64,000 nucleotides of DNA, taken from assembly GCA_031296355.1 (NCBI GenBank), contig JARLFX010000228.1, forward strand, positions 20,375-84,374, read 5' to 3'. The notes under the pieces were generated by a model that ran no database searches, was not told the DNA's origin, and saw nothing but the letters and a program-made list of their open reading frames with translations. Shown here in pieces: positions 1 through 64,000 of the stretch (positions are counted from its first letter, which is position 1; every line of letters begins with the position of its first letter). This DNA comes from Acidobacteriaceae bacterium. Lineage in GTDB: Bacteria; Acidobacteriota; Terriglobia; Terriglobales; Acidobacteriaceae. A program made the position numbers and the translations under genes.

Positions 1-2
1 CA

Positions 3-56
3 GCCACACTGTTTGACGGCATCGTGGTGCAGCCCAGGATGGTTGAGTCGAAGTAG
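3..56 (+). CDS. C-terminal end of an upstream gene (partial)
   Basis: An open frame enters from the left edge and ends at TAG 54-56, giving ATLFDGIVVQPRMVESK. Its composition is compatible with coding sequence and it lies 27 bp before the next start, but 17 residues are too few to identify a family. It could also be chance open frame. Confidence 0.35.
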   Translation, partial: ATLFDGIVVQPRMVESK

Positions 57-83
57 AAATCAACGGACCTACACGGAGGGTTC

Positions 84-788
84 ATGAGCGAATATGTGCA
101 ACTGAAAGCTGAAGACGGCAATCAGCTCAGCGCGTATGTGGCGCGGCCTGCGGTGGCGCCTGTGGCGGCGTTGGTTATTGTGCAAGAGATCTATGGCATA
201 AATGCACACATCCGCAGCGTAGCAGACGGCTATGCAACTGCAGGATTCCTTGCAATTGCTCCGGCTTTATTTGACCGTATTGAGCATAAACCGGCCCCGG
301 GCGTGGAGCTCGACTATTCAGGCGAAGGCGCAAAGAAGGCGACTGAATTCTACGGAAAGCTGAATGTTGATCTGGCGCTGCTGGATATTGCAGCAGCATT
401 CAAGTGGGCGCAGCAGAGTGTGGCTCACATCGGCGTAGTGGGTTTCTGCTATGGCGGGCTGATGGCGTGGCTCTCTGCAACACGGCTGAAGAACCTTGGG
501 CTGGAGCCGAGCGCGGCGGTAGGATACTACGCGGGCGGCATCGGAAAGTTTGCCCAGGAGAAGCCGACTTGTCCCGTAATGCTGCACTTCGGCGAGAAGG
601 ACGACCACATTGGCGCGGATCAGCGCGAGGCTGTGGCGAAGGCGCATCCAGACGTGATTATCTACACGTATCCGGAGGCGGGACACGCATTCAACCGGGA
701 TGTGGACCCGACTAAATACAACGCGGCGGCGGCGAAGCTGGCGCTGGAGCGGTCACTGGCATTTTTGAAGAAGAATGTAGCTAGTTAG
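84..788 (+). CDS. Dienelactone hydrolase family protein
   Basis: A 234-residue alpha/beta hydrolase of the DLH family, which hydrolyses dienelactones or related esters in the cytoplasm; the substrate here is unknown. The fold signature is complete: Cys122 in the nucleophile elbow GFCYGG, Asp173/174 in EKDDHIGAD and His201 in GHAFN form the expected Cys-Asp-His triad, and QEIYG near residue 35 carries the glutamate typical of the family. Length matches bacterial DLH (about 230-240). The start is supported by GGAGGG at 75-80. It is a single gene upstream of dnaE, with no aromatic-degradation genes beside it, so a role in chlorocatechol breakdown cannot be claimed. Confidence 0.9.
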   Translation: MSEYVQLKAEDGNQLSAYVARPAVAPVAALVIVQEIYGINAHIRSVADGYATAGFLAIAPALFDRIEHKPAPGVELDYSGEGAKKATEFYGKLNVDLALLDIAAAFKWAQQSVAHIGVVGFCYGGLMAWLSATRLKNLGLEPSAAVGYYAGGIGKFAQEKPTCPVMLHFGEKDDHIGADQREAVAKAHPDVIIYTYPEAGHAFNRDVDPTKYNAAAAKLALERSLAFLKKNVAS

Positions 789-873
789 GTTCCTGGTATC
801 CGGGCAAGCCGGGTTTTCCTCAGCATTCTGCTCCTGACCGGCGGGCGGATGCTTTACGGCGTTAAAATGGGGT

Positions 874-3800
874 ATGGCCGTCCCCGAGTTTACCCACCTT
901 CATCTGCATACCGATTATTCACTGCTGGATGGCGCTTGCGATATCGACAAGCTGATGAAGCACGTGAAGAAGATGGAGCAGACCGCCGTGGCGATGACGG
1001 ACCATGGAAATATTCATGGAGCTGTCCACTTCTTTGACTCGGCGAAGAAGAACGGCATCAAGCCGATCCTGGGCTGCGAACTCTATATCTGCAAGGCGGA
1101 GGACCACCGCACGCCGGGTGCAGGTACTGACGACAAGTACAATCACATGCTGGTGTTGGCAGAGAATGAGGCCGGATACCGCAATCTAGTGCGCTTGACC
1201 AGCGAGGCCGCCTTGCATGGTTTCTATCGCAAGCCGCGCGTGAGCAAGAAGTTTCTTGCGGAGCATGCGGAGGGATTGATCGGATTTTCCGGATGTCTGG
1301 CTGGGGAACTTTCGCAGCACCTGATGGCCGAGGAGTATGAGAAGGCCAAGGCGACGGCAGGGATGTATCAGGACATCTTCGGGAAGGACAATTTCTTTCT
1401 CGAAGTGCAGGACCATCATCTTGCGCCGGACGCAAAGGTGTCGAAGGCGATGTTCCAGCTGGAGAAGGACCTGGGCATTCCGCTGATCGCGACCAACGAC
1501 AGCCACTATGTCTCCGATCAGGACAGCCGGGCGCATGAGATTCTGCTGTGCGTGCAGACCGGCGGATCCATGAACGATCCCAAGCGGTTCAAGTTTGATA
1601 CGCAGGAGTTCTATGTAAAGTCTGCCGAGCAGATGGCGCAGCTGTTTCCGCAAAACCCTGAAGTGCTGACGCGGACCATGCAGTTTGCCGAGCGCTGTAA
1701 TCTGACGATGCACAAGGTGGAGAATTCCTTCCCGAAGTTCGATGTGCCGGAAGGCGACACCATTGACAGCTATTTCGAAAAGGTGTGCCGCGAAGGCTAT
1801 CGCATGCGCATGGATACGGCGGTGCGGCATCTGCAGGAGAAGGGTTTACTGCGGAGCACGATCTCGGACTACGAGGCGCGGCTACAACGCGAGATTGATT
1901 GCATTAAGCAGATGAAGTTTCCGGGATACTTCCTGATCGTGTGGGACTTTATCCGCTACGCGAAGGAGAAAGACATTCCGGTGGGTCCGGGACGTGGCTC
2001 AGCGGCTGGGTCGCTGGTGGCTTACGTGATGGGGATTACCGACATCGATCCCTTGCAGAATAATCTTCTCTTTGAGCGCTTCCTGAACCCCGAGCGTGTG
2101 TCCATGCCTGATATCGATATCGACTTCTGCATGAATCGCCGCGGCGAAGTGATCGAATATGTGCAGGAGAAGTATGGGCGCGAGCAGGTTGCGCAGATCA
2201 TCACGTTCAACACGATGGCGGCAAAAGCGGCTATCAAGGACGTAGGCCGTGCGCTGGACATGCCGTATGGCGAAGTGGACCGCATTGCGAAGATGGTGCC
2301 GGCGACGATTGGTATCACACTGGAGCAGGCGCTGAAGGACTCGCCGCCGATGGCGCAGGCATACGAGAGCGACGCGCGGGTGCGCGAGGTGATCGACACG
2401 GCAATGCGCCTGGAAGGATTGGTGCGAGGCGCAGGCGTGCATGCAGCGGGCGTGGTGATTGCACCGGCACCGCTCACGGAGCTGGTGCCCGTGACGCGCA
2501 ACAAGAACGAAGAAATCGTTACAGCGTACGACATGAAGGCCATTGAAAAGATGGGCCTGTTGAAGATGGACTTCCTCGGCCTGACGACACTGACGGTGAT
2601 TGATGATGCGCTGAAGATGATCAAGATGAATCGCGGGGAGACGGTAGACCTTGCAACGATTCCGCTGGATGATCCCGAGACGTACGAGAAGGTGTTTCAT
2701 CGCGCGCTGACGTCTGGCGTGTTCCAGTTTGAATCCGGCGGCATGCGCGATGTGCTGCGGCGCTATAAGCCGACGAACGTGGAAGACTTGACGGCACTGA
2801 ATGCGCTCTACCGGCCTGGTCCAATTCAGGGCGGCATGATCGATGACTTCATCGAGCGCAAGTGGGGACGGCGGCCGGTGGAGTATATGTTCCCGGAGCT
2901 GGAGCCGCTGCTGAAGGAGACGCTCGGCGTCATTGTGTATCAAGAGCAGGTGATGCAGATCTCGAGCGTGATCGCTGGATACTCGCTCGGCGGCGCCGAT
3001 CTGCTGCGCCGCGCGATGGGTAAGAAAAATGCCGAGGAGATGGCGAAGCAGCGCGTCTTGTTTATGGCGGGCGCGGCAGAGCTGAAGTTCAACAAGGACA
3101 GGGCCGGGCAGCTATTTGATTTGATGGAGCAGTTCGCTGGATACGGTTTCAACAAGTCGCACTCGGCTGCATATGCGCTGCTGGCGTACCATACGGCGTA
3201 CCTGAAGACGCACTATCCGACGGAGTTCATGGCAGCTCTGCTGACCAGCGAAACCTCAAAGCCTGAGAATGTAGTGAAGTACATCCAGGAGTGCCGCGAG
3301 ATGGAGATAGCTGTAGAGCCGCCGGATGTGCAGCTATCTGCCGCTACGTTTACGCCCGTCGGCAATGTGATTCGCTTTGGGCTGACGGCGATCAAGAACG
3401 TGGGCAGCAACGCAATCGAATCTATCCTCACGGCGCGTAATAAGCTACAGGCAGAGGGGAAGCAGGGCTTCAGCAGCTTCTGGGAGTTCTGCGAACTGGT
3501 GGATCTGCGGCTGCTGAATAAGCGTGTGCTTGAATCGCTCATCAAGTCCGGCGCGATGGATTGCTTTGGCGGACGCGCCTCCGTAACGGCTGCGCTGGAT
3601 AAGGGGATTGAGCAGGCGCAAAAGGCGCAACGGGATGCGGAGAGCGGCCAGAATGGCCTATTCGGCATCTTTGACGATGCTCCAGTGGCTGGTGGAGGCA
3701 AGGCTGACCCGTTGCCAAAGGTGGCGGAGTGGGAGGAGCACACACGTCTGCAGAACGAGAAGGACGTGCTGGGTTTCTTCGTTTCCGGTCATCCGATGGA

Positions 3801-4407
3801 CAAGTATCGCGAAAAGCTGCGCAACATGAAGGTTGTAACCACGGCGGCGGCGTTGGAGATGAAGCCGGAGCCGCAGACGTTTCGCCGCGGGCAGGAGCCG
3901 CAGAACGAAATCAGTATTGCAGGCGTCATTACAGGTCTGAAGGTGGCGAAGTCAAAGCGTTCGGGCGAGTTGTACGCGCAGGCTGCACTGGAAGACACGC
4001 TGGGTAAGATCGAGCTGATCGCGTTTCCGCAGAGTTACGAGAAGCTGGCTGAAAAGCTGAAGATTGATGTGCCGGTGGTGATCCGTGGCTCGCTGCGCGG
4101 GGAGGAAGATTCAGCTCCGAAGCTGGCGATCTCGAGCATTCAGGCGTTGGAAGACGTGAAAATTAAGTTGCCGGAAGCGCTGCGCATCAAGGTGCCGCTG
4201 CATAGCGAAGACACTGCGTTGATGGAGAAGCTGCTGGCGCTGTTTACGGCAACGCCGGGGCCGGCGAAGATGCTTCTGGATCTGGAGGAACCGGATGAAT
4301 TCTGCGCCGTTCTGGAACCACAGGGGATCACGGTAACAGCGGATAGACTGTTCATCGACCGGGTAGAGGAACTGGTAGGCCGCGGAGCCGTGCGGATCAT
4401 CGAATAG
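874..4407 (+). CDS. dnaE: DNA polymerase III alpha subunit
   Basis: The 1177-residue replicative polymerase catalytic subunit. An N-terminal PHP domain starts at HLHTDYSLLDGACDIDKL, with further metal-site-like motifs (TDHGNIHG, ATNDSHY). The palm carries GPGRGSAAGSLVAY and the acidic motif PDIDIDF at residues 412-418, which holds catalytic aspartates. The fingers contain YRPGPIQGG and a conserved YQEQVMQ...DLLRRAMGKK block. A helix-hairpin-helix region and a C-terminal OB fold (about residues 1010-1090, SIAGVITGLKVAKSKRSG) follow. Length is typical of DnaE1 (about 1160). Start ATG 874 gives MAVPEFTHLHLHTDYS, the normal DnaE N-terminus. The next gene, accA, starts 57 bp later; dnaE-accA adjacency is common in bacteria. 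Confidence 0.98.
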   Translation: MAVPEFTHLHLHTDYSLLDGACDIDKLMKHVKKMEQTAVAMTDHGNIHGAVHFFDSAKKNGIKPILGCELYICKAEDHRTPGAGTDDKYNHMLVLAENEAGYRNLVRLTSEAALHGFYRKPRVSKKFLAEHAEGLIGFSGCLAGELSQHLMAEEYEKAKATAGMYQDIFGKDNFFLEVQDHHLAPDAKVSKAMFQLEKDLGIPLIATNDSHYVSDQDSRAHEILLCVQTGGSMNDPKRFKFDTQEFYVKSAEQMAQLFPQNPEVLTRTMQFAERCNLTMHKVENSFPKFDVPEGDTIDSYFEKVCREGYRMRMDTAVRHLQEKGLLRSTISDYEARLQREIDCIKQMKFPGYFLIVWDFIRYAKEKDIPVGPGRGSAAGSLVAYVMGITDIDPLQNNLLFERFLNPERVSMPDIDIDFCMNRRGEVIEYVQEKYGREQVAQIITFNTMAAKAAIKDVGRALDMPYGEVDRIAKMVPATIGITLEQALKDSPPMAQAYESDARVREVIDTAMRLEGLVRGAGVHAAGVVIAPAPLTELVPVTRNKNEEIVTAYDMKAIEKMGLLKMDFLGLTTLTVIDDALKMIKMNRGETVDLATIPLDDPETYEKVFHRALTSGVFQFESGGMRDVLRRYKPTNVEDLTALNALYRPGPIQGGMIDDFIERKWGRRPVEYMFPELEPLLKETLGVIVYQEQVMQISSVIAGYSLGGADLLRRAMGKKNAEEMAKQRVLFMAGAAELKFNKDRAGQLFDLMEQFAGYGFNKSHSAAYALLAYHTAYLKTHYPTEFMAALLTSETSKPENVVKYIQECREMEIAVEPPDVQLSAATFTPVGNVIRFGLTAIKNVGSNAIESILTARNKLQAEGKQGFSSFWEFCELVDLRLLNKRVLESLIKSGAMDCFGGRASVTAALDKGIEQAQKAQRDAESGQNGLFGIFDDAPVAGGGKADPLPKVAEWEEHTRLQNEKDVLGFFVSGHPMDKYREKLRNMKVVTTAAALEMKPEPQTFRRGQEPQNEISIAGVITGLKVAKSKRSGELYAQAALEDTLGKIELIAFPQSYEKLAEKLKIDVPVVIRGSLRGEEDSAPKLAISSIQALEDVKIKLPEALRIKVPLHSEDTALMEKLLALFTATPGPAKMLLDLEEPDEFCAVLEPQGITVTADRLFIDRVEELVGRGAVRIIE

Positions 4408-4464
4408 CATATTGCGATATATTGAGCGGATTTCGCTACAATAGAGCGTGCAGGCAGGGCAAAG

Positions 4465-5328
4465 ATGGCAGACCACGAAGTGACCCCAGTAGAATCCGTG
4501 CAGGCAGCAGATCCTGCTCCTCCGCCACCGGCAGCATGGATCAAGACGGAGATGGCACGGCATCCGCAGCGGCCTTACCCCATGGACTTCATCGAGCATC
4601 TGTTCACCGATTTCAGCGAGATACATGGCGACCGCGCCTTCGGAGACGATCCTGCGATGGTTTGCGGTATGGCGCGCTTTCTCGGCGAAGAAGTGTTGGT
4701 CATCGGAAATCTAAAGGGAAGAACGACCAAGGAAAAGGTGCAGCGCAAGTTTGGCATGCCTGATCCGGAAGGTTATCGCAAGGCGCTTCGCTGCATGAAG
4801 ATTGCGGAGAAATTTTCGCGTCCCATCTTTACCTTTGTAGACCTCGCCGGGGCAAATCCTGGTCTGGGTGCGGAAGAGCGCGGCCAGGGTGAGGCCATTG
4901 CGCGTAATCTGCGTGAGATGTCGCGACTGCGCGTACCGACGATTGCCACAATTACTGGTGAAGGTGGCTCGGGTGGCGCACTGGCGCTCTCCGTGGCCGA
5001 TCGCGTGCTGATGCTTGAAAATGCTATCTATTCCGTGATCTCGCCGGAGGGTTGTGCATCCATCATGTGGAAGGATGCAGCGAAGCGGCAGCAGGCAGCG
5101 GCGGCCATGCGGATTACCGCGGCAGACGTGAAGGAACTGGGCTGCATCGACGATATTATTCCTGAGCCTGAGGGCGGCACACAGGCCGACGCGATTGCGG
5201 CAATGAATATCGTAGGAAAGCGGCTATCGCACCATCTGGCCGAACTGAAGGCTATGCCTTTGGAGGCAATGCTGGAAGCGCGCTATAACAAATTCCGCAA
5301 CATGGCACAGTTTTATACCACGGCATAG
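4465..5328 (+). CDS. accA: Acetyl-CoA carboxylase carboxyltransferase subunit alpha
   Basis: A 287-residue alpha subunit of acetyl-CoA carboxylase carboxyltransferase. With AccD it moves the carboxyl group from carboxybiotin to acetyl-CoA, giving malonyl-CoA for fatty-acid synthesis. Recognisable blocks are HPQRPYPMDFIEHLFTDF, the HGDRAFGDD segment, GRTTKEKV...FGMPDPEGYRKA, the oxyanion-hole region TITGEGGSGGALALSVAD and ISPEGCASIMWKDA. It is shorter at the N-terminus than the E. coli protein (about 319) because the leading helical extension is replaced by a short Pro/Ala-rich stretch. No accD is present in the window. The following protease gene begins 12 bp downstream and is probably cotranscribed. 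Confidence 0.97.
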   Translation: MADHEVTPVESVQAADPAPPPPAAWIKTEMARHPQRPYPMDFIEHLFTDFSEIHGDRAFGDDPAMVCGMARFLGEEVLVIGNLKGRTTKEKVQRKFGMPDPEGYRKALRCMKIAEKFSRPIFTFVDLAGANPGLGAEERGQGEAIARNLREMSRLRVPTIATITGEGGSGGALALSVADRVLMLENAIYSVISPEGCASIMWKDAAKRQQAAAAMRITAADVKELGCIDDIIPEPEGGTQADAIAAMNIVGKRLSHHLAELKAMPLEAMLEARYNKFRNMAQFYTTA

Positions 5329-5340
5329 AGGGACTTCGCG

Positions 5341-6426
5341 TTGACTGAAACCCCTGCGCCTTTTCAGGCAAATTATCCATCGCAAAAGAAGCCGTTTTCA
5401 GGCCTGCTCAGCGGACCGGGGCGCGCACGTTCGTTGCTCCGCTTCGTGCTAGCCTGTGCTTGGTACGCAGCAGCTATGCGGCTGGCGGCAGTAGCAGGCT
5501 GGTTTACGCGCGGCGATTTCGCTACGCTGCTGTACCAGTGCGGATTGGTGATCCTCTTACTGGTTGGGTACAGCCTGATGGGCATGGTACTGGACGGGCA
5601 GGACGAACCCTTCAACGCCATGGGACTGGTGCGCCGGGCCACCACTGCGAAGGAGTTCGGCGTCGGCGCAGCACTAGGTTGGGGACTAGTGCTGGTTGCG
5701 GTTTTGCCCATGGCGCTGACTGAAAGACTGTACGTTGACTTCTGGACGTCGCCGCGAATGTTTTTTCTGTTTGCGCTGAATGTGGGTGTAATTGCTGCTG
5801 GTGCACTAGTGGAAGAGCTGGTCTTCCGGGGCTATCCATTCCAGCGGCTGATTGAGGCGACAGGCCCGACTAAAGCGACCATACTGATGGCGATATTTTT
5901 CGGCCTTGTGCACATGGGCAATACCGACGCCTCACTGACGAGCGTATTGGTCACAATGCTGGCAGGCGTATTACTCTCCATCGCTTACCTGCGGACACAT
6001 GCGCTTTGGCTGCCCTGGGGATTGCATGCGGCGTGGAACCTGAGCATGGGGGGATTCTTCGGCCTGCCGGTAAGCGGGAATACCGACTTTGCCACCATAG
6101 TGCAAACCAACGCGGTGGGGCCACGCTGGCTGACCGGCGGCGTCTATGGGCCAGAGGCGGCATTGCCGACCTTCCTGGTATTGATCGTGGGTATCGGGGT
6201 GCTGATGCGGGTGACACGCGATTACGCATGGGAGTACACGCATAAGCCGATCGTGCCAGCAGGGTATCCGATGGACGTTGCGCCGCCTAAAGCGCATGTT
6301 GATATGGAGAATAGAGCAGCTGCAACTCCGCAACTCATTCAGATTGCAGCGACTACCCCACAAGAGCCATCGTTACACAGCAAAGACGTATTGCCGGAGC
6401 TACCGGGGGTGAGCCGGGAAGAGTAG
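5341..6426 (+). CDS. CPBP family intramembrane metalloprotease
   Basis: A 361-residue polytopic membrane protein of the CPBP (CAAX protease/bacteriocin-processing, ABI) family. The family motifs are present: EELVFRGYPFQ (EExxxR glutamate pair and arginine), FGLVHMGN and WGLHAAWN, each with a metal-site histidine in a hydrophobic helix. There are about eight hydrophobic segments between residues 25 and 300 and a polar cytoplasmic-looking tail. The start is TTG 5341, 12 bp after accA, with AGGGA upstream; an internal ATG is possible. Family members cleave peptides within membranes, and the substrate is unknown here. No bacteriocin or prenylation genes are nearby. Confidence 0.85.
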   Translation: MTETPAPFQANYPSQKKPFSGLLSGPGRARSLLRFVLACAWYAAAMRLAAVAGWFTRGDFATLLYQCGLVILLLVGYSLMGMVLDGQDEPFNAMGLVRRATTAKEFGVGAALGWGLVLVAVLPMALTERLYVDFWTSPRMFFLFALNVGVIAAGALVEELVFRGYPFQRLIEATGPTKATILMAIFFGLVHMGNTDASLTSVLVTMLAGVLLSIAYLRTHALWLPWGLHAAWNLSMGGFFGLPVSGNTDFATIVQTNAVGPRWLTGGVYGPEAALPTFLVLIVGIGVLMRVTRDYAWEYTHKPIVPAGYPMDVAPPKAHVDMENRAAATPQLIQIAATTPQEPSLHSKDVLPELPGVSREE

Positions 6427-6572
6427 GCGTGGCTGGTGTAGAATAGAGTTTGAGCTGGACCGCAATTCTTCCGTTCGCCTTATCCCGGTGACAACGTATA
6501 GAGCATACGGTCGCAGATTGATGCGGCGCCATAGGCGCGCGGCAATGACTCTAGAAAACCGAGGAGAGATTT

Positions 6573-6752
6573 ATGGCAAAGATCGCCAAGACAGCAGACC
6601 GCAAGAAGGAAATGGACACCACCAAGAGCACGGATTGCCCGAAGTGTTCGAAGCCAACCCGCATTGTGAAGCGTGTGAAGGATCGTGAGCATGGGATTCC
6701 CGGCGGCGTGTACATTTCTTGCTCGGCCTGTGAATTTTACGAGAAGCTGTAA
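6573..6752 (+). CDS. Small zinc-ribbon protein, 59 residues
   Basis: An unlisted short gene starting MAKIAKTADRKKEMDTTKST and ending SCSACEFYEKL. It has two CxxC knuckles (CPKC at 22-25 and CSAC at 50-53) separated by 24 residues, the layout of a small zinc ribbon, and a Lys-rich N-terminus. A strong Shine-Dalgarno (GAGGAGAG, 6561-6568) sits 4-5 nt before ATG, and the gene ends 19 bp before a near-perfect terminator, so it is very probably expressed, perhaps abundantly. Ribbon proteins of this kind bind RNA, DNA or protein partners; no function is assigned. Confidence 0.75.
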   Translation: MAKIAKTADRKKEMDTTKSTDCPKCSKPTRIVKRVKDREHGIPGGVYISCSACEFYEKL

Positions 6753-6771
6753 AAAGAGAATTCAGTAGAAG

Positions 6772-6801
6772 AAAAAAGGAGACCTTCGGGTCTCCTTTTT
6801 T
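6772..6801. terminator. Bidirectional rho-independent terminator
   Basis: A perfect 13-bp stem (6772-6784 with 6789-6801) is closed by a TTCG tetraloop. The GC core is GGAGACC/GGTCTCC, with an A6 tract on one side and a T6 tract on the other, so it works on both strands. It separates the zinc-ribbon gene (plus) from the convergent glmU (minus). Confidence 0.93.
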
Positions 6802-6833
6802 GTCGCTCTCAGAAATATAGCTGGGAACAGTGT

Positions 6834-8252
6834 TTACGGCTTGGCAGCTTGTTTAGCACGACGTTTGGCCGCCCAGCCATCTTTGGTGACTTGCGGAACA
6901 CGGGTGAGCGCAAGGGCATCTTCCGGCACATCGTGGGTGATGCAGGAGCCTGCGGCGACGTAGGCCCCGTCAGCCAGTGTGAGGGGGGCGACGAGGGTAG
7001 AGTCACTGCCGACGAAGACGCGGTCGCCGATGGTGGTGGTGTGTTTGTTCACGCCGTCGTAGTTGCAAGTGATGACGCCGGCGCCGATGTTTACGCCGCT
7101 GCCTACCACGGCATCGCCGAGGTATGTGAGGTGGTTGGCCTTGGAGCCTTTGCCGAGCTTTACTTTTTTGGTCTCGACGAAGTTGCCGACGTGGGCGTTT
7201 TCGCCGATCTCGCTGAGCGGGCGCAGGTGCGAGTAGGGGCCCAAAACGGCACCGTTGGCCACGGTTGCATGGTCGAGAATGCAGCCGTGGCGGACGAGAA
7301 TGTTGTCGGCAAGGGCAGAATCCTGGATGACTGAGTAAGAGCGTATGCGGCAGTCAGAGCCGATGGTAGTGGCCCCGAGAAGCTGCACGTAGGGCTCGAT
7401 GATGGTGTCTGGACCGACGGTGACGGAGGCGTCAATCACGCAGGTATCGGGTCGGAAGATGGTGACGCCACCGGTCATCAGGCGGTTGGCGGCGGCGGTA
7501 CGCATGGCGGCGTCAAGGTACATCATCTCGGCGATAGTGTTGGCCCCAAGGACTTCATCGACGTTTTCAGCGGCGAGGGCGACGACCTTTTCTCTGGCGG
7601 CGACGAGCAGGGCTGCAACGTCAGTGAGGTAGTACTCGGCGTGCGCGTTTTCTGTGCGGAGATGATCGAGCTGCTGGAAGAGGCTGGCGGTGGTGAAGGC
7701 GTAGATGCCGGAGTTGATCTCGGGCGTGGCGAGCTGCGCTGGCGTGAGAGATTTCTGCTCGACGATGGCGGAAACTTCAGCCGAATCCTTTGACTTGCGA
7801 AGGACGCGGCCGTAGCCGGTGGGGTCCGAGGGCAGCGCGGTGAGGATGGTCATGGCGGCGTGCTCGCGGAGATGAAAGTCGCGGATGGCGGCTATGGTTT
7901 CCGGGCGGATAAGTGGAACGTCGCCGGAGAGAACGAGGAGATTCTTCGGGGGCGTAATGCCGGCGGCGGCAAAGTGCGCCTTAACCTGCTGGATGGCGTG
8001 GCCGGTGCCACGCTGTTCGGGCTGGTCGACGAACTGGACGCCGGTTGAGGCGACGGCGGCGCGCACGGCTTCAGCCTGATGGCCGACGATGACGTAGATG
8101 GAGGCGGGAGGGACGATCTGCGCAGCGGCAGCGATAACGTGCAGCAGCAACGGCTTGCCGCCGATCTCGTGCAGGACCTTGGGACGGCGGGACTTAAGGC
8201 GTGTGCCTTTGCCGGCGGCCATGATTGCGATAGCGAAGTCTGGAGTAGTCAC
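6834..8252 (-). CDS. glmU: Bifunctional GlmU: GlcNAc-1-P uridyltransferase / GlcN-1-P acetyltransferase
   Basis: A 472-residue enzyme making UDP-GlcNAc for peptidoglycan and lipid A. The N-terminal pyrophosphorylase domain has the nucleotide-binding motif AAGKGTRLKSRRPKVLHEIGG (near residues 12-32) and VLSGDVPLI. From about residue 250 a left-handed beta helix of hexapeptide repeats forms the acetyltransferase, with the conserved segments HLRPLSEIGENAHVGNFVE, KLGKGSKANHLTYLGDA and INIGAGVITCNYDGVNKHTT-like sequence. Length fits the family (450-470). It is transcribed away from the fad operon, sharing a 98-bp intergenic region, and ends against the terminator at 6772-6801. Confidence 0.97.
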   Translation of the reverse strand: MTTPDFAIAIMAAGKGTRLKSRRPKVLHEIGGKPLLLHVIAAAAQIVPPASIYVIVGHQAEAVRAAVASTGVQFVDQPEQRGTGHAIQQVKAHFAAAGITPPKNLLVLSGDVPLIRPETIAAIRDFHLREHAAMTILTALPSDPTGYGRVLRKSKDSAEVSAIVEQKSLTPAQLATPEINSGIYAFTTASLFQQLDHLRTENAHAEYYLTDVAALLVAAREKVVALAAENVDEVLGANTIAEMMYLDAAMRTAAANRLMTGGVTIFRPDTCVIDASVTVGPDTIIEPYVQLLGATTIGSDCRIRSYSVIQDSALADNILVRHGCILDHATVANGAVLGPYSHLRPLSEIGENAHVGNFVETKKVKLGKGSKANHLTYLGDAVVGSGVNIGAGVITCNYDGVNKHTTTIGDRVFVGSDSTLVAPLTLADGAYVAAGSCITHDVPEDALALTRVPQVTKDGWAAKRRAKQAAKP

Positions 8253-8284
8253 AAAATAATCTTCTCACGGACGAAAAGAAGTGG

Positions 8285-8314
8285 TTGACAAAATGAATGA
8301 CCATTCAGTACGCT
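8285..8314 (+). promoter_or_regulatory. fad operon promoter with internal palindromic operator
   Basis: TTGACA at 8285-8290 is a perfect -35 box, and TACGCT at 8309-8314 is a weak -10 candidate 18 bp downstream. Between them lies a perfect palindrome with 6-bp arms, TGAATG-AC-CATTCA (8294-8307). This is the size and shape of a TetR-family operator and resembles the TGAATGA...TCATTCA sites of TetR-type FadR regulators in Bacillus. A bound repressor would cover the promoter spacer. The regulator gene is not in the window; repression and release by acyl-CoA are inferences. Confidence 0.65.
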
Positions 8315-8350
8315 GGGCCTGCTGATTCGACCGCCAGGAGCTTTGCCCGC

Positions 8351-10840
8351 ATGAGCACAGCACTCTTCCCCCTGCCGGCCACCGGCGCAGGCTCGTCTGC
8401 GCGTGGAGCCCGGCTGCAGATTCGCAAGGTCGCCGTATTAGGCGCGGGCACGATGGGCTCGCGCATAGCCGCTCACATCGCAAATGCCGGTGTGCCCGTG
8501 GTTCTCCTCGACATAGTGCCCAAGGATGCTCCCCCAGGCGATGCGAAGGCGCGCAACGCAATTGTGAACGCGGCGATGGATGGACTGAAGAAGTCCAGGC
8601 CAGCGTCGTTCTTCGACAACGCCAGTGCGCGGCTGATTACACTCGGTAATTTTGAAGACGATCTCACGAAGATTGCTGACTGCGACTGGATCATCGAGGC
8701 CGTCGCGGAGAATCTTGAGATCAAACGCACGCTGCTGGAGAAGGTGGCGGCAGTGTGCCGGCCAGACGCTATCGTGACGACAAACACGAGCGGGCTGCCG
8801 GTGGCACATATTGCGGAGAAGATGCCGGCGCAGTTCAAGCGGCGCTGGTTCGGGACGCACTTCTTCAATCCGCCGCGCTACATGCGCATGCTTGAGATTA
8901 TTCCGACGGCGGAGAGCGATCCGGCGTTTATCGTAGCAGTGGAACGCTTCTGCGATCGACGGCTGGGCAAGACGATCATCCACGCAAAGGACACGCCGAA
9001 CTTTATCGGCAACCGCATTGGCACGTTCGCGATGCTGAACACGATGCGCATCATGATGGAGCAGAAGCTGAGCGTGGAGGAGATTGACGCGCTGACAGGC
9101 TCTGCGATGGGCTGGCCGAAGACTGCGACGTTCCGTCTGGGCGATCTGGTGGGCGTGGATGTGCTGGCGCACGTAGCCACGAATTTTGAGAAGCAGGCGC
9201 AGGCGATTGGCGATGAACGCGCTGAAGTAACAGTGCCCGAGTTTTTACTGAAGATGCTGGCGAACAAGCAGCTCGGCGATAAGACAAAACAGGGGTTCTA
9301 CAAGAAGGAAGGTAAAGACGCGGAGGGGCGCGATCTGCGCAGCGTGTGGGATTGGGAGTCGCTGGAGTACAAGCCTGCGACGCGTCCGAAATTTTCTGCG
9401 CTGGAGATGGCGAAGAACGTGGAGGCGACGCCAGCGCGGGTGAAACAGTTGCTATGGGGTGATAGCAGCGAGAAGGCGGCTCAGTTTTATTGGCCCGCGC
9501 TGACGGAGCTATTCACGTATGCAGCGAACCGGATTCCGGAGATTTCTGACAACGTGGTGGAGATCGATCGTGCGATGAAGACGGGCTTCAACTGGGAGCT
9601 TGGCCCATTTGAGATGTGGGACGCCGTTGGCGTGAAGGAGACCACGGAGGCGATGCGGGTGGCGGGCGCTCCGGTTGCAAAGAACGTGGAGAAGCTGCTG
9701 GCGAGCGGCAACATGAGCTGGTACAAGGACGATGCGACGGCGGCTTCGGGGCGCAGTTACTTCGATGTGGCAACGGGCGAGTATCTGGCGGTGCCACAGG
9801 CTGAGGGCGTGAGCGCAGTGACGGTGATCAAGAAGGCCAACGGAGTGGTGAAGAAGAATCCAGGAGCGTCGCTGGTGGATATCGGCGATGGCGTGGCGTG
9901 TCTGGAGTTCCACTCGAAGATGAATTCACTGGGCGAAGATATTGTGTCGCTGGTGACCAACGTCTTGAAACCGCAGAGTGAGGCGGTAGCGCAGTTCGAG
10001 GCGTTTGTGATCACGAGCGACGCGACGAACTTCTCCGTGGGCGCGAACCTGATGCAGCTGCTGATGGCGGCGCAGGAGGAGGAGTGGGACGAGGTTGACC
10101 TGATGATTCGCGGCTTCCAGACGATGACACAGACAATCAGGTTCTGCCCGAGGCCGGTGGTAGTGGCACCGTTTGGGCTGTGCCTGGGCGGCGGGGTGGA
10201 GATCGCGATTCATGCTGCGGCGCGGCAGCCGCATGCGGAGCTCTACATGGGGTTGGTGGAGACGGGCGTTGGTCTGTTGCCGGCGGGTGGCGGATGCCGT
10301 GAATTCACAATGCGCAGTGTGGCGGCGGCGAACAGCATACGCCCAGATGCGCGGGGCGAGGGGATTGAACTGTTTGAGGCTCTGAAGAAGAACTTCGAGA
10401 CGATTGCGATGGCTAAGGTTTCAACCTCTGCCGCAGAAGCTCGGGGGCTGGGGTTCATTTCACCGGCGGACGTGATCACGATGAATCGCGAGCGGTTGCT
10501 GACGGATGCGAAGGAGCGAGCGCGGGAGCTGGTAAATGCTGGCTATGTCGCTCCGGTGATGCGAACGGATATTCCTGCGCCGGGCGAGAGTGCGTTGGCA
10601 ACCCTTAAGCTGGCGGTATGGACGCTGAGGGAAGGACAGTTCATCAGCGAGCACGATGCGCACGTGGCGAAGGCAGTGGCGCATGTGCTTTGCGGTGGCG
10701 GTGTGACAGCGGGGACTCCGGTGAGCGAGCAGTATTTGCTGGATCTGGAGCGTGAGGGTTTCCTGTCGCTGTGCGGAGAGAAGAAGACGCAGGAGCGTAT
10801 CGCTTTTACGTTGAAGACAGGGAAGCCTCTAAGGAACTAG
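8351..10840 (+). CDS. fadB: 3-hydroxyacyl-CoA dehydrogenase / enoyl-CoA hydratase fusion
   Basis: An 829-residue bifunctional beta-oxidation enzyme. The dehydrogenase half comes first: Rossmann motif VAVLGAGTMGSRIAAHIANAG near residue 25, then GTHFFNPPRYMRMLEI and NFIGNRIG. The crotonase-type hydratase half is C-terminal, the reverse of E. coli FadB. Hydratase residues are present: Glu617 in LGGGVEIAIHA and Glu637 in VETGVGLLP. ATG 8351 has AGGAG at 8336-8340. An in-frame ATG at 8297 lies inside the promoter/operator and is rejected. Thiolase and acyl-CoA dehydrogenase genes follow on the same strand, together giving a complete spiral for saturated acyl-CoA. The symbol is by function, not by strict orthology. 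Confidence 0.93.
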   Translation: MSTALFPLPATGAGSSARGARLQIRKVAVLGAGTMGSRIAAHIANAGVPVVLLDIVPKDAPPGDAKARNAIVNAAMDGLKKSRPASFFDNASARLITLGNFEDDLTKIADCDWIIEAVAENLEIKRTLLEKVAAVCRPDAIVTTNTSGLPVAHIAEKMPAQFKRRWFGTHFFNPPRYMRMLEIIPTAESDPAFIVAVERFCDRRLGKTIIHAKDTPNFIGNRIGTFAMLNTMRIMMEQKLSVEEIDALTGSAMGWPKTATFRLGDLVGVDVLAHVATNFEKQAQAIGDERAEVTVPEFLLKMLANKQLGDKTKQGFYKKEGKDAEGRDLRSVWDWESLEYKPATRPKFSALEMAKNVEATPARVKQLLWGDSSEKAAQFYWPALTELFTYAANRIPEISDNVVEIDRAMKTGFNWELGPFEMWDAVGVKETTEAMRVAGAPVAKNVEKLLASGNMSWYKDDATAASGRSYFDVATGEYLAVPQAEGVSAVTVIKKANGVVKKNPGASLVDIGDGVACLEFHSKMNSLGEDIVSLVTNVLKPQSEAVAQFEAFVITSDATNFSVGANLMQLLMAAQEEEWDEVDLMIRGFQTMTQTIRFCPRPVVVAPFGLCLGGGVEIAIHAAARQPHAELYMGLVETGVGLLPAGGGCREFTMRSVAAANSIRPDARGEGIELFEALKKNFETIAMAKVSTSAAEARGLGFISPADVITMNRERLLTDAKERARELVNAGYVAPVMRTDIPAPGESALATLKLAVWTLREGQFISEHDAHVAKAVAHVLCGGGVTAGTPVSEQYLLDLEREGFLSLCGEKKTQERIAFTLKTGKPLRN

Positions 10841-10883
10841 AGCTGCGCACGGCGGAGAATGTACGCGCAGAAGCAAAGGCAAA

Positions 10884-10912
10884 GCAGATTCTTCGCTTCG
10901 CTCAGAATGACA
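10884..10912. repeat. Dispersed short repeat, copy 1 (within the fad operon)
   Basis: GCAGATTCTTCGCTTCGCTC followed by AGAATGACA. The same unit, in either orientation, recurs at 42085-42113 and 43284-43368. It has an internal palindromic core (TTCGCTTCGC-like) and lies in the 99-bp gap between fadB and fadA, so it is transcribed with the operon. Confidence 0.8.
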
Positions 10913-10939
10913 AAACGTTGTGGGTGTTAGGAGTTTGAT

Positions 10940-12118
10940 ATGCGGGATGTAGTGATTGCGAGTGCGGTGCGGACGGCGGTGGGAAAGGCTCCACGGGGAG
11001 CGCTGCGGACGACGCGGCCGGATGATCTGGCCGCGTTTGCTATCCAGGGCGCCCTGGCGCGAGTACCGCAACTGGAGGCCCGGGAGATTGAGGATGTCAT
11101 CATAGGCTGCGCTATGCCGGAGGGCGAGCAGGGGATGAATGTGGCGCGCGTGGCGGCATTCCGCGCAGGGTTGCCGATGGAAACGGCGGCGATGACGGTG
11201 AACCGCTTCTGCGCTTCGGGGCTGCAGACAATTGCGCTCGCGGCGGAACGCATTCGCGGCGGTGGGGCTGAGGTGATCGTCGCAGGTGGAACGGAGAGTA
11301 TGAGCTGCATCCCGATGGGTGGGGCGAAGATCTCGGTCAATCCGTGGCTGGTGGAAAACTATCCCAGCAGCTACATGAGTATGGGGCTGACGGCGGAGCG
11401 AGTGGCGGCGCACTATGGCATTACGCGCGAAGCGATGGATGAGTTTGCGCATGCGAGCCACATGAAGGCGCTGGCCGCGATTGGCGCAGGGAAGTTTGAG
11501 GATGAGGTGGTGCCGGTAACGGTGGTGAGTTCGACGCCGAATGGGACCGCGAAGGCGAAGCGGGTAGAGACGGTATTCAAGGCAGACGAGGGGCCGCGGG
11601 CGGACACGTCGCGGGAGGCGCTGGCACAACTGAAGCCGGTGTTTCATGCGAAGGGGACGGTGACGGCGGGGAACTCTTCGCAGATGTCAGACGGTGCAGC
11701 GGCAGCGGTGGTGATGAGCGGCGAGCACGCGCAGGCACTGGGGATTGAGCCGCTGGCGAAGTTTGTGGCGTTCGCGTATGCGGGATGTGATCCGGAAGAG
11801 ATGGGGATCGGCCCGATCTATGCGATCCCAAAGGTGCTGAAGATGGCGGGGCTTTCGCTGGATGACATTGGAGTGATCGAGTTGAACGAGGCGTTCGCGG
11901 CGCAAGCGTTGGCGGTGATGAAGGTATTGGGGATTGATCCGGCACGGGTGAATGTGAACGGCGGCGCGATTGCGCTGGGGCATCCGCTGGGATGTACCGG
12001 GGCGAAGCTGACGGCGACGGTAGTGCGCGAGATGAAGCGGAGTGGTGTGAAGTACGGCATGGTGACGATGTGCGTCGGCGGCGGTATGGGCGCCGCGGGA
12101 ATCTTTGAGGCGGTCTAA
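10940..12118 (+). CDS. fadA: Acetyl-CoA C-acyltransferase (thiolase)
   Basis: A 392-residue thiolase that cleaves 3-ketoacyl-CoA with CoA to acetyl-CoA and a shortened acyl-CoA, the last step of beta-oxidation. The catalytic set is intact: Cys91 in [12 protein letters not shown] (acyl-enzyme nucleophile), His348 in [14 protein letters not shown] and Cys378 in [22 protein letters not shown] and [11 protein letters not shown] are further family blocks. ATG 10940 is preceded by AGGAG (10929-10933). It sits between the dehydrogenase/hydratase fusion and the acyl-CoA dehydrogenase, which favours a degradative thiolase over a biosynthetic acetoacetyl-CoA thiolase. Confidence 0.95.
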
Positions 12119-12133
12119 CTTTTCACGGAGATA

Positions 12134-13948
12134 ATGATGGCGACAGCGACTGCAGTACCGGCGAAGAAGGTGGCGGGCGGAAGCTTTTTGATTGAGGAGA
12201 GGACGCCCGCGGAGTGTTTCTTCCCGGAAGATTTCAGCGACGAGCAGAAGCAGATTGCAGAGATGGCGGATGCGTTCGCGGCGAATGAGGTGCTGCCGCA
12301 GAACGCTGCCATCGAGGCGAAGGATTTCAGTGTCACGCGGCGGCTGCTGAAAGAGGCCACAGAGCTGGGGCTCACGACGGTGGATATTCCGGAGGAGTAT
12401 GGCGGTCTGGAACTGGACAAGGTGACGTCGGCCATCATTGCGGACCATATTGCGCGGCAGGGAAGTTTTTCGGTTGCGTTCAGCGCGCATGTGGGCATTG
12501 GGACGCTGCCGCTCGTCTGGTACGGCACGGCGGAGCAAAAGGAGCGCTACCTGACGCGGATTGCCAGCGGCGAGTGGGTAGGGGCGTATGCGCTGTCTGA
12601 GTCTACGTCGGCTTCGGATGCGCAGAATGCGCGGACGCGTGCGGTGCTGAGCGAGGATGGGAAGCACTACATCCTGAACGGCGAGAAGATGTGGATCTCT
12701 AACTCGGGGTTCGCGGATATCTTTACGGTGTTTGCAAAGTGCGCTGACCCGAAGGCTCCGGAGAAGGGCGAGAAGCTGACGGCGTTTCTGATTGAGCGCG
12801 GCACGCCGGGTTTTTCTGTGGGGAAGGAGGAGCACAAGCTTGGGATTCGCGGCTCGTCCACCTGTCCGTTGAGCCTGGTGGATTGCAAGGTGCCGGTGGA
12901 GAACCTGCTGGGCGAGATCGGCAAGGGGCATCACATCGCATTCAACATCCTGAACATTGGGCGGTTCAAGCTGGGTGCAGCGGCTGTGGGCGGGTCGCGC
13001 GCGTCACTGGGGATTGCGACAAAGTATGCGAAGGAGCGGAAGGCGTTCGGCAAATCCATCAGCGAGTTTGGGCTGGTGCAGGAGATGCTGGCGGATTCAG
13101 CGGTGGGCGTGTTCATTGGCGAGGCGCTGGCGTATCGCACGGTGGGCATGATCGACGTGGCGCTGGCCGACGTAGACAAGAAATCGCCGGATGCTTCGAA
13201 GGAGATCCAGAAACAGATTGAAGAGTATGCGGTGGAGTGCTCGATTCTGAAGGTGTGGGGCTCCGAAATGCTGGAGATGGTGGTGGACAATACGCTGCAG
13301 ATTCACGCGGGGTATGGGTACGTGGAGGAGTTTCCGGCGGAGCGGGCGTATCGCGATGCGCGCATCAACCGGATCTTCGAGGGAACGAATGAGATCAACC
13401 GGCTGATCATCACAGGCTGGCTGATGAAGCGGGCGATGGCTGGGCAACTGGCGCTGATGCCGGCGATCAAGGCGCTGATGGACGAGGTCATGAGTGGACC
13501 ATCGGCGAAGGAGGAGCGCGAGGGTTCGCTGGCGGCTGAACTGAGCATGCTGGCCAATGCGAAGAAGCTGGCGCTCTTCAGCGCGGGCGCGGCGATGCAA
13601 AAGTATATGCAGAAGATCGCCGACGAGCAGGAAGTGATGGGGGCGCTCTCTGACATGATTATCCAGATCTTTGCGATGGAGAGCGGCCTGCTGAGGGCAC
13701 TGAAGATCGAAGCCTCCGGGGCAAAGGCGGAGAATGCCATCGCTATGGCACGCGTGTATGCGGCACAAGCGATGGAGAGTATTGAAGGCAACGCCAAGCG
13801 GGTGATTGCGGCAGTGGCTGAGGGCGACATGCTGCGGACGCAGATGACTATCCTGCGGCGGCTGACGAAGTATGGCCCCGCAGACACAATTGCGCTAAAA
13901 CGGGTGGTGGCAAAGAATGTGATTGACGCGAACGGCTACGTAGTCTAG
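12134..13948 (+). CDS. fadE: Acyl-CoA dehydrogenase
   Basis: A 604-residue FAD enzyme that oxidises acyl-CoA to trans-2-enoyl-CoA. The core dehydrogenase (residues about 30-420) shows AYALSESTSASDAQNART (flavin contact), MWISNSGFADIFTVFAK, QIHAGYGYVEEFPAERAYRD and RIFEGTNEINRL, where the family's catalytic glutamate lies. The remaining 180 residues form an extra helical C-terminal domain, as in very-long-chain dehydrogenases (VLCAD/FadE5 type), suggesting long-chain substrates. ATG occurs twice (12134 and 12137) after CACGGAG. It begins 15 bp after the thiolase and ends before a strong terminator, so it closes the fad operon. Confidence 0.95.
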   Translation: MMATATAVPAKKVAGGSFLIEERTPAECFFPEDFSDEQKQIAEMADAFAANEVLPQNAAIEAKDFSVTRRLLKEATELGLTTVDIPEEYGGLELDKVTSAIIADHIARQGSFSVAFSAHVGIGTLPLVWYGTAEQKERYLTRIASGEWVGAYALSESTSASDAQNARTRAVLSEDGKHYILNGEKMWISNSGFADIFTVFAKCADPKAPEKGEKLTAFLIERGTPGFSVGKEEHKLGIRGSSTCPLSLVDCKVPVENLLGEIGKGHHIAFNILNIGRFKLGAAAVGGSRASLGIATKYAKERKAFGKSISEFGLVQEMLADSAVGVFIGEALAYRTVGMIDVALADVDKKSPDASKEIQKQIEEYAVECSILKVWGSEMLEMVVDNTLQIHAGYGYVEEFPAERAYRDARINRIFEGTNEINRLIITGWLMKRAMAGQLALMPAIKALMDEVMSGPSAKEEREGSLAAELSMLANAKKLALFSAGAAMQKYMQKIADEQEVMGALSDMIIQIFAMESGLLRALKIEASGAKAENAIAMARVYAAQAMESIEGNAKRVIAAVAEGDMLRTQMTILRRLTKYGPADTIALKRVVAKNVIDANGYVV

Positions 13949-13964
13949 CAAAAGAGCGATCTTT

Positions 13965-13996
13965 GGCCGCCGGGGAGGCCTCTCCGGCGGCCTTTT
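13965..13996 (+). terminator. Rho-independent terminator of the fad operon
   Basis: GGCCGCCGG (13965-13973) pairs with CCGGCGGCC (13984-13992), with a further inner GAG/CTC pairing, and is followed directly by TTTTTGTTTG. It lies 17 bp after the fadE stop. Confidence 0.92.
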
Positions 13997-14101
13997 TGTT
14001 TGTTGCAGATGCGGCAGGACTCAAGCGTGGTTCGCCCGTATGGGAGGATATAGATATCCACTGTTTACTTTTGAGTAACGGTCGGTAAGAATCGACTCGA
14101 A

Positions 14102-17100
14102 ATGTCCATCTGGAAAACCGTACGTCGAATGCGCACCTATCTGCTGCAAATTGCCGGAATTGCACTTGCAGCGGCGTGCCTGCAGGCCCCAGTGGCCGCG
14201 GCCCAGACAACCACGGTGACAGGCACGGTTTCACCGCTGCTGGCATCGGCAAACGATCTGGGAGCATTGCCGATCTCACAGGCGATGAGTGGCCTGGTGC
14301 TGCAATTGAAGCCCAGCGCAGATTTGGCGCCCTTTGCGAACGCGGTATCTGATCCCGCTTCAGCACAGTATCGCAAGTGGCTGACCGCATCACAGATCGC
14401 AGACCGCTTTGGAGCATCTCAGGCGCAGGTGGATGAGCTTACGGCATGGCTTACGTGCTACGGCTTGCAGGTAACGTTTGTTGCCCAGTCACGCGGCTTT
14501 CTAGTGGTGAGTGGCACGGTTGCTCAGATTGAAAATGCATTCGGTGTCCAACTTGACCGCTTCCTGCTGGCTAATGGCGCCGCTGGTTTTGCGAATCTGG
14601 CTGACCCAGTGCTTCCGGCGAAGATAGCCTCCAGTATCGCGAATATTCGCGGGCTCAATAGCTTTGCATATGCTCCTGCAACCGCAGCGAAAGCACTGGT
14701 GGCTGCGGGCGCAGCAGATGCGGTGACGGCGCTCCATGCGGCCCCTCTGGCGGCACAAGGGTGGAATGGCACCGGTGTATCGGTAGTATTGGCTGGCAGC
14801 AGCGAGGGCGTGGCGGCAAACGCAGTTGCGCCGCGCGCTGTGGTGAGCGATGACTCTTCGCTTGTAGCCGATTCCTTGCTGGCAGCGGCGGAACAGATTG
14901 ATGCCAATACGGCCCCGGTACTGCGCGTGGCAGGCGGATGCGTGGCCAGCCTGACCACGGCGGACATGGCATGGTTTGAGCAGGTGGCATTGCAGGCGAA
15001 TGCCCAGGGGATCACACTGGTGGCTGCAACCGCTGATTGCAGCAGCGGTGCAGCATTTCCGGCATCGCTAGGTGAAGTAACTGCTGTGGGTAAGCTGGGC
15101 AGTGCATTCAGCGCGGCAACATCCTTCGCGCGGTCTACATGGCAGAATATTGCAGGTCTGCCCGTGGATGGATTGCGGCATACCCCCGATCTATCCGTGA
15201 CCTCTCCCGCAGGCGCTGGGGACGCAGCAGCATTCGCAGGAGCAGTGGCGCTGATTGTGCAGAAAGCCAACGGCCTTCGGCAGGGCAATATCAACAGTTT
15301 TCTGTACTCGCTGGCGAATCTTCCTGGAGTTTTCAGTACTGCAAGCTCATCAAGCGGGCTTCATGCTCTGGCCAGTTCTACAAATACCCCAACGTCGGCA
15401 AGTTTCGATGCACTGGAAGGGCTGGGTGTACCCGACCTGACGGCGCTGCTGTCATTTGTGCCGCTGGCGGGATCAACGACGAGCTCTACACAACTCGTGG
15501 CCAGTAACTACAACATAACCTACGGTCAGAGTGTGACGCTGACAGCGACAGTGTTACCTTCGTCGCCAACGCCGACTGGATCCGTGCTCTTCTCGTATCC
15601 AAACGGATATCAAATTGTGAGTTTATCTGGCAATACGGCTTCGCTGGTGCTGAGTTCCCTGGACGGGGGGAATAATACAATTACGGCGAGCTATTACGGG
15701 GATACGACTTATGCGGCGAGCGGCAACACCAGCATAAATGTGACTGTGCAGCTACAGAGTGTGACCATCACAACAACTCCGACGGGCACGCCGACCATTG
15801 GGGTGAGCTTCCCGGTGACGGTAACGGTGTCCGGTTCATCCTCCGGAACGTGGCCTCCGATGGGTACCGTAACGGTGACACCGCAGGGTGCGAGCAACAG
15901 CACGGCTGGTACGGGGACACTGGGGAGATTTAGCAACAGTGTGACGGTGGATGTGACCGTTGGACAGGCAGGCCCATTCAACCTTGTGACGGCGTATGCG
16001 GGCAACATAGACTATTCGGGCGCCAACCAGAGTACGCAGATCACGGTGGCACCGGGAACAACGACGACGGCACTGACGTACTCGCCGACGCCGCCTGTGG
16101 CGGGTCAGCCGATTACGCTTTCGGCGACGGTGACGGGATCGGTATCGACCCCAGTGCCGACGGGCACTGTCCAATTCTATGATGGCACGACGCAGTTGAC
16201 GACGGGATCGCTTGCGAGTGGCGTGGCGACGGCGACGGCGACGCTTTCGCCCGGCAAGACCCATTCGCTGACGGCGAAGTATGTGGGCGACACTAATTTC
16301 TCTTCCAGCACATCGAGCGCCGTCTCAGCAGTGGGTGGGACGATTGCCAGCGTGACGGGGCTGAGTTCCTCTACCTATACGTCGACATATGGGAGCAATG
16401 TCACGTTCACGGCGGTTGTAACGCCGGACCCGAGTGTGACTACGACACTGGTTCCGTCGGGCAAGGTCAATTTCTATTCCAACGGCACCCTGCTGGGATT
16501 TGCGACGTTGACGAAGGGGGTGGCGAACTATTCCACGACAGCGCTTCCAGTCGGTTTGGCGTCGATTACCGCGACGTATGTGGGCGATACGAACTTTGCG
16601 ACCAGCAATAGCTCGGACTATAACGGGGTGACGGTATCGGCTGCGGCGGGAACGCTGACGGCAAGCGTGGCTCCATCAAGCAGCGTTCCGTATGGCGCGA
16701 CGGCAACGGTGACGGCAACGCTGACGCTTTCAAACGGAGGAACGCCGACAGGCACGATCACTGCGACGATTCCGGGCACGAACGGCGGCACGTACACCGG
16801 CACATTAGTGCCAAACACCGGCGGCTCAGCTACGGCGACGATTGTGGTGAATGCACCGCCGCCTGGAAACTACACGATTACGGTTGCGTGTGCCACGGCC
16901 ACGACGAACTATACCTGCGCGCCTACCACAGTCGCGCTGGGTACAGTGAAGGGGATTACGGCGACTACGGTAAGCTTTGTTCCCACCGCGCCCATGGCTG
17001 GGCAGACGACACAGCTTACGGCGATCATCGCTACCACTGGCGGCGGCACGCTGAGCTATACCTATACAGGTTCCGTTACGTTTTATGACAATGGTGCAGC

Positions 17101-18115
17101 CATCGCCACTGCAGCCGTAGCTTCTAATCAGGCCACTACCAACGTTACGTTCAAGGCGAACGTTGTCCACAACATCACGGCCATCTACTCCGGAGATATC
17201 AACTGGACAGGGAGCAGCTCGACAGTCGCGACGGTCACCGCCGCCGCCAGTCCGACAACCACCACACTTGCAACAAATCTTCAAACCGCGCTAGTCGGAA
17301 CAAATGTAATTTTGACGGCGACGGTGGGAAGCAGCAGCAGCACACTGGTGCTTGTACCCACAGGATCAGTCACCTTCTACGACAACTACAACGGCGTTGT
17401 CTCTACGCTTGGCACGTCCGTATTGAGTGCCAGCGGCCCCTATGCATCCATTGCAATATTGACCTCAACGGGGCTACAGGGCGGCACACACAGCATCTTC
17501 TCCATCTATAGTGGCGATAGCAACTTCGCAACATCGACCAGTGGGACGCTCATCATCACGGAGCAGGACTTCAATCTGGTGTTCGTGCCAGGATCGCTCA
17601 CGCTCACACGTGGCCAGAGCGGACAGGTAGCGGTGATTCTGGGGACGGTCGGAGGCTTTACTGGCAACATTACCTTCGGCTGCACGCCTCCGCCCGATAC
17701 CGAGACGACCTGCTCGTTTCTTCCGTCCACCATCGCTTCTGGCGGTTCGACCACGCTCTACATCGGGACGACCGCTCCAAGCGCGGTGAAGGGAACGCCG
17801 ACCGCCCATAATTCGTTACGGATGCTTGCTCCCGTGGTGATTGCCGGACTACTACTGCTCGCGCCTGTCGGTCGCAGAAAGTTCCGTGCCGGGCTGCTGG
17901 TTCTGATGCTTGCGGCTGCACTGGCAAATTTTGGATGCGCAGACGTGACTCTCGGCAATAGCTCCGGCGGTTCGGGCAGCTCTGGCGGAGGCACGACTAC
18001 CGGAACCCCTCAGGGAACCATGAACTTCACCATCACCACTGCCGGAACTTCGTCCAGTTCCAGCGGCACCTACACCGTACGCCATACGACTAGTTACATG
18101 GTGACGGCCCAGTAG
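14102..18115 (+). CDS. Secreted S53-like (pseudopeptidase) protein with Ig-like repeats
   Basis: A 1337-residue exported protein. A signal peptide (residues about 1-34, ending VAAAQ) is followed by a pro-kumamolisin activation-like domain (about 50-190; YRKWLTASQIADRFGASQAQ). Next comes a shortened S53-like domain (about 210-420) in which the catalytic serine position is alanine: A372 aligns with Ser569 of the next gene (AGAGDAAAFAG against GGTSVGAPAFAG). From about 460 to 1150 there are about seven bacterial Ig-like repeats (TPTGTVQFYDG..., YVGDTNF...). The C-terminus has two hydrophobic segments around GRRKFR, a cysteine at 1279 and a Ser/Gly-rich tail. It is probably a surface adhesin or inhibitor-like paralogue rather than a protease; the function is unknown. 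Confidence 0.85.
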   Translation: MSIWKTVRRMRTYLLQIAGIALAAACLQAPVAAAQTTTVTGTVSPLLASANDLGALPISQAMSGLVLQLKPSADLAPFANAVSDPASAQYRKWLTASQIADRFGASQAQVDELTAWLTCYGLQVTFVAQSRGFLVVSGTVAQIENAFGVQLDRFLLANGAAGFANLADPVLPAKIASSIANIRGLNSFAYAPATAAKALVAAGAADAVTALHAAPLAAQGWNGTGVSVVLAGSSEGVAANAVAPRAVVSDDSSLVADSLLAAAEQIDANTAPVLRVAGGCVASLTTADMAWFEQVALQANAQGITLVAATADCSSGAAFPASLGEVTAVGKLGSAFSAATSFARSTWQNIAGLPVDGLRHTPDLSVTSPAGAGDAAAFAGAVALIVQKANGLRQGNINSFLYSLANLPGVFSTASSSSGLHALASSTNTPTSASFDALEGLGVPDLTALLSFVPLAGSTTSSTQLVASNYNITYGQSVTLTATVLPSSPTPTGSVLFSYPNGYQIVSLSGNTASLVLSSLDGGNNTITASYYGDTTYAASGNTSINVTVQLQSVTITTTPTGTPTIGVSFPVTVTVSGSSSGTWPPMGTVTVTPQGASNSTAGTGTLGRFSNSVTVDVTVGQAGPFNLVTAYAGNIDYSGANQSTQITVAPGTTTTALTYSPTPPVAGQPITLSATVTGSVSTPVPTGTVQFYDGTTQLTTGSLASGVATATATLSPGKTHSLTAKYVGDTNFSSSTSSAVSAVGGTIASVTGLSSSTYTSTYGSNVTFTAVVTPDPSVTTTLVPSGKVNFYSNGTLLGFATLTKGVANYSTTALPVGLASITATYVGDTNFATSNSSDYNGVTVSAAAGTLTASVAPSSSVPYGATATVTATLTLSNGGTPTGTITATIPGTNGGTYTGTLVPNTGGSATATIVVNAPPPGNYTITVACATATTNYTCAPTTVALGTVKGITATTVSFVPTAPMAGQTTQLTAIIATTGGGTLSYTYTGSVTFYDNGAAIATAAVASNQATTNVTFKANVVHNITAIYSGDINWTGSSSTVATVTAAASPTTTTLATNLQTALVGTNVILTATVGSSSSTLVLVPTGSVTFYDNYNGVVSTLGTSVLSASGPYASIAILTSTGLQGGTHSIFSIYSGDSNFATSTSGTLIITEQDFNLVFVPGSLTLTRGQSGQVAVILGTVGGFTGNITFGCTPPPDTETTCSFLPSTIASGGSTTLYIGTTAPSAVKGTPTAHNSLRMLAPVVIAGLLLLAPVGRRKFRAGLLVLMLAAALANFGCADVTLGNSSGGSGSSGGGTTTGTPQGTMNFTITTAGTSSSSSGTYTVRHTTSYMVTAQ

Positions 18116-18177
18116 CGCCAGCGTACAGAATAGTCTGTCTGGAAGTGTCAGGAATCCGCAACTTTCCTTAACAAATC

Positions 18178-18205
18178 CCGTCTAACGAGACGGCTTCCCG
18201 TTTTT
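18178..18205 (+). terminator. Probable terminator after the first S53-like gene
   Basis: CCGTCT-AACG-AGACGG (18178-18193) forms a 6-bp stem with a 4-nt loop; a T5 run follows at 18201-18205 after a 7-nt gap. The gap weakens the call. Confidence 0.55.
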
Positions 18206-18221
18206 GATTGCAATTCCGCAT

Positions 18222-18241
18222 GAGGTGGTTATTTTCACCTC
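18222..18241. promoter_or_regulatory. Inverted repeat upstream of the S53 peptidase gene
   Basis: GAGGTG-N8-CACCTC (18222-18227 and 18236-18241), with an AT-rich centre, lies 57 bp before the ATG at 18298. It could be an operator. No convincing -35/-10 pair was found around it. Confidence 0.3.
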
Positions 18242-18297
18242 TGCGCGCGTAGCATAGGGAATTCAGCAGTGCATTTCAACCCGAATCGAGTCGCACT

Positions 18298-21200
18298 ATG
18301 CCATTGCGTTCCGTTTGCCGCCTGTCCTTGATTACCACTCTGCTGTTTACTGTGGTGTCCTTGCCCGCTCTGGCAGTGCAGCCATCAAGCCGAATCGCTA
18401 CGGTCGATAGCAATGTGACTGCCGCGCTGCCGGGAATGGTGCATCCGTGGGTTACGCAGTCCGCCGATCGAGGTATGGTCGATGATGGTTTGCAGCTACA
18501 GGGGCTGACGCTGCAATTCCAGCGCTCCGCGGCGCAGCAGGCGGCGCTCGAGACACTCATCGAGCAGCAGAATGATCCATCATCGCCGAAGTTCCATCAG
18601 TGGCTGACGCTTGAACAGTTTGCTGCGCAGTTTGGCATGAGCGCGACCGATCTTGCGAAGGCATCGGCATGGCTGGAATCGCAGGGCTTCACCGTCGTGA
18701 AGGTAGTCGACAGTGGTAATGCCATCATCTTCAACGGAACGGCAGGGCAGATCCGCCATGCGATGGGTACTGAGATCCACCACTACATGGTGAATGGGGC
18801 GCTCCACTACGCTAACGCTGGAGCAGTAACGCTCCCCGCAGCGCTTGCCAGCGTGATTGCACACGTAAGCGGCTTGAATGATTTCAAACCCATGTCAAAA
18901 TCCAGACCGTCGCTGGCAGCAGCCAATAGCTCCGTACTGGTACCGCAGTTCAGTTCCGGCGTTAGCGGCAATCACTATCTTTCGCCCGGAGATTTCAGCA
19001 CCATCTATGACGTTGCTCCCCTCTATTCGGGTGGTTATACCGGCACGGGCCAAACGATCGGCATCGCCGGACAGACAGACATCGTACTGTCAGATATAGC
19101 TGCATTTCGGGCGGCATCCGGCCTGACGGCCAAGGCTCCCATCGTCGTCCTCGCATCCGGGTCGTCTGATCCCGGTACATCATACGGCGACCTGGGCGAA
19201 GCAGATATTGATTTGGAATGGTCTGGGGCCGTGGCTCCAGGCGCCAATCTGGTGTACATCAATTCCACCAACGCATTCTATTCGCTGACGTGGGGCATCC
19301 AGAACCGTGTGACGGTCAATAGCGTCAGCACATTGATACCTATCTTTTCCATCAGCTATGGCCTGTGCGAAGCGAACCAGAGCAGCTCCACCCTTATTGC
19401 GATGGAAGCTGCACTACAGCAGGCCGTTTCGCAGGGCCAGACGGTAATCGCTGCTGCAGGCGATAACGGCGCAGCAGATTGCGATTACAGCACATCCAAC
19501 AGCACGGTTACTGTCTCCACCCATGGGCTTGCGGTCGATTATCCCGCTTCCAGCGCCTACGTAACCGCCATTGGCGGTACAGAGTTCAACGAGGGAACTA
19601 CGACGGGCGCCACCACCTACTGGAATGCCAACGTGACGGGATCATCATCGGGCGATATTGTGAGTTCGGCAAGGTCTTACATCCCAGAGATGGTGTGGAA
19701 CGACACGCCAACTGCTACGCTGTCTTCGTACTATTCAGGATTGCTGGGTGGCGGTGGTGGCGCCAGCATCTTGTATGCAAAACCATCCTGGCAGGCCGGT
19801 GTAACCGGCATTCCAGCAGACGGCAAGCGCGATGTCCCGGATATTTCACTCAACGCGTCGCCTGTTCATGATTCGTACCTGGTCTGCACGCAAGTGCAGC
19901 TCGTCAGCACCAGCACATATACCGGAAGCTGTGGCAATGGGTTCCGCATTGTAGATGGGACATCCACTGACAATAACGGCTTAACGGCATATGGTGGCAC
20001 ATCGGTAGGCGCGCCTGCATTCGCCGGCGTCGTAGCTCTTATCTCGCAGAAGCTCGGCACAACGCTGGGCCCAGTGAATAAAACGCTCTACGGCATCGCT
20101 TCCAACGCAACAACATATGCCAGCGCATTTCACGACGTTACCGTAGGCAGTAACCAGATGCCGTGTATCACTGGAACCGGCTGCTCCGGTGGCGTAGTGG
20201 GCTATACCGCCACTACCGGCTACGATCTGGCAACCGGTCTGGGCAGCATCGACGCCGCCAACCTAGCCACCGCCTATGCCGCGTACTACACCTCACATGG
20301 CGGGACCACGCTGGCTATCACGTACGCCCCGACAATCCCAGCCATTGGTTCGGCTGTGACGCTTACGGCCACCTTGACCTATAGCGGTACCGTCTCGCCC
20401 ACAGGAACCGTGACCTTTACCGTGGATGGCACAGCACTGAGCCCGGTAACCGTTGCCAGTGGCGCGGCAAGCGCCTCCTATAGCTTTGCTACGGGCGGTT
20501 CGCACGTTGTCACGGCGGCCTACTCTGGCGATAGCAATTTCACCGCTTCCAGCGCATCAGTCACAATTCCTGCGTTTACCAATGCAGCCGGGGCGATCGC
20601 CACTACCACCACGCTAACCTCCACCTCTGCCTCCGCATCGATGTACAGTACGTCGCCAACCTTCACGGCCACTGTAACGACTGGCACAGCGGGCACTCTG
20701 AATAGCACAGTGACGTTTACCATAGGCACCTATTCAGCCAAGGTTTCATCTCCTTCATGCGCCACGCAGACATGCACGTACAGCTACCAGCCCAGCAGCG
20801 TCACCACATCCTATGGATTCTCCGTCGGCACAACAACGGTAACGGCGCACTACGATGGCAACACCTCATACCAGCAGTCCACGTCTAACAGCGTATCGGT
20901 CACGGTAGCCAATCCAGCGTTTACCATCACTGCGCCTTCGATGACGGTCTCGTCCGCAGCAAACGCCATCGCCTCAACCTCGACCATTACCATCACGTCG
21001 AGTGGTGGATTCAGCGATCCTGTCAGCCTCACGCTCTCCAGCAATACCTATATGGGCTGCGGCTATGTGACTCCGACTTCGGTCACACCACCGGCCAACG
21101 GCAGCATTACTGCCGTCATTACCCTGGGTAATTGCACCAACGCGAAGCTGGTTCCGTACCGTTATGGGCCAACGTCGCATAACGACGTGGTTGCTGCTGG

Positions 21201-21483
21201 AACAGGTCTGGGCCGCACATGGTTTGCTGGAGGCATTGCCGGGGCAGGGCTGCTACTGGCCTTCGCTGCATTTAGCCGCAAGCGCAGACTGCCACGCATA
21301 GCAGCGGTACTGGCTATTGTGCTCCTTGGCGGGCTGCTGGCTGGTACAACCGGCTGTAGCAGCAGTGGCGTAACCAGCAGTGGACTGGTTCCGGGAACAT
21401 ATCAGGTGACGGTGACCGGTACCGACTCAGTGAATGCCCTGATTCCGCCAGTCAACACCACATTTACGGTGACCATCAACTAG
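18298..21483 (+). CDS. Secreted S53 family serine peptidase (sedolisin/kumamolisin-like) with Ig-like repeats
   Basis: A 1061-residue exported acid peptidase. Signal peptide about 1-26 (LPALA|VQ). Pro-kumamolisin activation domain about 50-200 (SPKFHQWLTLEQFAAQFGMS). S53 catalytic domain about 215-660 with the full set: Glu301 and Asp305 in GEADIDLEW, Asp389 in AAAGDNGAADCDY (oxyanion) and Ser569 in YGGTSVGAPAFAG. The late segment GYDLATGLGSIDAANL matches the family's calcium site. Two to three Ig-like repeats (about 665-910) lead to a C-terminal module: hydrophobic 975-992, SRKRR, hydrophobic 1001-1016, Cys1020, then a beta-rich tail. Family members work at low pH, which suits extracellular protein breakdown in acidic soil. 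Tandem paralogue of the preceding gene. Confidence 0.92.
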   Translation: MPLRSVCRLSLITTLLFTVVSLPALAVQPSSRIATVDSNVTAALPGMVHPWVTQSADRGMVDDGLQLQGLTLQFQRSAAQQAALETLIEQQNDPSSPKFHQWLTLEQFAAQFGMSATDLAKASAWLESQGFTVVKVVDSGNAIIFNGTAGQIRHAMGTEIHHYMVNGALHYANAGAVTLPAALASVIAHVSGLNDFKPMSKSRPSLAAANSSVLVPQFSSGVSGNHYLSPGDFSTIYDVAPLYSGGYTGTGQTIGIAGQTDIVLSDIAAFRAASGLTAKAPIVVLASGSSDPGTSYGDLGEADIDLEWSGAVAPGANLVYINSTNAFYSLTWGIQNRVTVNSVSTLIPIFSISYGLCEANQSSSTLIAMEAALQQAVSQGQTVIAAAGDNGAADCDYSTSNSTVTVSTHGLAVDYPASSAYVTAIGGTEFNEGTTTGATTYWNANVTGSSSGDIVSSARSYIPEMVWNDTPTATLSSYYSGLLGGGGGASILYAKPSWQAGVTGIPADGKRDVPDISLNASPVHDSYLVCTQVQLVSTSTYTGSCGNGFRIVDGTSTDNNGLTAYGGTSVGAPAFAGVVALISQKLGTTLGPVNKTLYGIASNATTYASAFHDVTVGSNQMPCITGTGCSGGVVGYTATTGYDLATGLGSIDAANLATAYAAYYTSHGGTTLAITYAPTIPAIGSAVTLTATLTYSGTVSPTGTVTFTVDGTALSPVTVASGAASASYSFATGGSHVVTAAYSGDSNFTASSASVTIPAFTNAAGAIATTTTLTSTSASASMYSTSPTFTATVTTGTAGTLNSTVTFTIGTYSAKVSSPSCATQTCTYSYQPSSVTTSYGFSVGTTTVTAHYDGNTSYQQSTSNSVSVTVANPAFTITAPSMTVSSAANAIASTSTITITSSGGFSDPVSLTLSSNTYMGCGYVTPTSVTPPANGSITAVITLGNCTNAKLVPYRYGPTSHNDVVAAGTGLGRTWFAGGIAGAGLLLAFAAFSRKRRLPRIAAVLAIVLLGGLLAGTTGCSSSGVTSSGLVPGTYQVTVTGTDSVNALIPPVNTTFTVTIN

Positions 21484-21507
21484 CCCAGACAAATCAGGGC
21501 GGCTACC

Positions 21508-21547
21508 AGCAGGGGGCGCATCCACAAGGGGAGCGCCCCTGCTTTTT
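21508..21547 (+). terminator. Rho-independent terminator of the S53 peptidase gene
   Basis: AGCAGGGGGCGC (21508-21519) pairs with GCGCCCCTGCT (21533-21543), with one bulged G, followed by T5. It lies 25 bp after the stop. Confidence 0.85.
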
Positions 21548-21723
21548 GCTATAAATCCAGTGCAATGCCTGTAGATTCAACTGCTTCGGCTCATCGCAGG
21601 CCTATTCGCTTGATTTTCGCGCAGAATCCCTTTAGAATTAGGATTTTGGGTGAACATTCGGGCGCGTTCTACCGTCTGGCCCTCAACACTTTACATTACC
21701 GACGGACAGGGGCAACACATTAC

Positions 21724-21951
21724 ATGGCAAAGCGTCGTGGCAATCCAAACTGGGGTAAACCGGAGCCCATCGGGCCGGTCGTTCCCACGGTTACATCCTT
21801 TGAGCTGGTGGTCAAGGAGTTCAAGTTGACCCCCGACCAGTACATCCGTTCCACCCGCCTTCGCGAGTGGGCGCGGCGCAACAAGAACTCCAAGTACATT
21901 CCCGAGGCGCTGCTGGAAGCCTGGGGCTTCGAGATCGAATCGACTCTGTAG
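21724..21951 (+). CDS. Small basic protein of unknown function, 75 residues
   Basis: Begins [20 protein letters not shown] and ends [11 protein letters not shown]. It is predicted soluble and rich in Arg, Lys, Trp and Pro. The second half ([33 protein letters not shown]) looks like a short helical domain that could bind nucleic acid, but no family is recognised. ATG 21724 follows a purine-rich stretch (GGACAGGGGCAA); longer in-frame upstream starts run through what looks like untranslated leader. The gene has its own terminator, so it is probably a stand-alone transcript. I recall similar short proteins in other acidobacteria but cannot verify this here. Confidence 0.7.
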
Positions 21952-21958
21952 CCAGTGA

Positions 21959-21985
21959 AGGCCGCCAATTGAGGCGGCCTTTGCG
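21959..21985 (+). terminator. Rho-independent terminator
   Basis: AAGGCCGCC (21959-21967), loop AATTGA, GGCGGCCTT (21974-21982), then TT-rich sequence. It lies 7 bp after the stop of the 75-residue gene. Confidence 0.85.
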
Positions 21986-22079
21986 TTGCAACATCTGTAC
22001 CCTCACCGTCACTCTTCTGCCCAATACTCTGAAGATGTACTTTCGGGCAGGCGAGGTATTCTGGAAACTAGTACGTGCC

Positions 22080-23243
22080 ATGCCATATTCCGACTCACAT
22101 TTCGTAAAGGTCCCTGAAGCGCTGGATGAGATCCGCGCTGGCAGAATGATTATCGTTGTCGACGATGAAGATCGCGAGAATGAGGGCGATCTCACGCTGG
22201 CTGCCGAATTTGTAACACCAGAAGCGATCAATTTTATGGCGAAGTTTGGCCGCGGCCTGATCTGCCTCACGTTGACCGAAGAGCGCGCCGACTACCTGCG
22301 TCTCGGCCCCATGACAACGGACAACACATCGCGCTTTGGCACCGCCTTCACCGAGAGCATTGAGGCCCGCGAAGGCGTCACCACCGGCATCTCCGCGCAA
22401 GACCGCGCACACACCATCCAGGTGGCGATTGATTCACGCTCCACCGCGGCCGACCTTGCCCGGCCGGGGCACGTATTTCCATTGCGCGCCCGCAAAGGCG
22501 GTGTGCTCGTACGCGCAGGGCAGACGGAAGCATCCGTTGATCTGGCACGCATGGCCGGGCTGAAATCCGCCGGGGTCATCTGCGAGATTATGAATGATGA
22601 CGGCACTATGTCGCGCGTCCCTGACCTGGTAAAGTTCTGCGCTGAGCACAACCTGAAGATGCTCACCGTAGCCGAACTTATCCGCTACCGGCTACAGAAC
22701 GAACGGTATATCCATCGCGTAGCAGAGTCCGCTCTGGTCACGCAGCACGGCGAATTTCGCATGATTGCCTACGAGAGTGACGTCAACGGCGGAGAGTCTC
22801 ACGTAGCGCTGGTGAAGGGCACAATCGGCAACGAGGAAGAGCAGAGCGCAAACCCTGTACTGGTTCGTGTGCACCAGCACTGCCTCGCGGGCGATGTCTT
22901 TGGTTCCGCCGGATGCGACTGCCGGACGCTGGTGGATCAGTCGCTTGCGATGATTGCGGAGGCAGGACGCGGCGCATTTGTGTATCTGCATAACGCGTCG
23001 CCGGGTTTCGGCATAGACCGCACGGTCACGCCGCACCTCATGAATCTGCATCGCGACAATCAGGGCGTTGGGCTGCGCACACTGCGGCAGGTCGGCCTGG
23101 GCGGCCAGATACTCAGCGACCTTGGCATCCGTCGCATCAGCCTGCTGACCAACACTCCAACTCATATACCCGCCCTTCAGGGCTTCGGGGTAGAGATCGT
23201 GGAGCGGCAGCCAATTCCACTCGGCACTAAGGTGCGCAGCTAA
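22080..23243 (+). CDS. ribBA: RibBA-type protein: DHBP synthase with degenerate GTP cyclohydrolase II domain
   Basis: 387 residues. The N-terminal half is 3,4-dihydroxy-2-butanone-4-phosphate synthase (riboflavin pathway): [78 protein letters not shown]. The C-terminal half has the GTP cyclohydrolase II fold with zinc cysteines 268, 279 and 281 and [22 protein letters not shown]. However, the RQEGRGIGL substrate/catalytic segment is replaced by [11 protein letters not shown] (303-313), so cyclohydrolase activity is doubtful. ATG 22080 gives the standard [21 protein letters not shown] start; longer upstream frames cross the preceding terminator. A separate RibA would then be expected elsewhere. 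Confidence 0.88.
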
Positions 23244-23257
23244 CTGCCGCTTGCCCA

Positions 23258-23899
23258 TCAAATATCCAGCAGATTCCCATAGCCGCGATCGCGCATCGCG
23301 CGGAGAAATTCTGCGTGCGTGGTGTACTGTATCGCCTGCAATCCGGCAGCGATGGCGCCCTGCACATTCTTCTCTCGATCATCGATGAAGAGCACGTCCG
23401 CGACTGCGCAACCCAATCCATATACGGCGAACTGATAGATGGCGGCAGCCGGCTTGATAATCTTGTGATTATGCGACCAGGTGCAATGGGTAAAATCCGC
23501 AATCCAGGCATGTTTAGCGCGCAGGCCAGATTCCATGGCATCACCGATGTTAGAGAGGATGCCGGTGCGGATACCACGCTCGTGCAGCCGCTTGGCCCAG
23601 GCCACCATAGGTTCGTTGAGCTGGCCCCAGACCTCCACATCCGCGGCGCGCAGTGCGTCGAGCTTTGCAGCATCCAACGTGAATCCGGTTTCGTGGGCAA
23701 TGGCCTGCCAGTAGGCTTCGCTGGTGAGCCCGCCACGGTCATACTCGTCGCGGTGCTGCCAATAGCTCTGATGCAGGCTGTCTTCGCTCACGCCAGTCAG
23801 GCTGCGCAGGGTGGCACAGGCGGCCGGATCTGCGGGCGTGCTAAGCACCATGCCGTAGTCAAAGAGCACGGCGCATACTTCAGGCTTCAGAGAAGTCAT
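23258..23899 (-). CDS. HAD family hydrolase
   Basis: A 213-residue haloacid-dehalogenase superfamily hydrolase. Motif I is VLFDYGMVLS (nucleophile Asp followed by Tyr-Gly, as in the dehalogenase and YihX-like branches); motif II is TGILSNIGDA with Ser; motif III Lys is in SHNHKIIKPAAAIYQ; motif IV is VLFIDDREKNVQGA. The cap is helical (about 15-80), subclass IA. The start MTSLKPEVCAVLFDYG at 23899 was preferred over longer in-frame starts because those would overlap the divergent aminotransferase gene. Substrate unknown; probably a small phosphorylated metabolite. Confidence 0.85.
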   Translation of the reverse strand: MTSLKPEVCAVLFDYGMVLSTPADPAACATLRSLTGVSEDSLHQSYWQHRDEYDRGGLTSEAYWQAIAHETGFTLDAAKLDALRAADVEVWGQLNEPMVAWAKRLHERGIRTGILSNIGDAMESGLRAKHAWIADFTHCTWSHNHKIIKPAAAIYQFAVYGLGCAVADVLFIDDREKNVQGAIAAGLQAIQYTTHAEFLRAMRDRGYGNLLDI

Positions 23900-23963
23900 A
23901 TTTGAATTGTAGGGTAGCAGCGACTCGCTCAATCCACAGGGGCAGCCGAGTACCATAGATACT

Positions 23964-25154
23964 GTGTCATTCCGCTTTTCATCACGAACGCATTGGGAGA
24001 CCTCCGAAGACATCTACGCGCAGGCCCTGCATGCCGCGCGAGCCGCAGGCCGCAAGCTGATTGACCTCACCGCATCGAATCCAACGGCATGTGGCTTCCA
24101 GTTTGATTCAGTCAGCATCCTGACACCGCTTGGCAATCCATCGGCCCTCACCTACGACCCAGATCCACGCGGTATGCGGTCGGCTTGCAAAGCCGTAGCG
24201 GCCTACTATGCCGATCACGGCGCCTCCGTGAACGTAGACGAATTAGTGCTGACCACCAGCACCAGTGAGGCGTACAGCTTCCTATTCCGGCTCCTCTGCG
24301 ACCCCGGCGATGAGGTGCTGGCCGCCCAGCCAAGCTATCCGCTGTTCGATTTTCTGGCCGACGTGGACGACGTCAGGCTCAAGCCCTACCCGTTGTTCTA
24401 TGACCATGGCTGGTCCATCGACCTGCACGCGCTGGAACAGTCAATCACGCCACGGACGCGCGCTGTGCTCGTGGTGCACCCAAATAATCCGACAGGGCAG
24501 TATGTGAGCGCAAATGAGCGGCAGGCGCTGCAAGAGCTCTGTGCACGGCGAGGTCTGGCCTTGATCGTGGACGAGGTCTTCCTGGATTACCGCATCGCAG
24601 AAACCCAGCAGGCCAGAGACAATGCAGTAAGTTTTGCAGCCGGAGACCACGCAGCCCTGACCTTTGTGTTGAGCGGGATGAGCAAGATCGCAGCGCTACC
24701 TCAAATGAAGGCCGCTTGGGTCCTCACCAAGGGTCCGCTGCAGGCCCAGCAGGAGGCTCTGCGGCGACTGGAGATCATAGCCGACACATTCCTCTCCATG
24801 TCTGCGCCCATCCAACTGGCGCTGCCGCATTGGCTGGCGAGTCGGCAGAGCATCCAGCAGCAGATAAAGGAACGCGTCCGGGCAAACTGGCAGTTCGTTC
24901 GCAAGACCCTCACCGGGAGCAACTTACACTGGCTGGACTGGGAGGCTGGCTGGAACCTCGTACTGCGCGCCCCGGGCAGGAGCGACGATGTGGCTTGGGC
25001 CACACGGCTGGTAGAGCAGCATGGGCTGGTGACGCACCCGGGGTCGTTCTACGGGATGTCGCAGGGGAGGCTGGTCATTAGCCTTATCGTGCATCCGGAG
25101 AGCTTTCGCGAGGGAATGCAGCTTCTGGTCGAAGACGGTGCTATCGAAGCCTGA
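23964..25154 (+). CDS. PLP-dependent aminotransferase (class I/II)
   Basis: A 396-residue fold-type I aminotransferase. It starts at GTG 23964, 64 bp from the divergent HAD gene. Motifs are LTASNPTACGF near the N-terminus, YDPDPRGMRSACKAVAAYY (cofactor/substrate entry), VVHPNNPTGQYVS, LIVDEVFLDY (Asp contacting the pyridine nitrogen) and SGMSKIAALPQMKAAW, whose lysine is the expected Schiff-base residue. NLVLRAPG and the terminal LVTHPGSFYGM...LVISLIVHPESFREG complete the small domain. Substrate specificity cannot be read; the family includes alanine, aspartate and aromatic aminotransferases. No amino-acid pathway genes are adjacent. Confidence 0.9.
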   Translation: MSFRFSSRTHWETSEDIYAQALHAARAAGRKLIDLTASNPTACGFQFDSVSILTPLGNPSALTYDPDPRGMRSACKAVAAYYADHGASVNVDELVLTTSTSEAYSFLFRLLCDPGDEVLAAQPSYPLFDFLADVDDVRLKPYPLFYDHGWSIDLHALEQSITPRTRAVLVVHPNNPTGQYVSANERQALQELCARRGLALIVDEVFLDYRIAETQQARDNAVSFAAGDHAALTFVLSGMSKIAALPQMKAAWVLTKGPLQAQQEALRRLEIIADTFLSMSAPIQLALPHWLASRQSIQQQIKERVRANWQFVRKTLTGSNLHWLDWEAGWNLVLRAPGRSDDVAWATRLVEQHGLVTHPGSFYGMSQGRLVISLIVHPESFREGMQLLVEDGAIEA

Positions 25155-25162
25155 AGCGGGCG

Positions 25163-25225
25163 AACCAAGTTGGTTACTACCTCAAGTGATGCTAGTAAAG
25201 CTTCACTTGCGATAATTGAATTATC
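25163..25225. repeat. Cluster of three palindromes between convergent genes
   Basis: AACCAA-G-TTGGTT (25163-25175), CAAGTGA-N13-TCACTTG (25183-25209) and GATAAT-TGA-ATTATC (25211-25225) sit back to back in an 80-bp gap between the 3' ends of the aminotransferase and the MBL gene. None has the T-run of a standard terminator, though the middle one could stop transcription weakly. Confidence 0.5.
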
Positions 25226-25234
25226 AAACTGAAT

Positions 25235-25867
25235 CTAAATATCTTGCAGGAATTGATTCTCATGGCGCTCCTTCGCGATCGTTGTTGCATCTCCGTGGCC
25301 CGCGATCACGCGCGTGTCGTCCGGAAGGTTCATCAGACGTTCCTTGAGCGAGGCCATGATCTTGCTGAAATCCCCACCGGGCAGATCCGTCCGGCCAATG
25401 CTGCCGGCAAACAGGGTGTCTCCGGCAAGTAGAAGGTGCTCTTCGGGAAAGTGCAGGGAGATACTGCCCTCGGTATGGCCGGGAGTATGCAGCACAACAC
25501 CCTGGATGCCGGTAACGCCGATTTTGAAGCCTTCCTCCGCGCTGGCATCGGGCTCCGCGACGACAGGAGTGGCAACGCCCAGCCAGCCGGCCTGCATATC
25601 CATCATTTTCACCAGGGGCAAATCGAGCTGGTTGTAGAAGACTGGGGCTCCTGTTACAGCCTTCAGCCGGGCAGCGCCGGCAATATGGTCAATATGCGCG
25701 TGCGTGACGATGATCTGCTTCACTGTGAGCTGATGCTTCGCCAGTACGGCCAGAATACGGTCAATCTCGTCGCCCGGATCGACGACGATGGCTTCGTGAG
25801 TGGCTTCATCGCCCAAAATCGAGCAATTGCATTGCAGCAGTCCGACGCTGAGAACTTCATGGATCAT
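25235..25867 (-). CDS. MBL-fold metallohydrolase (glyoxalase II-like)
   Basis: A 210-residue metallo-beta-lactamase-fold hydrolase. The dinuclear metal motif HAHIDH (THAHIDHIAGAARL), the second histidine in LHTPGHTEGS, the bridging Asp in LLAGDTLFAGSIGRTDL and the last His in VIAGHGDAT are all present. The length and the VDPGDEIDRILAVL opening match the short glyoxalase-II/persulfide-dioxygenase-like branch (YcbL type). It lacks the C-terminal helical substrate domain of true GloB, so a thioester or related hydrolase role is likely and the substrate is open. Convergent with the aminotransferase. Confidence 0.88.
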   Translation of the reverse strand: MIHEVLSVGLLQCNCSILGDEATHEAIVVDPGDEIDRILAVLAKHQLTVKQIIVTHAHIDHIAGAARLKAVTGAPVFYNQLDLPLVKMMDMQAGWLGVATPVVAEPDASAEEGFKIGVTGIQGVVLHTPGHTEGSISLHFPEEHLLLAGDTLFAGSIGRTDLPGGDFSKIMASLKERLMNLPDDTRVIAGHGDATTIAKERHENQFLQDI

Positions 25868-25947
25868 GCCTTCATGATACGAGGTTCCGAATCACATTTG
25901 TTCTGGGGGAGCAGGTGTAAAATTCTGCCAACAAGACGGAGTACATC

Positions 25948-26790
25948 ATGGGTATTGGCCGCAAGTTGCTGCTTTTGCCGCTACTGATTCTCCCCGCAGC
26001 AGCGTTCATCTCGTGTGGCGGCAATCCAACGCCGCCTGTCACCAATTCCTATACCGGTCTGACGGGCAACTGGGGAATTATGGGTGACCGGGCAAGCTCG
26101 ACCTATCCTATGGCCGCACTGGCTCTCGTTCAGAGTGGGACTCAGCTTGTCGCGAGCGGAGAAGTCGTTGCTCCTTGCGGATATCTTTTGAATCCTCTCT
26201 CCATGCTGGTCACTATCCCCGTTCAACTGACCGGAACAGTGGCCGTGGACGGCAGCTTTACTTTGGTGCCAATGACGCTTCCTGTCCCGACACAGCTGGC
26301 ACAGCTCTCTATCCAGGGAAAGTCTTCGGCGACGGGATGGGGCGGAAGCTACACGCTGACCGGATCGGCTGCACCATCTGGATGCGTTGTTAGTAACTCT
26401 TCCGGCAATTTCACAGCGCAGGCAATTACTCCTGTAACGGGGAACTACTCGGGCACGGCGCCGATGTCTGCCATCCTGGGTGGCACATCGTACAACGCAA
26501 TATTCAGCGCGCAGCTTACGCAGTCATCGTCGCCCAGTGGGCTCAGTACCTTAAGCGGATCGCTTGCAGTGCAGGGCTTGCCCTGCTTCACGCACTCTAC
26601 GGCGATGGGCACAACCAGTTTGTTAGCTGGCGATATTTATGTTGCTACGTTCACCATGGACGACGGATCCAGCTTGATGATGGCGGGAAATCTTACGGAC
26701 TTCGCCAGCGCAGGACTAGATGGAGAATTTATAGTGAATGGCGGTAACTGCAACAACATGTTTGGCCGCGGTACGCTCGTGCGGCACTGA
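25948..26790 (+). CDS. Putative lipoprotein with two beta-rich repeats
   Basis: 280 residues. Lys/Arg n-region, hydrophobic core LLLLPLLILPAAAFISCGGN and a cysteine at 25 in FISC, a slightly non-standard lipobox (Phe at -3). The mature part is Gly/Ser/Thr-rich and shows a duplicated pattern: TGLTGNWGIMGDRAS at the start and TPVTGNYSGTAPM about 110 residues later, each leading to an LTQS/LVQSG-type strand and a Cys-containing loop. GGAG lies upstream of ATG. This architecture resembles many acidobacterial outer-surface lipoproteins of unknown role; no catalytic motif is seen. Confidence 0.75.
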   Translation: MGIGRKLLLLPLLILPAAAFISCGGNPTPPVTNSYTGLTGNWGIMGDRASSTYPMAALALVQSGTQLVASGEVVAPCGYLLNPLSMLVTIPVQLTGTVAVDGSFTLVPMTLPVPTQLAQLSIQGKSSATGWGGSYTLTGSAAPSGCVVSNSSGNFTAQAITPVTGNYSGTAPMSAILGGTSYNAIFSAQLTQSSSPSGLSTLSGSLAVQGLPCFTHSTAMGTTSLLAGDIYVATFTMDDGSSLMMAGNLTDFASAGLDGEFIVNGGNCNNMFGRGTLVRH

Positions 26791-26811
26791 GCGGCCTCTG
26801 TTGCGAATGAA

Positions 26812-26838
26812 AAAGGGCAGGCGCGAGGCCTGCCCTTT
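26812..26838. terminator. Bidirectional rho-independent terminator
   Basis: AAAGGGCAGGC (26812-26822), loop GCGAG, GCCTGCCCTTT (26828-26838): a perfect 11-bp stem with A and T tracts at either end. It separates the lipoprotein gene (plus) from secG (minus). Confidence 0.92.
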
Positions 26839-26858
26839 GAATTTGCTGCGAAAGGCGG

Positions 26859-27167
26859 TTACTTCTTCGCGGGAGTGCTCTGCGCGGGGCTTGACATGCC
26901 GCTCAACACGGAATGGTCCGCAGCGCGGCGAGACATCATCACGGTCAGCCCGATCGAGGTAAACATAAAGGCGACAGCCGCCCAGGTCGTCAGGCGGGTG
27001 AGCAGATTGGCTGCTCCGCGGGGACCGAAAGCCGTCTGCGAACCCTGGCCGCCAAAGGCGCCGGCGAGATCAGCGCTCTTGCCCTGCTGCAGCAGAACAA
27101 CGCCGATCAGAAACAGGCAGACCACCACGTGAATAATTACCAGAAGATAAAGACCGATGGAGCTCAT
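26859..27167 (-). CDS. secG: Preprotein translocase subunit SecG
   Basis: A 102-residue inner-membrane SecYEG component that supports Sec export. It has two transmembrane helices (about 5-25 and 58-78) separated by the diagnostic cytoplasmic loop VVLLQQGKSADLAGAFGGQG...FGPRGAANLLTRLT. The Ser/Ala/Pro/Lys-rich C-terminal tail is variable in the family. It sits downstream of tRNA-Leu on the same strand, a neighbourhood (secG next to tRNA-Leu) seen in several phyla; the two may be cotranscribed, with the tRNA first. Length is normal. Confidence 0.95.
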   Translation of the reverse strand: MSSIGLYLLVIIHVVVCLFLIGVVLLQQGKSADLAGAFGGQGSQTAFGPRGAANLLTRLTTWAAVAFMFTSIGLTVMMSRRAADHSVLSGMSSPAQSTPAKK

Positions 27168-27225
27168 TGCTTCACTTACCGGGCCGTTGAGTAACGACGG
27201 CCGCTTTCCTGAAAATAGGTGGATT

Positions 27226-27310
27226 TGGTGCGGAGGAGGGGACTTGAACCCCTATGCCTTGCGGCGCTAGCACCTCAAGCTAGTGCGTCTGCCAATTTCG
27301 CCACCTCCGC
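27226..27310 (-). tRNA. tRNA-Leu (GAG), CCA encoded
   Basis: Read on the minus strand, acceptor GCGGAGG (27310-27304) pairs with CCTCCGC (27236-27230), followed by discriminator A and an encoded CCA (27228-27226). The anticodon arm is CTAGC-TTGAGGT-GCTAG, anticodon GAG. There is a variable arm of class II type (CGCCGCAAGGCAT region) and a T-arm with GGTTCAAGTCC. Total 85 nt. Confidence 0.95.
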
Positions 27311-27379
27311 ATGCTGTGGCGCAAATGTGCCAGGCTGCAGGTGCCAATCCGTTATTCAGTATAACCCAAATATAGCTAA

Positions 27380-27901
27380 TCAGAGTGCGGGGGGATTTGC
27401 CGATGGGCCTGTACTAACCGAGTTCATCGGCGTGAATGCCAGACCACTTTCATCCGCGAAGAAAATCCGGGGATTGGACGGCTTATAACGGATGGGAATG
27501 TTGCGCCCTAACGCAAAGCGTGCAAATGCTTTTGCGTGTTCTTCGCTGCCAAAATCGCGCGAATAATGACCTGTCCAGTCGCCATTGGCCGCAAAGCTAT
27601 ATGTTGCGATTGTGAAGTAGGTTCCTGACTCGTCATCCAGGTTGTAGCCTACGTCATGCACAGTTGCCCTAACTAAGGGCCACTTTTTTGATTTGTGTTT
27701 ATAGATCAAATAGTGGAAAAGAAGATAGTAGTTCCATAGGCTAAGGCTAGTGACTCCGACTCCCAACACAATCTCAAGGTAATGAGAGCGGGCTCCTTTG
27801 AAGGAATCATGGTATGCGAACATAAGTGCACTCAATCCAAATAACACAACTAACGCATCCCAAAATCGGACGAGTGAGCTCTGATAAGGGAACTCCAACA
27901 T
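27380..27901 (-). CDS. Membrane protein, DUF3592-like
   Basis: 173 residues. Two hydrophobic helices (about 12-32, ALVVLFGLSALMFAYH, and 42-65, LEIVLGVGVTSLSLWNYYLL) precede a soluble beta-rich domain (WPLVRATVHDVGYNLDD...YFTIATYSFAANGDWTGHYSRDFGSEEHAKAF...GRNIPIRYKPSNPRI). The last block (alternating strands, then IPIRYKPSNP) is characteristic of DUF3592-type proteins, so I call it DUF3592-like. The gene is visibly more AT-rich than its neighbours and lies upstream of tRNA-Leu, which hints at later acquisition. Function unknown. Confidence 0.65.
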   Translation of the reverse strand: MLEFPYQSSLVRFWDALVVLFGLSALMFAYHDSFKGARSHYLEIVLGVGVTSLSLWNYYLLFHYLIYKHKSKKWPLVRATVHDVGYNLDDESGTYFTIATYSFAANGDWTGHYSRDFGSEEHAKAFARFALGRNIPIRYKPSNPRIFFADESGLAFTPMNSVSTGPSANPPAL

Positions 27902-27922
27902 GAGAAAAGAGTACCACCAGCA

Positions 27923-28675
27923 CTAGAAAATCTCAGCCAGCTCCCTGAAGCTCCCCATCTCAATCAACTGCTTGCCATCCGGTGGACGCGAGAGCTCGGC
28001 CTCCTCCATAATCCAGGTATGCGTATGCGGAATAAAGACAGCATGCAGGCCCGCAGCCAGAGAAGGATTGATGTCACTCTTCGGGCTGTTGCCTATCATC
28101 CAGGTCGTATCCGCATCCCAGCCGTGGCGATCAATAAGAGCGCGATAGGCGGCCTCGTTCTTCTCTGGTAGTACCTCAACGCCATGGAAATAGTGGTCCA
28201 GACGCGAACGTTTCAGCTTTCCGCGCTGCTCATCCTCATTCCCTTTGGTCACCAGCCACACGGTATGGCGGGCAGCGAGCTGGTGCAGGGTATCGGCCAC
28301 TCCGGCGATCAATTCCATCTCGTCCGCAGCAATGGCGTCTGTAAAGCCGATTATCTCGCGGTGCATCTCCGGAGTAACCGGCCGTTCGGCCAGCTCTTCA
28401 AAGCAGCGCACCAGTGACATACGGAAGCTCTTCAGCCCATAGCCGTGGGCGCGGATGGTTGCCATCTCATGCCGGTTCAGGTGCAGCCGAACCTCCTGTG
28501 GCGTATAGGTACGGTGGTTCACATACGAGATGAAGGCGGCTATAGCCCTTTCAAAATAGATATTGTTTTCCCATAGGGTATCGTCTGCGTCGATCAGCAG
28601 GGTCTGGGGCGACAGGGCCCGCGTGAGCGGCTGTTTGGCGGCGGTGCTGGAAGTCTGGTTTTCTTCAGGATTCAT
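27923..28675 (-). CDS. HAD family hydrolase (phosphatase-like)
   Basis: 250 residues. All four HAD motifs are visible: LLIDADDTLWENN (nucleophile and acid/base Asp), VWLVTKGN (motif II Thr), LPEKNEAAYRALI (motif III Lys) and WMIGNSPKSDINPSLAAG (motif IV). The helical cap about 25-115 marks subfamily I. The sequence resembles bacterial YjjG-like and uncharacterised acidobacterial phosphatases; the substrate cannot be deduced. It is divergent from the kinase gene and ends 21 bp from the start of the membrane protein gene, so the two may be cotranscribed. Start ATG 28675. Confidence 0.85.
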   Translation of the reverse strand: MNPEENQTSSTAAKQPLTRALSPQTLLIDADDTLWENNIYFERAIAAFISYVNHRTYTPQEVRLHLNRHEMATIRAHGYGLKSFRMSLVRCFEELAERPVTPEMHREIIGFTDAIAADEMELIAGVADTLHQLAARHTVWLVTKGNEDEQRGKLKRSRLDHYFHGVEVLPEKNEAAYRALIDRHGWDADTTWMIGNSPKSDINPSLAAGLHAVFIPHTHTWIMEEAELSRPPDGKQLIEMGSFRELAEIF

Positions 28676-28827
28676 GGGCAGGGAAGCGGCGTACTTACGT
28701 TGAGGCGTCCTTATCTTGTTACTAGGATTCTATCGCGCAGGTGCGTATTATGGCTCAGCATCCGCATAGCCTCACTGCATGGCCCTGGGATGACCACGCA
28801 ATCGGTAGAAACGACGAAAGAGACACG

Positions 28828-31800
28828 ATGCCGGAGACTGGTCAGAATTTTGGTCCGTACGAAATACTTGGCCAGCTTGGCGCTGGTGGCATGGGGACCG
28901 TGCTGCGCGCCTACGATCCTCGCCTGCATCGCGATGTTGCCATCAAGATGCTGCACGAAGGCTTTGAGGTAGATGGAGTTCGTGCCCGCTTCCTGCGCGA
29001 AGCCCGCGCCGCGTCGGCCCTGAATCATCCCCACATCGCCACCATCTTCGACATTGGTGAACACGACGGCCAGCCCTACATGGTGATGGAGCTGCTCGAA
29101 GGCGAGACGCTGCGGGAGCGTATCGCGCGCGGCGGCATCGCGCTCGAAGAGATTGTGGCCGTCGGCGCACAAACCGCCGAAGCCCTACAGGAAGCGCATG
29201 CCAAGGGTATCGTCCATCGCGATATCAAACCGGCAAATATCTTTCTGGTGAGCAAGGCTACAGGCGAGATCCACGTCAAGATCCTGGATTTCGGTCTGGC
29301 AAAGGTTGACACCTCCGACTCAATAACTCGGGTGAATCTGACAGCGACTGGCTCCGCCGTTGGCACTGTGGCCTACATGTCGCCCGAGCAGGCGCGTGGT
29401 GAGCCGCTGGATGGCCGCAGCGACATCTTCTCTCTGGGGACGGTGCTGTATGAAATGGCCACCGGCCAGGTTCCGTTCAACGGCGCAACCAGCGCACTGG
29501 TCTTTGTCGGTCTACTGAGCCGCGATCCAGAGCCCATCCGTGACTGGAACCACGCAGTTCCGAAGGAGTTGGAAAAGATCGTCCTGAAATCGCTGGAGAA
29601 AGATCGCACCGATCGCTATCAGCAGGCGATTGATCTGAAGTGGGCGCTGGAGCAGGTGAACACGCGCAAAGGCTGGTTCAGCCGTGGCGGCGCTCCCGTG
29701 CCAATACCGCATGAGGCGCATAATGACCCTGTGGCGCGCGACCGCCGCACCATGCGCCGCAATTCAGCATCTATTCGTGCGGTCACACGTGAAGATGTGA
29801 AACGGCCCTCGCCGCCCCCAGTGAGCAAGCAGAGTTCCGGCACCGTTCCAGCCGTCCCCGCAGTTCGTCCGGGATCAAGTGCGATGGAACGCAGCGCATC
29901 CATGGCAGATTCCGCTGCGCACGATCTGGATGGAGATCCCGGCAGCAGCGCATCCACCATTCACATGCCGGTAGAGCGCGTGCCGGAACCAGCCGCGCCA
30001 ATCTCCGAACCACACTTCGAAAATATGGGCATGTTTGCAGATGGAGAGGTGCAGCGCAAACTGGCTGAGGCCACACTGCGCGATACTCCTGGTGCGCGCT
30101 TACGCCGCAGGCGTAAAACAGCTTATTTGTTCGCCGCCGGTCTGGCCGCAACCGCAATTCTGGCTGCCTTCATCTTCAACGCGATGCATAAGCCTCGCCC
30201 CATGCTACAGCCAGGTGACAGCGTGCTGCTTGGCGTGATTGTAAACAAAACAAGCGATCCACAAATGGACGCAGCTCTACGGCAGGCACTGGCAATCGAG
30301 CTGAGCAGCTCCGGCTACTTCACCGTGCTCTCGGATGAGCAGCTCGAAGCCGGCCGCGGCAAAAATCGCGCGACCATCCCGCTCACCCAGGGCCATGTTC
30401 AGTCCATCGCCATCGCCTACGGCGTCAAGGTATATCTCGCTGGCACCGTGCAGCAGGAAGGTAGCAAATTTAAATTAATTCTAAGCGCCCTTGATACCGA
30501 TGGCGGTATCACCGTAGCCAGTGTGCAGGAGGAGTCGCCCGATCTGGATCATCTGCTGGATGCGACAGACCGCGCTACGGAAAAGTTACGTGTCGCGCTC
30601 GGAGAATCAACAAAGGCCGTTGCCTCTGAACATGTAGTCTTCAGCCAGGCGCAGACATCGTCTTGGCCCGCGCTCAAGGCGTACGCCGACGCCGAACATT
30701 CGCTGGCAGATGGTGATGCAGTAACCGCGGCGCTACAGTTCCATAAAGCCGTAGCTGCCGATCCCGGCTTTGCTCTGGCATACATGCGATTGGCAGACGC
30801 AAGCGCCGCCATCCATGCCGACGGAGACGCTGCGCAGTATGCATCGCGCGCCGCCGCAATGGCGGGCAAGCTCACTGGCAGGCAACAACGTTACGTCGCA
30901 TTTGCAGACGACCTCTACCACGGCGCATGGGACAAGGCGCAGGATGATCTGAGGGCTCTGGGCAGTACATCCGCCAGTGGTCCAGCCATGCAACTACGCG
31001 CCGCGCTATTGAATGCTACGGTGGGCAACTACGAGGAAGCATTCAATGATGCCCAGCAGGCCAGCGGCCAGCATCCGAATACCGCAGCCACATACGCACA
31101 GGCTGAAACAGGGCTAATTGCACTCGGGCACTTTGAGACAGCCACCCAGATGGCGCAGCAAGCTGAACGCAATGGGTATGCGCAAACCGGCATATTGCTG
31201 ACCTCGGCTTATCTGCAAGGCCAGCAGGCCGAAGTCGATCTTCAGGCGAAGCGCATCAGCAATAGCAATAGTCTTGATGGCAGACTGGAGTATGGGCTCT
31301 ATCTGGACAATACCGGCCAATGGAAGCTGGCAGAGCAGACATGGCGCAGTGCAGCAAAGCTGGCACAGGAACAGCACCTTGGCGACGAAGCTCCGGGAGC
31401 CTTGAACAACCTGGCTGCAACGTATCTCGCGCAGGGGGCCTATGACCGCGCACTCGCGAATCAGTGTACTGGAACCGTTGCCCTGGAGCAGGATGCAATG
31501 TCGGCACTGGGCCAGTCACAGCCTTCACCGAAGATGCAGTTCTATATTGCGATGACCCAGACGGTGTGTGGTGATGCTGCTATGGCACGGACACTCACTG
31601 ACGCTCTTGCAGCAAATACCGTGAGCGTACCGGTGCAGAAACTTTACATTCCCGAACTGCATGCAGCGGCCCTTCTGCGTGCGGGCGATTCACCCAGTGC
31701 ACTGACGCTGCTGGAAACTGTGCGGCAGTATGAGCGGGTCTCTCTCGTCACCTACCTACGCGCCGTGGCTCACCTGCAGGCCCATCAACCGCAGTTAGCC

Positions 31801-32025
31801 ATCGTGGATTTCCAACAGGTGCTGGAACATCGCGGGTCCACCTATCTGGGGCGTGCTCCGGTCTACGCACTGGCGCAGGCAGGATTAGGCGCTGCGTTTG
31901 CAGATCTTGGCGATGAGAACAACAGCGCTGCTGCCTACAAAGGGTTCCTGCAGCACTGGAAGTTTGCGGATGCAGATCAGCCGCTGCTACGTGAAGCCCG
32001 CGCGCACACAGGCGCTGCAAGATGA
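28828..32025 (+). CDS. Membrane Ser/Thr protein kinase with TPR-like sensor domain
   Basis: 1065 residues. Cytoplasmic Hanks-type kinase (residues 8-275): glycine loop LGAGGMGTV, Lys40 in VAIKML, catalytic loop [10 protein letters not shown] with Asp132, DFG Asp154 and MSPEQARGE. It is active by motif. A Pro/Ser-rich linker leads to a single transmembrane helix about 432-452 preceded by RLRRRRK. The outer part begins with a SAV-like domain ([26 protein letters not shown]) and continues with about six degenerate TPR units ([25 protein letters not shown] and others) to the C-terminus. This arrangement is very common in acidobacteria. ATG 28828 gives the standard kinase start; a GTG 87 bp upstream is possible. 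Confidence 0.92.
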
Positions 32026-32210
32026 CCTGCATGCAGGCAGAGAGCGGCGAAATGTACCGGAATGCGGTACCTTGTCGCGACCGAAGTCCGGATTCTTGTT
32101 ACTACTGGCGCCAAGCCTGCATCTAAGAAAACTGAAAGGCCCTTGCTGCCGACAGACCGAGCGTGCTGAGTTTATGGATATCCGGCTGAGCCAGCGGGGA
32201 ACTGTGTGCA

Positions 32211-33935
32211 ATGGCGAAGAAAGTTGCTGAACTGTTTGTAGAGGTTTTGGCTGCTGCCGGTGTCGAGAGAATCTACGGTGTAGCAGGTGATTCACTGAAC
32301 GGCATCACGGACTCTCTGCGCGTACGCAAAGGAATGAGCTGGGTTGGCGTACGGCATGAAGAGACTGCTGCATTTGCCGCTGGAGCCGAGGCCGCACTAA
32401 CCGGCAAGCTCGCGGTATGTGCCGGCAGCTGTGGGCCGGGCAATCTTCACTTGATCAACGGTCTCTATGATTGCCACCGCAGCCGCGTCCCCGTGCTGGC
32501 CATTGCGGCGCACATCCCATCGCAGGAGATTGGCAGCGGATATTTTCAGGAGACGCATCCGGAACTGCTGTTCAAAGAGTGCAGCCATTTCTGCGAACTG
32601 GTTTCGCATCCTTCTCAGATGCCGCGCTTGCTGGAGCTGGCGATACAGACGGCTCTGTCGAAGAAAGGTGTAGCCGTACTTGTCATTCCCGGCGACGTTG
32701 CGCTGGCAAACGCGGTCAACGAAGAGCGGCGCGTATCCTTCTCGTACGCTCAGTCTGAGGTGATTCCTGCGTCTGCTGAGTTGGAAAAGCTCGCGGGTGA
32801 ACTGAACAACGCGCAGAAGGTGACTATTCTGGCCGGAGCGGGTTGCGCCGGTGCGCACGATGAATTGGTAGCCCTGGCAGGGAAGCTGCAGTCGCCCATT
32901 GTGCATGCAATGCGCGGCAAGGAATTCGTTGAGTACGATAACCCCTACGATGTAGGCATGACGGGCCTGCTGGGTTTTTCCTCCGGTTATCAGGCAATGC
33001 GCAGTTGCGACACACTGCTGATGCTGGGAACGGATTTTCCGTACCAGCAGTTCTATCCAAAGGATGCGCGTGTACTGCAGATAGACATCCGCGAAGAGCA
33101 GATAGGGCGACGCAGTAAAGTAGACCTGGGTTTAGTAGGCGGCATCGGCGAAACCCTGCGAGCGCTGCTTCCAAAGATTAAAGCTAAGAAAGACCACAAG
33201 CATCTTGACGCAGCGCGGAACGACTATCGCGAAGCGCGTAAGGGCTTGGATGATCTGGCGACAGGCAAGCCCGGCCAGAAGCCAATCCATCCGCAGTATG
33301 TGGCAAAGGTGTTAGACGAACTGGCCGCGAAGGACGCAGTATTCACCGTAGACGTAGGCACGCCTGTCATCTGGGCAGCACGCTACCTGACCATGAATGG
33401 CAAGCGGAGGCTATTGAGTTCGTTCAACCATGGTTCCATGGCAAACGCACTGCCGCAGGCAATAGGAGCGCAGATTACGTATCCTGGCCGGCAGGTCGTC
33501 ACGCTCTCAGGCGATGGGGGTGTTTCCATGTTGATGGGCGATCTACTTTCGCTGCGGCAGTTGAAGCTTCCGGTCAAGATGGTGGTCTTCAACAACAGTT
33601 CGCTCGGCTTTGTGGAACTGGAGATGAAGGCAACAGGCTTCCTGAGCTACGCGACGGACTTGATTAATCCTGACTTCACGAAGATTGCAGAGGGCGCGGG
33701 AATTCTTGGCATTCACGTGGAAGATGCCGGGGACGTCCGGCCTGCACTAGAGCGTGCTTTCGCTCATGACGGTCCGGCGCTGGTAGATATTGCGGTGAAC
33801 CGGCAGGAGCTCGCCATGCCGCCATCCCTCAAGCTGGACCAGATCGTGGACTTCAACCTCTACATGGTGAAGGCGATCCTGAATGGACGCGGCGACGAAG
33901 TCCTCGACCTGGCCAAGACCAACCTCTTCCGCTAA
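32211..33935 (+). CDS. poxB: Pyruvate dehydrogenase (quinone) / TPP-dependent oxidase
   Basis: 574 residues, very close to the length of E. coli PoxB (572). It decarboxylates pyruvate to acetate and passes electrons to quinone at the membrane. TPP-binding features are [15 protein letters not shown] (cofactor-activating Glu) and the C-terminal [15 protein letters not shown]...NNSSLGF metal/TPP motif. The N-terminal [44 protein letters not shown] and [21 protein letters not shown] are PoxB-like rather than acetolactate-synthase-like. The C-terminal stretch ([27 protein letters not shown]) fits the membrane-binding end of PoxB. Single gene; the ATG follows a weak ribosome site. Confidence 0.9.
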
Positions 33936-33987
33936 CCGGGCTGGAAGCCAGCCAGCTGCGTATATACGCTCAGGGGATCTACGCAAA

Positions 33988-34014
33988 CCGGGCCACGGGA
34001 ACACGTGGGCCCGG
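33988..34014. terminator. GC-rich hairpin downstream of poxB
   Basis: CCGGGC-CACG (33988-33997) pairs with CGTGGGCCCGG (34004-34014), with one bulged base. No T-run follows, so it is at best a weak or factor-assisted terminator between poxB and the convergent tRNA-Ser. Confidence 0.4.
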
Positions 34015-34065
34015 ACACGGGTAAATCCTGCCTTGTTTGAATACTTGGTCGTAGGTGGAAGTATA

Positions 34066-34153
34066 TGGCGGAGAGACAGGGATTCGAACCCTGGATACCT
34101 TGCGGTATACACGCTTTCCAAGCGTGCGCCTTCAGCCACTCGGCCATCTCTCC
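34066..34153 (-). tRNA. tRNA-Ser (GGA), CCA encoded
   Basis: Minus strand: acceptor GGAGAGA (34153-34147) pairs with TCTCTCC (34076-34070), discriminator G, encoded CCA at 34068-34066. The anticodon arm is CACGC-TTGGAAA-GCGTG, anticodon GGA. It has a class II variable arm and a T-arm GGTTCGAATCC. 88 nt. It marks the edge of a disturbed region (34154-35248). Confidence 0.96.
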
Positions 34154-34211
34154 GCATTCCGCACTCGTCGGAAGGGCTTTGTTGAATCTAACACATAGCG
34201 ACCGGTTGAGG

Positions 34212-34246
34212 TGTGGATAGCCGTGGGCCTCCCAAGCCTATCCACA
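34212..34246. repeat. Inverted repeat with DnaA-box-like arms
   Basis: TGTGGATAG (34212-34220) and CTATCCACA (34238-34246) are perfect 9-bp complements; an inner GGG/CCC can extend the stem. Each arm differs by one base from the DnaA box TTATCCACA. It lies 59 bp from the tRNA-Ser 5' end, in a gene-free stretch (34154-34397) that also holds an AT-rich partly palindromic segment at 34332-34366. Confidence 0.5.
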
Positions 34247-34397
34247 TCAGGCCTGAATAGAGAGACCCCTCAGTAGCGTTTTGGGGGATGGGCTGGGGCG
34301 AGTCGAAGGATTCCAGCTTCAGCATTGTGTCCACATATAATGTCCGATAACATATATTATGTATACTAAAGAACCGGGCTGTCGTTTACCCTCTGTT

Positions 34398-34942
34398 TTA
34401 CCTTGAATCGTTCCTTGGCTTCCATTCCAGTTGCTTCATTCCTACCGCCGCGATTCCTGGCAAATACACGTCGCGGATACGTTGCCAGCCCCGCTCTGCC
34501 AGTTGGCACATATCGTATTCTGGCTGAACTAGCAATTTCAGTATGGCTTCCGTTACGGCGCTTCCTGTGGGGTGTACCAGAATTCCAGCGCGACCGTCCG
34601 CTAGAATCTCCTGCGGTGTTGGCGCGTCTCATGCGATGGCAATAGTTCCCGCGGCGATTGCCTCCAGATAGACCCAGCCACAGGTCTCAAATGTGCTTGG
34701 CATCAGGAGCACGTGGCTCTCTGGCACGTCAGGTCGCTAACTTCGTCCCGGCCCAGCTGACCCACCACTTTCAGGTTCGGCATTGCCGGAATCGAAACCG
34801 GCCCATCTGCAAAGTTGGTGACGACGAATAGCTCTAACTTGTCTGGATAGATCGTGTTAGCGGCCTGAAAGGCCGCCAGCACCGCGGGTAAACCCTTCCG
34901 ATTTTCCTCCCACCCGACAAATAACATGCTTACTTTCTGCAT
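34398..34942 (-). pseudogene. Broken family-4-type glycosyltransferase fragment
   Basis: Remains of the C-terminal nucleotide-sugar-binding half of a GT4-like glycosyltransferase. Frame 1 (from 34942) reads MLFVGWEENRKGLPAVLAAF...VVGQLGRDEVSDL. A frameshift near 34725-34735 moves to a frame reading ESHVLLMPSTFETCGWVYLE...AAGTIAIA, then an in-frame TGA (34629-34631), then PTPQEILADGRAGILVHP to a stop at 34398-34400. The EAIAAG and STFET motifs are typical of the family. The acceptor-binding N-terminal domain is missing, because an in-frame stop lies directly upstream. One frameshift, one nonsense codon and the 5' truncation make it inactive. Confidence 0.85.
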
Positions 34943-35248
34943 GTTATGTCACTTCCGCGTAAGCATCTCGAGCGAAATGGCCTATAAATGCGGCAAAAAT
35001 AACGGAATACTGCGAATCCTCCCACCCGATACCGGATCCAGAGCTCTCTAAGTATCTGCTCCCGCCTCGGAGTTCAGCGTAACTAGCTCAGACTTGGAAT
35101 CCAGGCTTGCTGGAGGTAGATCTCGAAGTCGCTGGCAAACTCCTGACCCGTGGCAGGTGCTGGTTGTACAGCCAGTCGGTATTCCGCGGGCGAATATGAA
35201 ACCGCAGGCTGAAGACGTAAAAGCGCACGCAAGAATCTCCCTGCCAGA
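34943..35248 (-). other. Gene-poor stretch with possible coding remnant
   Basis: 306 bp between the broken glycosyltransferase and the flippase gene. One minus frame (35248 down to a stop at 35083) reads like protein (LQPAVSYSPAEYRLAVQP...DFEIYLQQAWIPSLS) but is open only because it continues out of frame from the flippase gene. It may be the 3' end of another lost envelope gene. No start, ribosome site or family motif is visible. Confidence 0.3.
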
Positions 35249-36781
35249 CTATGACTGCTGCTGGGCGAAACGTCCACGAATGCGGCGGACGAAACCACCA
35301 GCCACGTACCGCAGATCGAAGAGCAAGTAGGATACGCCGCCCACCAGAACAACAGTGGCGATGGTAGAGGCAATCTGCAGCCCATGGCCTGCCGCGGCGG
35401 TATAGCGCAGTGTGGCTCCAGCCGCTACCAGACCTGCCAGAGAGAGCGCCAGCATGCGGGTCAGGTTGCGCAGGGTGAGCTTCTCTACCCCGGTCACAGA
35501 CGTGTCAAAGAGTTGGTGATTAAGATGCACGATGTAGATCAGTTGCGCGACCTCAGTCACTAGCCAGATACCGAGGAAGCCCATGATGCCGAATATCCTG
35601 ACCAACGGGATGGAGCATGTCACCATGACAAGATAGGAGCCAAACATGAAGCGCGCGAGCTTCTCGTGCGAGTTCGTCGCAAACTGGAATTGGTATTTGT
35701 GCTCTTCCGTTGCCATCACAATCGAGATCGCCGCGCACACCACGTAGGGGTAGAGCTGGAACATACCAGACTTGTTAACCCTCCACACACTGAGCAGCCA
35801 GGGCGATGCAACCAGGATGGCCAGGTTAACCGTAGGGATACAGGCGAAGATCAGTTGCTCAGAATATCCATAGAGAGTGCGCAATTGCCGCCAGTCGCGC
35901 TTTCCAAACAGTGCTGTAATCTCCGGCCCCAGCGATTGGGTAAGCACGGCCAGTATCTGGCGTCCCATGGAGAAGATCGTTCGCATCAAGGTGAATGCAA
36001 CGACTGACGCTGGCCCAACAATGCGCTGTAGCACCAGCACCGGCGCTTCAAATGCGAGGAAGGTGCATGAGTAGATCAGGCCGAAATGCCCGCTTCGCTT
36101 GAGGATTTCACTCACCGAACTGCGGTCCCAGTGTTTAACATTGGGAAATATCTGTGGCGCTGTGCGCTTGAGGTCGATCATCACAGCCACGAATACCACG
36201 GCATACGTGGCGAGTTGCACGAACGCGAGCATGGCGAAGGATACATGCAACAGGATTGCCCCAACAGTAGCCAGGATGAACAGCATGCGCTGTCCGTTGT
36301 TCCATTGGGTACCGCGGTGTGCCTTCTCGATCACCATAAAGATGCCGGAGAAGTAGCCGAACAGAATGTTTACCAGCACCTGCATGGCCAGCAGAAACGT
36401 AGCCAGGGTGGCTTGCTGGTTAGAGATACTGAGTCGCAGAATGTGCGATATGGGCAGCAGAAAAATGATCGGCGAGAGCAACGCCGCGCCCCCGCAGATG
36501 CCGAGCAGCAGGCGTAGTGCTGTCGACTGCCGCACATGGTACCCCTCGATCTCGCCCCGGTGAAAGCGCAAGGCGAGGTCTTGGTTGACGTAAGTTTGTA
36601 CTCCGAAATTCAGCGTACGCAGATACGCAACTCCTACAGAGAGCGCCAGCCATTCTCCGTAGAGCGCGATCCCATACTGGTGAAGAAAGATGGGAGGCAG
36701 CAGTAGTTGATTCGCCACCATAGTGATGTTGGCGACGACAAGCGCAAATAGGTTGTTGAAGATACGCTTCAGGCTGCCCAT
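35249..36781 (-). CDS. Oligosaccharide flippase / polysaccharide export membrane protein (Wzx-like)
   Basis: 510 residues with about 12-14 predicted transmembrane segments across its length and short basic loops, the MOP-superfamily (PST/Wzx) pattern. The N-terminus (KRIFNNLFALVVANITMVANQLLLPPIFLHQYGIALYGEWLALSVGV) is characteristic of flippases that move lipid-linked glycans across the inner membrane. Together with the GT9 gene 30 bp upstream and the GT2 gene further up, it points to O-antigen or exopolysaccharide assembly. No polymerase or ligase is in the window. The basic, Gln-rich C-terminus is ordinary. Confidence 0.85.
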   Translation of the reverse strand: MGSLKRIFNNLFALVVANITMVANQLLLPPIFLHQYGIALYGEWLALSVGVAYLRTLNFGVQTYVNQDLALRFHRGEIEGYHVRQSTALRLLLGICGGAALLSPIIFLLPISHILRLSISNQQATLATFLLAMQVLVNILFGYFSGIFMVIEKAHRGTQWNNGQRMLFILATVGAILLHVSFAMLAFVQLATYAVVFVAVMIDLKRTAPQIFPNVKHWDRSSVSEILKRSGHFGLIYSCTFLAFEAPVLVLQRIVGPASVVAFTLMRTIFSMGRQILAVLTQSLGPEITALFGKRDWRQLRTLYGYSEQLIFACIPTVNLAILVASPWLLSVWRVNKSGMFQLYPYVVCAAISIVMATEEHKYQFQFATNSHEKLARFMFGSYLVMVTCSIPLVRIFGIMGFLGIWLVTEVAQLIYIVHLNHQLFDTSVTGVEKLTLRNLTRMLALSLAGLVAAGATLRYTAAAGHGLQIASTIATVVLVGGVSYLLFDLRYVAGGFVRRIRGRFAQQQS

Positions 36782-36811
36782 GCTCTCCCTATCGTATCTT
36801 GAGGAACGCTC

Positions 36812-37951
36812 TTATGGGGTTGTACTAATCAGGCTATGTTTCACGCGAGTAGTTCTCGCTTCTGCGGATGGAGGATAGAGTGCGAGCAGATCGTCCGCAG
36901 CGGCAATCACCTCGGCTACGCTGACTTCCTCAATTGCATAATTCGGTGGTGGCGGCGCCGGAAACCACGGCCCTTTGAGAATCCGTGCCCATGGCCGGCC
37001 CAGGGGCATCCATTCGACCGAATTCTGCCAGGCGGGCGCAATGACTACCAAAGGCAATTGCTGAGTGCGCGCCACGTGAAGACCTCCCGTATCGAGCGTA
37101 ATCGCAATATCGGCAAGAGAACATACGGCCGCCAGTTCTGCCACCGTGGTTTTTCCCGCAATCGATTCTGCCCCCGGGCCTATACGCTGAGCGAGAGCCT
37201 GCTGGACGGCCACATCGCTTGGCATACCGGTCAAGAGAACACACAAACCATGCTTGCGTATGAGATATTGCGCCACCTCAACAAAACGATCTTCAGGCCA
37301 GCGTGTAGGTTGTCCCCCGCTGGTGCGCGTTACCAACACCGCGGTCCCCTTTTCAGGATTACCGATTAAGTTGCGCGCAAGATTGATTTCTGACGATGAC
37401 AAGAAGAGCCGAGGCTCAATATCACGCGCATGGATTCCCAGTGGCGAAAGTGTGCTCAGGTTGATATTAATCTGGCTTTCCTGGCCACCTGCTGTGAGTG
37501 GAACATCGTACAGTGCAGGAACCTGCGTGAACCCAATTCTCAACGCCTTGCCGCCCAGTATAAGTGCAACAGCTGCAATGCGAGTGCGGCTGCTTCCCCG
37601 GGTAGTTATCAAGCAGAAGGCGCGTCCACTCCGATACTCCCGCCGCAGAAAGCGCGCCGCAGCCAGAGTATGGGTATAAGGATTAGGTGTGATCAGTACG
37701 CGGTCAATATACGGATTATTGCGCAGCGCCTGCGCTGCCAGACCGAACGTCGCGACGGTGATTCGTGCCTCTGGACGGGCTGCGCGCAGCGCTTCCAGCA
37801 TAGGTGTTTCATGAATGGAAGATCCCAGCGCGGGGTCGTAAAAGAAAAGCAGAAACTCCTGAATGCTGTCCAATTCACTTGGATTCACCCGGCCGCGCAG
37901 TAGTATCTCCGTTGACCTTATGAATGAAAAGATAAGCTTGCGAAGGTTCAT
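36812..37951 (-). CDS. Glycosyltransferase family 9 (heptosyltransferase-like)
   Basis: A 379-residue GT-B enzyme of family 9, the family of ADP-heptose:LPS heptosyltransferases. The N-terminal domain has LLFFYDPALGSSIHETPMLEALRAARPEARITVATF and NPYIDRVL; the C-terminal donor domain has SGGQPTRWPEDRFVEVAQYLI, VLLTGMPSDV, AGKTTVAELAAVCSLADIAITLDTGGLHVA (the family's D-T/S-G-x-x-H motif) and PAWQNSVEWMPLGRPW. Acts at the cytoplasmic face of the inner membrane on a lipid-linked acceptor. Sugar and acceptor are unknown. Likely in one operon with the flippase gene. Confidence 0.88.
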   Translation of the reverse strand: MNLRKLIFSFIRSTEILLRGRVNPSELDSIQEFLLFFYDPALGSSIHETPMLEALRAARPEARITVATFGLAAQALRNNPYIDRVLITPNPYTHTLAAARFLRREYRSGRAFCLITTRGSSRTRIAAVALILGGKALRIGFTQVPALYDVPLTAGGQESQININLSTLSPLGIHARDIEPRLFLSSSEINLARNLIGNPEKGTAVLVTRTSGGQPTRWPEDRFVEVAQYLIRKHGLCVLLTGMPSDVAVQQALAQRIGPGAESIAGKTTVAELAAVCSLADIAITLDTGGLHVARTQQLPLVVIAPAWQNSVEWMPLGRPWARILKGPWFPAPPPPNYAIEEVSVAEVIAAADDLLALYPPSAEARTTRVKHSLISTTP

Positions 37952-37963
37952 AGTGGTAGCGGG

Positions 37964-38488
37964 CTACATCTTGTAGCGGCCCATATCCTCGTCACCCAGG
38001 CCTTCAAGCCAGCGGCGCAACTCATCGGAGTTAATATTCTGTGCGCCATTGGCGGTTAGCTTGGAATTATCCAGCACCTGGCGGCTCACGTAGATCGGGC
38101 AATCCGAACGCAGTGCCAGCGCCAGTGCGTCAGATGGTCGTGCATCCATGGTCACCAGTTCCCCATCCTGATCCATCCAGATCACGGCGTAGAACGTATC
38201 GTCGCGCAGTTCAGAGACAACTACCTTCTTCACCTGCGCGTTCAATCCGCGGATAGCATTGCGCAGCAAGTCATGCGTCATCGGACGCGGCGGCGTGGCT
38301 TTCTCAATCTCCAGCGCAATGGCATTTGCCTCATACATCCCCACCCAGATCGGTAGCACCATCTCACTGTCCACATCCTTCAGCACAATGATCGGCATGT
38401 TGGTGACAGGGTCCATCATCAGGCCGCGAATCTTCATCTCCACATCGGGAGCAGCAGGCGCTTCGGGTTTGTTGAAAATATCCATCAC
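37964..38488 (-). CDS. Bifunctional nuclease family protein (DUF151)
   Basis: 174 residues. The DUF151/BFN domain spans about 18-150: MKIRGLMMDPVTNMPIIVLKD, LPIWVGMYEANAIALEIEK, RPMTHDLLRNAIRGL, VVVSELRDDTFYAVIWM and the strongly conserved DARPSDALALALRSDCPIYVS. Plant members have reported dual RNase/DNase activity; the bacterial role is unsettled. The acidic C-terminal tail ends LEGLGDEDMGRYKM. It begins 14 bp after miaB and ends 12 bp before the GT9 gene, in one minus-strand run, so it is probably cotranscribed with miaB. Confidence 0.9.
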   Translation of the reverse strand: MMDIFNKPEAPAAPDVEMKIRGLMMDPVTNMPIIVLKDVDSEMVLPIWVGMYEANAIALEIEKATPPRPMTHDLLRNAIRGLNAQVKKVVVSELRDDTFYAVIWMDQDGELVTMDARPSDALALALRSDCPIYVSRQVLDNSKLTANGAQNINSDELRRWLEGLGDEDMGRYKM

Positions 38489-38502
38489 TCTACTTCTGCA
38501 TC

Positions 38503-39825
38503 CTAATTCGCTACGGCTGCTTCGCCAAGCAGGCTGTTCGGCATGGTCTGTGTAATGCGCACCCGCAGGTAGCTGCCAATGGCAGGCAGAATAGGTTGCG
38601 AAGTGGTGAAGTTCACCGTCTTATTCTGTGAGCTGCGCCCCGTTATCTGCCCTCGCTGCGGATTGTAGCTCTCCACCATCACTTCCACCAGTTCGCCCAG
38701 GTGCCGTGCATAGTGCAGCCGCTGAATCTCCCGTTGCCGGTCGTTCAACTGCTTCAAGCGGGCCATCTTCACTTCGTCAGGAATACTGTCTGCCATGTGG
38801 ATAGCGGGGGTATTGGGCCGCGGCGAAAATTTGAACGCAAAGATCGCATCGTACTTTACCTCATCCATCATCGTGAGCGTCTGTTCAAAGTCTTCATCCG
38901 TCTCACCCGGAAAACCGACGATCATATCGCTGGTGATAGAGATATCCCGCTTCGCCGCCTTGATCCAGCTCATGCGCTCCAGATACCACTCGCGCGTGTA
39001 CTCGCGCGCCATCGCCTTCAGCACGGAGCTGGAGCCGCTCTGCACTGGTAGATGTACATGGTCACATAGCGCAGGAGAGGCGTCGATGGCCTCCACAATA
39101 TCCCGCGTGAAATCGCGCGGATGCGATGTCGTAAAGCGCACCCGGCGAATGCCATTGATCTCGCCGATGGAGAGCAGCAGTTCCGCGAACGTCTTCTTCC
39201 CTGTCGGATCGACGTAGGAATTTACATTCTGTCCCAGCAGTTGAATCTCGGTATACCCACTATCGGCCATACGCCGCGCTTCGCGCAGCACAGACTCCGC
39301 CGTGCGGCTACGTTCTTTGCCGCGTGTATACGGCACCACGCAGTACGCGCAGAATTTGTCACAGCCTTCAATGATGGTGATGTAGCCGCGGTGTGGATTG
39401 GCGCGCGAAGTGAATTCAGTTTCAAACGTCTCATCGGTCTGGCGATCGTCCAGGCCGGTAATGCGCGTCTCACCCGCCTCCAGCCGCACCAGCATCTGCG
39501 GAAGGTTGCGGTAGCTGGCGGAACCAGATACGAGCGACACATACGGCGCCCGCTCGAAGATCTTCTCGCCTTCCTGCTGCGCCACACAGCCCAGCACGGC
39601 AAACTTCTTGCCCTCGCCCTGCATCGCTTTATACTCATTCAACCGATGGAAGACCTTCTGCTCCGCCTTATCGCGGATGGAACAGGTGTTGTAGAGGATC
39701 AGCTCCGCATTGGCCTCATCTTCTACGCGGGCATAGCCTTCCTGCTCCAGCGTGCCAATAACTTTTTCCGAGTCATGGGCATTCATCTGGCAGCCAAATG
39801 TTTCAATGTAGAAGGTCTTTGCCAT
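38503..39825 (-). CDS. miaB: tRNA-2-methylthio-N6-isopentenyladenosine synthase
   Basis: A 440-residue radical-SAM methylthiotransferase that adds a methylthio group to i6A37 of tRNAs. The N-terminal UPF0004 domain has FYIETFGCQMNAHDSE, YNTCSIRDKAE and VLGCVAQQEG, whose three cysteines hold the auxiliary [4Fe-4S]. The radical-SAM loop is EGCDKFCAYCVVPYTRGKERSR (CxxxCxxC). Further blocks are LLGQNVNSY, LPVQSGSSSVLKAM and MIVGFPGETDEDFEQTL. A TRAM RNA-binding domain (about 375-435, GELVEVMVE...GRSSQNKTVNF) ends the protein. Typical length. Confidence 0.97.
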   Translation of the reverse strand: MAKTFYIETFGCQMNAHDSEKVIGTLEQEGYARVEDEANAELILYNTCSIRDKAEQKVFHRLNEYKAMQGEGKKFAVLGCVAQQEGEKIFERAPYVSLVSGSASYRNLPQMLVRLEAGETRITGLDDRQTDETFETEFTSRANPHRGYITIIEGCDKFCAYCVVPYTRGKERSRTAESVLREARRMADSGYTEIQLLGQNVNSYVDPTGKKTFAELLLSIGEINGIRRVRFTTSHPRDFTRDIVEAIDASPALCDHVHLPVQSGSSSVLKAMAREYTREWYLERMSWIKAAKRDISITSDMIVGFPGETDEDFEQTLTMMDEVKYDAIFAFKFSPRPNTPAIHMADSIPDEVKMARLKQLNDRQREIQRLHYARHLGELVEVMVESYNPQRGQITGRSSQNKTVNFTTSQPILPAIGSYLRVRITQTMPNSLLGEAAVAN

Positions 39826-39857
39826 CGCACTATCAGTATAGTGCGGTACTCATGAAA

Positions 39858-40595
39858 TCAGGCAGCTGGCTTCTCTTGCACTGGCTCTCTCCAATAGCCC
39901 TGATCGCGCATAAAGTAGCTTGGGTTCCATGTATTCAACGCGGTACGCAGAAACATCAGCGCAATGCGCCCATGGCCCATCTTTTGGAAGCGCCGGTTGC
40001 TGGTGTACACCTTCCCCGGCAGAATGCCAAAGCGCCGCACCGCGACCTTCTTCGTCAGTAGGTAATCCTCTGCGTACAACGCCTGCTCGTGGAACCCGCC
40101 CAGCCTGTCGAATTCAGCTTTATCGAAAAGCAGGAACATCCCTGTGCCGAAAGGTGCAAAGACGCTCGCGATGCGTTGCGCCACGTTGTTCGCTGCAAAG
40201 AGCAAATCGTCGCGAAATAATCCAAACGTGCAGCCGATGCTGGTCGTCAGGCAGTGCAGTTGCCGGCACTGCATCACCTCCACTGCTCTGCGCAACATGG
40301 TGCGATCTCGCAGTTCTACATCCGCATCAAGAAAGAGTACGTAGCGAGTATCAGCCAGTCTTGCGCCCGAATTTCTCCCGACAGCAGGCAGGCCGCCCGG
40401 GATAATCGTGATGTTGAGACGATCGGCGAACGCCATGGCCGCCGCAACCGTGTTGTCCGTTGAGTTCGCATCAGCAACGTACACTTTCGTATGCTGCAAG
40501 AGCGGGTAGTCCTGCCTGCTCAAAGAGGTCAGCAACCTCGGCAGGTTCCAGGCCTCGTTCCGAGCTGGAATAACGATCGTAAGCTGGGGATTCAT
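39858..40595 (-). CDS. Glycosyltransferase family 2
   Basis: A 245-residue GT-A enzyme. The N-terminus LTIVIPARNEAWNLPRLLTSL, then VYVADANSTDNT and the metal-binding YVLFLDADVELRD (DxD) are standard GT2 features; GMFLLFDKAEFDRLGGF and YAEDYLLTKKV mark the acceptor half. It ends with a basic segment and no clear transmembrane helices. MNPQLTIVIPAR at 40595 is the natural start, which makes the gene overlap the upstream phosphoesterase by 125 bp in another frame. Presumably transfers a sugar to a lipid or glycan acceptor; specificity unknown. Confidence 0.87.
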   Translation of the reverse strand: MNPQLTIVIPARNEAWNLPRLLTSLSRQDYPLLQHTKVYVADANSTDNTVAAAMAFADRLNITIIPGGLPAVGRNSGARLADTRYVLFLDADVELRDRTMLRRAVEVMQCRQLHCLTTSIGCTFGLFRDDLLFAANNVAQRIASVFAPFGTGMFLLFDKAEFDRLGGFHEQALYAEDYLLTKKVAVRRFGILPGKVYTSNRRFQKMGHGRIALMFLRTALNTWNPSYFMRDQGYWREPVQEKPAA

Positions 40596-41325
40596 CGGCA
40601 GCTCCTTCGTAGAGATTGATGCGTACACCTGCTTCTGACACCGTGATATAGGTCGGCGTTTCATCCACCCACGAACCGGTATTGAAGTACTGCACGCCGT
40701 CCTTCGTGCGTTCGTCGGCCACATGGGTATGCCCGCAGAAGACGCGATCCACATGCCCCATCCTCGCGTAGGCCAGCGCTCCCGAAGCCACCTTCTCCGT
40801 CAGCCGCAGCCATCGCGTATTGAACCGGTCCATATGGCGCGTCACAAATTTATTCGGGCTGTCCACCATCTGCAGGTAGTGGTATATCTCCACCCCAATG
40901 CGGCTGATCAGCAGGTTGCGGCTCACAAACCGGTCAAACTGGTGCCCATGGATCGCCAGGTGGCGCTTGCCCGCATACTCCCACACGTACCGCTTGTACA
41001 CCGGAATGCCGACGAGATGCGACATGATCTTTGAGAGCCCCTCATCGTGGTTGCCCTCTACCCAGATCACCTTCACCTGCCGCTTCGGATTTGAGAGCTT
41101 TCGCAGCGCACCCAGAAACTTCCAGTGGTCGCCGGTCAACCGGCTGAAGTTCAGGTCAGAGAAGATGTCGCCCAGCAGAATAAGTTGGCGGTACTCCACA
41201 GCATGCAGCAGTTGCAGAGCCTCCCGCGCCTTGCTCATCTCCGAACCAAGGTGCAGGTCAGAGAGGATCAGCGTGTCATGCTGCTCCCTGTTGGGCTCCG
41301 GGCGATCAAATGACGGGCGGTACAT
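40471..41325 (-). CDS. LpxH-like metallophosphoesterase
   Basis: 284 residues from MYRPSFDRPEPNREQHD. All calcineurin-type metal motifs are present: LILSDLHLGS (DxH), LLGDIFSDLNF, VEGNHDEG (GNHD), AIHGHQFD and FCGHTHVA (GHTH). It resembles UDP-2,3-diacylglucosamine diphosphatase-type enzymes of lipid A synthesis and their YbbF/LpxH relatives, fitting the envelope cluster, but a generic phosphoesterase is possible. An in-frame ATG at 41418 would add 31 unconvincing residues. The final 41 codons overlap the GT2 gene. Confidence 0.83.
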   Translation of the reverse strand: MYRPSFDRPEPNREQHDTLILSDLHLGSEMSKAREALQLLHAVEYRQLILLGDIFSDLNFSRLTGDHWKFLGALRKLSNPKRQVKVIWVEGNHDEGLSKIMSHLVGIPVYKRYVWEYAGKRHLAIHGHQFDRFVSRNLLISRIGVEIYHYLQMVDSPNKFVTRHMDRFNTRWLRLTEKVASGALAYARMGHVDRVFCGHTHVADERTKDGVQYFNTGSWVDETPTYITVSEAGVRINLYEGAADESPAYDRYSSSERGLEPAEVADLFEQAGLPALAAYESVRC

Positions 41326-41516
41326 AGACGGCGTCTCCTGCACTGTGATCTGCTTCCAGAGTGCCTGCCCTACATGAAATAAAGATGAATCGGCGTTGAA
41401 TCCTGCGCGGAGGAACACAGAGATATACCTGCACCGCCGCCTCCGCCCTTGGCATCCAAACCAGTAGAGTCAACCTGCTGCAAATCAACGCAGTGCAGTA
41501 CAGTGTGAGAAAGCCT

Positions 41517-42059
41517 ATGACGATTGCAAAGAAAAAATCCGGCGCCGGCCACGCTCCCGCGTTGCTCAACCAGGCCCTGGGCAGCCGTGTAAACCGCTGC
41601 TTCGGCTGCGGCCCTGCCAACAACTACGGCCTGAAGCTGCGCTTCCGCCTCGACCACGAGACCAACACCACCATCGCCCGCGTCAAACTCAGCAGTCGCT
41701 ACGAAGGCCCTCCCGGCCACATCCACGGCGGCATCATCGCCACCCTGCTTGACGAAGCGATGGGCAAGGTCAACAAACTCTTTGACACCGTGTCTATGAC
41801 GCGGCACATGGAGATCAATTACCTGCGCCCCTCGCCCCTGAACCAGACGCATACCGTCACCGGCCGCTTTGTCCGTCGCGAGGGCCGCAAGATGTTTATG
41901 GAAGGCGAGGTCCGCAACGCTGCGGGCGAGTTGCTGGCGCAGAGCAAGGGGCTTTTCATCGTGATTGACCCGGTGGCTCTCTTTGCCCGTCAGACCCGCC
42001 ACCGCATCGAAGGAGCCTGCCCTGTTGCGGTCCCCACCAGCAAGCGCAAGACGCCATAG
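41517..42059 (+). CDS. Hotdog-fold thioesterase (PaaI-like)
   Basis: 180 residues. NRCFGCGPANNYGLKLRF at the N-terminus and GHIHGGIIATLLDEAMGKVN (HGG active-site motif with the following Asp/Glu) identify a PaaI/4HBT hotdog thioesterase that hydrolyses acyl- or aryl-CoA. INYLRPSPLNQTHTVTGRFVRREGRKMFMEGEV forms the beta sheet. A Lys-rich N-terminus and a basic tail (TSKRKTP) flank the domain. An in-frame ATG 24 bp upstream is less likely. Divergent from the phosphoesterase; substrate unknown. Confidence 0.87.
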   Translation: MTIAKKKSGAGHAPALLNQALGSRVNRCFGCGPANNYGLKLRFRLDHETNTTIARVKLSSRYEGPPGHIHGGIIATLLDEAMGKVNKLFDTVSMTRHMEINYLRPSPLNQTHTVTGRFVRREGRKMFMEGEVRNAAGELLAQSKGLFIVIDPVALFARQTRHRIEGACPVAVPTSKRKTP

Positions 42060-42084
42060 CGCCTCAGCCTAATCCCCTATTTTC

Positions 42085-42113
42085 TGTCATTCTGAGCGTA
42101 GCGAAGAATCTGC
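42085..42113. repeat. Dispersed short repeat, copy 2
   Basis: TGTCATTCTGAGCGTAGCGA followed by AGAATCTGC: the reverse complement of the unit at 10884-10912, with one or two changes. It lies in the 172-bp gap between the thioesterase gene and pdxS; the rest of that gap shows no gene. Confidence 0.8.
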
Positions 42114-42231
42114 TTTTCGCGAATCTGCAATTCTGCGAACATCCTTGATTTATGCACAAACTCCGGACTCGTCGCCATCGCGTCCATCACCCCTGCCCGA
42201 AACTGCTAAACTTGAGTTTTAGGAGATTTTC

Positions 42232-43200
42232 ATGGCAGTGACAGGTTCAGACCACAGCAAGAATGGACACAGCAGCACCGGCGCGTCGCTACGGCTGAAG
42301 ACCGGCCTCGCCGAGATGCTGAAGGGCGGCGTCATCATGGATGTGATGAACGTCGAGCAGGCCCGCATTGCAGAAGAAGCAGGCGCAACGTCGGTGATGG
42401 CGCTGGAGCGCGTCCCCGCCATGATCCGCGCCGAAGGCGGCGTGGCCCGCATGGCCAACCCCAAGCTCATCAAAGAGATTATGGCTGCCGTGTCCATCCC
42501 GGTCATGGCCAAGGCCCGCATCGGCCACATTGCCGAAGCGCAGATTCTGCAGCAGCTCGGCGTCGACTTTATCGACGAGAGCGAAGTCCTCACCCCCGCT
42601 GACGGCGCGCACCACATTGACAAGCATGCCTTCACCACCCCATTTGTCTGCGGGGCGCGCAACCTCGGCGAAGCCCTCCGCCGCATCGCCGAAGGCGCAG
42701 CCATGATCCGCACCAAGGGCGAAGCTGGCACCGGCGACGTCGTTCATGCCGTGCAGCACATGCGCCAGATCGTGCGCGAGATGAAGGCCCTCACCGTCCT
42801 CAGCGAGCAGGAGCTCTATCTCGCCGCCAAGGAGCATCAGGCAGCCTACGAACTCATCCGCATGGTCGCGCAGACCGGCAAGCTCCCCGTGCCCAACTAC
42901 TCCGCCGGTGGCATCGCCACCCCGGCAGACGCAGCCCTCATGATGCAGCTCGGCGCCGAAGCAGTTTTCGTCGGTTCCGGCATCTTCATGAAGGAGCGCG
43001 CCACCCCGCTGGACGTCGAGCACGACAAGAAAGAGCGCGAAGAAGCCGTCTCCCGCGCCAAAGCCATCGTGATCGCGACCACACACTTCAACGATGCGAA
43101 GATATTGGCGGAAGCAGCCGAAGCCGTAACCGGAACCATGAAGGGTCTCGCCGCTGCCGCGATTGAAGAGAAGGATCTGCTGCAGACTCGCGGCTGGTAG
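42232..43200 (+). CDS. pdxS: Pyridoxal 5'-phosphate synthase, PdxS subunit
   Basis: The 322-residue synthase subunit that builds PLP from ribose-5-phosphate, glyceraldehyde-3-phosphate and ammonia delivered by PdxT. The family blocks are intact: [30 protein letters not shown] (first catalytic Lys in [10 protein letters not shown] region), [79 protein letters not shown] (second Lys) and [31 protein letters not shown] 25-residue non-conserved N-terminal extension precedes the core. RBS AGGAG (42221-42225). pdxT lies 186 bp downstream. Confidence 0.97.
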
Positions 43201-43283
43201 TCCTGCATCGATTCTTCGGCTTTGCTCAAGGCAAGCGCAGAATCGCTTCGCAGGGTTATCTCGTGCGCTATTCTCACCCCAAC

Positions 43284-43368
43284 CGTCATCCTGAGCGCAG
43301 CGAAGGATCCCAGTATTTCTCAGCTCTTCACTGCGCTCAGAATGACGAAGTAAGCGTTCAGAATGACA
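43284..43368. repeat. Dispersed short repeat, inverted pair (copy 3 and partial copy 4)
   Basis: CGTCATCCTGAGCGCAGCGA-AGGATCCC (43284-43311) is followed in inverse orientation by CACTGCGCTCAGAATGACG (43329-43347) and a further partial unit GCGTTCAGAATGACA (43354-43368). The inverted arms can form a long stem just upstream of pdxT. The rest of the 186-bp gap contains degraded repeat-like sequence (43211-43255). Confidence 0.75.
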
Positions 43369-43386
43369 AAACCCCAGAACAATTCG

Positions 43387-43989
43387 ATGCTTAAGATTGG
43401 CGTCCTCGCCATCCAGGGCAACTTCGCCGCCCACTCCCACGCTCTGGCTGAGGTTGGCGCGCTCGCCATCGAAGTGCGCAAGCCCGAAGAACTAAAAAAC
43501 CTCGACGGCCTCATCATTCCCGGTGGCGAATCCACCACCATCCTGAAATTCCTCGAGCGCGGCGACTTCTTCACCACCCTCCAGCATTTCGTGCAGACCA
43601 TGCCAACCTTCGGCACCTGTGCTGGCTGCATCCTGCTGGCGAAGAACGTGCAGAAGCCAGCGCAGCGCTCCCTCGGCGTCCTTGACGTCACCGTGGAGCG
43701 CAACGCCTACGGCCGCCAGAACGACTCCATCATCCTCAACGAGTCCACCTCTCTGCCTGGCGGCCCGCTGGAGATGGTCTTCATCCGCGCCCCCCGCATC
43801 ACCCAGGTTGCCCCCGCCGTAGAAGTCCTCGCCCGCCGCGACGGTGATGCCGCGCTCGTCCGCGAAGGCCACCTCATGGCCGCTACCTTTCACCCGGAAA
43901 TGTCCGCCGACACCCGCGTCCACCAGATGTTCGTAGACCTCGTCCGCGCCCACAAAGAGCACGTTACAGCCACCAGTCTGTCGTCATAA
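43387..43989 (+). CDS. pdxT: Pyridoxal 5'-phosphate synthase glutaminase subunit PdxT
   Basis: A 200-residue class I-type glutaminase that feeds ammonia to PdxS. KIGVLAIQGNFAAHSHAL, LIIPGGESTTI, the nucleophile Cys in FGTCAGCILLAK, the FIRAPRI block and the catalytic His-Glu in ATFHPEMSADTRVHQMF are present. Start ATG 43387 gives the usual PdxT N-terminus; an ATG at 43363 lies inside the repeat and is rejected. The adjacent pdxS supplies its partner, though the repeat-filled gap may create separate regulation. Confidence 0.95.
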   Translation: MLKIGVLAIQGNFAAHSHALAEVGALAIEVRKPEELKNLDGLIIPGGESTTILKFLERGDFFTTLQHFVQTMPTFGTCAGCILLAKNVQKPAQRSLGVLDVTVERNAYGRQNDSIILNESTSLPGGPLEMVFIRAPRITQVAPAVEVLARRDGDAALVREGHLMAATFHPEMSADTRVHQMFVDLVRAHKEHVTATSLSS

Positions 43990-44130
43990 CCCCACCCCGG
44001 GCAGGAATTTCAACCATTACCGGTAGCCGCGCAGATGTTATTTCTGATACATCTTGTGCCTGAACTCTGCGCTGGTGCATCCAATCCCCAGCCAGACAAT
44101 CTTCTGAGCTCTCAATACCCCGGATGCACT

Positions 44131-44931
44131 ATGCCGACCCTCACCCCACCGCCGGTTTACACCCCTGACAAGAAAAAACGGAAGGATCGCGCCCCGCAGG
44201 GCCCGGGTTCAGGCGGCAAGCCCCCTTACCTGAAGCGCACTGGCGGCGGTGGCGATGGCGACGACGGTGGCGACGATCATCGCCGCAATGGCCACGGCCC
44301 CGGCGAACGTCTGCGCCGCGCGCGTCCCGCCATGCTCTTCTTCCTGCTGGCCGATTCCGTCGGTTTCCTGATCCTCATCGTGCTCTTCCTGGTGGGCCGG
44401 ACCGGTCAGGTTGCCCACATTGGCCCCACCGGCGTCATCATGGACCGCTGGCACGCCATCCCCATCCCCCCCATCCTGTGGCTCAACACCGCCATTCTCC
44501 TGCTAAGCAGCGTCACCATGGAACTCGCCCGCCGGCATATTTTCAACGAAGAAGATGTGATGGATGAGTGGCTCGGCCTCGGCAAACCCGCCGCGCGCCG
44601 CGCCATGCCCTGGCTGCTCGCCACTTGTCTGCTCGGTGTGCTCTTTCTCGTCGGCCAGTGGATGGCTTGGGCGCAGCTCGCCACGCGCCGCGGCTACCTC
44701 GCCGTCTACCAGAACGCCACGGTCAGCCGCAGCTACTTCAACCTATTCACCGGCTTCCACGCCGTGCATCTGGTGTTCGCGCTCATGGGTCTCTCGGTTT
44801 GCGTAGGCACACTGCTCTACGCCCGGCGGCTGGAGACGCGACAGGTCTGGCTGGATACAGCATCGTGGTGCTGGCATGCCATGGGGATCTTCTGGATTGC
44901 GTTATTTTCCGTGCTCGTCTGGGGACAGTAA
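44131..44931 (+). CDS. Heme-copper oxidase subunit III-like membrane protein
   Basis: 266 residues. The N-terminal 75 are soluble, basic and then very Gly/Asp-rich (TGGGGDGDDGGDDHRRNGHG). Five transmembrane helices follow (about 70-90, 115-132, 162-180, 200-225, 245-264). FTGFHAVHLVFALMGL and WCWHAMGIFWIALFSVLVWG are the diagnostic last helices of cytochrome oxidase subunit III. No subunit I or II gene is in the window, so it is a stand-alone copy. ATG 44131 was chosen because upstream in-frame sequence is not protein-like. Confidence 0.85.
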   Translation: MPTLTPPPVYTPDKKKRKDRAPQGPGSGGKPPYLKRTGGGGDGDDGGDDHRRNGHGPGERLRRARPAMLFFLLADSVGFLILIVLFLVGRTGQVAHIGPTGVIMDRWHAIPIPPILWLNTAILLLSSVTMELARRHIFNEEDVMDEWLGLGKPAARRAMPWLLATCLLGVLFLVGQWMAWAQLATRRGYLAVYQNATVSRSYFNLFTGFHAVHLVFALMGLSVCVGTLLYARRLETRQVWLDTASWCWHAMGIFWIALFSVLVWGQ

Positions 44932-44936
44932 TACGG

Positions 44937-45146
44937 CTAGCAGCCGCCGCCCACAAAGTGAACAATCTCCAGCTTATCGCCGTCGCTCACCGGGGTAGCA
45001 GCCCATTGCGTGCGCTGGATGATGGTGCCGTTGTGCTCCACCGCAATGCGGTCGCCCTTCAGCTCCAGTGCGGCGATCAGTTGGTCCAGCGTAGCGCCGG
45101 CGGCGAGTTCTAGTAGGCGCGAATGCCCGTTAATTGTGAAGTTCAT
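44937..45146 (-). CDS. ThiS/MoaD-like sulfur carrier protein
   Basis: A 69-residue ubiquitin-fold sulfur carrier of ThiS type (NFTINGHSRLLELAAGATLDQLIAALEL...GDRIAVEHNGTIIQRTQWAATPVSDGDKLEIVHFVGGG). The family receives sulfur as a C-terminal thiocarboxylate for thiazole (thiamine) synthesis and must end in Gly-Gly. Here a cysteine follows (VGGGC-stop, checked on the sequence), so trimming or an alternative role would be needed. No other thi gene is adjacent. It overlaps the upstream unknown gene by 17 bp, which suggests translational coupling. Confidence 0.85.
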   Translation of the reverse strand: MNFTINGHSRLLELAAGATLDQLIAALELKGDRIAVEHNGTIIQRTQWAATPVSDGDKLEIVHFVGGGC

Positions 45147-45519
45147 GCTCCACTGAGCCTACCATCTGCTGCCGTCTGAATCCCAGCGCGCGGCAGATGC
45201 GCTCATGGATCGGTACGACCGGCTTGCAGTCTCCAAAGATCTCGCAGTTCAAGCGCATCATGATGCGCACCGCCTCAAACTCCGGCGACCGTGCATCGGT
45301 CGAGAGGCCTTCGCAGCGGGCCATCGAGCTGTCAATCAGGTATTCAATGGCGTGGCCCAGCTTCTCCAGCGCAATGCCCTGTTCCCGATTGGGGCGTCGG
45401 CGGGTCAGCGCAGGCCGCAGCACATCAGCAGCAGGCTTCGTCCGTGCCGCTGCACGCCCAAGCTCTGCCGGAACGGGCCATTCTTCACAAACTGGACTGC
45501 CAACCGTAAGCGTAGACAT
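45130..45519 (-). CDS. Conserved-looking protein of unknown function, 129 residues
   Basis: Starts MSTLTVGSPVCEEWPVPAEL after a clear AGGAGAA ribosome site. Helical, basic in the middle (RPALTRRRPNREQGIALEKL), with AIEYLIDSSMARCEGLSTDARSPEFEAVRIMMRLNCEIFGDCKPVVPIHERICRALGF as the likely conserved part: three cysteines and no transmembrane segment. No family recognised. It precedes and overlaps the ThiS-like gene. Longer in-frame starts up to 45738 are rejected because that sequence is not protein-like. Confidence 0.65.
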   Translation of the reverse strand: MSTLTVGSPVCEEWPVPAELGRAAARTKPAADVLRPALTRRRPNREQGIALEKLGHAIEYLIDSSMARCEGLSTDARSPEFEAVRIMMRLNCEIFGDCKPVVPIHERICRALGFRRQQMVGSVEHELHN

Positions 45520-45887
45520 TTGTTCTGGTTCTCCTGCCCTGTCTATCGGCTCAACTGGAAACAACTTCAGTTTCCGAAGAGTGTCACACTGTCTCCATCT
45601 AGCTGGTAGACTAGCGGGCATGTGCAGCACGCTACCGTGATTAGCATCACACCCGATGTTCGCTCCGCACCAAGCTTGGTTCACGCACTGCACCCTCTCG
45701 TTTTGCCCCGCAGACTGTGCTGCTAGCGGGTTTTCCATCGGTACACCACATTTCCAGAGGCGCTAGCACAGAATTGTGTGCAATACTCACCCTGCCGCCT
45801 TTGACTTTCAGTAACTTGACACTAGCCAGACACGCTCCTAAAGTCGAAATTGGCGCGTCTAGCGTTTAGAATTGCATCAACCACGAT
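45520..45887 (+). other. Intergenic region holding the nuo promoter
   Basis: 368 bp between the unknown minus gene and nuoA. Besides the promoter at 45816-45844 and the ribosome site of the minus gene, I see no gene, RNA or clear repeat. Confidence 0.5.
45816..45844 (+). promoter_or_regulatory. Sigma-70-type promoter of the nuo operon
   Basis: A perfect -35 TTGACA (45816-45821), a 17-bp spacer and TAAAGT (45839-45844; four of six matches to TATAAT). The start point would be about 35-40 bp before the nuoA ATG (45888). Confidence 0.7.
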
Positions 45888-46295
45888 ATGCAGAGCACAC
45901 CTTACGTCTGGAACTACTTCTCCCTTGCGCTGCAGATCGTATGCGCCGTGGGACTTGCCGGTGGCATGATCGGCGCCTCCTACCTCATTGGGCGGCACCG
46001 TAATTCCAAGGTAAAACTGGAGACCTACGAATGTGGCATGACCGCCGTCGGCGACGCGCGCAGCCGCTTCTCCGTCCGTTTTTACATGGTCGCCATGCTC
46101 TTCATCCTCTTCGATGTAGAAGCCGTCTTCATGCTGCCCTGGGCCGTCATCTACCGCGACCTGCCGCGCATCACCGGCTCCCGCTACTTCGGCTTTCTTG
46201 AGATGCTCGTCTACCTCGGCTTCGTCGGCGTTGGCCTCTTCTATGTATGGAAAAAGGGTGTCATTGACTGGTCAACTGACAAGGGGGACCTCTAG
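45888..46295 (+). CDS. nuoA: NADH-quinone oxidoreductase subunit A
   Basis: A 135-residue membrane subunit of respiratory complex I with three transmembrane helices (about 8-30, 68-92, 103-122). The quinone-site loop KLETYECGMTAVGDARSRFSVRFYMVAMLFILFDVEAVFMLPWAV is the family hallmark, with the conserved acidic residues of FDVEAVF. First gene of the operon. Its TAG overlaps the GTG of nuoC by one base, so nuoC follows directly where nuoB usually stands. Confidence 0.97.
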   Translation: MQSTPYVWNYFSLALQIVCAVGLAGGMIGASYLIGRHRNSKVKLETYECGMTAVGDARSRFSVRFYMVAMLFILFDVEAVFMLPWAVIYRDLPRITGSRYFGFLEMLVYLGFVGVGLFYVWKKGVIDWSTDKGDL

Positions 46296-46783
46296 TGGCC
46301 TCTTTGATGGATAAAGCAGCCGTTCTCGAAGGCTGTCCTGACAACGCAGCCCTGCTCGCCGTCAACGCCCTCCCCGGCGTCCTGCTCGATGCCCGCTTCG
46401 ACCGCGGCGAGATGACCCTCTTTGTTGACCCTGCACAGATCATCGCCGCCACCAGTGCCGTGCAGCAGGCCGGCTACAACTTTCTTGAAGATGTCACCTG
46501 TGTCGACTGGTACCCTGCCGCCCCGCGCTTTCAGGTCACCTACCACATCCTCTCGCACCGGCTGAAAGAGCGCGTTCGCCTCGCCGCCATGGTCAGCGAA
46601 TCCAATGCCGCCATCGACAGTATCGTCAACGTCTGGCCCTCGGCAAACTTCTACGAACGCGAGGTCTTCGATCTCTTCGGCGTTCGCTTCAACGATCATC
46701 CCAACCTCATCCGCATCATGATGCCCGACGAATGGGAAGGTCATCCTCTGCGCAAGGACTACCCGGTGGAGGGCTACCGCTGA
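46295..46783 (+). CDS. nuoC: NADH-quinone oxidoreductase subunit C
   Basis: A 162-residue peripheral-arm subunit of complex I (30-kDa family). The signature is VNVWPSANFYEREVFDLFGVRFNDHPNLIRIMMPDEWEGHPLRKDYPVEGY near the C-terminus; EDVTCVDWYPAAPRFQVTYHILS precedes it. Start is GTG 46295, overlapping the nuoA stop; the stop TGA overlaps the nuoD ATG (TGATG), implying coupled translation. It is separate from nuoD, unlike the E. coli nuoCD fusion. No CC-C-C tetranuclear cluster ligands of NuoB occur here. Confidence 0.96.
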   Translation: MASLMDKAAVLEGCPDNAALLAVNALPGVLLDARFDRGEMTLFVDPAQIIAATSAVQQAGYNFLEDVTCVDWYPAAPRFQVTYHILSHRLKERVRLAAMVSESNAAIDSIVNVWPSANFYEREVFDLFGVRFNDHPNLIRIMMPDEWEGHPLRKDYPVEGYR

Positions 46784-48045
46784 TGGCATTTCTGACTGAA
46801 CGCGAAGTTCTGCACTCCTCCGTCAGCGACGTGATCGAGGACTCTGCCCTGCACAACCATGAGGCGGCAGGCACAGCCAGGGACCAGACCATGGTCCTCA
46901 ACATGGGCCCGCAGCATCCCTCCACGCACGGCGTTCTCCGCCTTCTGCTTGAGATTGACGGCGAGACCGTCGTCAAGTGTGCGCCAGATATTGGCTACCT
47001 CCACACCGGCATCGAGAAGACCTGCGAAGCGAAGTTCTATCAGCAGGTCGTTCCTCTCACCGACCGCATTGACTATCTCTGTCCTCTGACTAACAACCTG
47101 GCCTACTGCCTGGCGGTAGAGAAGCTCATCGAACTGGAGATTCCCGAGCGCGCCCAGTACCTGCGCGTCATGCTCAACGAACTCACCCGCATCCAGTCGC
47201 ATCTGGTCTGGCTGGGCACCCACGCCATGGATCTCGGCGCACTCACCGTCTTCCTCTACTGCTTCCGCGAACGCGAAGAGCTCCTGCGCATCTTTGAAAA
47301 TGTCTCCGGCCAGCGCATGATGACCAGCTACTTCCGCATTGGCGGCCTCTCGCTGGAGCCGCCCATCGACTTCTACGATCAGGTGCGCCGCTTCCTCAAG
47401 ATGATGCCGTCGAAGATCGACGAATATGAGAATCTGCTCAGCGGCAACCCTATCTGGATCGGCCGCACCAAGGGCGTCGGCCACCTCAGCGCTGCCGAAG
47501 CCATCGCGCTCGGCGTCACTGGCCCCCCGCTCCGCGCCTCTGGTGTGGATTGGGATCTCCGCCGCGACATGCCCTACTCCGGCTACGAAAAGTTCCAGTT
47601 CAACGTCCCCGTCTCCAACGATGGCGATGTCTGGGCCCGCTACGTTGTCCGCATGCAGGAGATGCGCGAGTCCCTCAAGATCGTGCAGCAGGCCCTCGAT
47701 GGCCTCCCAGAGGGCCGCATCGCCGCCGATGCCCCAAAGATCGTTCTCCCTGAGCGCGAGAAGATGAAGACGCAGATGGAATCCTTAATCCATCACTTCA
47801 AGATTGTCACGGAAGGCTTTGCTGTACCTGCAGGTCAGGTCTACCAGGGTGTTGAATCGCCACGCGGTGAGATGGGCTATTTTGTCGTCTCTGACGGCAC
47901 CGCCAAGCCCTACCGCGTCCACATGCGCAACCCCTCCTTCGCCACCCTTCAGGCGGTAGAGACCATGTGCAAAGGCAAGTTGCTGGCAGACGTAGTAGCA
48001 GTAATTGGTTCCATCGATATTGTGCTGGGAGAGATTGACCGATAG
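46783..48045 (+). CDS. nuoD: NADH-quinone oxidoreductase subunit D
   Basis: A 420-residue 49-kDa-type subunit that lines the quinone cavity. NMGPQHPSTHGVLRLLLEIDGE carries the quinone-binding histidine segment; PDIGYLHTGIEKTCE, DRIDYLCPLTNNLAYCLAVEKL, NELTRIQSHLVWLGTHAMDLGA and the C-terminal VIGSIDIVLGEIDR are all present. A 35-residue non-conserved N-terminal extension (MAFLTEREVLHSSVSDVIED...) precedes the core. Its usual partner NuoB, which carries cluster N2, is not encoded nearby. Confidence 0.97.
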   Translation: MAFLTEREVLHSSVSDVIEDSALHNHEAAGTARDQTMVLNMGPQHPSTHGVLRLLLEIDGETVVKCAPDIGYLHTGIEKTCEAKFYQQVVPLTDRIDYLCPLTNNLAYCLAVEKLIELEIPERAQYLRVMLNELTRIQSHLVWLGTHAMDLGALTVFLYCFREREELLRIFENVSGQRMMTSYFRIGGLSLEPPIDFYDQVRRFLKMMPSKIDEYENLLSGNPIWIGRTKGVGHLSAAEAIALGVTGPPLRASGVDWDLRRDMPYSGYEKFQFNVPVSNDGDVWARYVVRMQEMRESLKIVQQALDGLPEGRIAADAPKIVLPEREKMKTQMESLIHHFKIVTEGFAVPAGQVYQGVESPRGEMGYFVVSDGTAKPYRVHMRNPSFATLQAVETMCKGKLLADVVAVIGSIDIVLGEIDR

Positions 48046-48096
48046 CAGGGATAGGGCTAGCAAGCAGTGTTAGCCAAAGTATTTGTTTTCGTTAAG

Positions 48097-48149
48097 GGCA
48101 CGGCTTTAGCCGTGCCGTAGTAAGCAGCCAGAAAGACGGGCTTTAGCCC
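48097..48149. repeat. REP-like palindrome pair inside the nuo operon
   Basis: GGCACGGC-TTTA-GCCGTGCC (48097-48116) and GGGC-TTTA-GCCC (48138-48149) share the GGC-TTTA-GCC core and sit 50 bp after nuoD. The style matches REP-type intergenic palindromes. No RAYT transposase is in the window. Confidence 0.65.
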
Positions 48150-48162
48150 CTGAGGGCAGATT

Positions 48163-48507
48163 TTGCAGGACGTCCAGGCTGAGTTGAACGCACTAGTCCG
48201 ACGGGAACTTTGGACGTCGTTAGTCAGCCTGCTTCGCTCGCACCTCGGAGCGCTGCAGGTAACAGGAAGATTGAGCGCCGTCCAGCTGGTTGAGGCGACG
48301 CAGGAACTGGAAGTAAACATACGCACCGCGGGAGCAATCCTCACGTTGCGCTTCGATGCTGAAAGCGGCATCGGCATCTGGACGGAGTTCAAAGGCCGCC
48401 AGACAATGGGAAGCTGGTCCATGACGACCGGGGGCATGATCGCAGTAGATGAACAAATGATGGATATGGAGTTAGCCGTAGAACACTTTGCGGCAAAACT
48501 TATTTAG
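48163..48507 (+). CDS. Unknown protein between nuoD and nuoE, 114 residues
   Basis: Proposed from TTG 48163 (first residues MQDVQAELNALVRRELWTSL). Alpha/beta pattern: an N-terminal amphipathic helix, strands LTLRFDAESGIGIWTEFKG and a Met-rich C-terminal helix (VDEQMMDMELAVEHFAAKLI). No transmembrane segment, cysteine or cofactor motif, and no family recognised. Its place inside the operon, in the same direction, suggests cotranscription, but the REP-like sequence before it suggests an inserted segment. The start codon is uncertain, with no strong ribosome site. Confidence 0.5.
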   Translation: MQDVQAELNALVRRELWTSLVSLLRSHLGALQVTGRLSAVQLVEATQELEVNIRTAGAILTLRFDAESGIGIWTEFKGRQTMGSWSMTTGGMIAVDEQMMDMELAVEHFAAKLI

Positions 48508-48526
48508 GTGAACGGGGTACGACGCG

Positions 48527-48724
48527 ATGTTCAACAAGAATAAGCAACGGCTTCAAGAGAAGTTTGCAGGACAGTCACTTATCAACGGCCCAATCGGCCA
48601 GCAATTTGGCATCAAGCCTCCGGCAGCATTCAGCTTTAGCTGGTTGCCGCGCACAAAAGACGGAGCAGACAACACCCAGCCCCGCCTCAGCTTCTGGTTC
48701 CTGCTGAAAAAGTTTTTGAAGTAA
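48527..48724 (+). CDS. Possible small protein between nuoD and nuoE, 65 residues
   Basis: Starts MFNKNKQRLQEKFAGQSLIN and ends SFWFLLKKFLK: basic (nine Lys), with a Pro/Trp-rich middle. It lies 19 bp after the previous unknown gene and 19 bp before nuoE. No family recognised and no clear transmembrane helix. Could be a small operon-encoded protein or chance open frame. Confidence 0.4.
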   Translation: MFNKNKQRLQEKFAGQSLINGPIGQQFGIKPPAAFSFSWLPRTKDGADNTQPRLSFWFLLKKFLK

Positions 48725-48743
48725 TTCTGGAGATGACGCAAGA

Positions 48744-49253
48744 GTGAGCACAGTAGCCAACACGATATTTTCGCCGGAACTCGCGGCCCGCTTTGACAAG
48801 CTGGTCACGATCTACCCGCTGCGCCGCTCTGCCCTGGTGCCCATGCTGCTCTACGCGCAGGATGAGCTCGGCTACATCTCAGATGCTGCCGTACACGAGA
48901 TCGCCGAACGCATCGGCATCTTCGAGCTCGACGTCCGCAACGTCCTCAGCTACTACTCCATGCTGCGCACCAAGCCCGCCGGCAAATACAACGTGCAGGT
49001 CTGCACCAACATCAGCTGCATGCTGCGCGGCGGCTACGAAATTCTCGACCACTGCAAGAAGAAGCTCGGCGTCGAAAATAAAGGCGTAACCGAAGACGGT
49101 CAATTTTCCCTCGAAGAGGTCGAGTGCATCGGCGCCTGCTGCTGGGCCCCCGCCATGCAGGTCAACTACGACTTCCACGAAGACCTCACCCCTGCCAAAG
49201 TAGACAAGATTCTCGACGACTACAGCCATGGCCTGGGAAAGGATGTGAAGTAG
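48744..49253 (+). CDS. nuoE: NADH-quinone oxidoreductase subunit E
   Basis: A 169-residue thioredoxin-fold subunit of the NADH-input module, carrying the [2Fe-2S] cluster N1a. Cluster ligands appear as VCTNISCML (first pair) and ECIGACCWAPAMQVN (second pair). The N-terminal helical part contains YPLRRSALVPMLLYAQDELGY and the NVLSYYSMLRTKP block. Starts at GTG 48744; nuoF follows with no gap. The module (nuoE-F-G) is complete here. Confidence 0.96.
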   Translation: MSTVANTIFSPELAARFDKLVTIYPLRRSALVPMLLYAQDELGYISDAAVHEIAERIGIFELDVRNVLSYYSMLRTKPAGKYNVQVCTNISCMLRGGYEILDHCKKKLGVENKGVTEDGQFSLEEVECIGACCWAPAMQVNYDFHEDLTPAKVDKILDDYSHGLGKDVK

Positions 49254-50573
49254 ATGCCTACCCTGGTCAGCCATCCTGATGAAGTCAAAGTCATCTCCCG
49301 CCGCTTCGGCATGGGCGCTGCCGAGATCGATAAGTACATCGAGCTCGACGGCTACAAAGCCGCGCGTCTCGCCGCCGAAAAGGGCCCCGAGTGGATCATC
49401 GCGGAGATGAAAGCCAGCGGCCTCCGTGGTCGCGGCGGTGCCGGATTCCCTACCGGCATGAAGTGGTCCTTCGTCCCCAAGCAGAGCGCCAAGCCCAAGT
49501 ACGTCCTCGTCAACGGCGACGAATCCGAGCCCGGCACCTGCAAAGATCACGTCATCTTCCTGCACGATCCCCACACCGTCATCGAAGGCGCGATGATCGC
49601 CGGCATGGCCATCGGCGCGAAGACAGGCTTCATCTACCTGCGCGGCGAGTATCGCTACCTGCTCAAGATCATGGAGAAGGCCGTCGCCGATGCCTACGCC
49701 AAGGGCTTCCTCGGCAAAAATATCTTCGGCATCCCCGGCCTCGACTTTGACGTCATCACCCAGACCGGCGCAGGCGCCTACGAAGTCGGCGAAGAGTCGG
49801 CGCTGATGGAGTCGCTCGAAGGCAAGCGCGGCGTGCCCCGCATCCGCCCGCCGTTCCCCGCCATCGTCGGCCTCTACGGCGGCCCCACCGTCATCAACAA
49901 TGCAGAAACCATCGCCGCCGTCCCGCACATCCTCCGCATGGGCGGCGAGGCCTACGCCAAACTCGGCAGCGAACGCAACGGAGGCACCCGCCTCTTCGGC
50001 ATCAGCGGCCACGTGGAGCGCCCCGGCATCTACGAGCTCCCCATGGGCTACAACCTGAAGAAGGCGATCTACGAGGTCGCCGGCGGCATCAAGGGCGGCA
50101 AGCAGCTCAAAGCCGTCGTTCCCGGCGGTTCCTCCTGCCCCGTTCTGCTGCCTGAAGAAATTGACATCGGCCTCGACTTCGACCAGATGGGCAAGGCCGG
50201 CACCATGCTCGGCTCTGGCGGCATCGTCGTGCTCGACGAGACCGTTTCCATCGTCGAATTCGCTCTGCGCGTCATCAAGTTCTACCAGCACGAGAGCTGC
50301 GGCTGGTGCATCCCCTGCCGCGAAGGCACCGACTGGATCAAGAAGACCCTCACTCGCGTCTACGATGGCGGCGGCGTGAAGAAAGACATTGACAACGTGC
50401 AGTACCTCGCCGAAAACATGATGGGCCGCACCTTCTGCCCGCTCGGCGACGCAGCCGCGATGCCCACCCTCGGCTTCGTCAAGAAGTTCCGCAAAGAGTT
50501 TGAAGAGTATGTCGAGGGCAAGCAGTCAGGAACCAAACTGATGCCCGCGCAGGAATTGGTGGAGATTCACTAG
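49254..50573 (+). CDS. nuoF: NADH-quinone oxidoreductase subunit F
   Basis: A 439-residue subunit that binds NADH, FMN and [4Fe-4S] N3. The glycine-rich NADH/FMN motifs GLRGRGGAGFPTGMKW and the NGDESEPGTCKDHVIF region, GAGAYEVGEESALMESLEGKRGVPRIRPPFPA, and the cluster ligands ESCGWCIPCREGTDW with a later Cys in TFCPLGDAAAMP are intact. Start ATG 49254 immediately follows the nuoE stop; the stop abuts the nuoG start. Oxidises NADH and passes electrons to NuoG. Confidence 0.97.
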   Translation: MPTLVSHPDEVKVISRRFGMGAAEIDKYIELDGYKAARLAAEKGPEWIIAEMKASGLRGRGGAGFPTGMKWSFVPKQSAKPKYVLVNGDESEPGTCKDHVIFLHDPHTVIEGAMIAGMAIGAKTGFIYLRGEYRYLLKIMEKAVADAYAKGFLGKNIFGIPGLDFDVITQTGAGAYEVGEESALMESLEGKRGVPRIRPPFPAIVGLYGGPTVINNAETIAAVPHILRMGGEAYAKLGSERNGGTRLFGISGHVERPGIYELPMGYNLKKAIYEVAGGIKGGKQLKAVVPGGSSCPVLLPEEIDIGLDFDQMGKAGTMLGSGGIVVLDETVSIVEFALRVIKFYQHESCGWCIPCREGTDWIKKTLTRVYDGGGVKKDIDNVQYLAENMMGRTFCPLGDAAAMPTLGFVKKFRKEFEEYVEGKQSGTKLMPAQELVEIH

Positions 50574-52958
50574 ATGGCTGACGTAACCTTCACAGTCGAC
50601 GGCAAGACCCTCACCTCCCCGGCGGGCACGCTGCTCATTGATGCCTGCAAATCCGTCGGCATTGAGATACCTGCCTTCTGCTACTACCCCGGACTCTCCC
50701 TGCAGGCCGCATGCCGCATGTGCGTCGTCCGCATTGAGAAGATGCCCAAGCTGCAGACGGCCTGTACCACCCCCGTCGCCGAAGGCATGGTCGTCTTCAC
50801 CGATACGCCTGAGATCAAGCAGGCCCGCAAGGCCACGCTGCAACTCCTCCTCGGCAACCATCCGCTCGACTGCCCCGTCTGCGACGCCGGTGGCGAGTGC
50901 GAGCTGCAGGACATGACCTTCAAGTACGGCGCGGCAGACAGCTTCTACGCCGAGCCGAAGAACCATCGCGACGAGCAGAAGTGGTCGCCCGTCGTCTACT
51001 TTGATCGTCCCCGTTGCATCCTCTGCTACCGCTGCGCTCGCGTATGCGGCGAAGGCATGGACGTGTTCGCGCTCGGCATCCAAAATCGCGGCTCATCCTC
51101 GGTGATCGCGCCCAATATCCCCGCCAGCGAATCCCCTGACCAGCTCGCGCACCTCGACTGCGAAGAGTGCGGCATGTGCATTGACATCTGCCCCGTCGGC
51201 GCGCTCACCAGCGGCACCTATCGCTACAAGACGCGGCCGTGGGAGATGAACCACGTCGCCACCATCTGCACCCACTGCGGCGACGGCTGCAAGACCACCC
51301 TCGGCGTGCGCACCGTGGGCGACGGCACTGAGATCATCCGTGGCGACAACCGCGACAAGAGCGGCATCAACGGCGACTTCCTCTGCAACAAGGGCCGCTA
51401 CGCCTTCGACTTCGCCAATCACGAGCACCGTCTCACCCAGCCCCTCATCCGCGATGCCCACGGCACCCTGCAGCCCGCCACCTGGGATGCAGCCCTTGAA
51501 CTCGTCGGCCAGCGTTTCCGCGAACTGCGCGATGCGCGCGGCGGCGAGGCCATCGCCGTCATCGGCTCCAACCGCATCACGAATGAAGAGGCCTACCTGC
51601 TGCAGAAGTTTGCCCGCGGCGTGCTCGGCACCAACAACATCGATCACCACCGCACGGCGGACTATGCCACCTTCACCCGCGCACTCTCCGGGCACCCGAA
51701 CAAGACTGCCTCACTGCGCGATGCCTCCACCGCACCCGCAGTACTCCTCATCGGCGGCGACCCGACCGAGCAGCATCCCGCGCTGGCCTGGGCTCTGCGC
51801 ACCAATGTCCGCCTGAACAACGCGCGCATCTACATTGCGAATGAGAATGAAATCAAGCTCACCCGTCAGGCGAAGAAGTTCGCCGAGGTCAGCGCCTTCG
51901 GCTACGCCGCGCTCGCCAGCTACATCGGCGGAGACGAGTCCGCAGCCTCCTCCGCATCCGCTGACGTTGCCTCCCTCGCCGCCTTCCGCGACGCTCTCCG
52001 CGAAGAGCAGAACCTCCTCATCGTCTTCGGCCCTGAGATCCACGGCGAGGCGCTCCAGTCCTTCATCAAGCTCGGCCTCAGCCACGAAAGCGTAAAGTTT
52101 GCGCTGCTGGGCGACTACGTCAACTCGCGCGGCGCGACTGACATGGGTCTCCTGCCTGACCTGCTCCCCGGCTACACTCCCATTGCCCAGGCGGGAGCCT
52201 TCGCCACCGAGTACGGCAGCGGTTTCCCCACCGCCCCCGGCAAAAACATGCTGGAGATATTCGACGCCGCCAACCACGGCGAGATCTCCGCCCTCTACAT
52301 CGTCGGCGCCAACCCCGTCGCCCGCTACGGCGTCGATTCCGTCGCCTTGAAGAGCGCCTTCGTCGTCGTGCAGGACATGTTCCTCACCGAGACTGCGGCC
52401 ATTGCCGACGTCGTGCTGCCCACCGCCAACCTCTACGAGAAGACCGGCTCTGTCACCAACAGCTACGGCGACCTGCAGCAGGTCAAAAAAGCCGCGGACC
52501 GCGCAGGCGTCCGTACCGACTTCGAACTCATCGTCCGCATCGCAGACAAGATGGGCGCAGACATCCGCAAGCTCGTCCCCTTCGGCAGTGGCACCCGCGG
52601 CGACATGGGCCAGACCCGCGGCGCGCAATCCGGCGAAGCTGATCGTCACGCCGTCTGGCTCGCTGCAAACAATCTCGAACCGCGTCTCAGCCCCTTTGAC
52701 ACCACCGCCATCATGGATGAGATCCAGCGGCTCGTCCCTGGTTACAACTTCCTTCGCCTGCAACTGCTGAGCGGCAACGACCAGCACCTGCAGCCGGCAG
52801 ACGGTCCCGGCCTGGTGCAGATCGCCACCCGCAGCGATCTCGTCATGCCCGCGAACGATACCCTCTTTACCTCCGGCACTCTCGGCCGTTACAGCGAGAT
52901 GCTAAACACGCTCAACGAAAAGTATCGCAACAAGCCGTCCGAAATTGCGGCAGACTGA
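50574..52958 (+). CDS. nuoG: NADH-quinone oxidoreductase subunit G
   Basis: A 794-residue iron-sulfur subunit. The N-terminal [2Fe-2S] ligands are in CYYPGLSLQAACRMC with a later Cys in LQTACTTP; the N5-type His/Cys site is NHPLDCPVCDAGGECELQD; RCILCYRCARVC and CEECGMCIDICPVGA are [4Fe-4S] sites. CTHCGDGCKTTLGVR gives the extra N7-type ligands found in some bacteria. The rest is a molybdopterin-oxidoreductase-like domain (GDNRDKSGINGDFLCNKGRYAFDF) without evident catalytic use. The C-terminal third is Ala-rich. nuoH starts 17 bp downstream. Confidence 0.96.
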   Translation: MADVTFTVDGKTLTSPAGTLLIDACKSVGIEIPAFCYYPGLSLQAACRMCVVRIEKMPKLQTACTTPVAEGMVVFTDTPEIKQARKATLQLLLGNHPLDCPVCDAGGECELQDMTFKYGAADSFYAEPKNHRDEQKWSPVVYFDRPRCILCYRCARVCGEGMDVFALGIQNRGSSSVIAPNIPASESPDQLAHLDCEECGMCIDICPVGALTSGTYRYKTRPWEMNHVATICTHCGDGCKTTLGVRTVGDGTEIIRGDNRDKSGINGDFLCNKGRYAFDFANHEHRLTQPLIRDAHGTLQPATWDAALELVGQRFRELRDARGGEAIAVIGSNRITNEEAYLLQKFARGVLGTNNIDHHRTADYATFTRALSGHPNKTASLRDASTAPAVLLIGGDPTEQHPALAWALRTNVRLNNARIYIANENEIKLTRQAKKFAEVSAFGYAALASYIGGDESAASSASADVASLAAFRDALREEQNLLIVFGPEIHGEALQSFIKLGLSHESVKFALLGDYVNSRGATDMGLLPDLLPGYTPIAQAGAFATEYGSGFPTAPGKNMLEIFDAANHGEISALYIVGANPVARYGVDSVALKSAFVVVQDMFLTETAAIADVVLPTANLYEKTGSVTNSYGDLQQVKKAADRAGVRTDFELIVRIADKMGADIRKLVPFGSGTRGDMGQTRGAQSGEADRHAVWLAANNLEPRLSPFDTTAIMDEIQRLVPGYNFLRLQLLSGNDQHLQPADGPGLVQIATRSDLVMPANDTLFTSGTLGRYSEMLNTLNEKYRNKPSEIAAD

Positions 52959-52975
52959 ATGAGAGAGACGAACGA

Positions 52976-54046
52976 ATGAACTCCCTTATCAATTCGATGT
53001 CACCCATTCAGGTGTACCTGCTCATCACCCTGCTCAAGGTCGCGTTTGTGATCGTCATTATGCTCACCGGCGTCACCTACACCGTGCTGCTTGAGCGCAA
53101 AGTCGTGGGCCGCATCCAGAACCGCTGGGGTCCCAGCCGCGTTGGCCCCTTCGGCCTGCTGCAGACTGCCATCGACGGTGCCAAGCTCTTCCTCAAGGAA
53201 GACATGACGCCCGCTGGCGTCTATCACCTGCTTTATCTCATCGCTCCGCTCATCGCTCTGGTCTGCGCCCTGCTCTCCATCGCGGTCGTCCCCTACGGCG
53301 CGCCCCTGTACATCCGTGGCGTCAACCTCTTCCAGGTTGCAGACGTCAACATCGGCCTGCTCGTGATCCTCGGCGTCACCTCCATCGGCGTCTACGGCAT
53401 CGCGTTGTCGGGCTGGGCCTCGAACAATAAATACTCTCTGCTCGGCTCCGTCCGCGCCACCTCGCAGATGGTCAGCTACGAGCTTGCCCTCGGCCTCTCG
53501 CTCGTCGGCGTCGTGCTGCGCGCCCGTTCGCTCAGCATCAGCCACATCGTCAGCAGCCAGTCCGCCCACGGCGCGCTCTCGTGGAACGCCTTTGGCGGCT
53601 TCCAGTTCATCGCCTTCTTCGTGTACATCATCGCCGCCTTTGCTGAGACCAACCGCTCCCCCTTCGATCTCGTCGAAGCCGAAAGCGAACTCACCGGCGG
53701 CTATCACACCGAATACAGCTCCGTGAAATTCGCCATGTTCTTCATGGCCGAATACGCCAACATGATTACCGTCAGTTGCGTCGCCACCCTCCTCTTCTTC
53801 GGCGGCGCAGGCAGCCCCTTCGGCCACCTCATCCCCGACTTCGGTCCCCAGTGGTTACAGGCGCTGATTCCTGTTCTCTGGTTCGTCTCCAAAGTTTTCT
53901 TTTTCCTGTTCCTCTATATTTGGGTACGCGGAACGCTTCCGCGCTTCCGTTACGACCAACTCATGGCCTTCGGCTGGAAGTTCCTCCTGCCCGTAGCCAT
54001 GGCCAATATCATCATTACCAGCCTCGTCTACGCGTGGCACGGTTAG
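52976..54046 (+). CDS. nuoH: NADH-quinone oxidoreductase subunit H
   Basis: A 356-residue membrane subunit at the junction of the two complex I arms, with eight to nine helices. It carries RKVVGRIQNRWGPSRVGPFGLLQTAIDGAKLFLKED, GWASNNKYSLLGSVRATSQMVSYEL, AETNRSPFDLVEAESELTGGYHTEYSSVKF (quinone-cavity loop) and LPRFRYDQLMAFGWKFLLP. All key acidic residues of the E-channel region look retained. In canonical operons nuoI comes next; here nuoJ starts only 7 bp after the stop. Confidence 0.97.
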   Translation: MNSLINSMSPIQVYLLITLLKVAFVIVIMLTGVTYTVLLERKVVGRIQNRWGPSRVGPFGLLQTAIDGAKLFLKEDMTPAGVYHLLYLIAPLIALVCALLSIAVVPYGAPLYIRGVNLFQVADVNIGLLVILGVTSIGVYGIALSGWASNNKYSLLGSVRATSQMVSYELALGLSLVGVVLRARSLSISHIVSSQSAHGALSWNAFGGFQFIAFFVYIIAAFAETNRSPFDLVEAESELTGGYHTEYSSVKFAMFFMAEYANMITVSCVATLLFFGGAGSPFGHLIPDFGPQWLQALIPVLWFVSKVFFFLFLYIWVRGTLPRFRYDQLMAFGWKFLLPVAMANIIITSLVYAWHG

Positions 54047-54053
54047 ATCACTT

Positions 54054-54569
54054 ATGCACTTAGCATTTTTCTTCATCTTCGGCGGTCTGGCAGTAGCAGG
54101 AGCACTCAGCTTCCTGCTGCAGCGTCATCCCATCAACAGCGCTCTCTCGCTGATCGTGGTCATGCTCGCCCTCGCCATCCTCTACTGGTCGTTGGGGGCA
54201 GAATTCCTCGCCGCCGCGCAGGTCATCGTCTACTCCGGCGCCATCATGGTGCTCTTCGTCTTCGTCATCATGCTGCTCAATGCCGGCGAAGAGCTGCGCA
54301 CCCACGGCAGCAAAGCCGCCTACATCGCCGGATTCCCCGGTGCAGCCGCCATCTTCTGCCTGCTCACCTTCGTCTTCCTCTCCAGCCGTCACGTCTTCGG
54401 CTACGCTCAGTCCGGCATCCTCAACGCCTCCGCCCGCGACGGCTCCAGCAACATCACCCAGATCAGCACGCTTCTCTTCCGCGACCTTCTCCTCCCCTTT
54501 GAGGTCACCTCCATCCTGATTCTCGTTGCCATACTCGGCGCCGTAGTCCTCGCGCGGAAGGAGCAGTGA
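54054..54569 (+). CDS. nuoJ: NADH-quinone oxidoreductase subunit J
   Basis: A 171-residue membrane subunit with five helices (about 1-20, 25-45, 52-75, 90-108, 140-165). Family features are NSALSLIVVMLALAILYWSLGAEFLAAAQVIVYSGAIMVLFVFVIMLLN. The C-terminal helix LLLPFEVTSILILVAILGAVVLARKEQ is also typical. The TGA stop overlaps the ATG of the following 52-residue ORF (TGATG), implying coupled translation. Confidence 0.96.
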   Translation: MHLAFFFIFGGLAVAGALSFLLQRHPINSALSLIVVMLALAILYWSLGAEFLAAAQVIVYSGAIMVLFVFVIMLLNAGEELRTHGSKAAYIAGFPGAAAIFCLLTFVFLSSRHVFGYAQSGILNASARDGSSNITQISTLLFRDLLLPFEVTSILILVAILGAVVLARKEQ

Positions 54570-54727
54570 TGACGATTATGGAAAAGGCTATCCTGGCGTT
54601 CGTAATCTTCCCTCTGTGCGTTGCAGGTGCCACTGCTTTTTTTGCGGTGCGTAGTGCTCGTCGCATGAAGGCTCGTCGCGCTGACGCTGTAGCAAAAATG
54701 GTTCACCATGAAAGGATTACTCCATGA
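54569..54727 (+). CDS. Unrecognised 52-residue single-span membrane protein between nuoJ and nuoK
   Basis: [20 protein letters not shown], a hydrophobic helix about residues 7-26, then a strongly basic stretch ([18 protein letters not shown]) and a short tail. Its ATG overlaps the nuoJ stop and its TGA overlaps the nuoK ATG (4-nt ATGA overlap), the tight packing of the other nuo genes. By the positive-inside rule the C-terminus should face the cytoplasm. It matches no complex I subunit known to me. It may be an accessory or assembly factor, or a coupling peptide. Confidence 0.7.
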
Positions 54728-55029
54728 TGGTGCCCATTAGCTACTACCTCATCCTCGCCGCCATCCTCTTCTCCATCGGAGTCGGCTCGTTCCTCATCAA
54801 GCGCAACGTCATTACCATCTTCATGTCCATTGAGCTCATGCTCAACGCCGTCAACCTCACCTTTGTCGCCTTCGCGCACATGTGGGGCAATCTCAACGGT
54901 CAGATCTTCGTCTTCTTCGTCATGGTTGTTGCCGCGGCAGAAGCCGCCGTCGGCCTCGCCATCATCATTGCTATCTTCCGCACGCGCGAGACGCTCAGCG
55001 TGGACCAGGTGAATCTCCTCAAACTATGA
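54724..55029 (+). CDS. nuoK: NADH-quinone oxidoreductase subunit K
   Basis: A 101-residue three-helix membrane subunit. [33 protein letters not shown] contains the conserved membrane Glu, and [38 protein letters not shown] contains the second. Start ATG 54724 overlaps the small upstream ORF; its TGA overlaps the nuoL ATG (55026). Forms part of the proton channel assembly with NuoJ and NuoL. Confidence 0.97.
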
Positions 55030-57005
55030 CCCCCATGTCTCCACATCTTCTCTGGTTTATCCCGCTGCTGCCATTCGCTGGCTTCCTGGTGAATGGCCTG
55101 CTCGGCCGCCGCCTCTCGAAGAGCGCGGTCACGGGTGTTGCCTTGTTCTGCACCGCGCTGCCCGTGCTGCTCGTCCTCTGGCTCACCGCCACCTTCCACG
55201 CAGAGCATCTGCTCTCTCTCGTCACCGGTCATCAAATCTGGATCCAGGTCAGCGGCTTCCAGATTCCCTTCTCCCTCGCCGTCGACCATCTCACCCTGGT
55301 CATGCTCGCCGTCGTCACCGGCGTCGGCTTCCTCATCCACATCTACTCCGCCGGATACATGGCGCACGAAGAGGGTTACTGGCGCTTCTTCGCCTACCTC
55401 AACCTCTTCATGTTCTTCATGCTCACGCTTGTGCTCGCCGCCAACTTCCTCCTGCTCTTCGTCGGCTGGGAAGGCGTCGGCCTCGCCTCCTACCTGCTCA
55501 TCGGCTTCTACTTCAAGAAAGATTCCGCCGCCAACGCCGGCAAAAAAGCCTTCATCGTCAACCGCATCGGCGACTTCGGTTTCCTGCTCGCCATGTTCCT
55601 CATGGTCGCCCACTTCGGCAGCCTCAGCTTCGGCAGCGTCTTCGCCCAGGTTGCTATGCACCCGCAGTTGCAGGGCGGATTCCTCACCGCCATCTGCCTC
55701 ATGCTCGTACTCGGAGCCACCGGAAAATCCGCCCAGATTCCCCTCTATATCTGGCTGCCAGACGCCATGGAAGGCCCCACGCCGGTCTCCGCTCTCATCC
55801 ACGCTGCCACCATGGTCACAGCCGGCATCTACATGGTCGCCCGCTGCCATGTGCTCTTTGACCGTTCCGCCCTCGCGCTCGGCGTAGTAGCCATCATCGG
55901 CGCGCTCACCGCCATCTTCGCCGCCTCCATCGGCATGGTGCAGACGGATATCAAGCGTGTCCTCGCCTACTCCACCGTCTCGCAGCTCGGCTACATGTTC
56001 CTGGCCTGCGGCGTCGGCGCCTACTCCGCCGCCATCTTCCACCTGCTCACCCACGCCTTCTTCAAAGCGCTTCTCTTCCTTGCCGCGGGCTCCGTCATCC
56101 ACGCCCTCAGCGGCGAGCAGGACATGCGCCACATGGGTGGCCTCCGCCACCGCATCCCCGTCACCTTCTGGACGATGACCGCAGGCGTCTTCGCCATCGC
56201 CGGCTTCCCCGGCCTCTCCGGCTTCTTCTCCAAAGACGAAATCCTCTACCGCGCCTTCTCCTCGCCCGGCCCCATGGGCAAACTCCTCTGGGCCGTCGGT
56301 CTGCTCACCGCGCTGATGACGGCCTTTTACATGTTCCGCCTCTGGTATCTCACCTTCTTCGGCGCGCAGCGTTTTGAAGATCATCATGCCGCCGACTCGC
56401 ATGCCCACGGCGTGCACGAGTCCTCCTGGATCATGCTCGCTCCTCTGGTCGTCCTCGCCGTTCTCGCCATCAGCGGCGGATGGATCGGCATCCCGCATGC
56501 ACTGGGTGGCAACGATTACTTTGAGCGCTTCCTGAGCCCCGTCTTTATCTCATCCGCTTCCCCGCACCGCGTGCTTGAAACCGCTGCCACCAGCTACACA
56601 CTGGAGCGCATACTCGCAGCCATCTCCGTACTCGCCGCCGTCCTTGGCCTGCTGCTGGCGGATTACTTCTACCGCCGCCGCCCGGACGCCGCCGCCAAGC
56701 TCGCACAGAGCGCCCGCGTTCTGCACACCACGCTGGTGCACAAGTACTGGGTCGATGAGATTTACGCGAAGTTGATCGTCATGCCGCTCATGATGCTGGG
56801 CCGCTACGTTCTCTTCTATGGCATAGACATGGGCATCATCGGCGGAGTCACTTCAGCCGGTGCAGCAAGTGCCCGCGGAGCCGGTGGCCTTCTCCGCCGC
56901 ATGCAATCAGGCAACATCCGTTCCTACGCTGGCTGGCTGGCGGCAGGTGCGGCAGTCATTCTGGCCGTTACCATCTTTGGCCGCGCAATTTTGCACATAT
57001 TTTAG
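55026..57005 (+). CDS. nuoL: NADH-quinone oxidoreductase subunit L
   Basis: A 659-residue antiporter-like proton-pumping subunit with about 14-16 helices. It starts [20 protein letters not shown] at ATG 55026, overlapping the nuoK stop. [69 protein letters not shown] and [22 protein letters not shown] are the standard channel blocks, with conserved Lys and Glu. [17 protein letters not shown] follows. The C-terminal lateral helix region (about 560-640) is present, so the subunit is full length. Confidence 0.97.
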
Positions 57006-57020
57006 AGGGTTTGGCAGCGC

Positions 57021-58592
57021 ATGATGCTAGTGAACAACCATATTCTGACGCTCATCGTATTCGTCCCGCTCGTGGGCGCGGCGCTGCTTGCGCTTCTGCC
57101 CGTGCGTGGCCGCTCGATGCAGTGGGGCGCGCTCGCAGTTACGCTGCTCACCTTCCTGCTCACCCTGCACCTGCCCGCCCACTATGACTACGTGGCTGGC
57201 GGCATGCAGTTTGAGAGCAACCACCTCTGGCTCGCCTCGCCCGCCATCCGCTATCACCTCGGAGTAGACGGCCTCTCCCTCTGGCTCGTCGTTCTCATCG
57301 GCCTGCTCGCCCCCTTCGGAGTGCTCGCCTCCTGGCGCGCCATCGGCGAGCGCACCAAAGAGTTTTACGTCCTCTTCCTCGTCCAGCAGACCGCCATGCT
57401 CGGCGTCTTCGTCGCGCTCGATCTCTTCCTCTTCTACGGATTCTGGGAGCTCTCCCTCGTCCCCATGACGCTGCTCATCGCCATATTCGGCCGCTCAGAA
57501 AACCGCCGTCGCGCCGCGATGAAGTACTTCCTCTACACCTTCATCACCTCCGCGCTTCTTCTGGTCGCCATCCTCTGGCTCTATGCCCGCACCGGAACCT
57601 TCGATTTCACCGTCCTTGCGCAGATGGCCGCAGCCCACCAGATTTCCACCTCCGCCAAAGCCCTCTGGCTGGCCTCGCTCGCCTTCCTCCTGGCCTTCGC
57701 CACCAAGATTCCCGTCTTCCCGCTGCACGGCTGGCTCTCCGATGCCATCTCTGAAGCCCCCACCGCCGCCGCCATGGTCCTCGTCGGCGAACTCGGCCTC
57801 TACGCCATCCTGCGCTTCTCCCTCGGCATCTTCCCCGCGGAGTCGCATCGCATCGCTCCGCTCATGATCGCCCTCGGTGCCATCGGCATCGTCTACGGCG
57901 CTCTCATCGCCCTGGCGCAGACTGACATCAAACGCCTCATCGCCTACGCCTCGCTCAGCCATGTCAGCTTCGTTGTGCTCGGCATCTTCAGCTTCACCAT
58001 CGCCGGCATCAACGGCTCCATCTACCAGATCCTCAACCACGGCATCTCCGGCGGCGCGCTGCTCATCCTCGCTGGCTTCCTCTACGAGCGCTACCAGACC
58101 TACGACATGCGCGACTACGGCGGCGTTGCCCAGCGCATGCCCTGGATGGTCACGCTCTTCGTCATTACCACCCTGGCCCTCATCGGCCTGCCCATGTTCA
58201 ACGGCTTCGTCGGTGAATTCCTCGTCCTCAGCGGAGCCTTCCTCACGCATCCCCGCTGGACCACCTTCGCCACCGTCGGCGTCATCCTCAGCGCCTCCTA
58301 CATGCTCTGGATGGTGCAGCGCATCTTCTACGGCAACGTTGGCCCGAAGATAAAAGATGATCTGGATCAGCGCGATCTCGGCGCACGCGAGCAGATTGCC
58401 CTCTGGCCCCTCGCCGCGCTCATGCTCGTCATGGGCGTCTTCTCCCCCTTCTGGATGCGCGCTATCGATTCCAGCAGCGTTCTCCTCGCCGATAAGCCCG
58501 CTACCGCTGCCGCGCCCCACGTCGTCGTCCTCAGTTCCGCCACCTACGCGATTCCTGACTCTGATACGGACTCCGCGAAAGGGGGCAAGTAA
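57021..58592 (+). CDS. nuoM: NADH-quinone oxidoreductase subunit M
   Basis: A 523-residue antiporter-like subunit with about 14 helices. [18 protein letters not shown] (conserved Glu), [68 protein letters not shown] and [22 protein letters not shown] are family blocks. The loop-rich C-terminus is Ala/Asp-rich. Start ATG 57021, with a second ATG codon adjacent; the gap after nuoL is 15 bp and GAGGG lies upstream. Together with L and N it completes three pump modules. Confidence 0.97.
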
Positions 58593-58594
58593 GC

Positions 58595-60088
58595 ATGCTC
58601 TCCATGAACATAATCCGCCTTCTCCCCGAAATCATCCTCACCCTTAGCGGTGTGATGGTCATGCTGGAAGAGCCCATGCTTCCCGCCACCCGCAGCCGTA
58701 AGTCGCTCGGCTGGTTCGCGATCTTCGGCACCCTCGCAGCCGCGGCCGCCAGCCTCTGGCAGCTCCACTACCCCGTCGGTACGGCCTTCTACGGCATGGT
58801 GCAGGTTGACGCCTTCAGCGTCTTCTTCCATCTGCTCATCTGCGCCATCGTCCTGGTCACGCTGCTCACCTCGCTCGATTACTTCGAAGGCTTCGCCACC
58901 CACGCCGGCGAATACTTCGCCCTCGTCCTCTTCGGAGCCACCGGCATGATGCTCATGACCTGCTCCGTCGAGCTCCTCATGGTCTTCATCGGCCTCGAAA
59001 TTTCATCCATCGCGACCTACATCATGGCTGGCATGCGCAAGGGCCAGGGTGCCAGTGCAGAAGCCGCGCTGAAGTACTTCCTCCTCGGCTCCTTCGCCAC
59101 CGCCTTCTTCCTCTATGGTGTCGCCCTCATCTTCGGAGCCACCGGCAGCACCGGCTTTGCCGCCATCGCCGCCGCCATCCCCACCGCGAAAGCCCCCCTT
59201 CTCGTCGTCACATCCTTTGCCCTGATGCTGATCGGCCTCGGCTTCAAAGTCTCCGCCGCGCCCTTCCACGTCTGGACGCCCGACGTCTACCAGGGCGCTC
59301 CCTCGCCCGTCGTCGGCCTCATGTCCACCGCGCCCAAGGCCGCCGCCTTCGCCGTCCTGCTCCGCGTCACCTACACCGCCTTCCCCAGCCTGCAGCATCG
59401 CTGGAGCATCCTCCTCTGGGCGCTCGCCGTGCTCTCCATGTTCATCGGCAACCTCTGCGCTCTGCTGCAGCGCGACGTCAAACGCATGCTGGCCTACTCC
59501 TCCATCGCCCACGCCGGCTACATCCTCGTCGCCTTCACCGCCTACCGCGCCGATGGCATCGCCGCCGTCTGCTTCTACACCGCCGCCTACGCCGCCATGA
59601 ACGTCGGCGCCTTCGCCGTCATCACCCAGGCCAGCGGCGTCAAAGAGACCCTCAGCAACATCGAGGACTACGCTGGCCTCGCGCAGCAGCGCCCCTTGCT
59701 CTCCGCCGCCCTCGCCTTCTTCCTGCTCTCGATGATCGGCATTCCCTTCACCGCGGGCTTCTTCGGCAAGTTCTACGTCTTCACCGCCGCCCTGCACGCC
59801 GGGCATCTATGGCTCGTCGTCCTCGGCCTCATCAACAGCGGCCTCGCCTGCTACTACTACCTCCGCTTCCTCATCAGCCTCTACTCCCCAGCCCCTTCCG
59901 CTCGCGCCGAACTCCTCCGCGGCAAGCGCCTCAGCTTCGCCGCCACCATCGGCATCGCCCTCTGCGTCCTCGCCACCTTGGCTCTCGGCATCATTCCCGG
60001 ACGCATCCTGCACCTCGCCTCACGCGCCGCAGACATCACCCCAGTCGCTGAAGCAGCGCCGCCGGCAACTGTCACCTTGATGCACTAA
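58595..60088 (+). CDS. nuoN: NADH-quinone oxidoreductase subunit N
   Basis: A 497-residue antiporter-like subunit, last of the pump series. Blocks: [110 protein letters not shown] and [19 protein letters not shown]. Start ATG 58595, two bases after the nuoM stop. The following small membrane ORF begins 2 bp after its stop, so the operon continues. Confidence 0.97.
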
Positions 60089-60090
60089 CG

Positions 60091-60402
60091 ATGAAAGTTC
60101 AACGCCCCATACTCGCAGCAGCATGTATCGGCGTTGCAATCTCCCTCTGCTTGTCTTTGTTGGATAATTTGCATCTCTTTGGCGCGCCGCACTCAAAGCT
60201 GACCTTGAGCGTTCTATTCCTGTTCACCGGTCTGATTGCCACCCTTTGCATGCCCGGATACCTGGTGGCAAACCTTCTCCTCGGCCCCATTCACAACATC
60301 GCAGAAGGACAGCACATTCAGTATCTGGCAGCGGCCCTGAATGCCCTCATCTATAGCTTCATCGCTTATCTCATCCTGAAGCGAAAGCGCATCCACTCCT
60401 GA
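60091..60402 (+). CDS. Small membrane protein ending the nuo operon, 103 residues
   Basis: Three predicted helices (about 6-25 LAAACIGVAISLCLSLLDN, 38-62 LTLSVLFLFTGLIATLCMPGYLVANLLL, 78-96 LAAALNALIYSFIAYLILK) and a basic C-terminus KRKRIHS. Start ATG 60091, 2 bp after nuoN, so translation is probably coupled. It is not one of the 14 standard subunits and no family is recognised. Generic hydrophobic YIP- or DUF-type proteins could look alike. Confidence 0.7.
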   Translation: MKVQRPILAAACIGVAISLCLSLLDNLHLFGAPHSKLTLSVLFLFTGLIATLCMPGYLVANLLLGPIHNIAEGQHIQYLAAALNALIYSFIAYLILKRKRIHS

Positions 60403-60410
60403 ACAAATCC

Positions 60411-60504
60411 AGCACGGATTAAACAGAAAAGCACGGAAGTGGAAATTTAGAACCTCAAAGGTTTCTAATCCCACAAATCCGTGCTTTTCTGTTTAATCCG
60501 TGCT
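60411..60504. repeat. Long perfect inverted repeat between convergent nuo and atp operons
   Basis: Two 27-bp arms (60411-60437 and 60478-60504) are exact reverse complements. The left arm starts AGCACGGATTAAACAG and ends AAAAGCACGGA, so each arm itself has AGCACGGA at both ends. GTGG/CCAC (60439-60442, 60471-60474) and TTAGAACC/GGTTTCTAA extend the pairing to a hairpin of roughly 90 nt. It could terminate transcription from both sides and may be a mobile palindromic (MITE-like) unit of the AATCCGTG repeat style. Confidence 0.88.
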
Positions 60505-60522
60505 TGTCTTTTATTTCTAAGC

Positions 60523-60828
60523 TTACTTCACCTTCATCAGGATGATGACCAGGGTGTACAGAGCCAGAGACTCAATCAGCGCCAGGCCCAAAATCAGGAA
60601 CAGGAAAATGGCTGGCCGCGCTCCTGGGTTGCGCGCAACCGCTTCCGTGGCAGAGGCAGTCGCCTTGCCCTGGCCGAGGCCGCAAAGACCGGCTGCAATC
60701 GCCATGCCGATACCGGCGCCAATGGGAGCCAGGTTAACCGCGGACCCTGCCGCGTCAAACGCAAATGCCGGCGTGGCCAGCAGAAGCGCAGAGAGTGTCA
60801 TGAACAAATACTGCAGTTGCTTACGCAT
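60523..60828 (-). CDS. atpE: ATP synthase F0 subunit c with N-terminal signal-like extension
   Basis: 101 residues. The c-subunit hairpin spans about 28-101: helix 1 APIGAGIGMAIAAGLCGLGQGKA, the polar loop ATEAVARNPGARP, helix 2 FLFLILGLALIESLALYTLVIILM with the ion-carrying Glu86. Gln53, Ser87 and Tyr91 surround it in the pattern seen in Na+-binding c-rings (Gln-Glu-Ser-Tyr). The first 23 residues (MRKQLQYLFMTLSALLLATPAFA) look like a cleavable signal peptide, found on some bacterial c subunits. Downstream is the long inverted repeat. Confidence 0.92.
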   Translation of the reverse strand: MRKQLQYLFMTLSALLLATPAFAFDAAGSAVNLAPIGAGIGMAIAAGLCGLGQGKATASATEAVARNPGARPAIFLFLILGLALIESLALYTLVIILMKVK

Positions 60829-60922
60829 CGTTGTTGCTCCTTGTAGTGCTTGCTTCCTTTGGATTCCGTCAGTGGGTGGTTGAGGCTCACCGTGCTGGCC
60901 CCCTCACGCTGCCGGGTACAAC

Positions 60923-60950
60923 CTGCGGAGTGGAAGCATAACCCCCGCAG
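60923..60950 (-). other. Hairpin in the atpB-atpE spacer
   Basis: CTGCGG (60923-60928) and CCGCAG (60945-60950) are perfect complements in the 131-bp gap between atpB and atpE. Such a hairpin could stabilise or process the atpE mRNA, which must be translated more than the a subunit. Evidence is structural only. Confidence 0.35.
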
Positions 60951-60959
60951 AAAACTCAA

Positions 60960-61694
60960 TTAGTGGTCATGCGCTACGGCAAGCGACAGGTAGATGGCCG
61001 ACAGCAGCATAAACACAAACGCCTGCAGTAACGAAACAAATACGTGCAGTCCCATGAAAATCAGCGGAATGCCCAGCGGGATCAGCGAGAAGAACGCCAG
61101 CGTCACCAGGTCTCCAGCGTAGATGTTCGCAAAAAGACGGACGGTAAGTGAAAGCACGCGCGCCAGGTGAGAAATGATCTCAATGAGCACCATCAGCGGC
61201 GCCAGCCACCACACCGGCCCCAGAAACTGCTTGATGTACCCACCCTTGTTCGCGCGGATGCCGTGAAAATGGTAATAAATAAAGGTGACCAGGGCCATGC
61301 CCAGCGGAACCACCGGGCTTGATGTCGGTGACTCCAGCCCAGGGATAAGCCCGATGAGATTGCAGATGAGAATGAAGATAAACAGCGCTGCCAGATAGGG
61401 GACAAAGCGCTCATAGCCGTGCCCAATGATGGATTCCGCCTGGTCAGACACAAACTCGTTCGTCATCTCCGCCACATGCTGCACCGCGCCCGGCGTCTCC
61501 ACGCTCAGGCTCAGCCGTATGGCGGCAAAGAACGCCACCAGCACCACAAACACCAGCAGCTCCATGGCAAATGCATTGGTGATCGGCGCCTGTGCATAGG
61601 CTGGCGTCACATGCACGGCCGCCAGCAAGCGATCTACCGGCCCGGCAAAGTGATTATTCAGAATTGCAGTCAACAACAACTGTTCAGGCATCAC
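60960..61694 (-). CDS. atpB: ATP synthase F0 subunit a
   Basis: A 244-residue membrane subunit forming the ion half-channels. The conserved arginine is in VLSLTVRLFANIYAGDLVTLAF, and FIFILICNLIGLIPGLESPTSSPVVPLGMALVTFIYYHFHGIR is the other hallmark. LGPVWWLAPLMVLIEIISHLARV precedes the arginine helix. About six helices with a signal-like N-terminus (HVTPAYAQA). It is followed by atpE 131 bp on. The b and F1 subunit genes are absent from the window, so F0 and F1 genes appear to be split. Confidence 0.95.
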   Translation of the reverse strand: MMPEQLLLTAILNNHFAGPVDRLLAAVHVTPAYAQAPITNAFAMELLVFVVLVAFFAAIRLSLSVETPGAVQHVAEMTNEFVSDQAESIIGHGYERFVPYLAALFIFILICNLIGLIPGLESPTSSPVVPLGMALVTFIYYHFHGIRANKGGYIKQFLGPVWWLAPLMVLIEIISHLARVLSLTVRLFANIYAGDLVTLAFFSLIPLGIPLIFMGLHVFVSLLQAFVFMLLSAIYLSLAVAHDH

Positions 61695-61715
61695 GCATCC
61701 AGCGGGGAAAAATTT

Positions 61716-62156
61716 TCAGACGGTCCAGAGGCGCATCATGCGAAAAGCCTCGATCGAGAGCGCGATAACCCCCAGCAGCAGGCCGCCCGCAAGCGCGTAA
61801 ACTGAACCATCCAGAGTCTTTAGGATAGCATAAAGAACCACCACGGCCAGCCCCATGCGCACGAAGAAACCCAGTAAAACCGGGGTAACCAGGCGAACCT
61901 TCGCTGGTTCGCCCCCCTCCGTCGGCGCGTCCATCCGTCGCATCACCGCCGTCATCAGCTGCAACCACTCATACAGACCGCTGGCTGAAATCCCAGCGCC
62001 CACAACCATATACACCGCGCTCTGCCATCCCAGCTTCCACCACAGCAGCGGAATTCCCACCGTCGCCACAATCGCCGTCAGCCGGATCGCCCGCAAAATC
62101 GTCCGCCGGAAATCCGCATCCGTCAGCCCTGCAATCTGGTTCCCTGTTTCACTCAT
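61716..62156 (-). CDS. atpI: AtpI-like ATP synthase accessory membrane protein
   Basis: 146 residues with four helices (about 25-41, 46-66, 95-113, 117-135) and a polar loop RRMDAPTEGGEPAKVRL. The pattern of four spans and the location before atpB match AtpI, an assembly factor for the c-ring in some bacteria. Sequence similarity in this family is weak, so the name rests partly on synteny. The gap to atpB is 21 bp and to the upstream atpZ-like gene 3 bp. Confidence 0.7.
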   Translation of the reverse strand: MSETGNQIAGLTDADFRRTILRAIRLTAIVATVGIPLLWWKLGWQSAVYMVVGAGISASGLYEWLQLMTAVMRRMDAPTEGGEPAKVRLVTPVLLGFFVRMGLAVVVLYAILKTLDGSVYALAGGLLLGVIALSIEAFRMMRLWTV

Positions 62157-62159
62157 CTC

Positions 62160-62405
62160 TCAACCGCTCTTTCGCATATATCCTGCTGCCACCCTGTAGA
62201 TATGGACAAATCCCGCTACTGCGCCTACCACGATCCCCGCCACGTAGATCCAGTTCGTGTGCAGCCACCGGTCCAGCAGCGAGCCGCCAAACCACCCGAT
62301 CACGCACGCCGCCGGCATAATGATGGCGAGCTGGATCATTGACTCCGCCTTCACATACTCACTCATATTGCGCGTCGGTTTCGGTTTGTCTTCAGGCTCG
62401 TCCAT
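62160..62405 (-). CDS. AtpZ/AtpI family protein
   Basis: 81 residues starting [19 protein letters not shown]. Two transmembrane helices ([27 protein letters not shown] and [22 protein letters not shown]) joined by the short loop LHTNW: the standard AtpZ layout (GWxxGxxxDxxxxT and the second-helix GxxxGxxxxxY/R pattern). Reported AtpZ partners AtpI and may act in Mg2+/Ca2+ transport. It heads the atpZ-I-B-E run. Start ATG 62405 was chosen over 62459 because the longer N-terminus is not protein-like. Confidence 0.8.
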
Positions 62406-62482
62406 GCTTGCCCTCGCTCCGCAACTATAACCCAACGAACGTCTATACTGAACTTTCAATAATCAAAGAGGATCACCCCCAA

Positions 62483-64000
62483 GTGTTCGAGTCAAAGTTT
62501 GAAGAGAATCTCTACAACGAGCGTCTTGAGACGCTCAAGAAGATCGCCGGCCTCGGCCAGCCCGCGTACCCCAACAGCTACCCCTGCACGCACACCATCC
62601 CCGACATTCGCGCGCAGTACGACAGCAAAACCGCCGAAGAGCTGGAAGCCAGCCACATCGATGTCAGCATCGCTGGCCGTCTCATGGCCATCCGCGCCCA
62701 GGGCAAAGCTGGCTTCGCCCAGCTCCAGCAGAATGGCGCACGCCTCCAGCTCTACGTCCGCAAAGACGCCGTAGGCGACGATGGCTTCGCCCTCTACAAG
62801 CTCCTCGACCTCGGCGACCACATCGGCGTCCAGGGCTACCTCTTCCGCACGCGGACGAACGAGCTCACCGTCCACGTCACCAAAATCACCTTCCTCACCA
62901 AAGCCCTCTTCGCCCTGCCAGACAAGTACCACGGCCTGGCAGACGTCGAGCTGCGCTACCGCCAGCGCTACGTCGATCTCTTCATGAACACCGGCGTCGC
63001 CATCAAGAATGAAGATGGCAGTGAGCAGGCCTCACCCAACGTCCGCGAAGTCTTTGTCAAGCGCGCCAAGGTAGTCCGCGCCCTGCGCAACTTCTTCGAT
63101 ACCCGCGGCTACATCGAAGTCGAAACCCCCATGATGCACTCCATCGCCGGCGGCGCCACCGCCCGCCCGTTCCTGACGCATCACAACGCGCTCGATATTC
63201 CCCTCTTCCTCCGCATCGCGCCCGAGCTTTACCTCAAGCGCCTCGTCGTCGGCGGCATGGACCGTGTCTACGAGATCAATCGCAACTTCCGCAACGAAGG
63301 CGTCAGCACCCAGCACAACCCTGAATTCACCATGCTGGAGTTCTACCAGGCCTACGCCAACTACCACGACCTCATGGACCTCACCGAAGAGCTCGTCAAG
63401 CACGTCGCCATGGAAGTGAACGGTACGACCCTCACCGAATTCAACGGCGAGCAGATCGACCTCGGCAAGTGGACGAAGCTCACCATGCGCGAAGCGATCA
63501 TCAAATTCTGGCCAAATAATATCTATGATTCACCGACATTAGAAATATTTAATAATCCAGATGCTTTCGCCAATTTCGCAATGTCAGCTATCGGTAAATT
63601 GGAAAAGAACGATAAAGCGATTGCGTATCCGATCAATTATCTTGTTGAAGAAAAATATCGAACACTTTACAAAGCACTCGTTGAAACAAGAGACAACATA
63701 TTAAGTCAGAAACTCGCATTGTCAGTGGAAGATTATTCTCAACAGGTTCGCGGCATTCTAGGCCGAGGCATTGCAGCTGTTTTTGAGGCCGTCGCCGAAG
63801 AGCATCTCATCCAGCCCACCATCATCTACGACTTCCCTCTCGCCGTCTCGCCTCTCTCCAAGATCAAGCCCGACGAGCCCGAATGGGTCGAGCGTTTCGA
63901 GTTCTACATCGGCGGCTTTGAAGTGGGCAACGCCTTCAGCGAGCTGAACGACCCCGAAGACCAGCGCCGCCGCTTCGAAGACCAGATGCGCCAGAAGGCC
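62483..64000 (+). CDS. lysS: Lysyl-tRNA synthetase (class II), 3' end beyond window
   Basis: 506 codons are present without a stop. GTG 62483 follows AGAGGATC. The N-terminal OB-fold (about 55-155) has [24 protein letters not shown]; motif 1 and motif 2 are in [27 protein letters not shown] and [64 protein letters not shown] is the late catalytic block. Between [10 protein letters not shown] and [25 protein letters not shown] (residues about 341-430) lies an AT-rich in-frame segment unlike the rest of the gene (63503-63785), longer than the linker I expect there. Motif 3 would lie past the window. Confidence 0.95.

Follow-up and report, generated by a model that had tools for sequence, protein, structure and literature searches.

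Restriction specificity subunits and surface proteins are known to contain recombining modules that are unrelated in sequence. The target-recognition domains of HsdS in the type I restriction systems, for example, are interchangeable, sequence-unrelated modules that are placed between conserved flanks and spread by recombination. The Rickettsia palindromic elements and other in-frame selfish peptides consist of one repeat family that is present in many genes. Essential cytosolic translation enzymes are textbook cases of slow, conserved evolution, and to our knowledge recombining unrelated modules in an essential cytosolic synthetase are new. No description of a cassette of this kind in lysyl-tRNA synthetase (LysRS) was found in those parts of the open-licence full-text literature that were accessible.

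The locus considered here is the lysS gene at the end of the window, by which we mean the whole 64 kb stretch of DNA from an Acidobacteriaceae bacterium that was analysed. It contains an AT-rich block that we take, at a probability of roughly 0.8, to be one allele of a recombining, allelic hypervariable cassette in the LysRS of much of the Acidobacteriaceae. The cassette occupies the site at which bacterial class II LysRS (LysS and LysU) ordinarily has an insertion between motifs 2 and 3. However, the ordinary insertion has 24-30 residues in three enzymes, whereas the cassette of the Acidobacteriaceae has 55-109 residues and many unrelated versions. Similar to the HsdS domains, the LysRS cassettes are unrelated, exchangeable modules between conserved flanks, but the specificity of HsdS is known and its gene is dispensable, while LysRS is essential and cytosolic, and the ligand of its cassette is only hypothetical. 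The Rickettsia palindromic elements and the cassette are both in-frame insertions that are tolerated in a housekeeping gene, but the cassettes represent many families at one site in one gene, judging from the two that were searched. The cassette is best read as a specificity-like module that is carried by an essential enzyme of the cytosol.

The cassette in the lysS gene of the window

The lysS gene (positions 62483..64000, plus strand) starts with GTG and is cut by the end of the window, with 506 residues seen. The curated models identify its product as a bacterial class II lysyl-tRNA synthetase, with scores of 500.8 bits for NCBIfam TIGR00499 (cut-off 427.6) and 531.4 bits for NF001756 (cut-off 468), and both PF00152 and PF01336 of Pfam are matched. 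The E. coli LysU can be aligned to it on either side of the cassette. Motif 3 falls past the end of the window, and the sister protein P0003 reaches a LysRS-like C-terminus.

The borders of the cassette were set by segmenting the gene according to codon log-likelihood. The conserved backbone ends with the left anchor, REAIIKFW (residues 336-343, positions 63488..63511, plus strand), in which R336, E337, A338, I339 and W343 are invariant or almost so in alignment A1, and GC3 drops directly after it. The segmentation places the AT-rich cassette at positions 63512..63784 of the plus strand (residues 344-434), with a hypervariable core at residues 345-426. The right anchor of 16 residues (427-442, positions 63761..63808, plus strand) is a host helix that continues the cassette and varies with the cassette type. 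The GC3 of residues 345-434 is 0.30, whereas 0.836 ± 0.036 would be expected if these amino acids were encoded by host codons, and 0.30 was reached in 0 of 20000 simulations. Both results bear out the foreign codon usage that a sequence-only reading had ascribed to the block. Its GC counts of 36/60 at 63421-63480 and 62/180 at 63541-63720 are exact; the start it had placed at 63503 is 9 nt too early, while the end at 63785 is right to 1 nt. The reading frame is open throughout the block, which also contains the 180-base stretch with the lowest GC in the window. A further low-GC stretch (0.41) is located at 27671-27870, within an ORF of 173 amino acids on the minus strand (27380-27901).

There are 83 residues between W343 and G427, close to the 84 or so that had been given for the spacing of REAIIKFW and GRGIAAVFE. 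Counted from P344, the stretch contains 82 residues in the window and 40 in the short form that is common among acidobacteria, as compared to 24-30 in the three aligned enzymes from Chitinimonas, Stenotrophomonas and Bacillus. The corresponding stretch of E. coli LysU has 31 residues when counted from the alignment, slightly less than the 35-40 that had been given for the E. coli type.

In the structure prediction, the cassette forms a helical extension, with motifs 2 and 3 presumably lying on either side of it. The AlphaFold2 model m6a49ebf465ff contains a predicted helix at residues 359-376 (63557..63610, plus strand; pLDDT ~72-94 by ten-residue blocks) and a long one at residues 390-412 (63650..63718, plus strand; pLDDT ~77-84), and the block that precedes the latter, 381-390, has a value of 58. 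The mean pLDDT was 63 in a first run and 80 with a more diverse alignment, and parts of the catalytic domain are still below 50 in the better model, perhaps as an effect of the gene being cut by the window end. The structural matches of the model are LysRS entries with an rmsd near 24 Å, and therefore only the fold family, not the packing, was taken from it.

When residues 336-436 were searched in 5.8 billion proteins (48 candidates), two proteins of comparable full length were found, the window's own and P0003. The latter is encoded on a separate contig of 1057 bases, and it is 92% identical to the window in the block and 97% in the backbone, with many of the differences being conservative. 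According to the sequence-only reading, the same low-GC block in close relatives would make it an ancestral loop. P0003 does share the block, as a protein, but P0004 and P0005, with backbones that are 93% and 91% identical to that of the window, carry cassettes unrelated to it.

Diversity of the cassette among relatives

To survey the family of G002, taken as the Acidobacteriaceae, 398 genomes were searched, 368 of which matched lysS. We read 130 loci from the best-scoring part of this list and 20 others, which gives 150 genes, or 151 with the window. With the long form defined as a cassette of at least 50 residues, 110 of the genes are long (the window included) and 41 are shorter, mostly with 40 residues, a ratio that is no frequency since the loci were sampled non-randomly. 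The cassettes of the 109 long relatives are in-frame and have 55-109 residues where the short form has 40. Three genes (L188, L204 and L210) have only 6-8 residues at the site, below the ordinary enzymes aligned, and are, judged by their sequences, natural deletions of the cassette. The stretch from MREAI to LIQPT has 65-128 residues where both anchors were found among the best 120 relatives of 7998 scored, and within these 120 the forms with 65 residues occur repeatedly and resemble each other in sequence, while the longer forms mostly differ.

Cassette types were defined on the core, that is, the insert minus 17 residues to the left and 4 to the right, with phmmer (E<1e-3) and single linkage, because nearly everything had been merged through the semi-conserved left anchor in a first clustering. 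The 207 long sequences from the genome and protein sets, which may include one gene twice, were sorted into 111 types, with 39 multi-member types and 72 singletons. The 109 genomes alone contained 64 types, and the curve is unsaturated, with 16, 35 and 51 types at 20, 50 and 80 genomes. The allele of the window is a singleton type among the genomes. The block, which had been thought remarkable as a single insertion, is thus located where much of the family varies.

The edges of the cassettes have recurrent residues, with P at position 7 in 84/110, F or L at positions 12 and 18, and G-x-P-L at the right end, and the anchors are semi-conserved, with REAII-FWP...P...DF to the left and G-K-x-I-A-x-x-F-E to the right. 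The mean net charge of the cassettes is -3.4 (n=110), that is, they are acidic, unlike a tRNA-binding arm. GC3 falls short of the expected value in 105 of the 109 long relatives (median -0.25) and at the cassette site of 33 of 38 short forms (median -0.11), with a difference between long and short forms at p 6e-8. In a smaller first set, the deficit was present in 11/11 long and 14/22 short forms (p 0.16 for the latter). As the short forms are also GC3-deficient, part of the deficit belongs to the site. The cassette of the window has the lowest GC of all 110 long cassettes.

An alignment of 60 proteins contains 33 pairs, long and short forms mixed, with a backbone identity of at least 90%, and the cassette similarity of 30 of these does not exceed the 99.9% null of shuffled sequences. 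Examples of pairs without cassette similarity are P0016 and P0018 (backbone 96.8%) and P0001 and P0004 (92.9%). Backbones with related cassettes go down to 74% identity. Thus, P0006, P0020, P0090 and P0100 have backbones of 75-82% and related cassettes of 43-52%, and the values for backbone and cassette are 75% and 47% for L006 and P0059, and 77% and 29% for P0004 and P0102. The cassette is more alike than the backbone in P0067 and P0075 (97% versus 89%) and in P0058 and P0086 (100% versus 93%). Among the long-form genome pairs, cassettes are similar in 47/77 with backbones of at least 90% and in 29/216, 74/940, 25/1941 and 20/2821 in the bins below 90%. Many of the 47 pairs come from a group of at least nine close relatives (L100, L105, L106, L108, L110, L111, L112, L114 and L116) that keep a single 61-residue allele and is a stable exception within the hypervariable family.

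Exchange, selection and candidate sources

On a genome backbone tree built without the cassette region, the long or short state changes 23 times. The 18 multi-member types of the genome set (63 rows) require 32 changes on the backbone tree where 17 would do, and the 23 types of the protein set (64 rows) require 41 where 22 would do, on trees that are quick ones, 45 of the 152 inner branches of the protein tree being weak and its long outgroup branches meeting.

The borders of the exchanged tract can be seen in L150 and L156, located on contigs of 3.48 and 4.85 Mb, respectively. Between their two lysS genes, the DNA identity is 93-100% as far as residue 324, then 87% at residues 325-334, 67% at residues 335-344 and 36% in the cassette; to the right, it is 60-82% up to residue 464 and then 95%. 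This drop and recovery is as after recombination. The same drop is seen in L127 and L154, whose contigs measure 5.23 and 4.74 Mb and in which the left border falls at residue 345, and L102/L115 and L169/L185 have the same border behaviour. As in a recombining hypervariable module, unrelated cassettes are present in near-identical backbones with sharp borders, except in some groups of close relatives.

Same-type pairs with backbones below 93% (n=60) are more alike than matched pairs by 16 points at residues 427-434 (p 3.7e-8) and by 15 points at residues 435-442 (p 9.9e-10), with p values that should be read with the pairs not being independent. The difference is 3.7 points at residues 335-343 (p 0.053) and at most 0.9 points in blocks further off. 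Hence, the swapped tract usually takes in the helix after the cassette, or the helix must fit the cassette. In DNA, the cassette exceeds the flank in similarity by over 1 point in only 7/192 same-type genome pairs, and its median dS is lower than that of the flank in 5/9 types and higher in 4/9, which indicates that recent transfers are few in this sample.

Two syntenic stretches were used as controls, both of which surround lysS and in which blocks shorter than an estimated 100 nt or so may be bridged by the aligner. The first (G195 and G113, ~169 kb, 89% identity) contains seven replaced blocks of 60-1000 nt, of which only the one in lysS is inside an open frame in both genomes. The second (G302 and G243, ~179 kb, 82.5% identity) contains 18 replaced blocks of 60-600 nt, two of which are in-gene, one in lysS and the other in a loop of a TolC-like outer-membrane protein that was named by eye. 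The latter recalls the variable loops of outer-membrane proteins, whereas LysRS is cytosolic. The replaced loop of the TolC-like protein is repeat-rich and is located at ~1813809-1814049 of G302:C1 and ~4445232-4445586 of G243:C1.

Within types, the median dN/dS (NG86) of the cassette is 0.27, with a range of 0.06-0.82, and the ratio is below 1 in all nine testable types, as calculated from 85 of 192 pairs in the usable dS range, 76 of which come from two types. The cassette versions are thus constrained. The flanks have values of 0.05-0.13, and the 61-residue allele has 0.06, as compared to 0.07 in its flank.

No donor of the window's allele was found among proteins, phages, plasmids or the sets of 20 and 398 genomes. 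The block had no match among small proteins at E<=1 (one candidate), no convincing match in phages and plasmids (best E 0.5 and 0.3), and only two matches in the 20 genomes (E 0.17 and 0.25). Pfam gave no match up to E 10, the block was without a match in the PDB sequences and in PADLOC, PHROGs gave one match (E 0.2), and the viral contigs contained three LysRS relatives with 36-43% identity. Two cassettes were searched in the 398 genomes: that of L006, with positive controls, was found in 3/398, its own included, and always inside lysS, and that of the window was found in 0/398 at E 0.01, a search without a positive control. On these results, a selfish in-frame peptide element of the Rickettsia palindromic type, which would recur in several unrelated genes of a genome, is not supported. 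The variable region of a diversity-generating retroelement is not supported either, as the types are without detectable similarity and of 55-109 residues rather than alignable variants of a single template with constant length. Known inteins, which are marked by a Hint-type splicing domain, are longer than the cassette block.

As for other LysRS genes, the class I LysRS profile PF01921 matched 13/20 genomes at E 0.001, one of them over the cut-off (29.6 versus 27 bits, profile positions 228-337 of 360). As 13 of 14 control genomes are matched too, these are taken as other class I synthetases, a reading by which absence of class I LysRS is not proven. Class II LysRS matched one place per genome in the 20 genomes, except in G016, which contains two partial lysS genes with different cassettes and is probably a mixed bin. 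Two partial lysS genes of acidobacterial type with different cassettes (L084 and L085) are present in the genome of L014, a bin labelled as Rhodanobacteraceae that is probably mixed or contains two strains. In G376 and G390, lysS is matched five and four times (E 1e-50), as compared to the usual one or two pieces, and these genomes possibly contain extra copies or are mixed bins. The lysS match at L025:3001-4305, from a MAG, has one in-frame stop at codon 383 of the range, which may be an assembly error. The lysS flanks of 12 relatives contain ordinary-looking genes, including atp genes and in several cases a YmdB-like phosphoesterase, and no variable partner gene was evident beside lysS among these genes, all of which were named by eye.

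Explanations for the cassette diversity

In our preferred reading, the observed replacement of whole cassettes would result from homologous recombination of lysS genes through the conserved flanks and anchors, and the exchange across the family agrees with the acquired or recombined loop that had been proposed from the sequence of the window. The cassette would be dispensable for tRNA charging, because short and deleted forms exist. Many alleles would be kept because rare ones are at an advantage when an antagonist binds to this region of LysRS, in which case something must bind the cassette surface.

A tolerant surface loop without function, repeatedly overwritten by recombination with foreign lysS and then drifting, would also explain the short and deleted forms and the lack of a recognisable domain. 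However, it is unlikely in view of the purifying selection within all nine testable types, the semi-conserved anchors, the limited range of lengths and the near absence of such in-gene blocks from the two syntenic stretches; in addition, 64 types in 109 genomes appears to exceed what drift among shared alleles would suggest. A cooperative role, in which the cassette docks a cognate and co-evolving cellular partner, such as a regulator or a factor for the lysylation of EF-P or lipids, would fit the constraint on the types and the predicted helical extension. It is decidedly unlikely, as replacement of the whole cassette would break the match to an unlinked partner, and the ordinary neighbours of lysS in the 12 relatives include no evident variable one. 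That the lineage of the window once acquired a domain with a new LysRS activity is highly improbable, even if its allele is a singleton with the lowest GC that P0003 alone shares, since this very site varies in the same way in much of the family. Finally, the abrupt change in composition had suggested an assembly chimera, but such a chimera, or contamination, is very unlikely and the weakest of the alternatives, because the separate contig of P0003 carries the same block in a 97% identical backbone, the same replacement also distinguishes genomes whose contigs reach megabase size, the frame is open and the anchors are conserved.

As a cooperative partner and neutrality both fit poorly, the simplest remaining explanation for the diversity of the cassette is an antagonist that binds LysRS, for example a phage protein or an interbacterial toxin. 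We propose this tentatively, as a possibility that falls somewhat short of even odds, and no candidate for an antagonist or partner of the cassette was found. A wider and yet more tentative proposal is that the LysRS of the Acidobacteriaceae may be a battleground, in which a widespread class of antagonists acting inside the cell, either delivered toxins or phage inhibitors, would target the enzyme at its motif 2-3 insertion, and the bacteria would escape by recombination that swaps entire recognition cassettes.

For practical purposes, lysS is a poor marker gene in the Acidobacteriaceae, and a local drop in GC within a conserved gene can mark a genuine allele instead of an error of assembly. 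Each cassette allele is also a bait with which a partner of LysRS may be fished out. The swapping of cassettes between species is a pattern that is usual for cell surfaces under attack, and the unsaturated diversity of the cassettes suggests that LysRS is seen by something inside the cell and that being seen matters. If the battleground reading is true, cassette swapping in the Acidobacteriaceae would be a cytosolic counterpart of surface-antigen variation.
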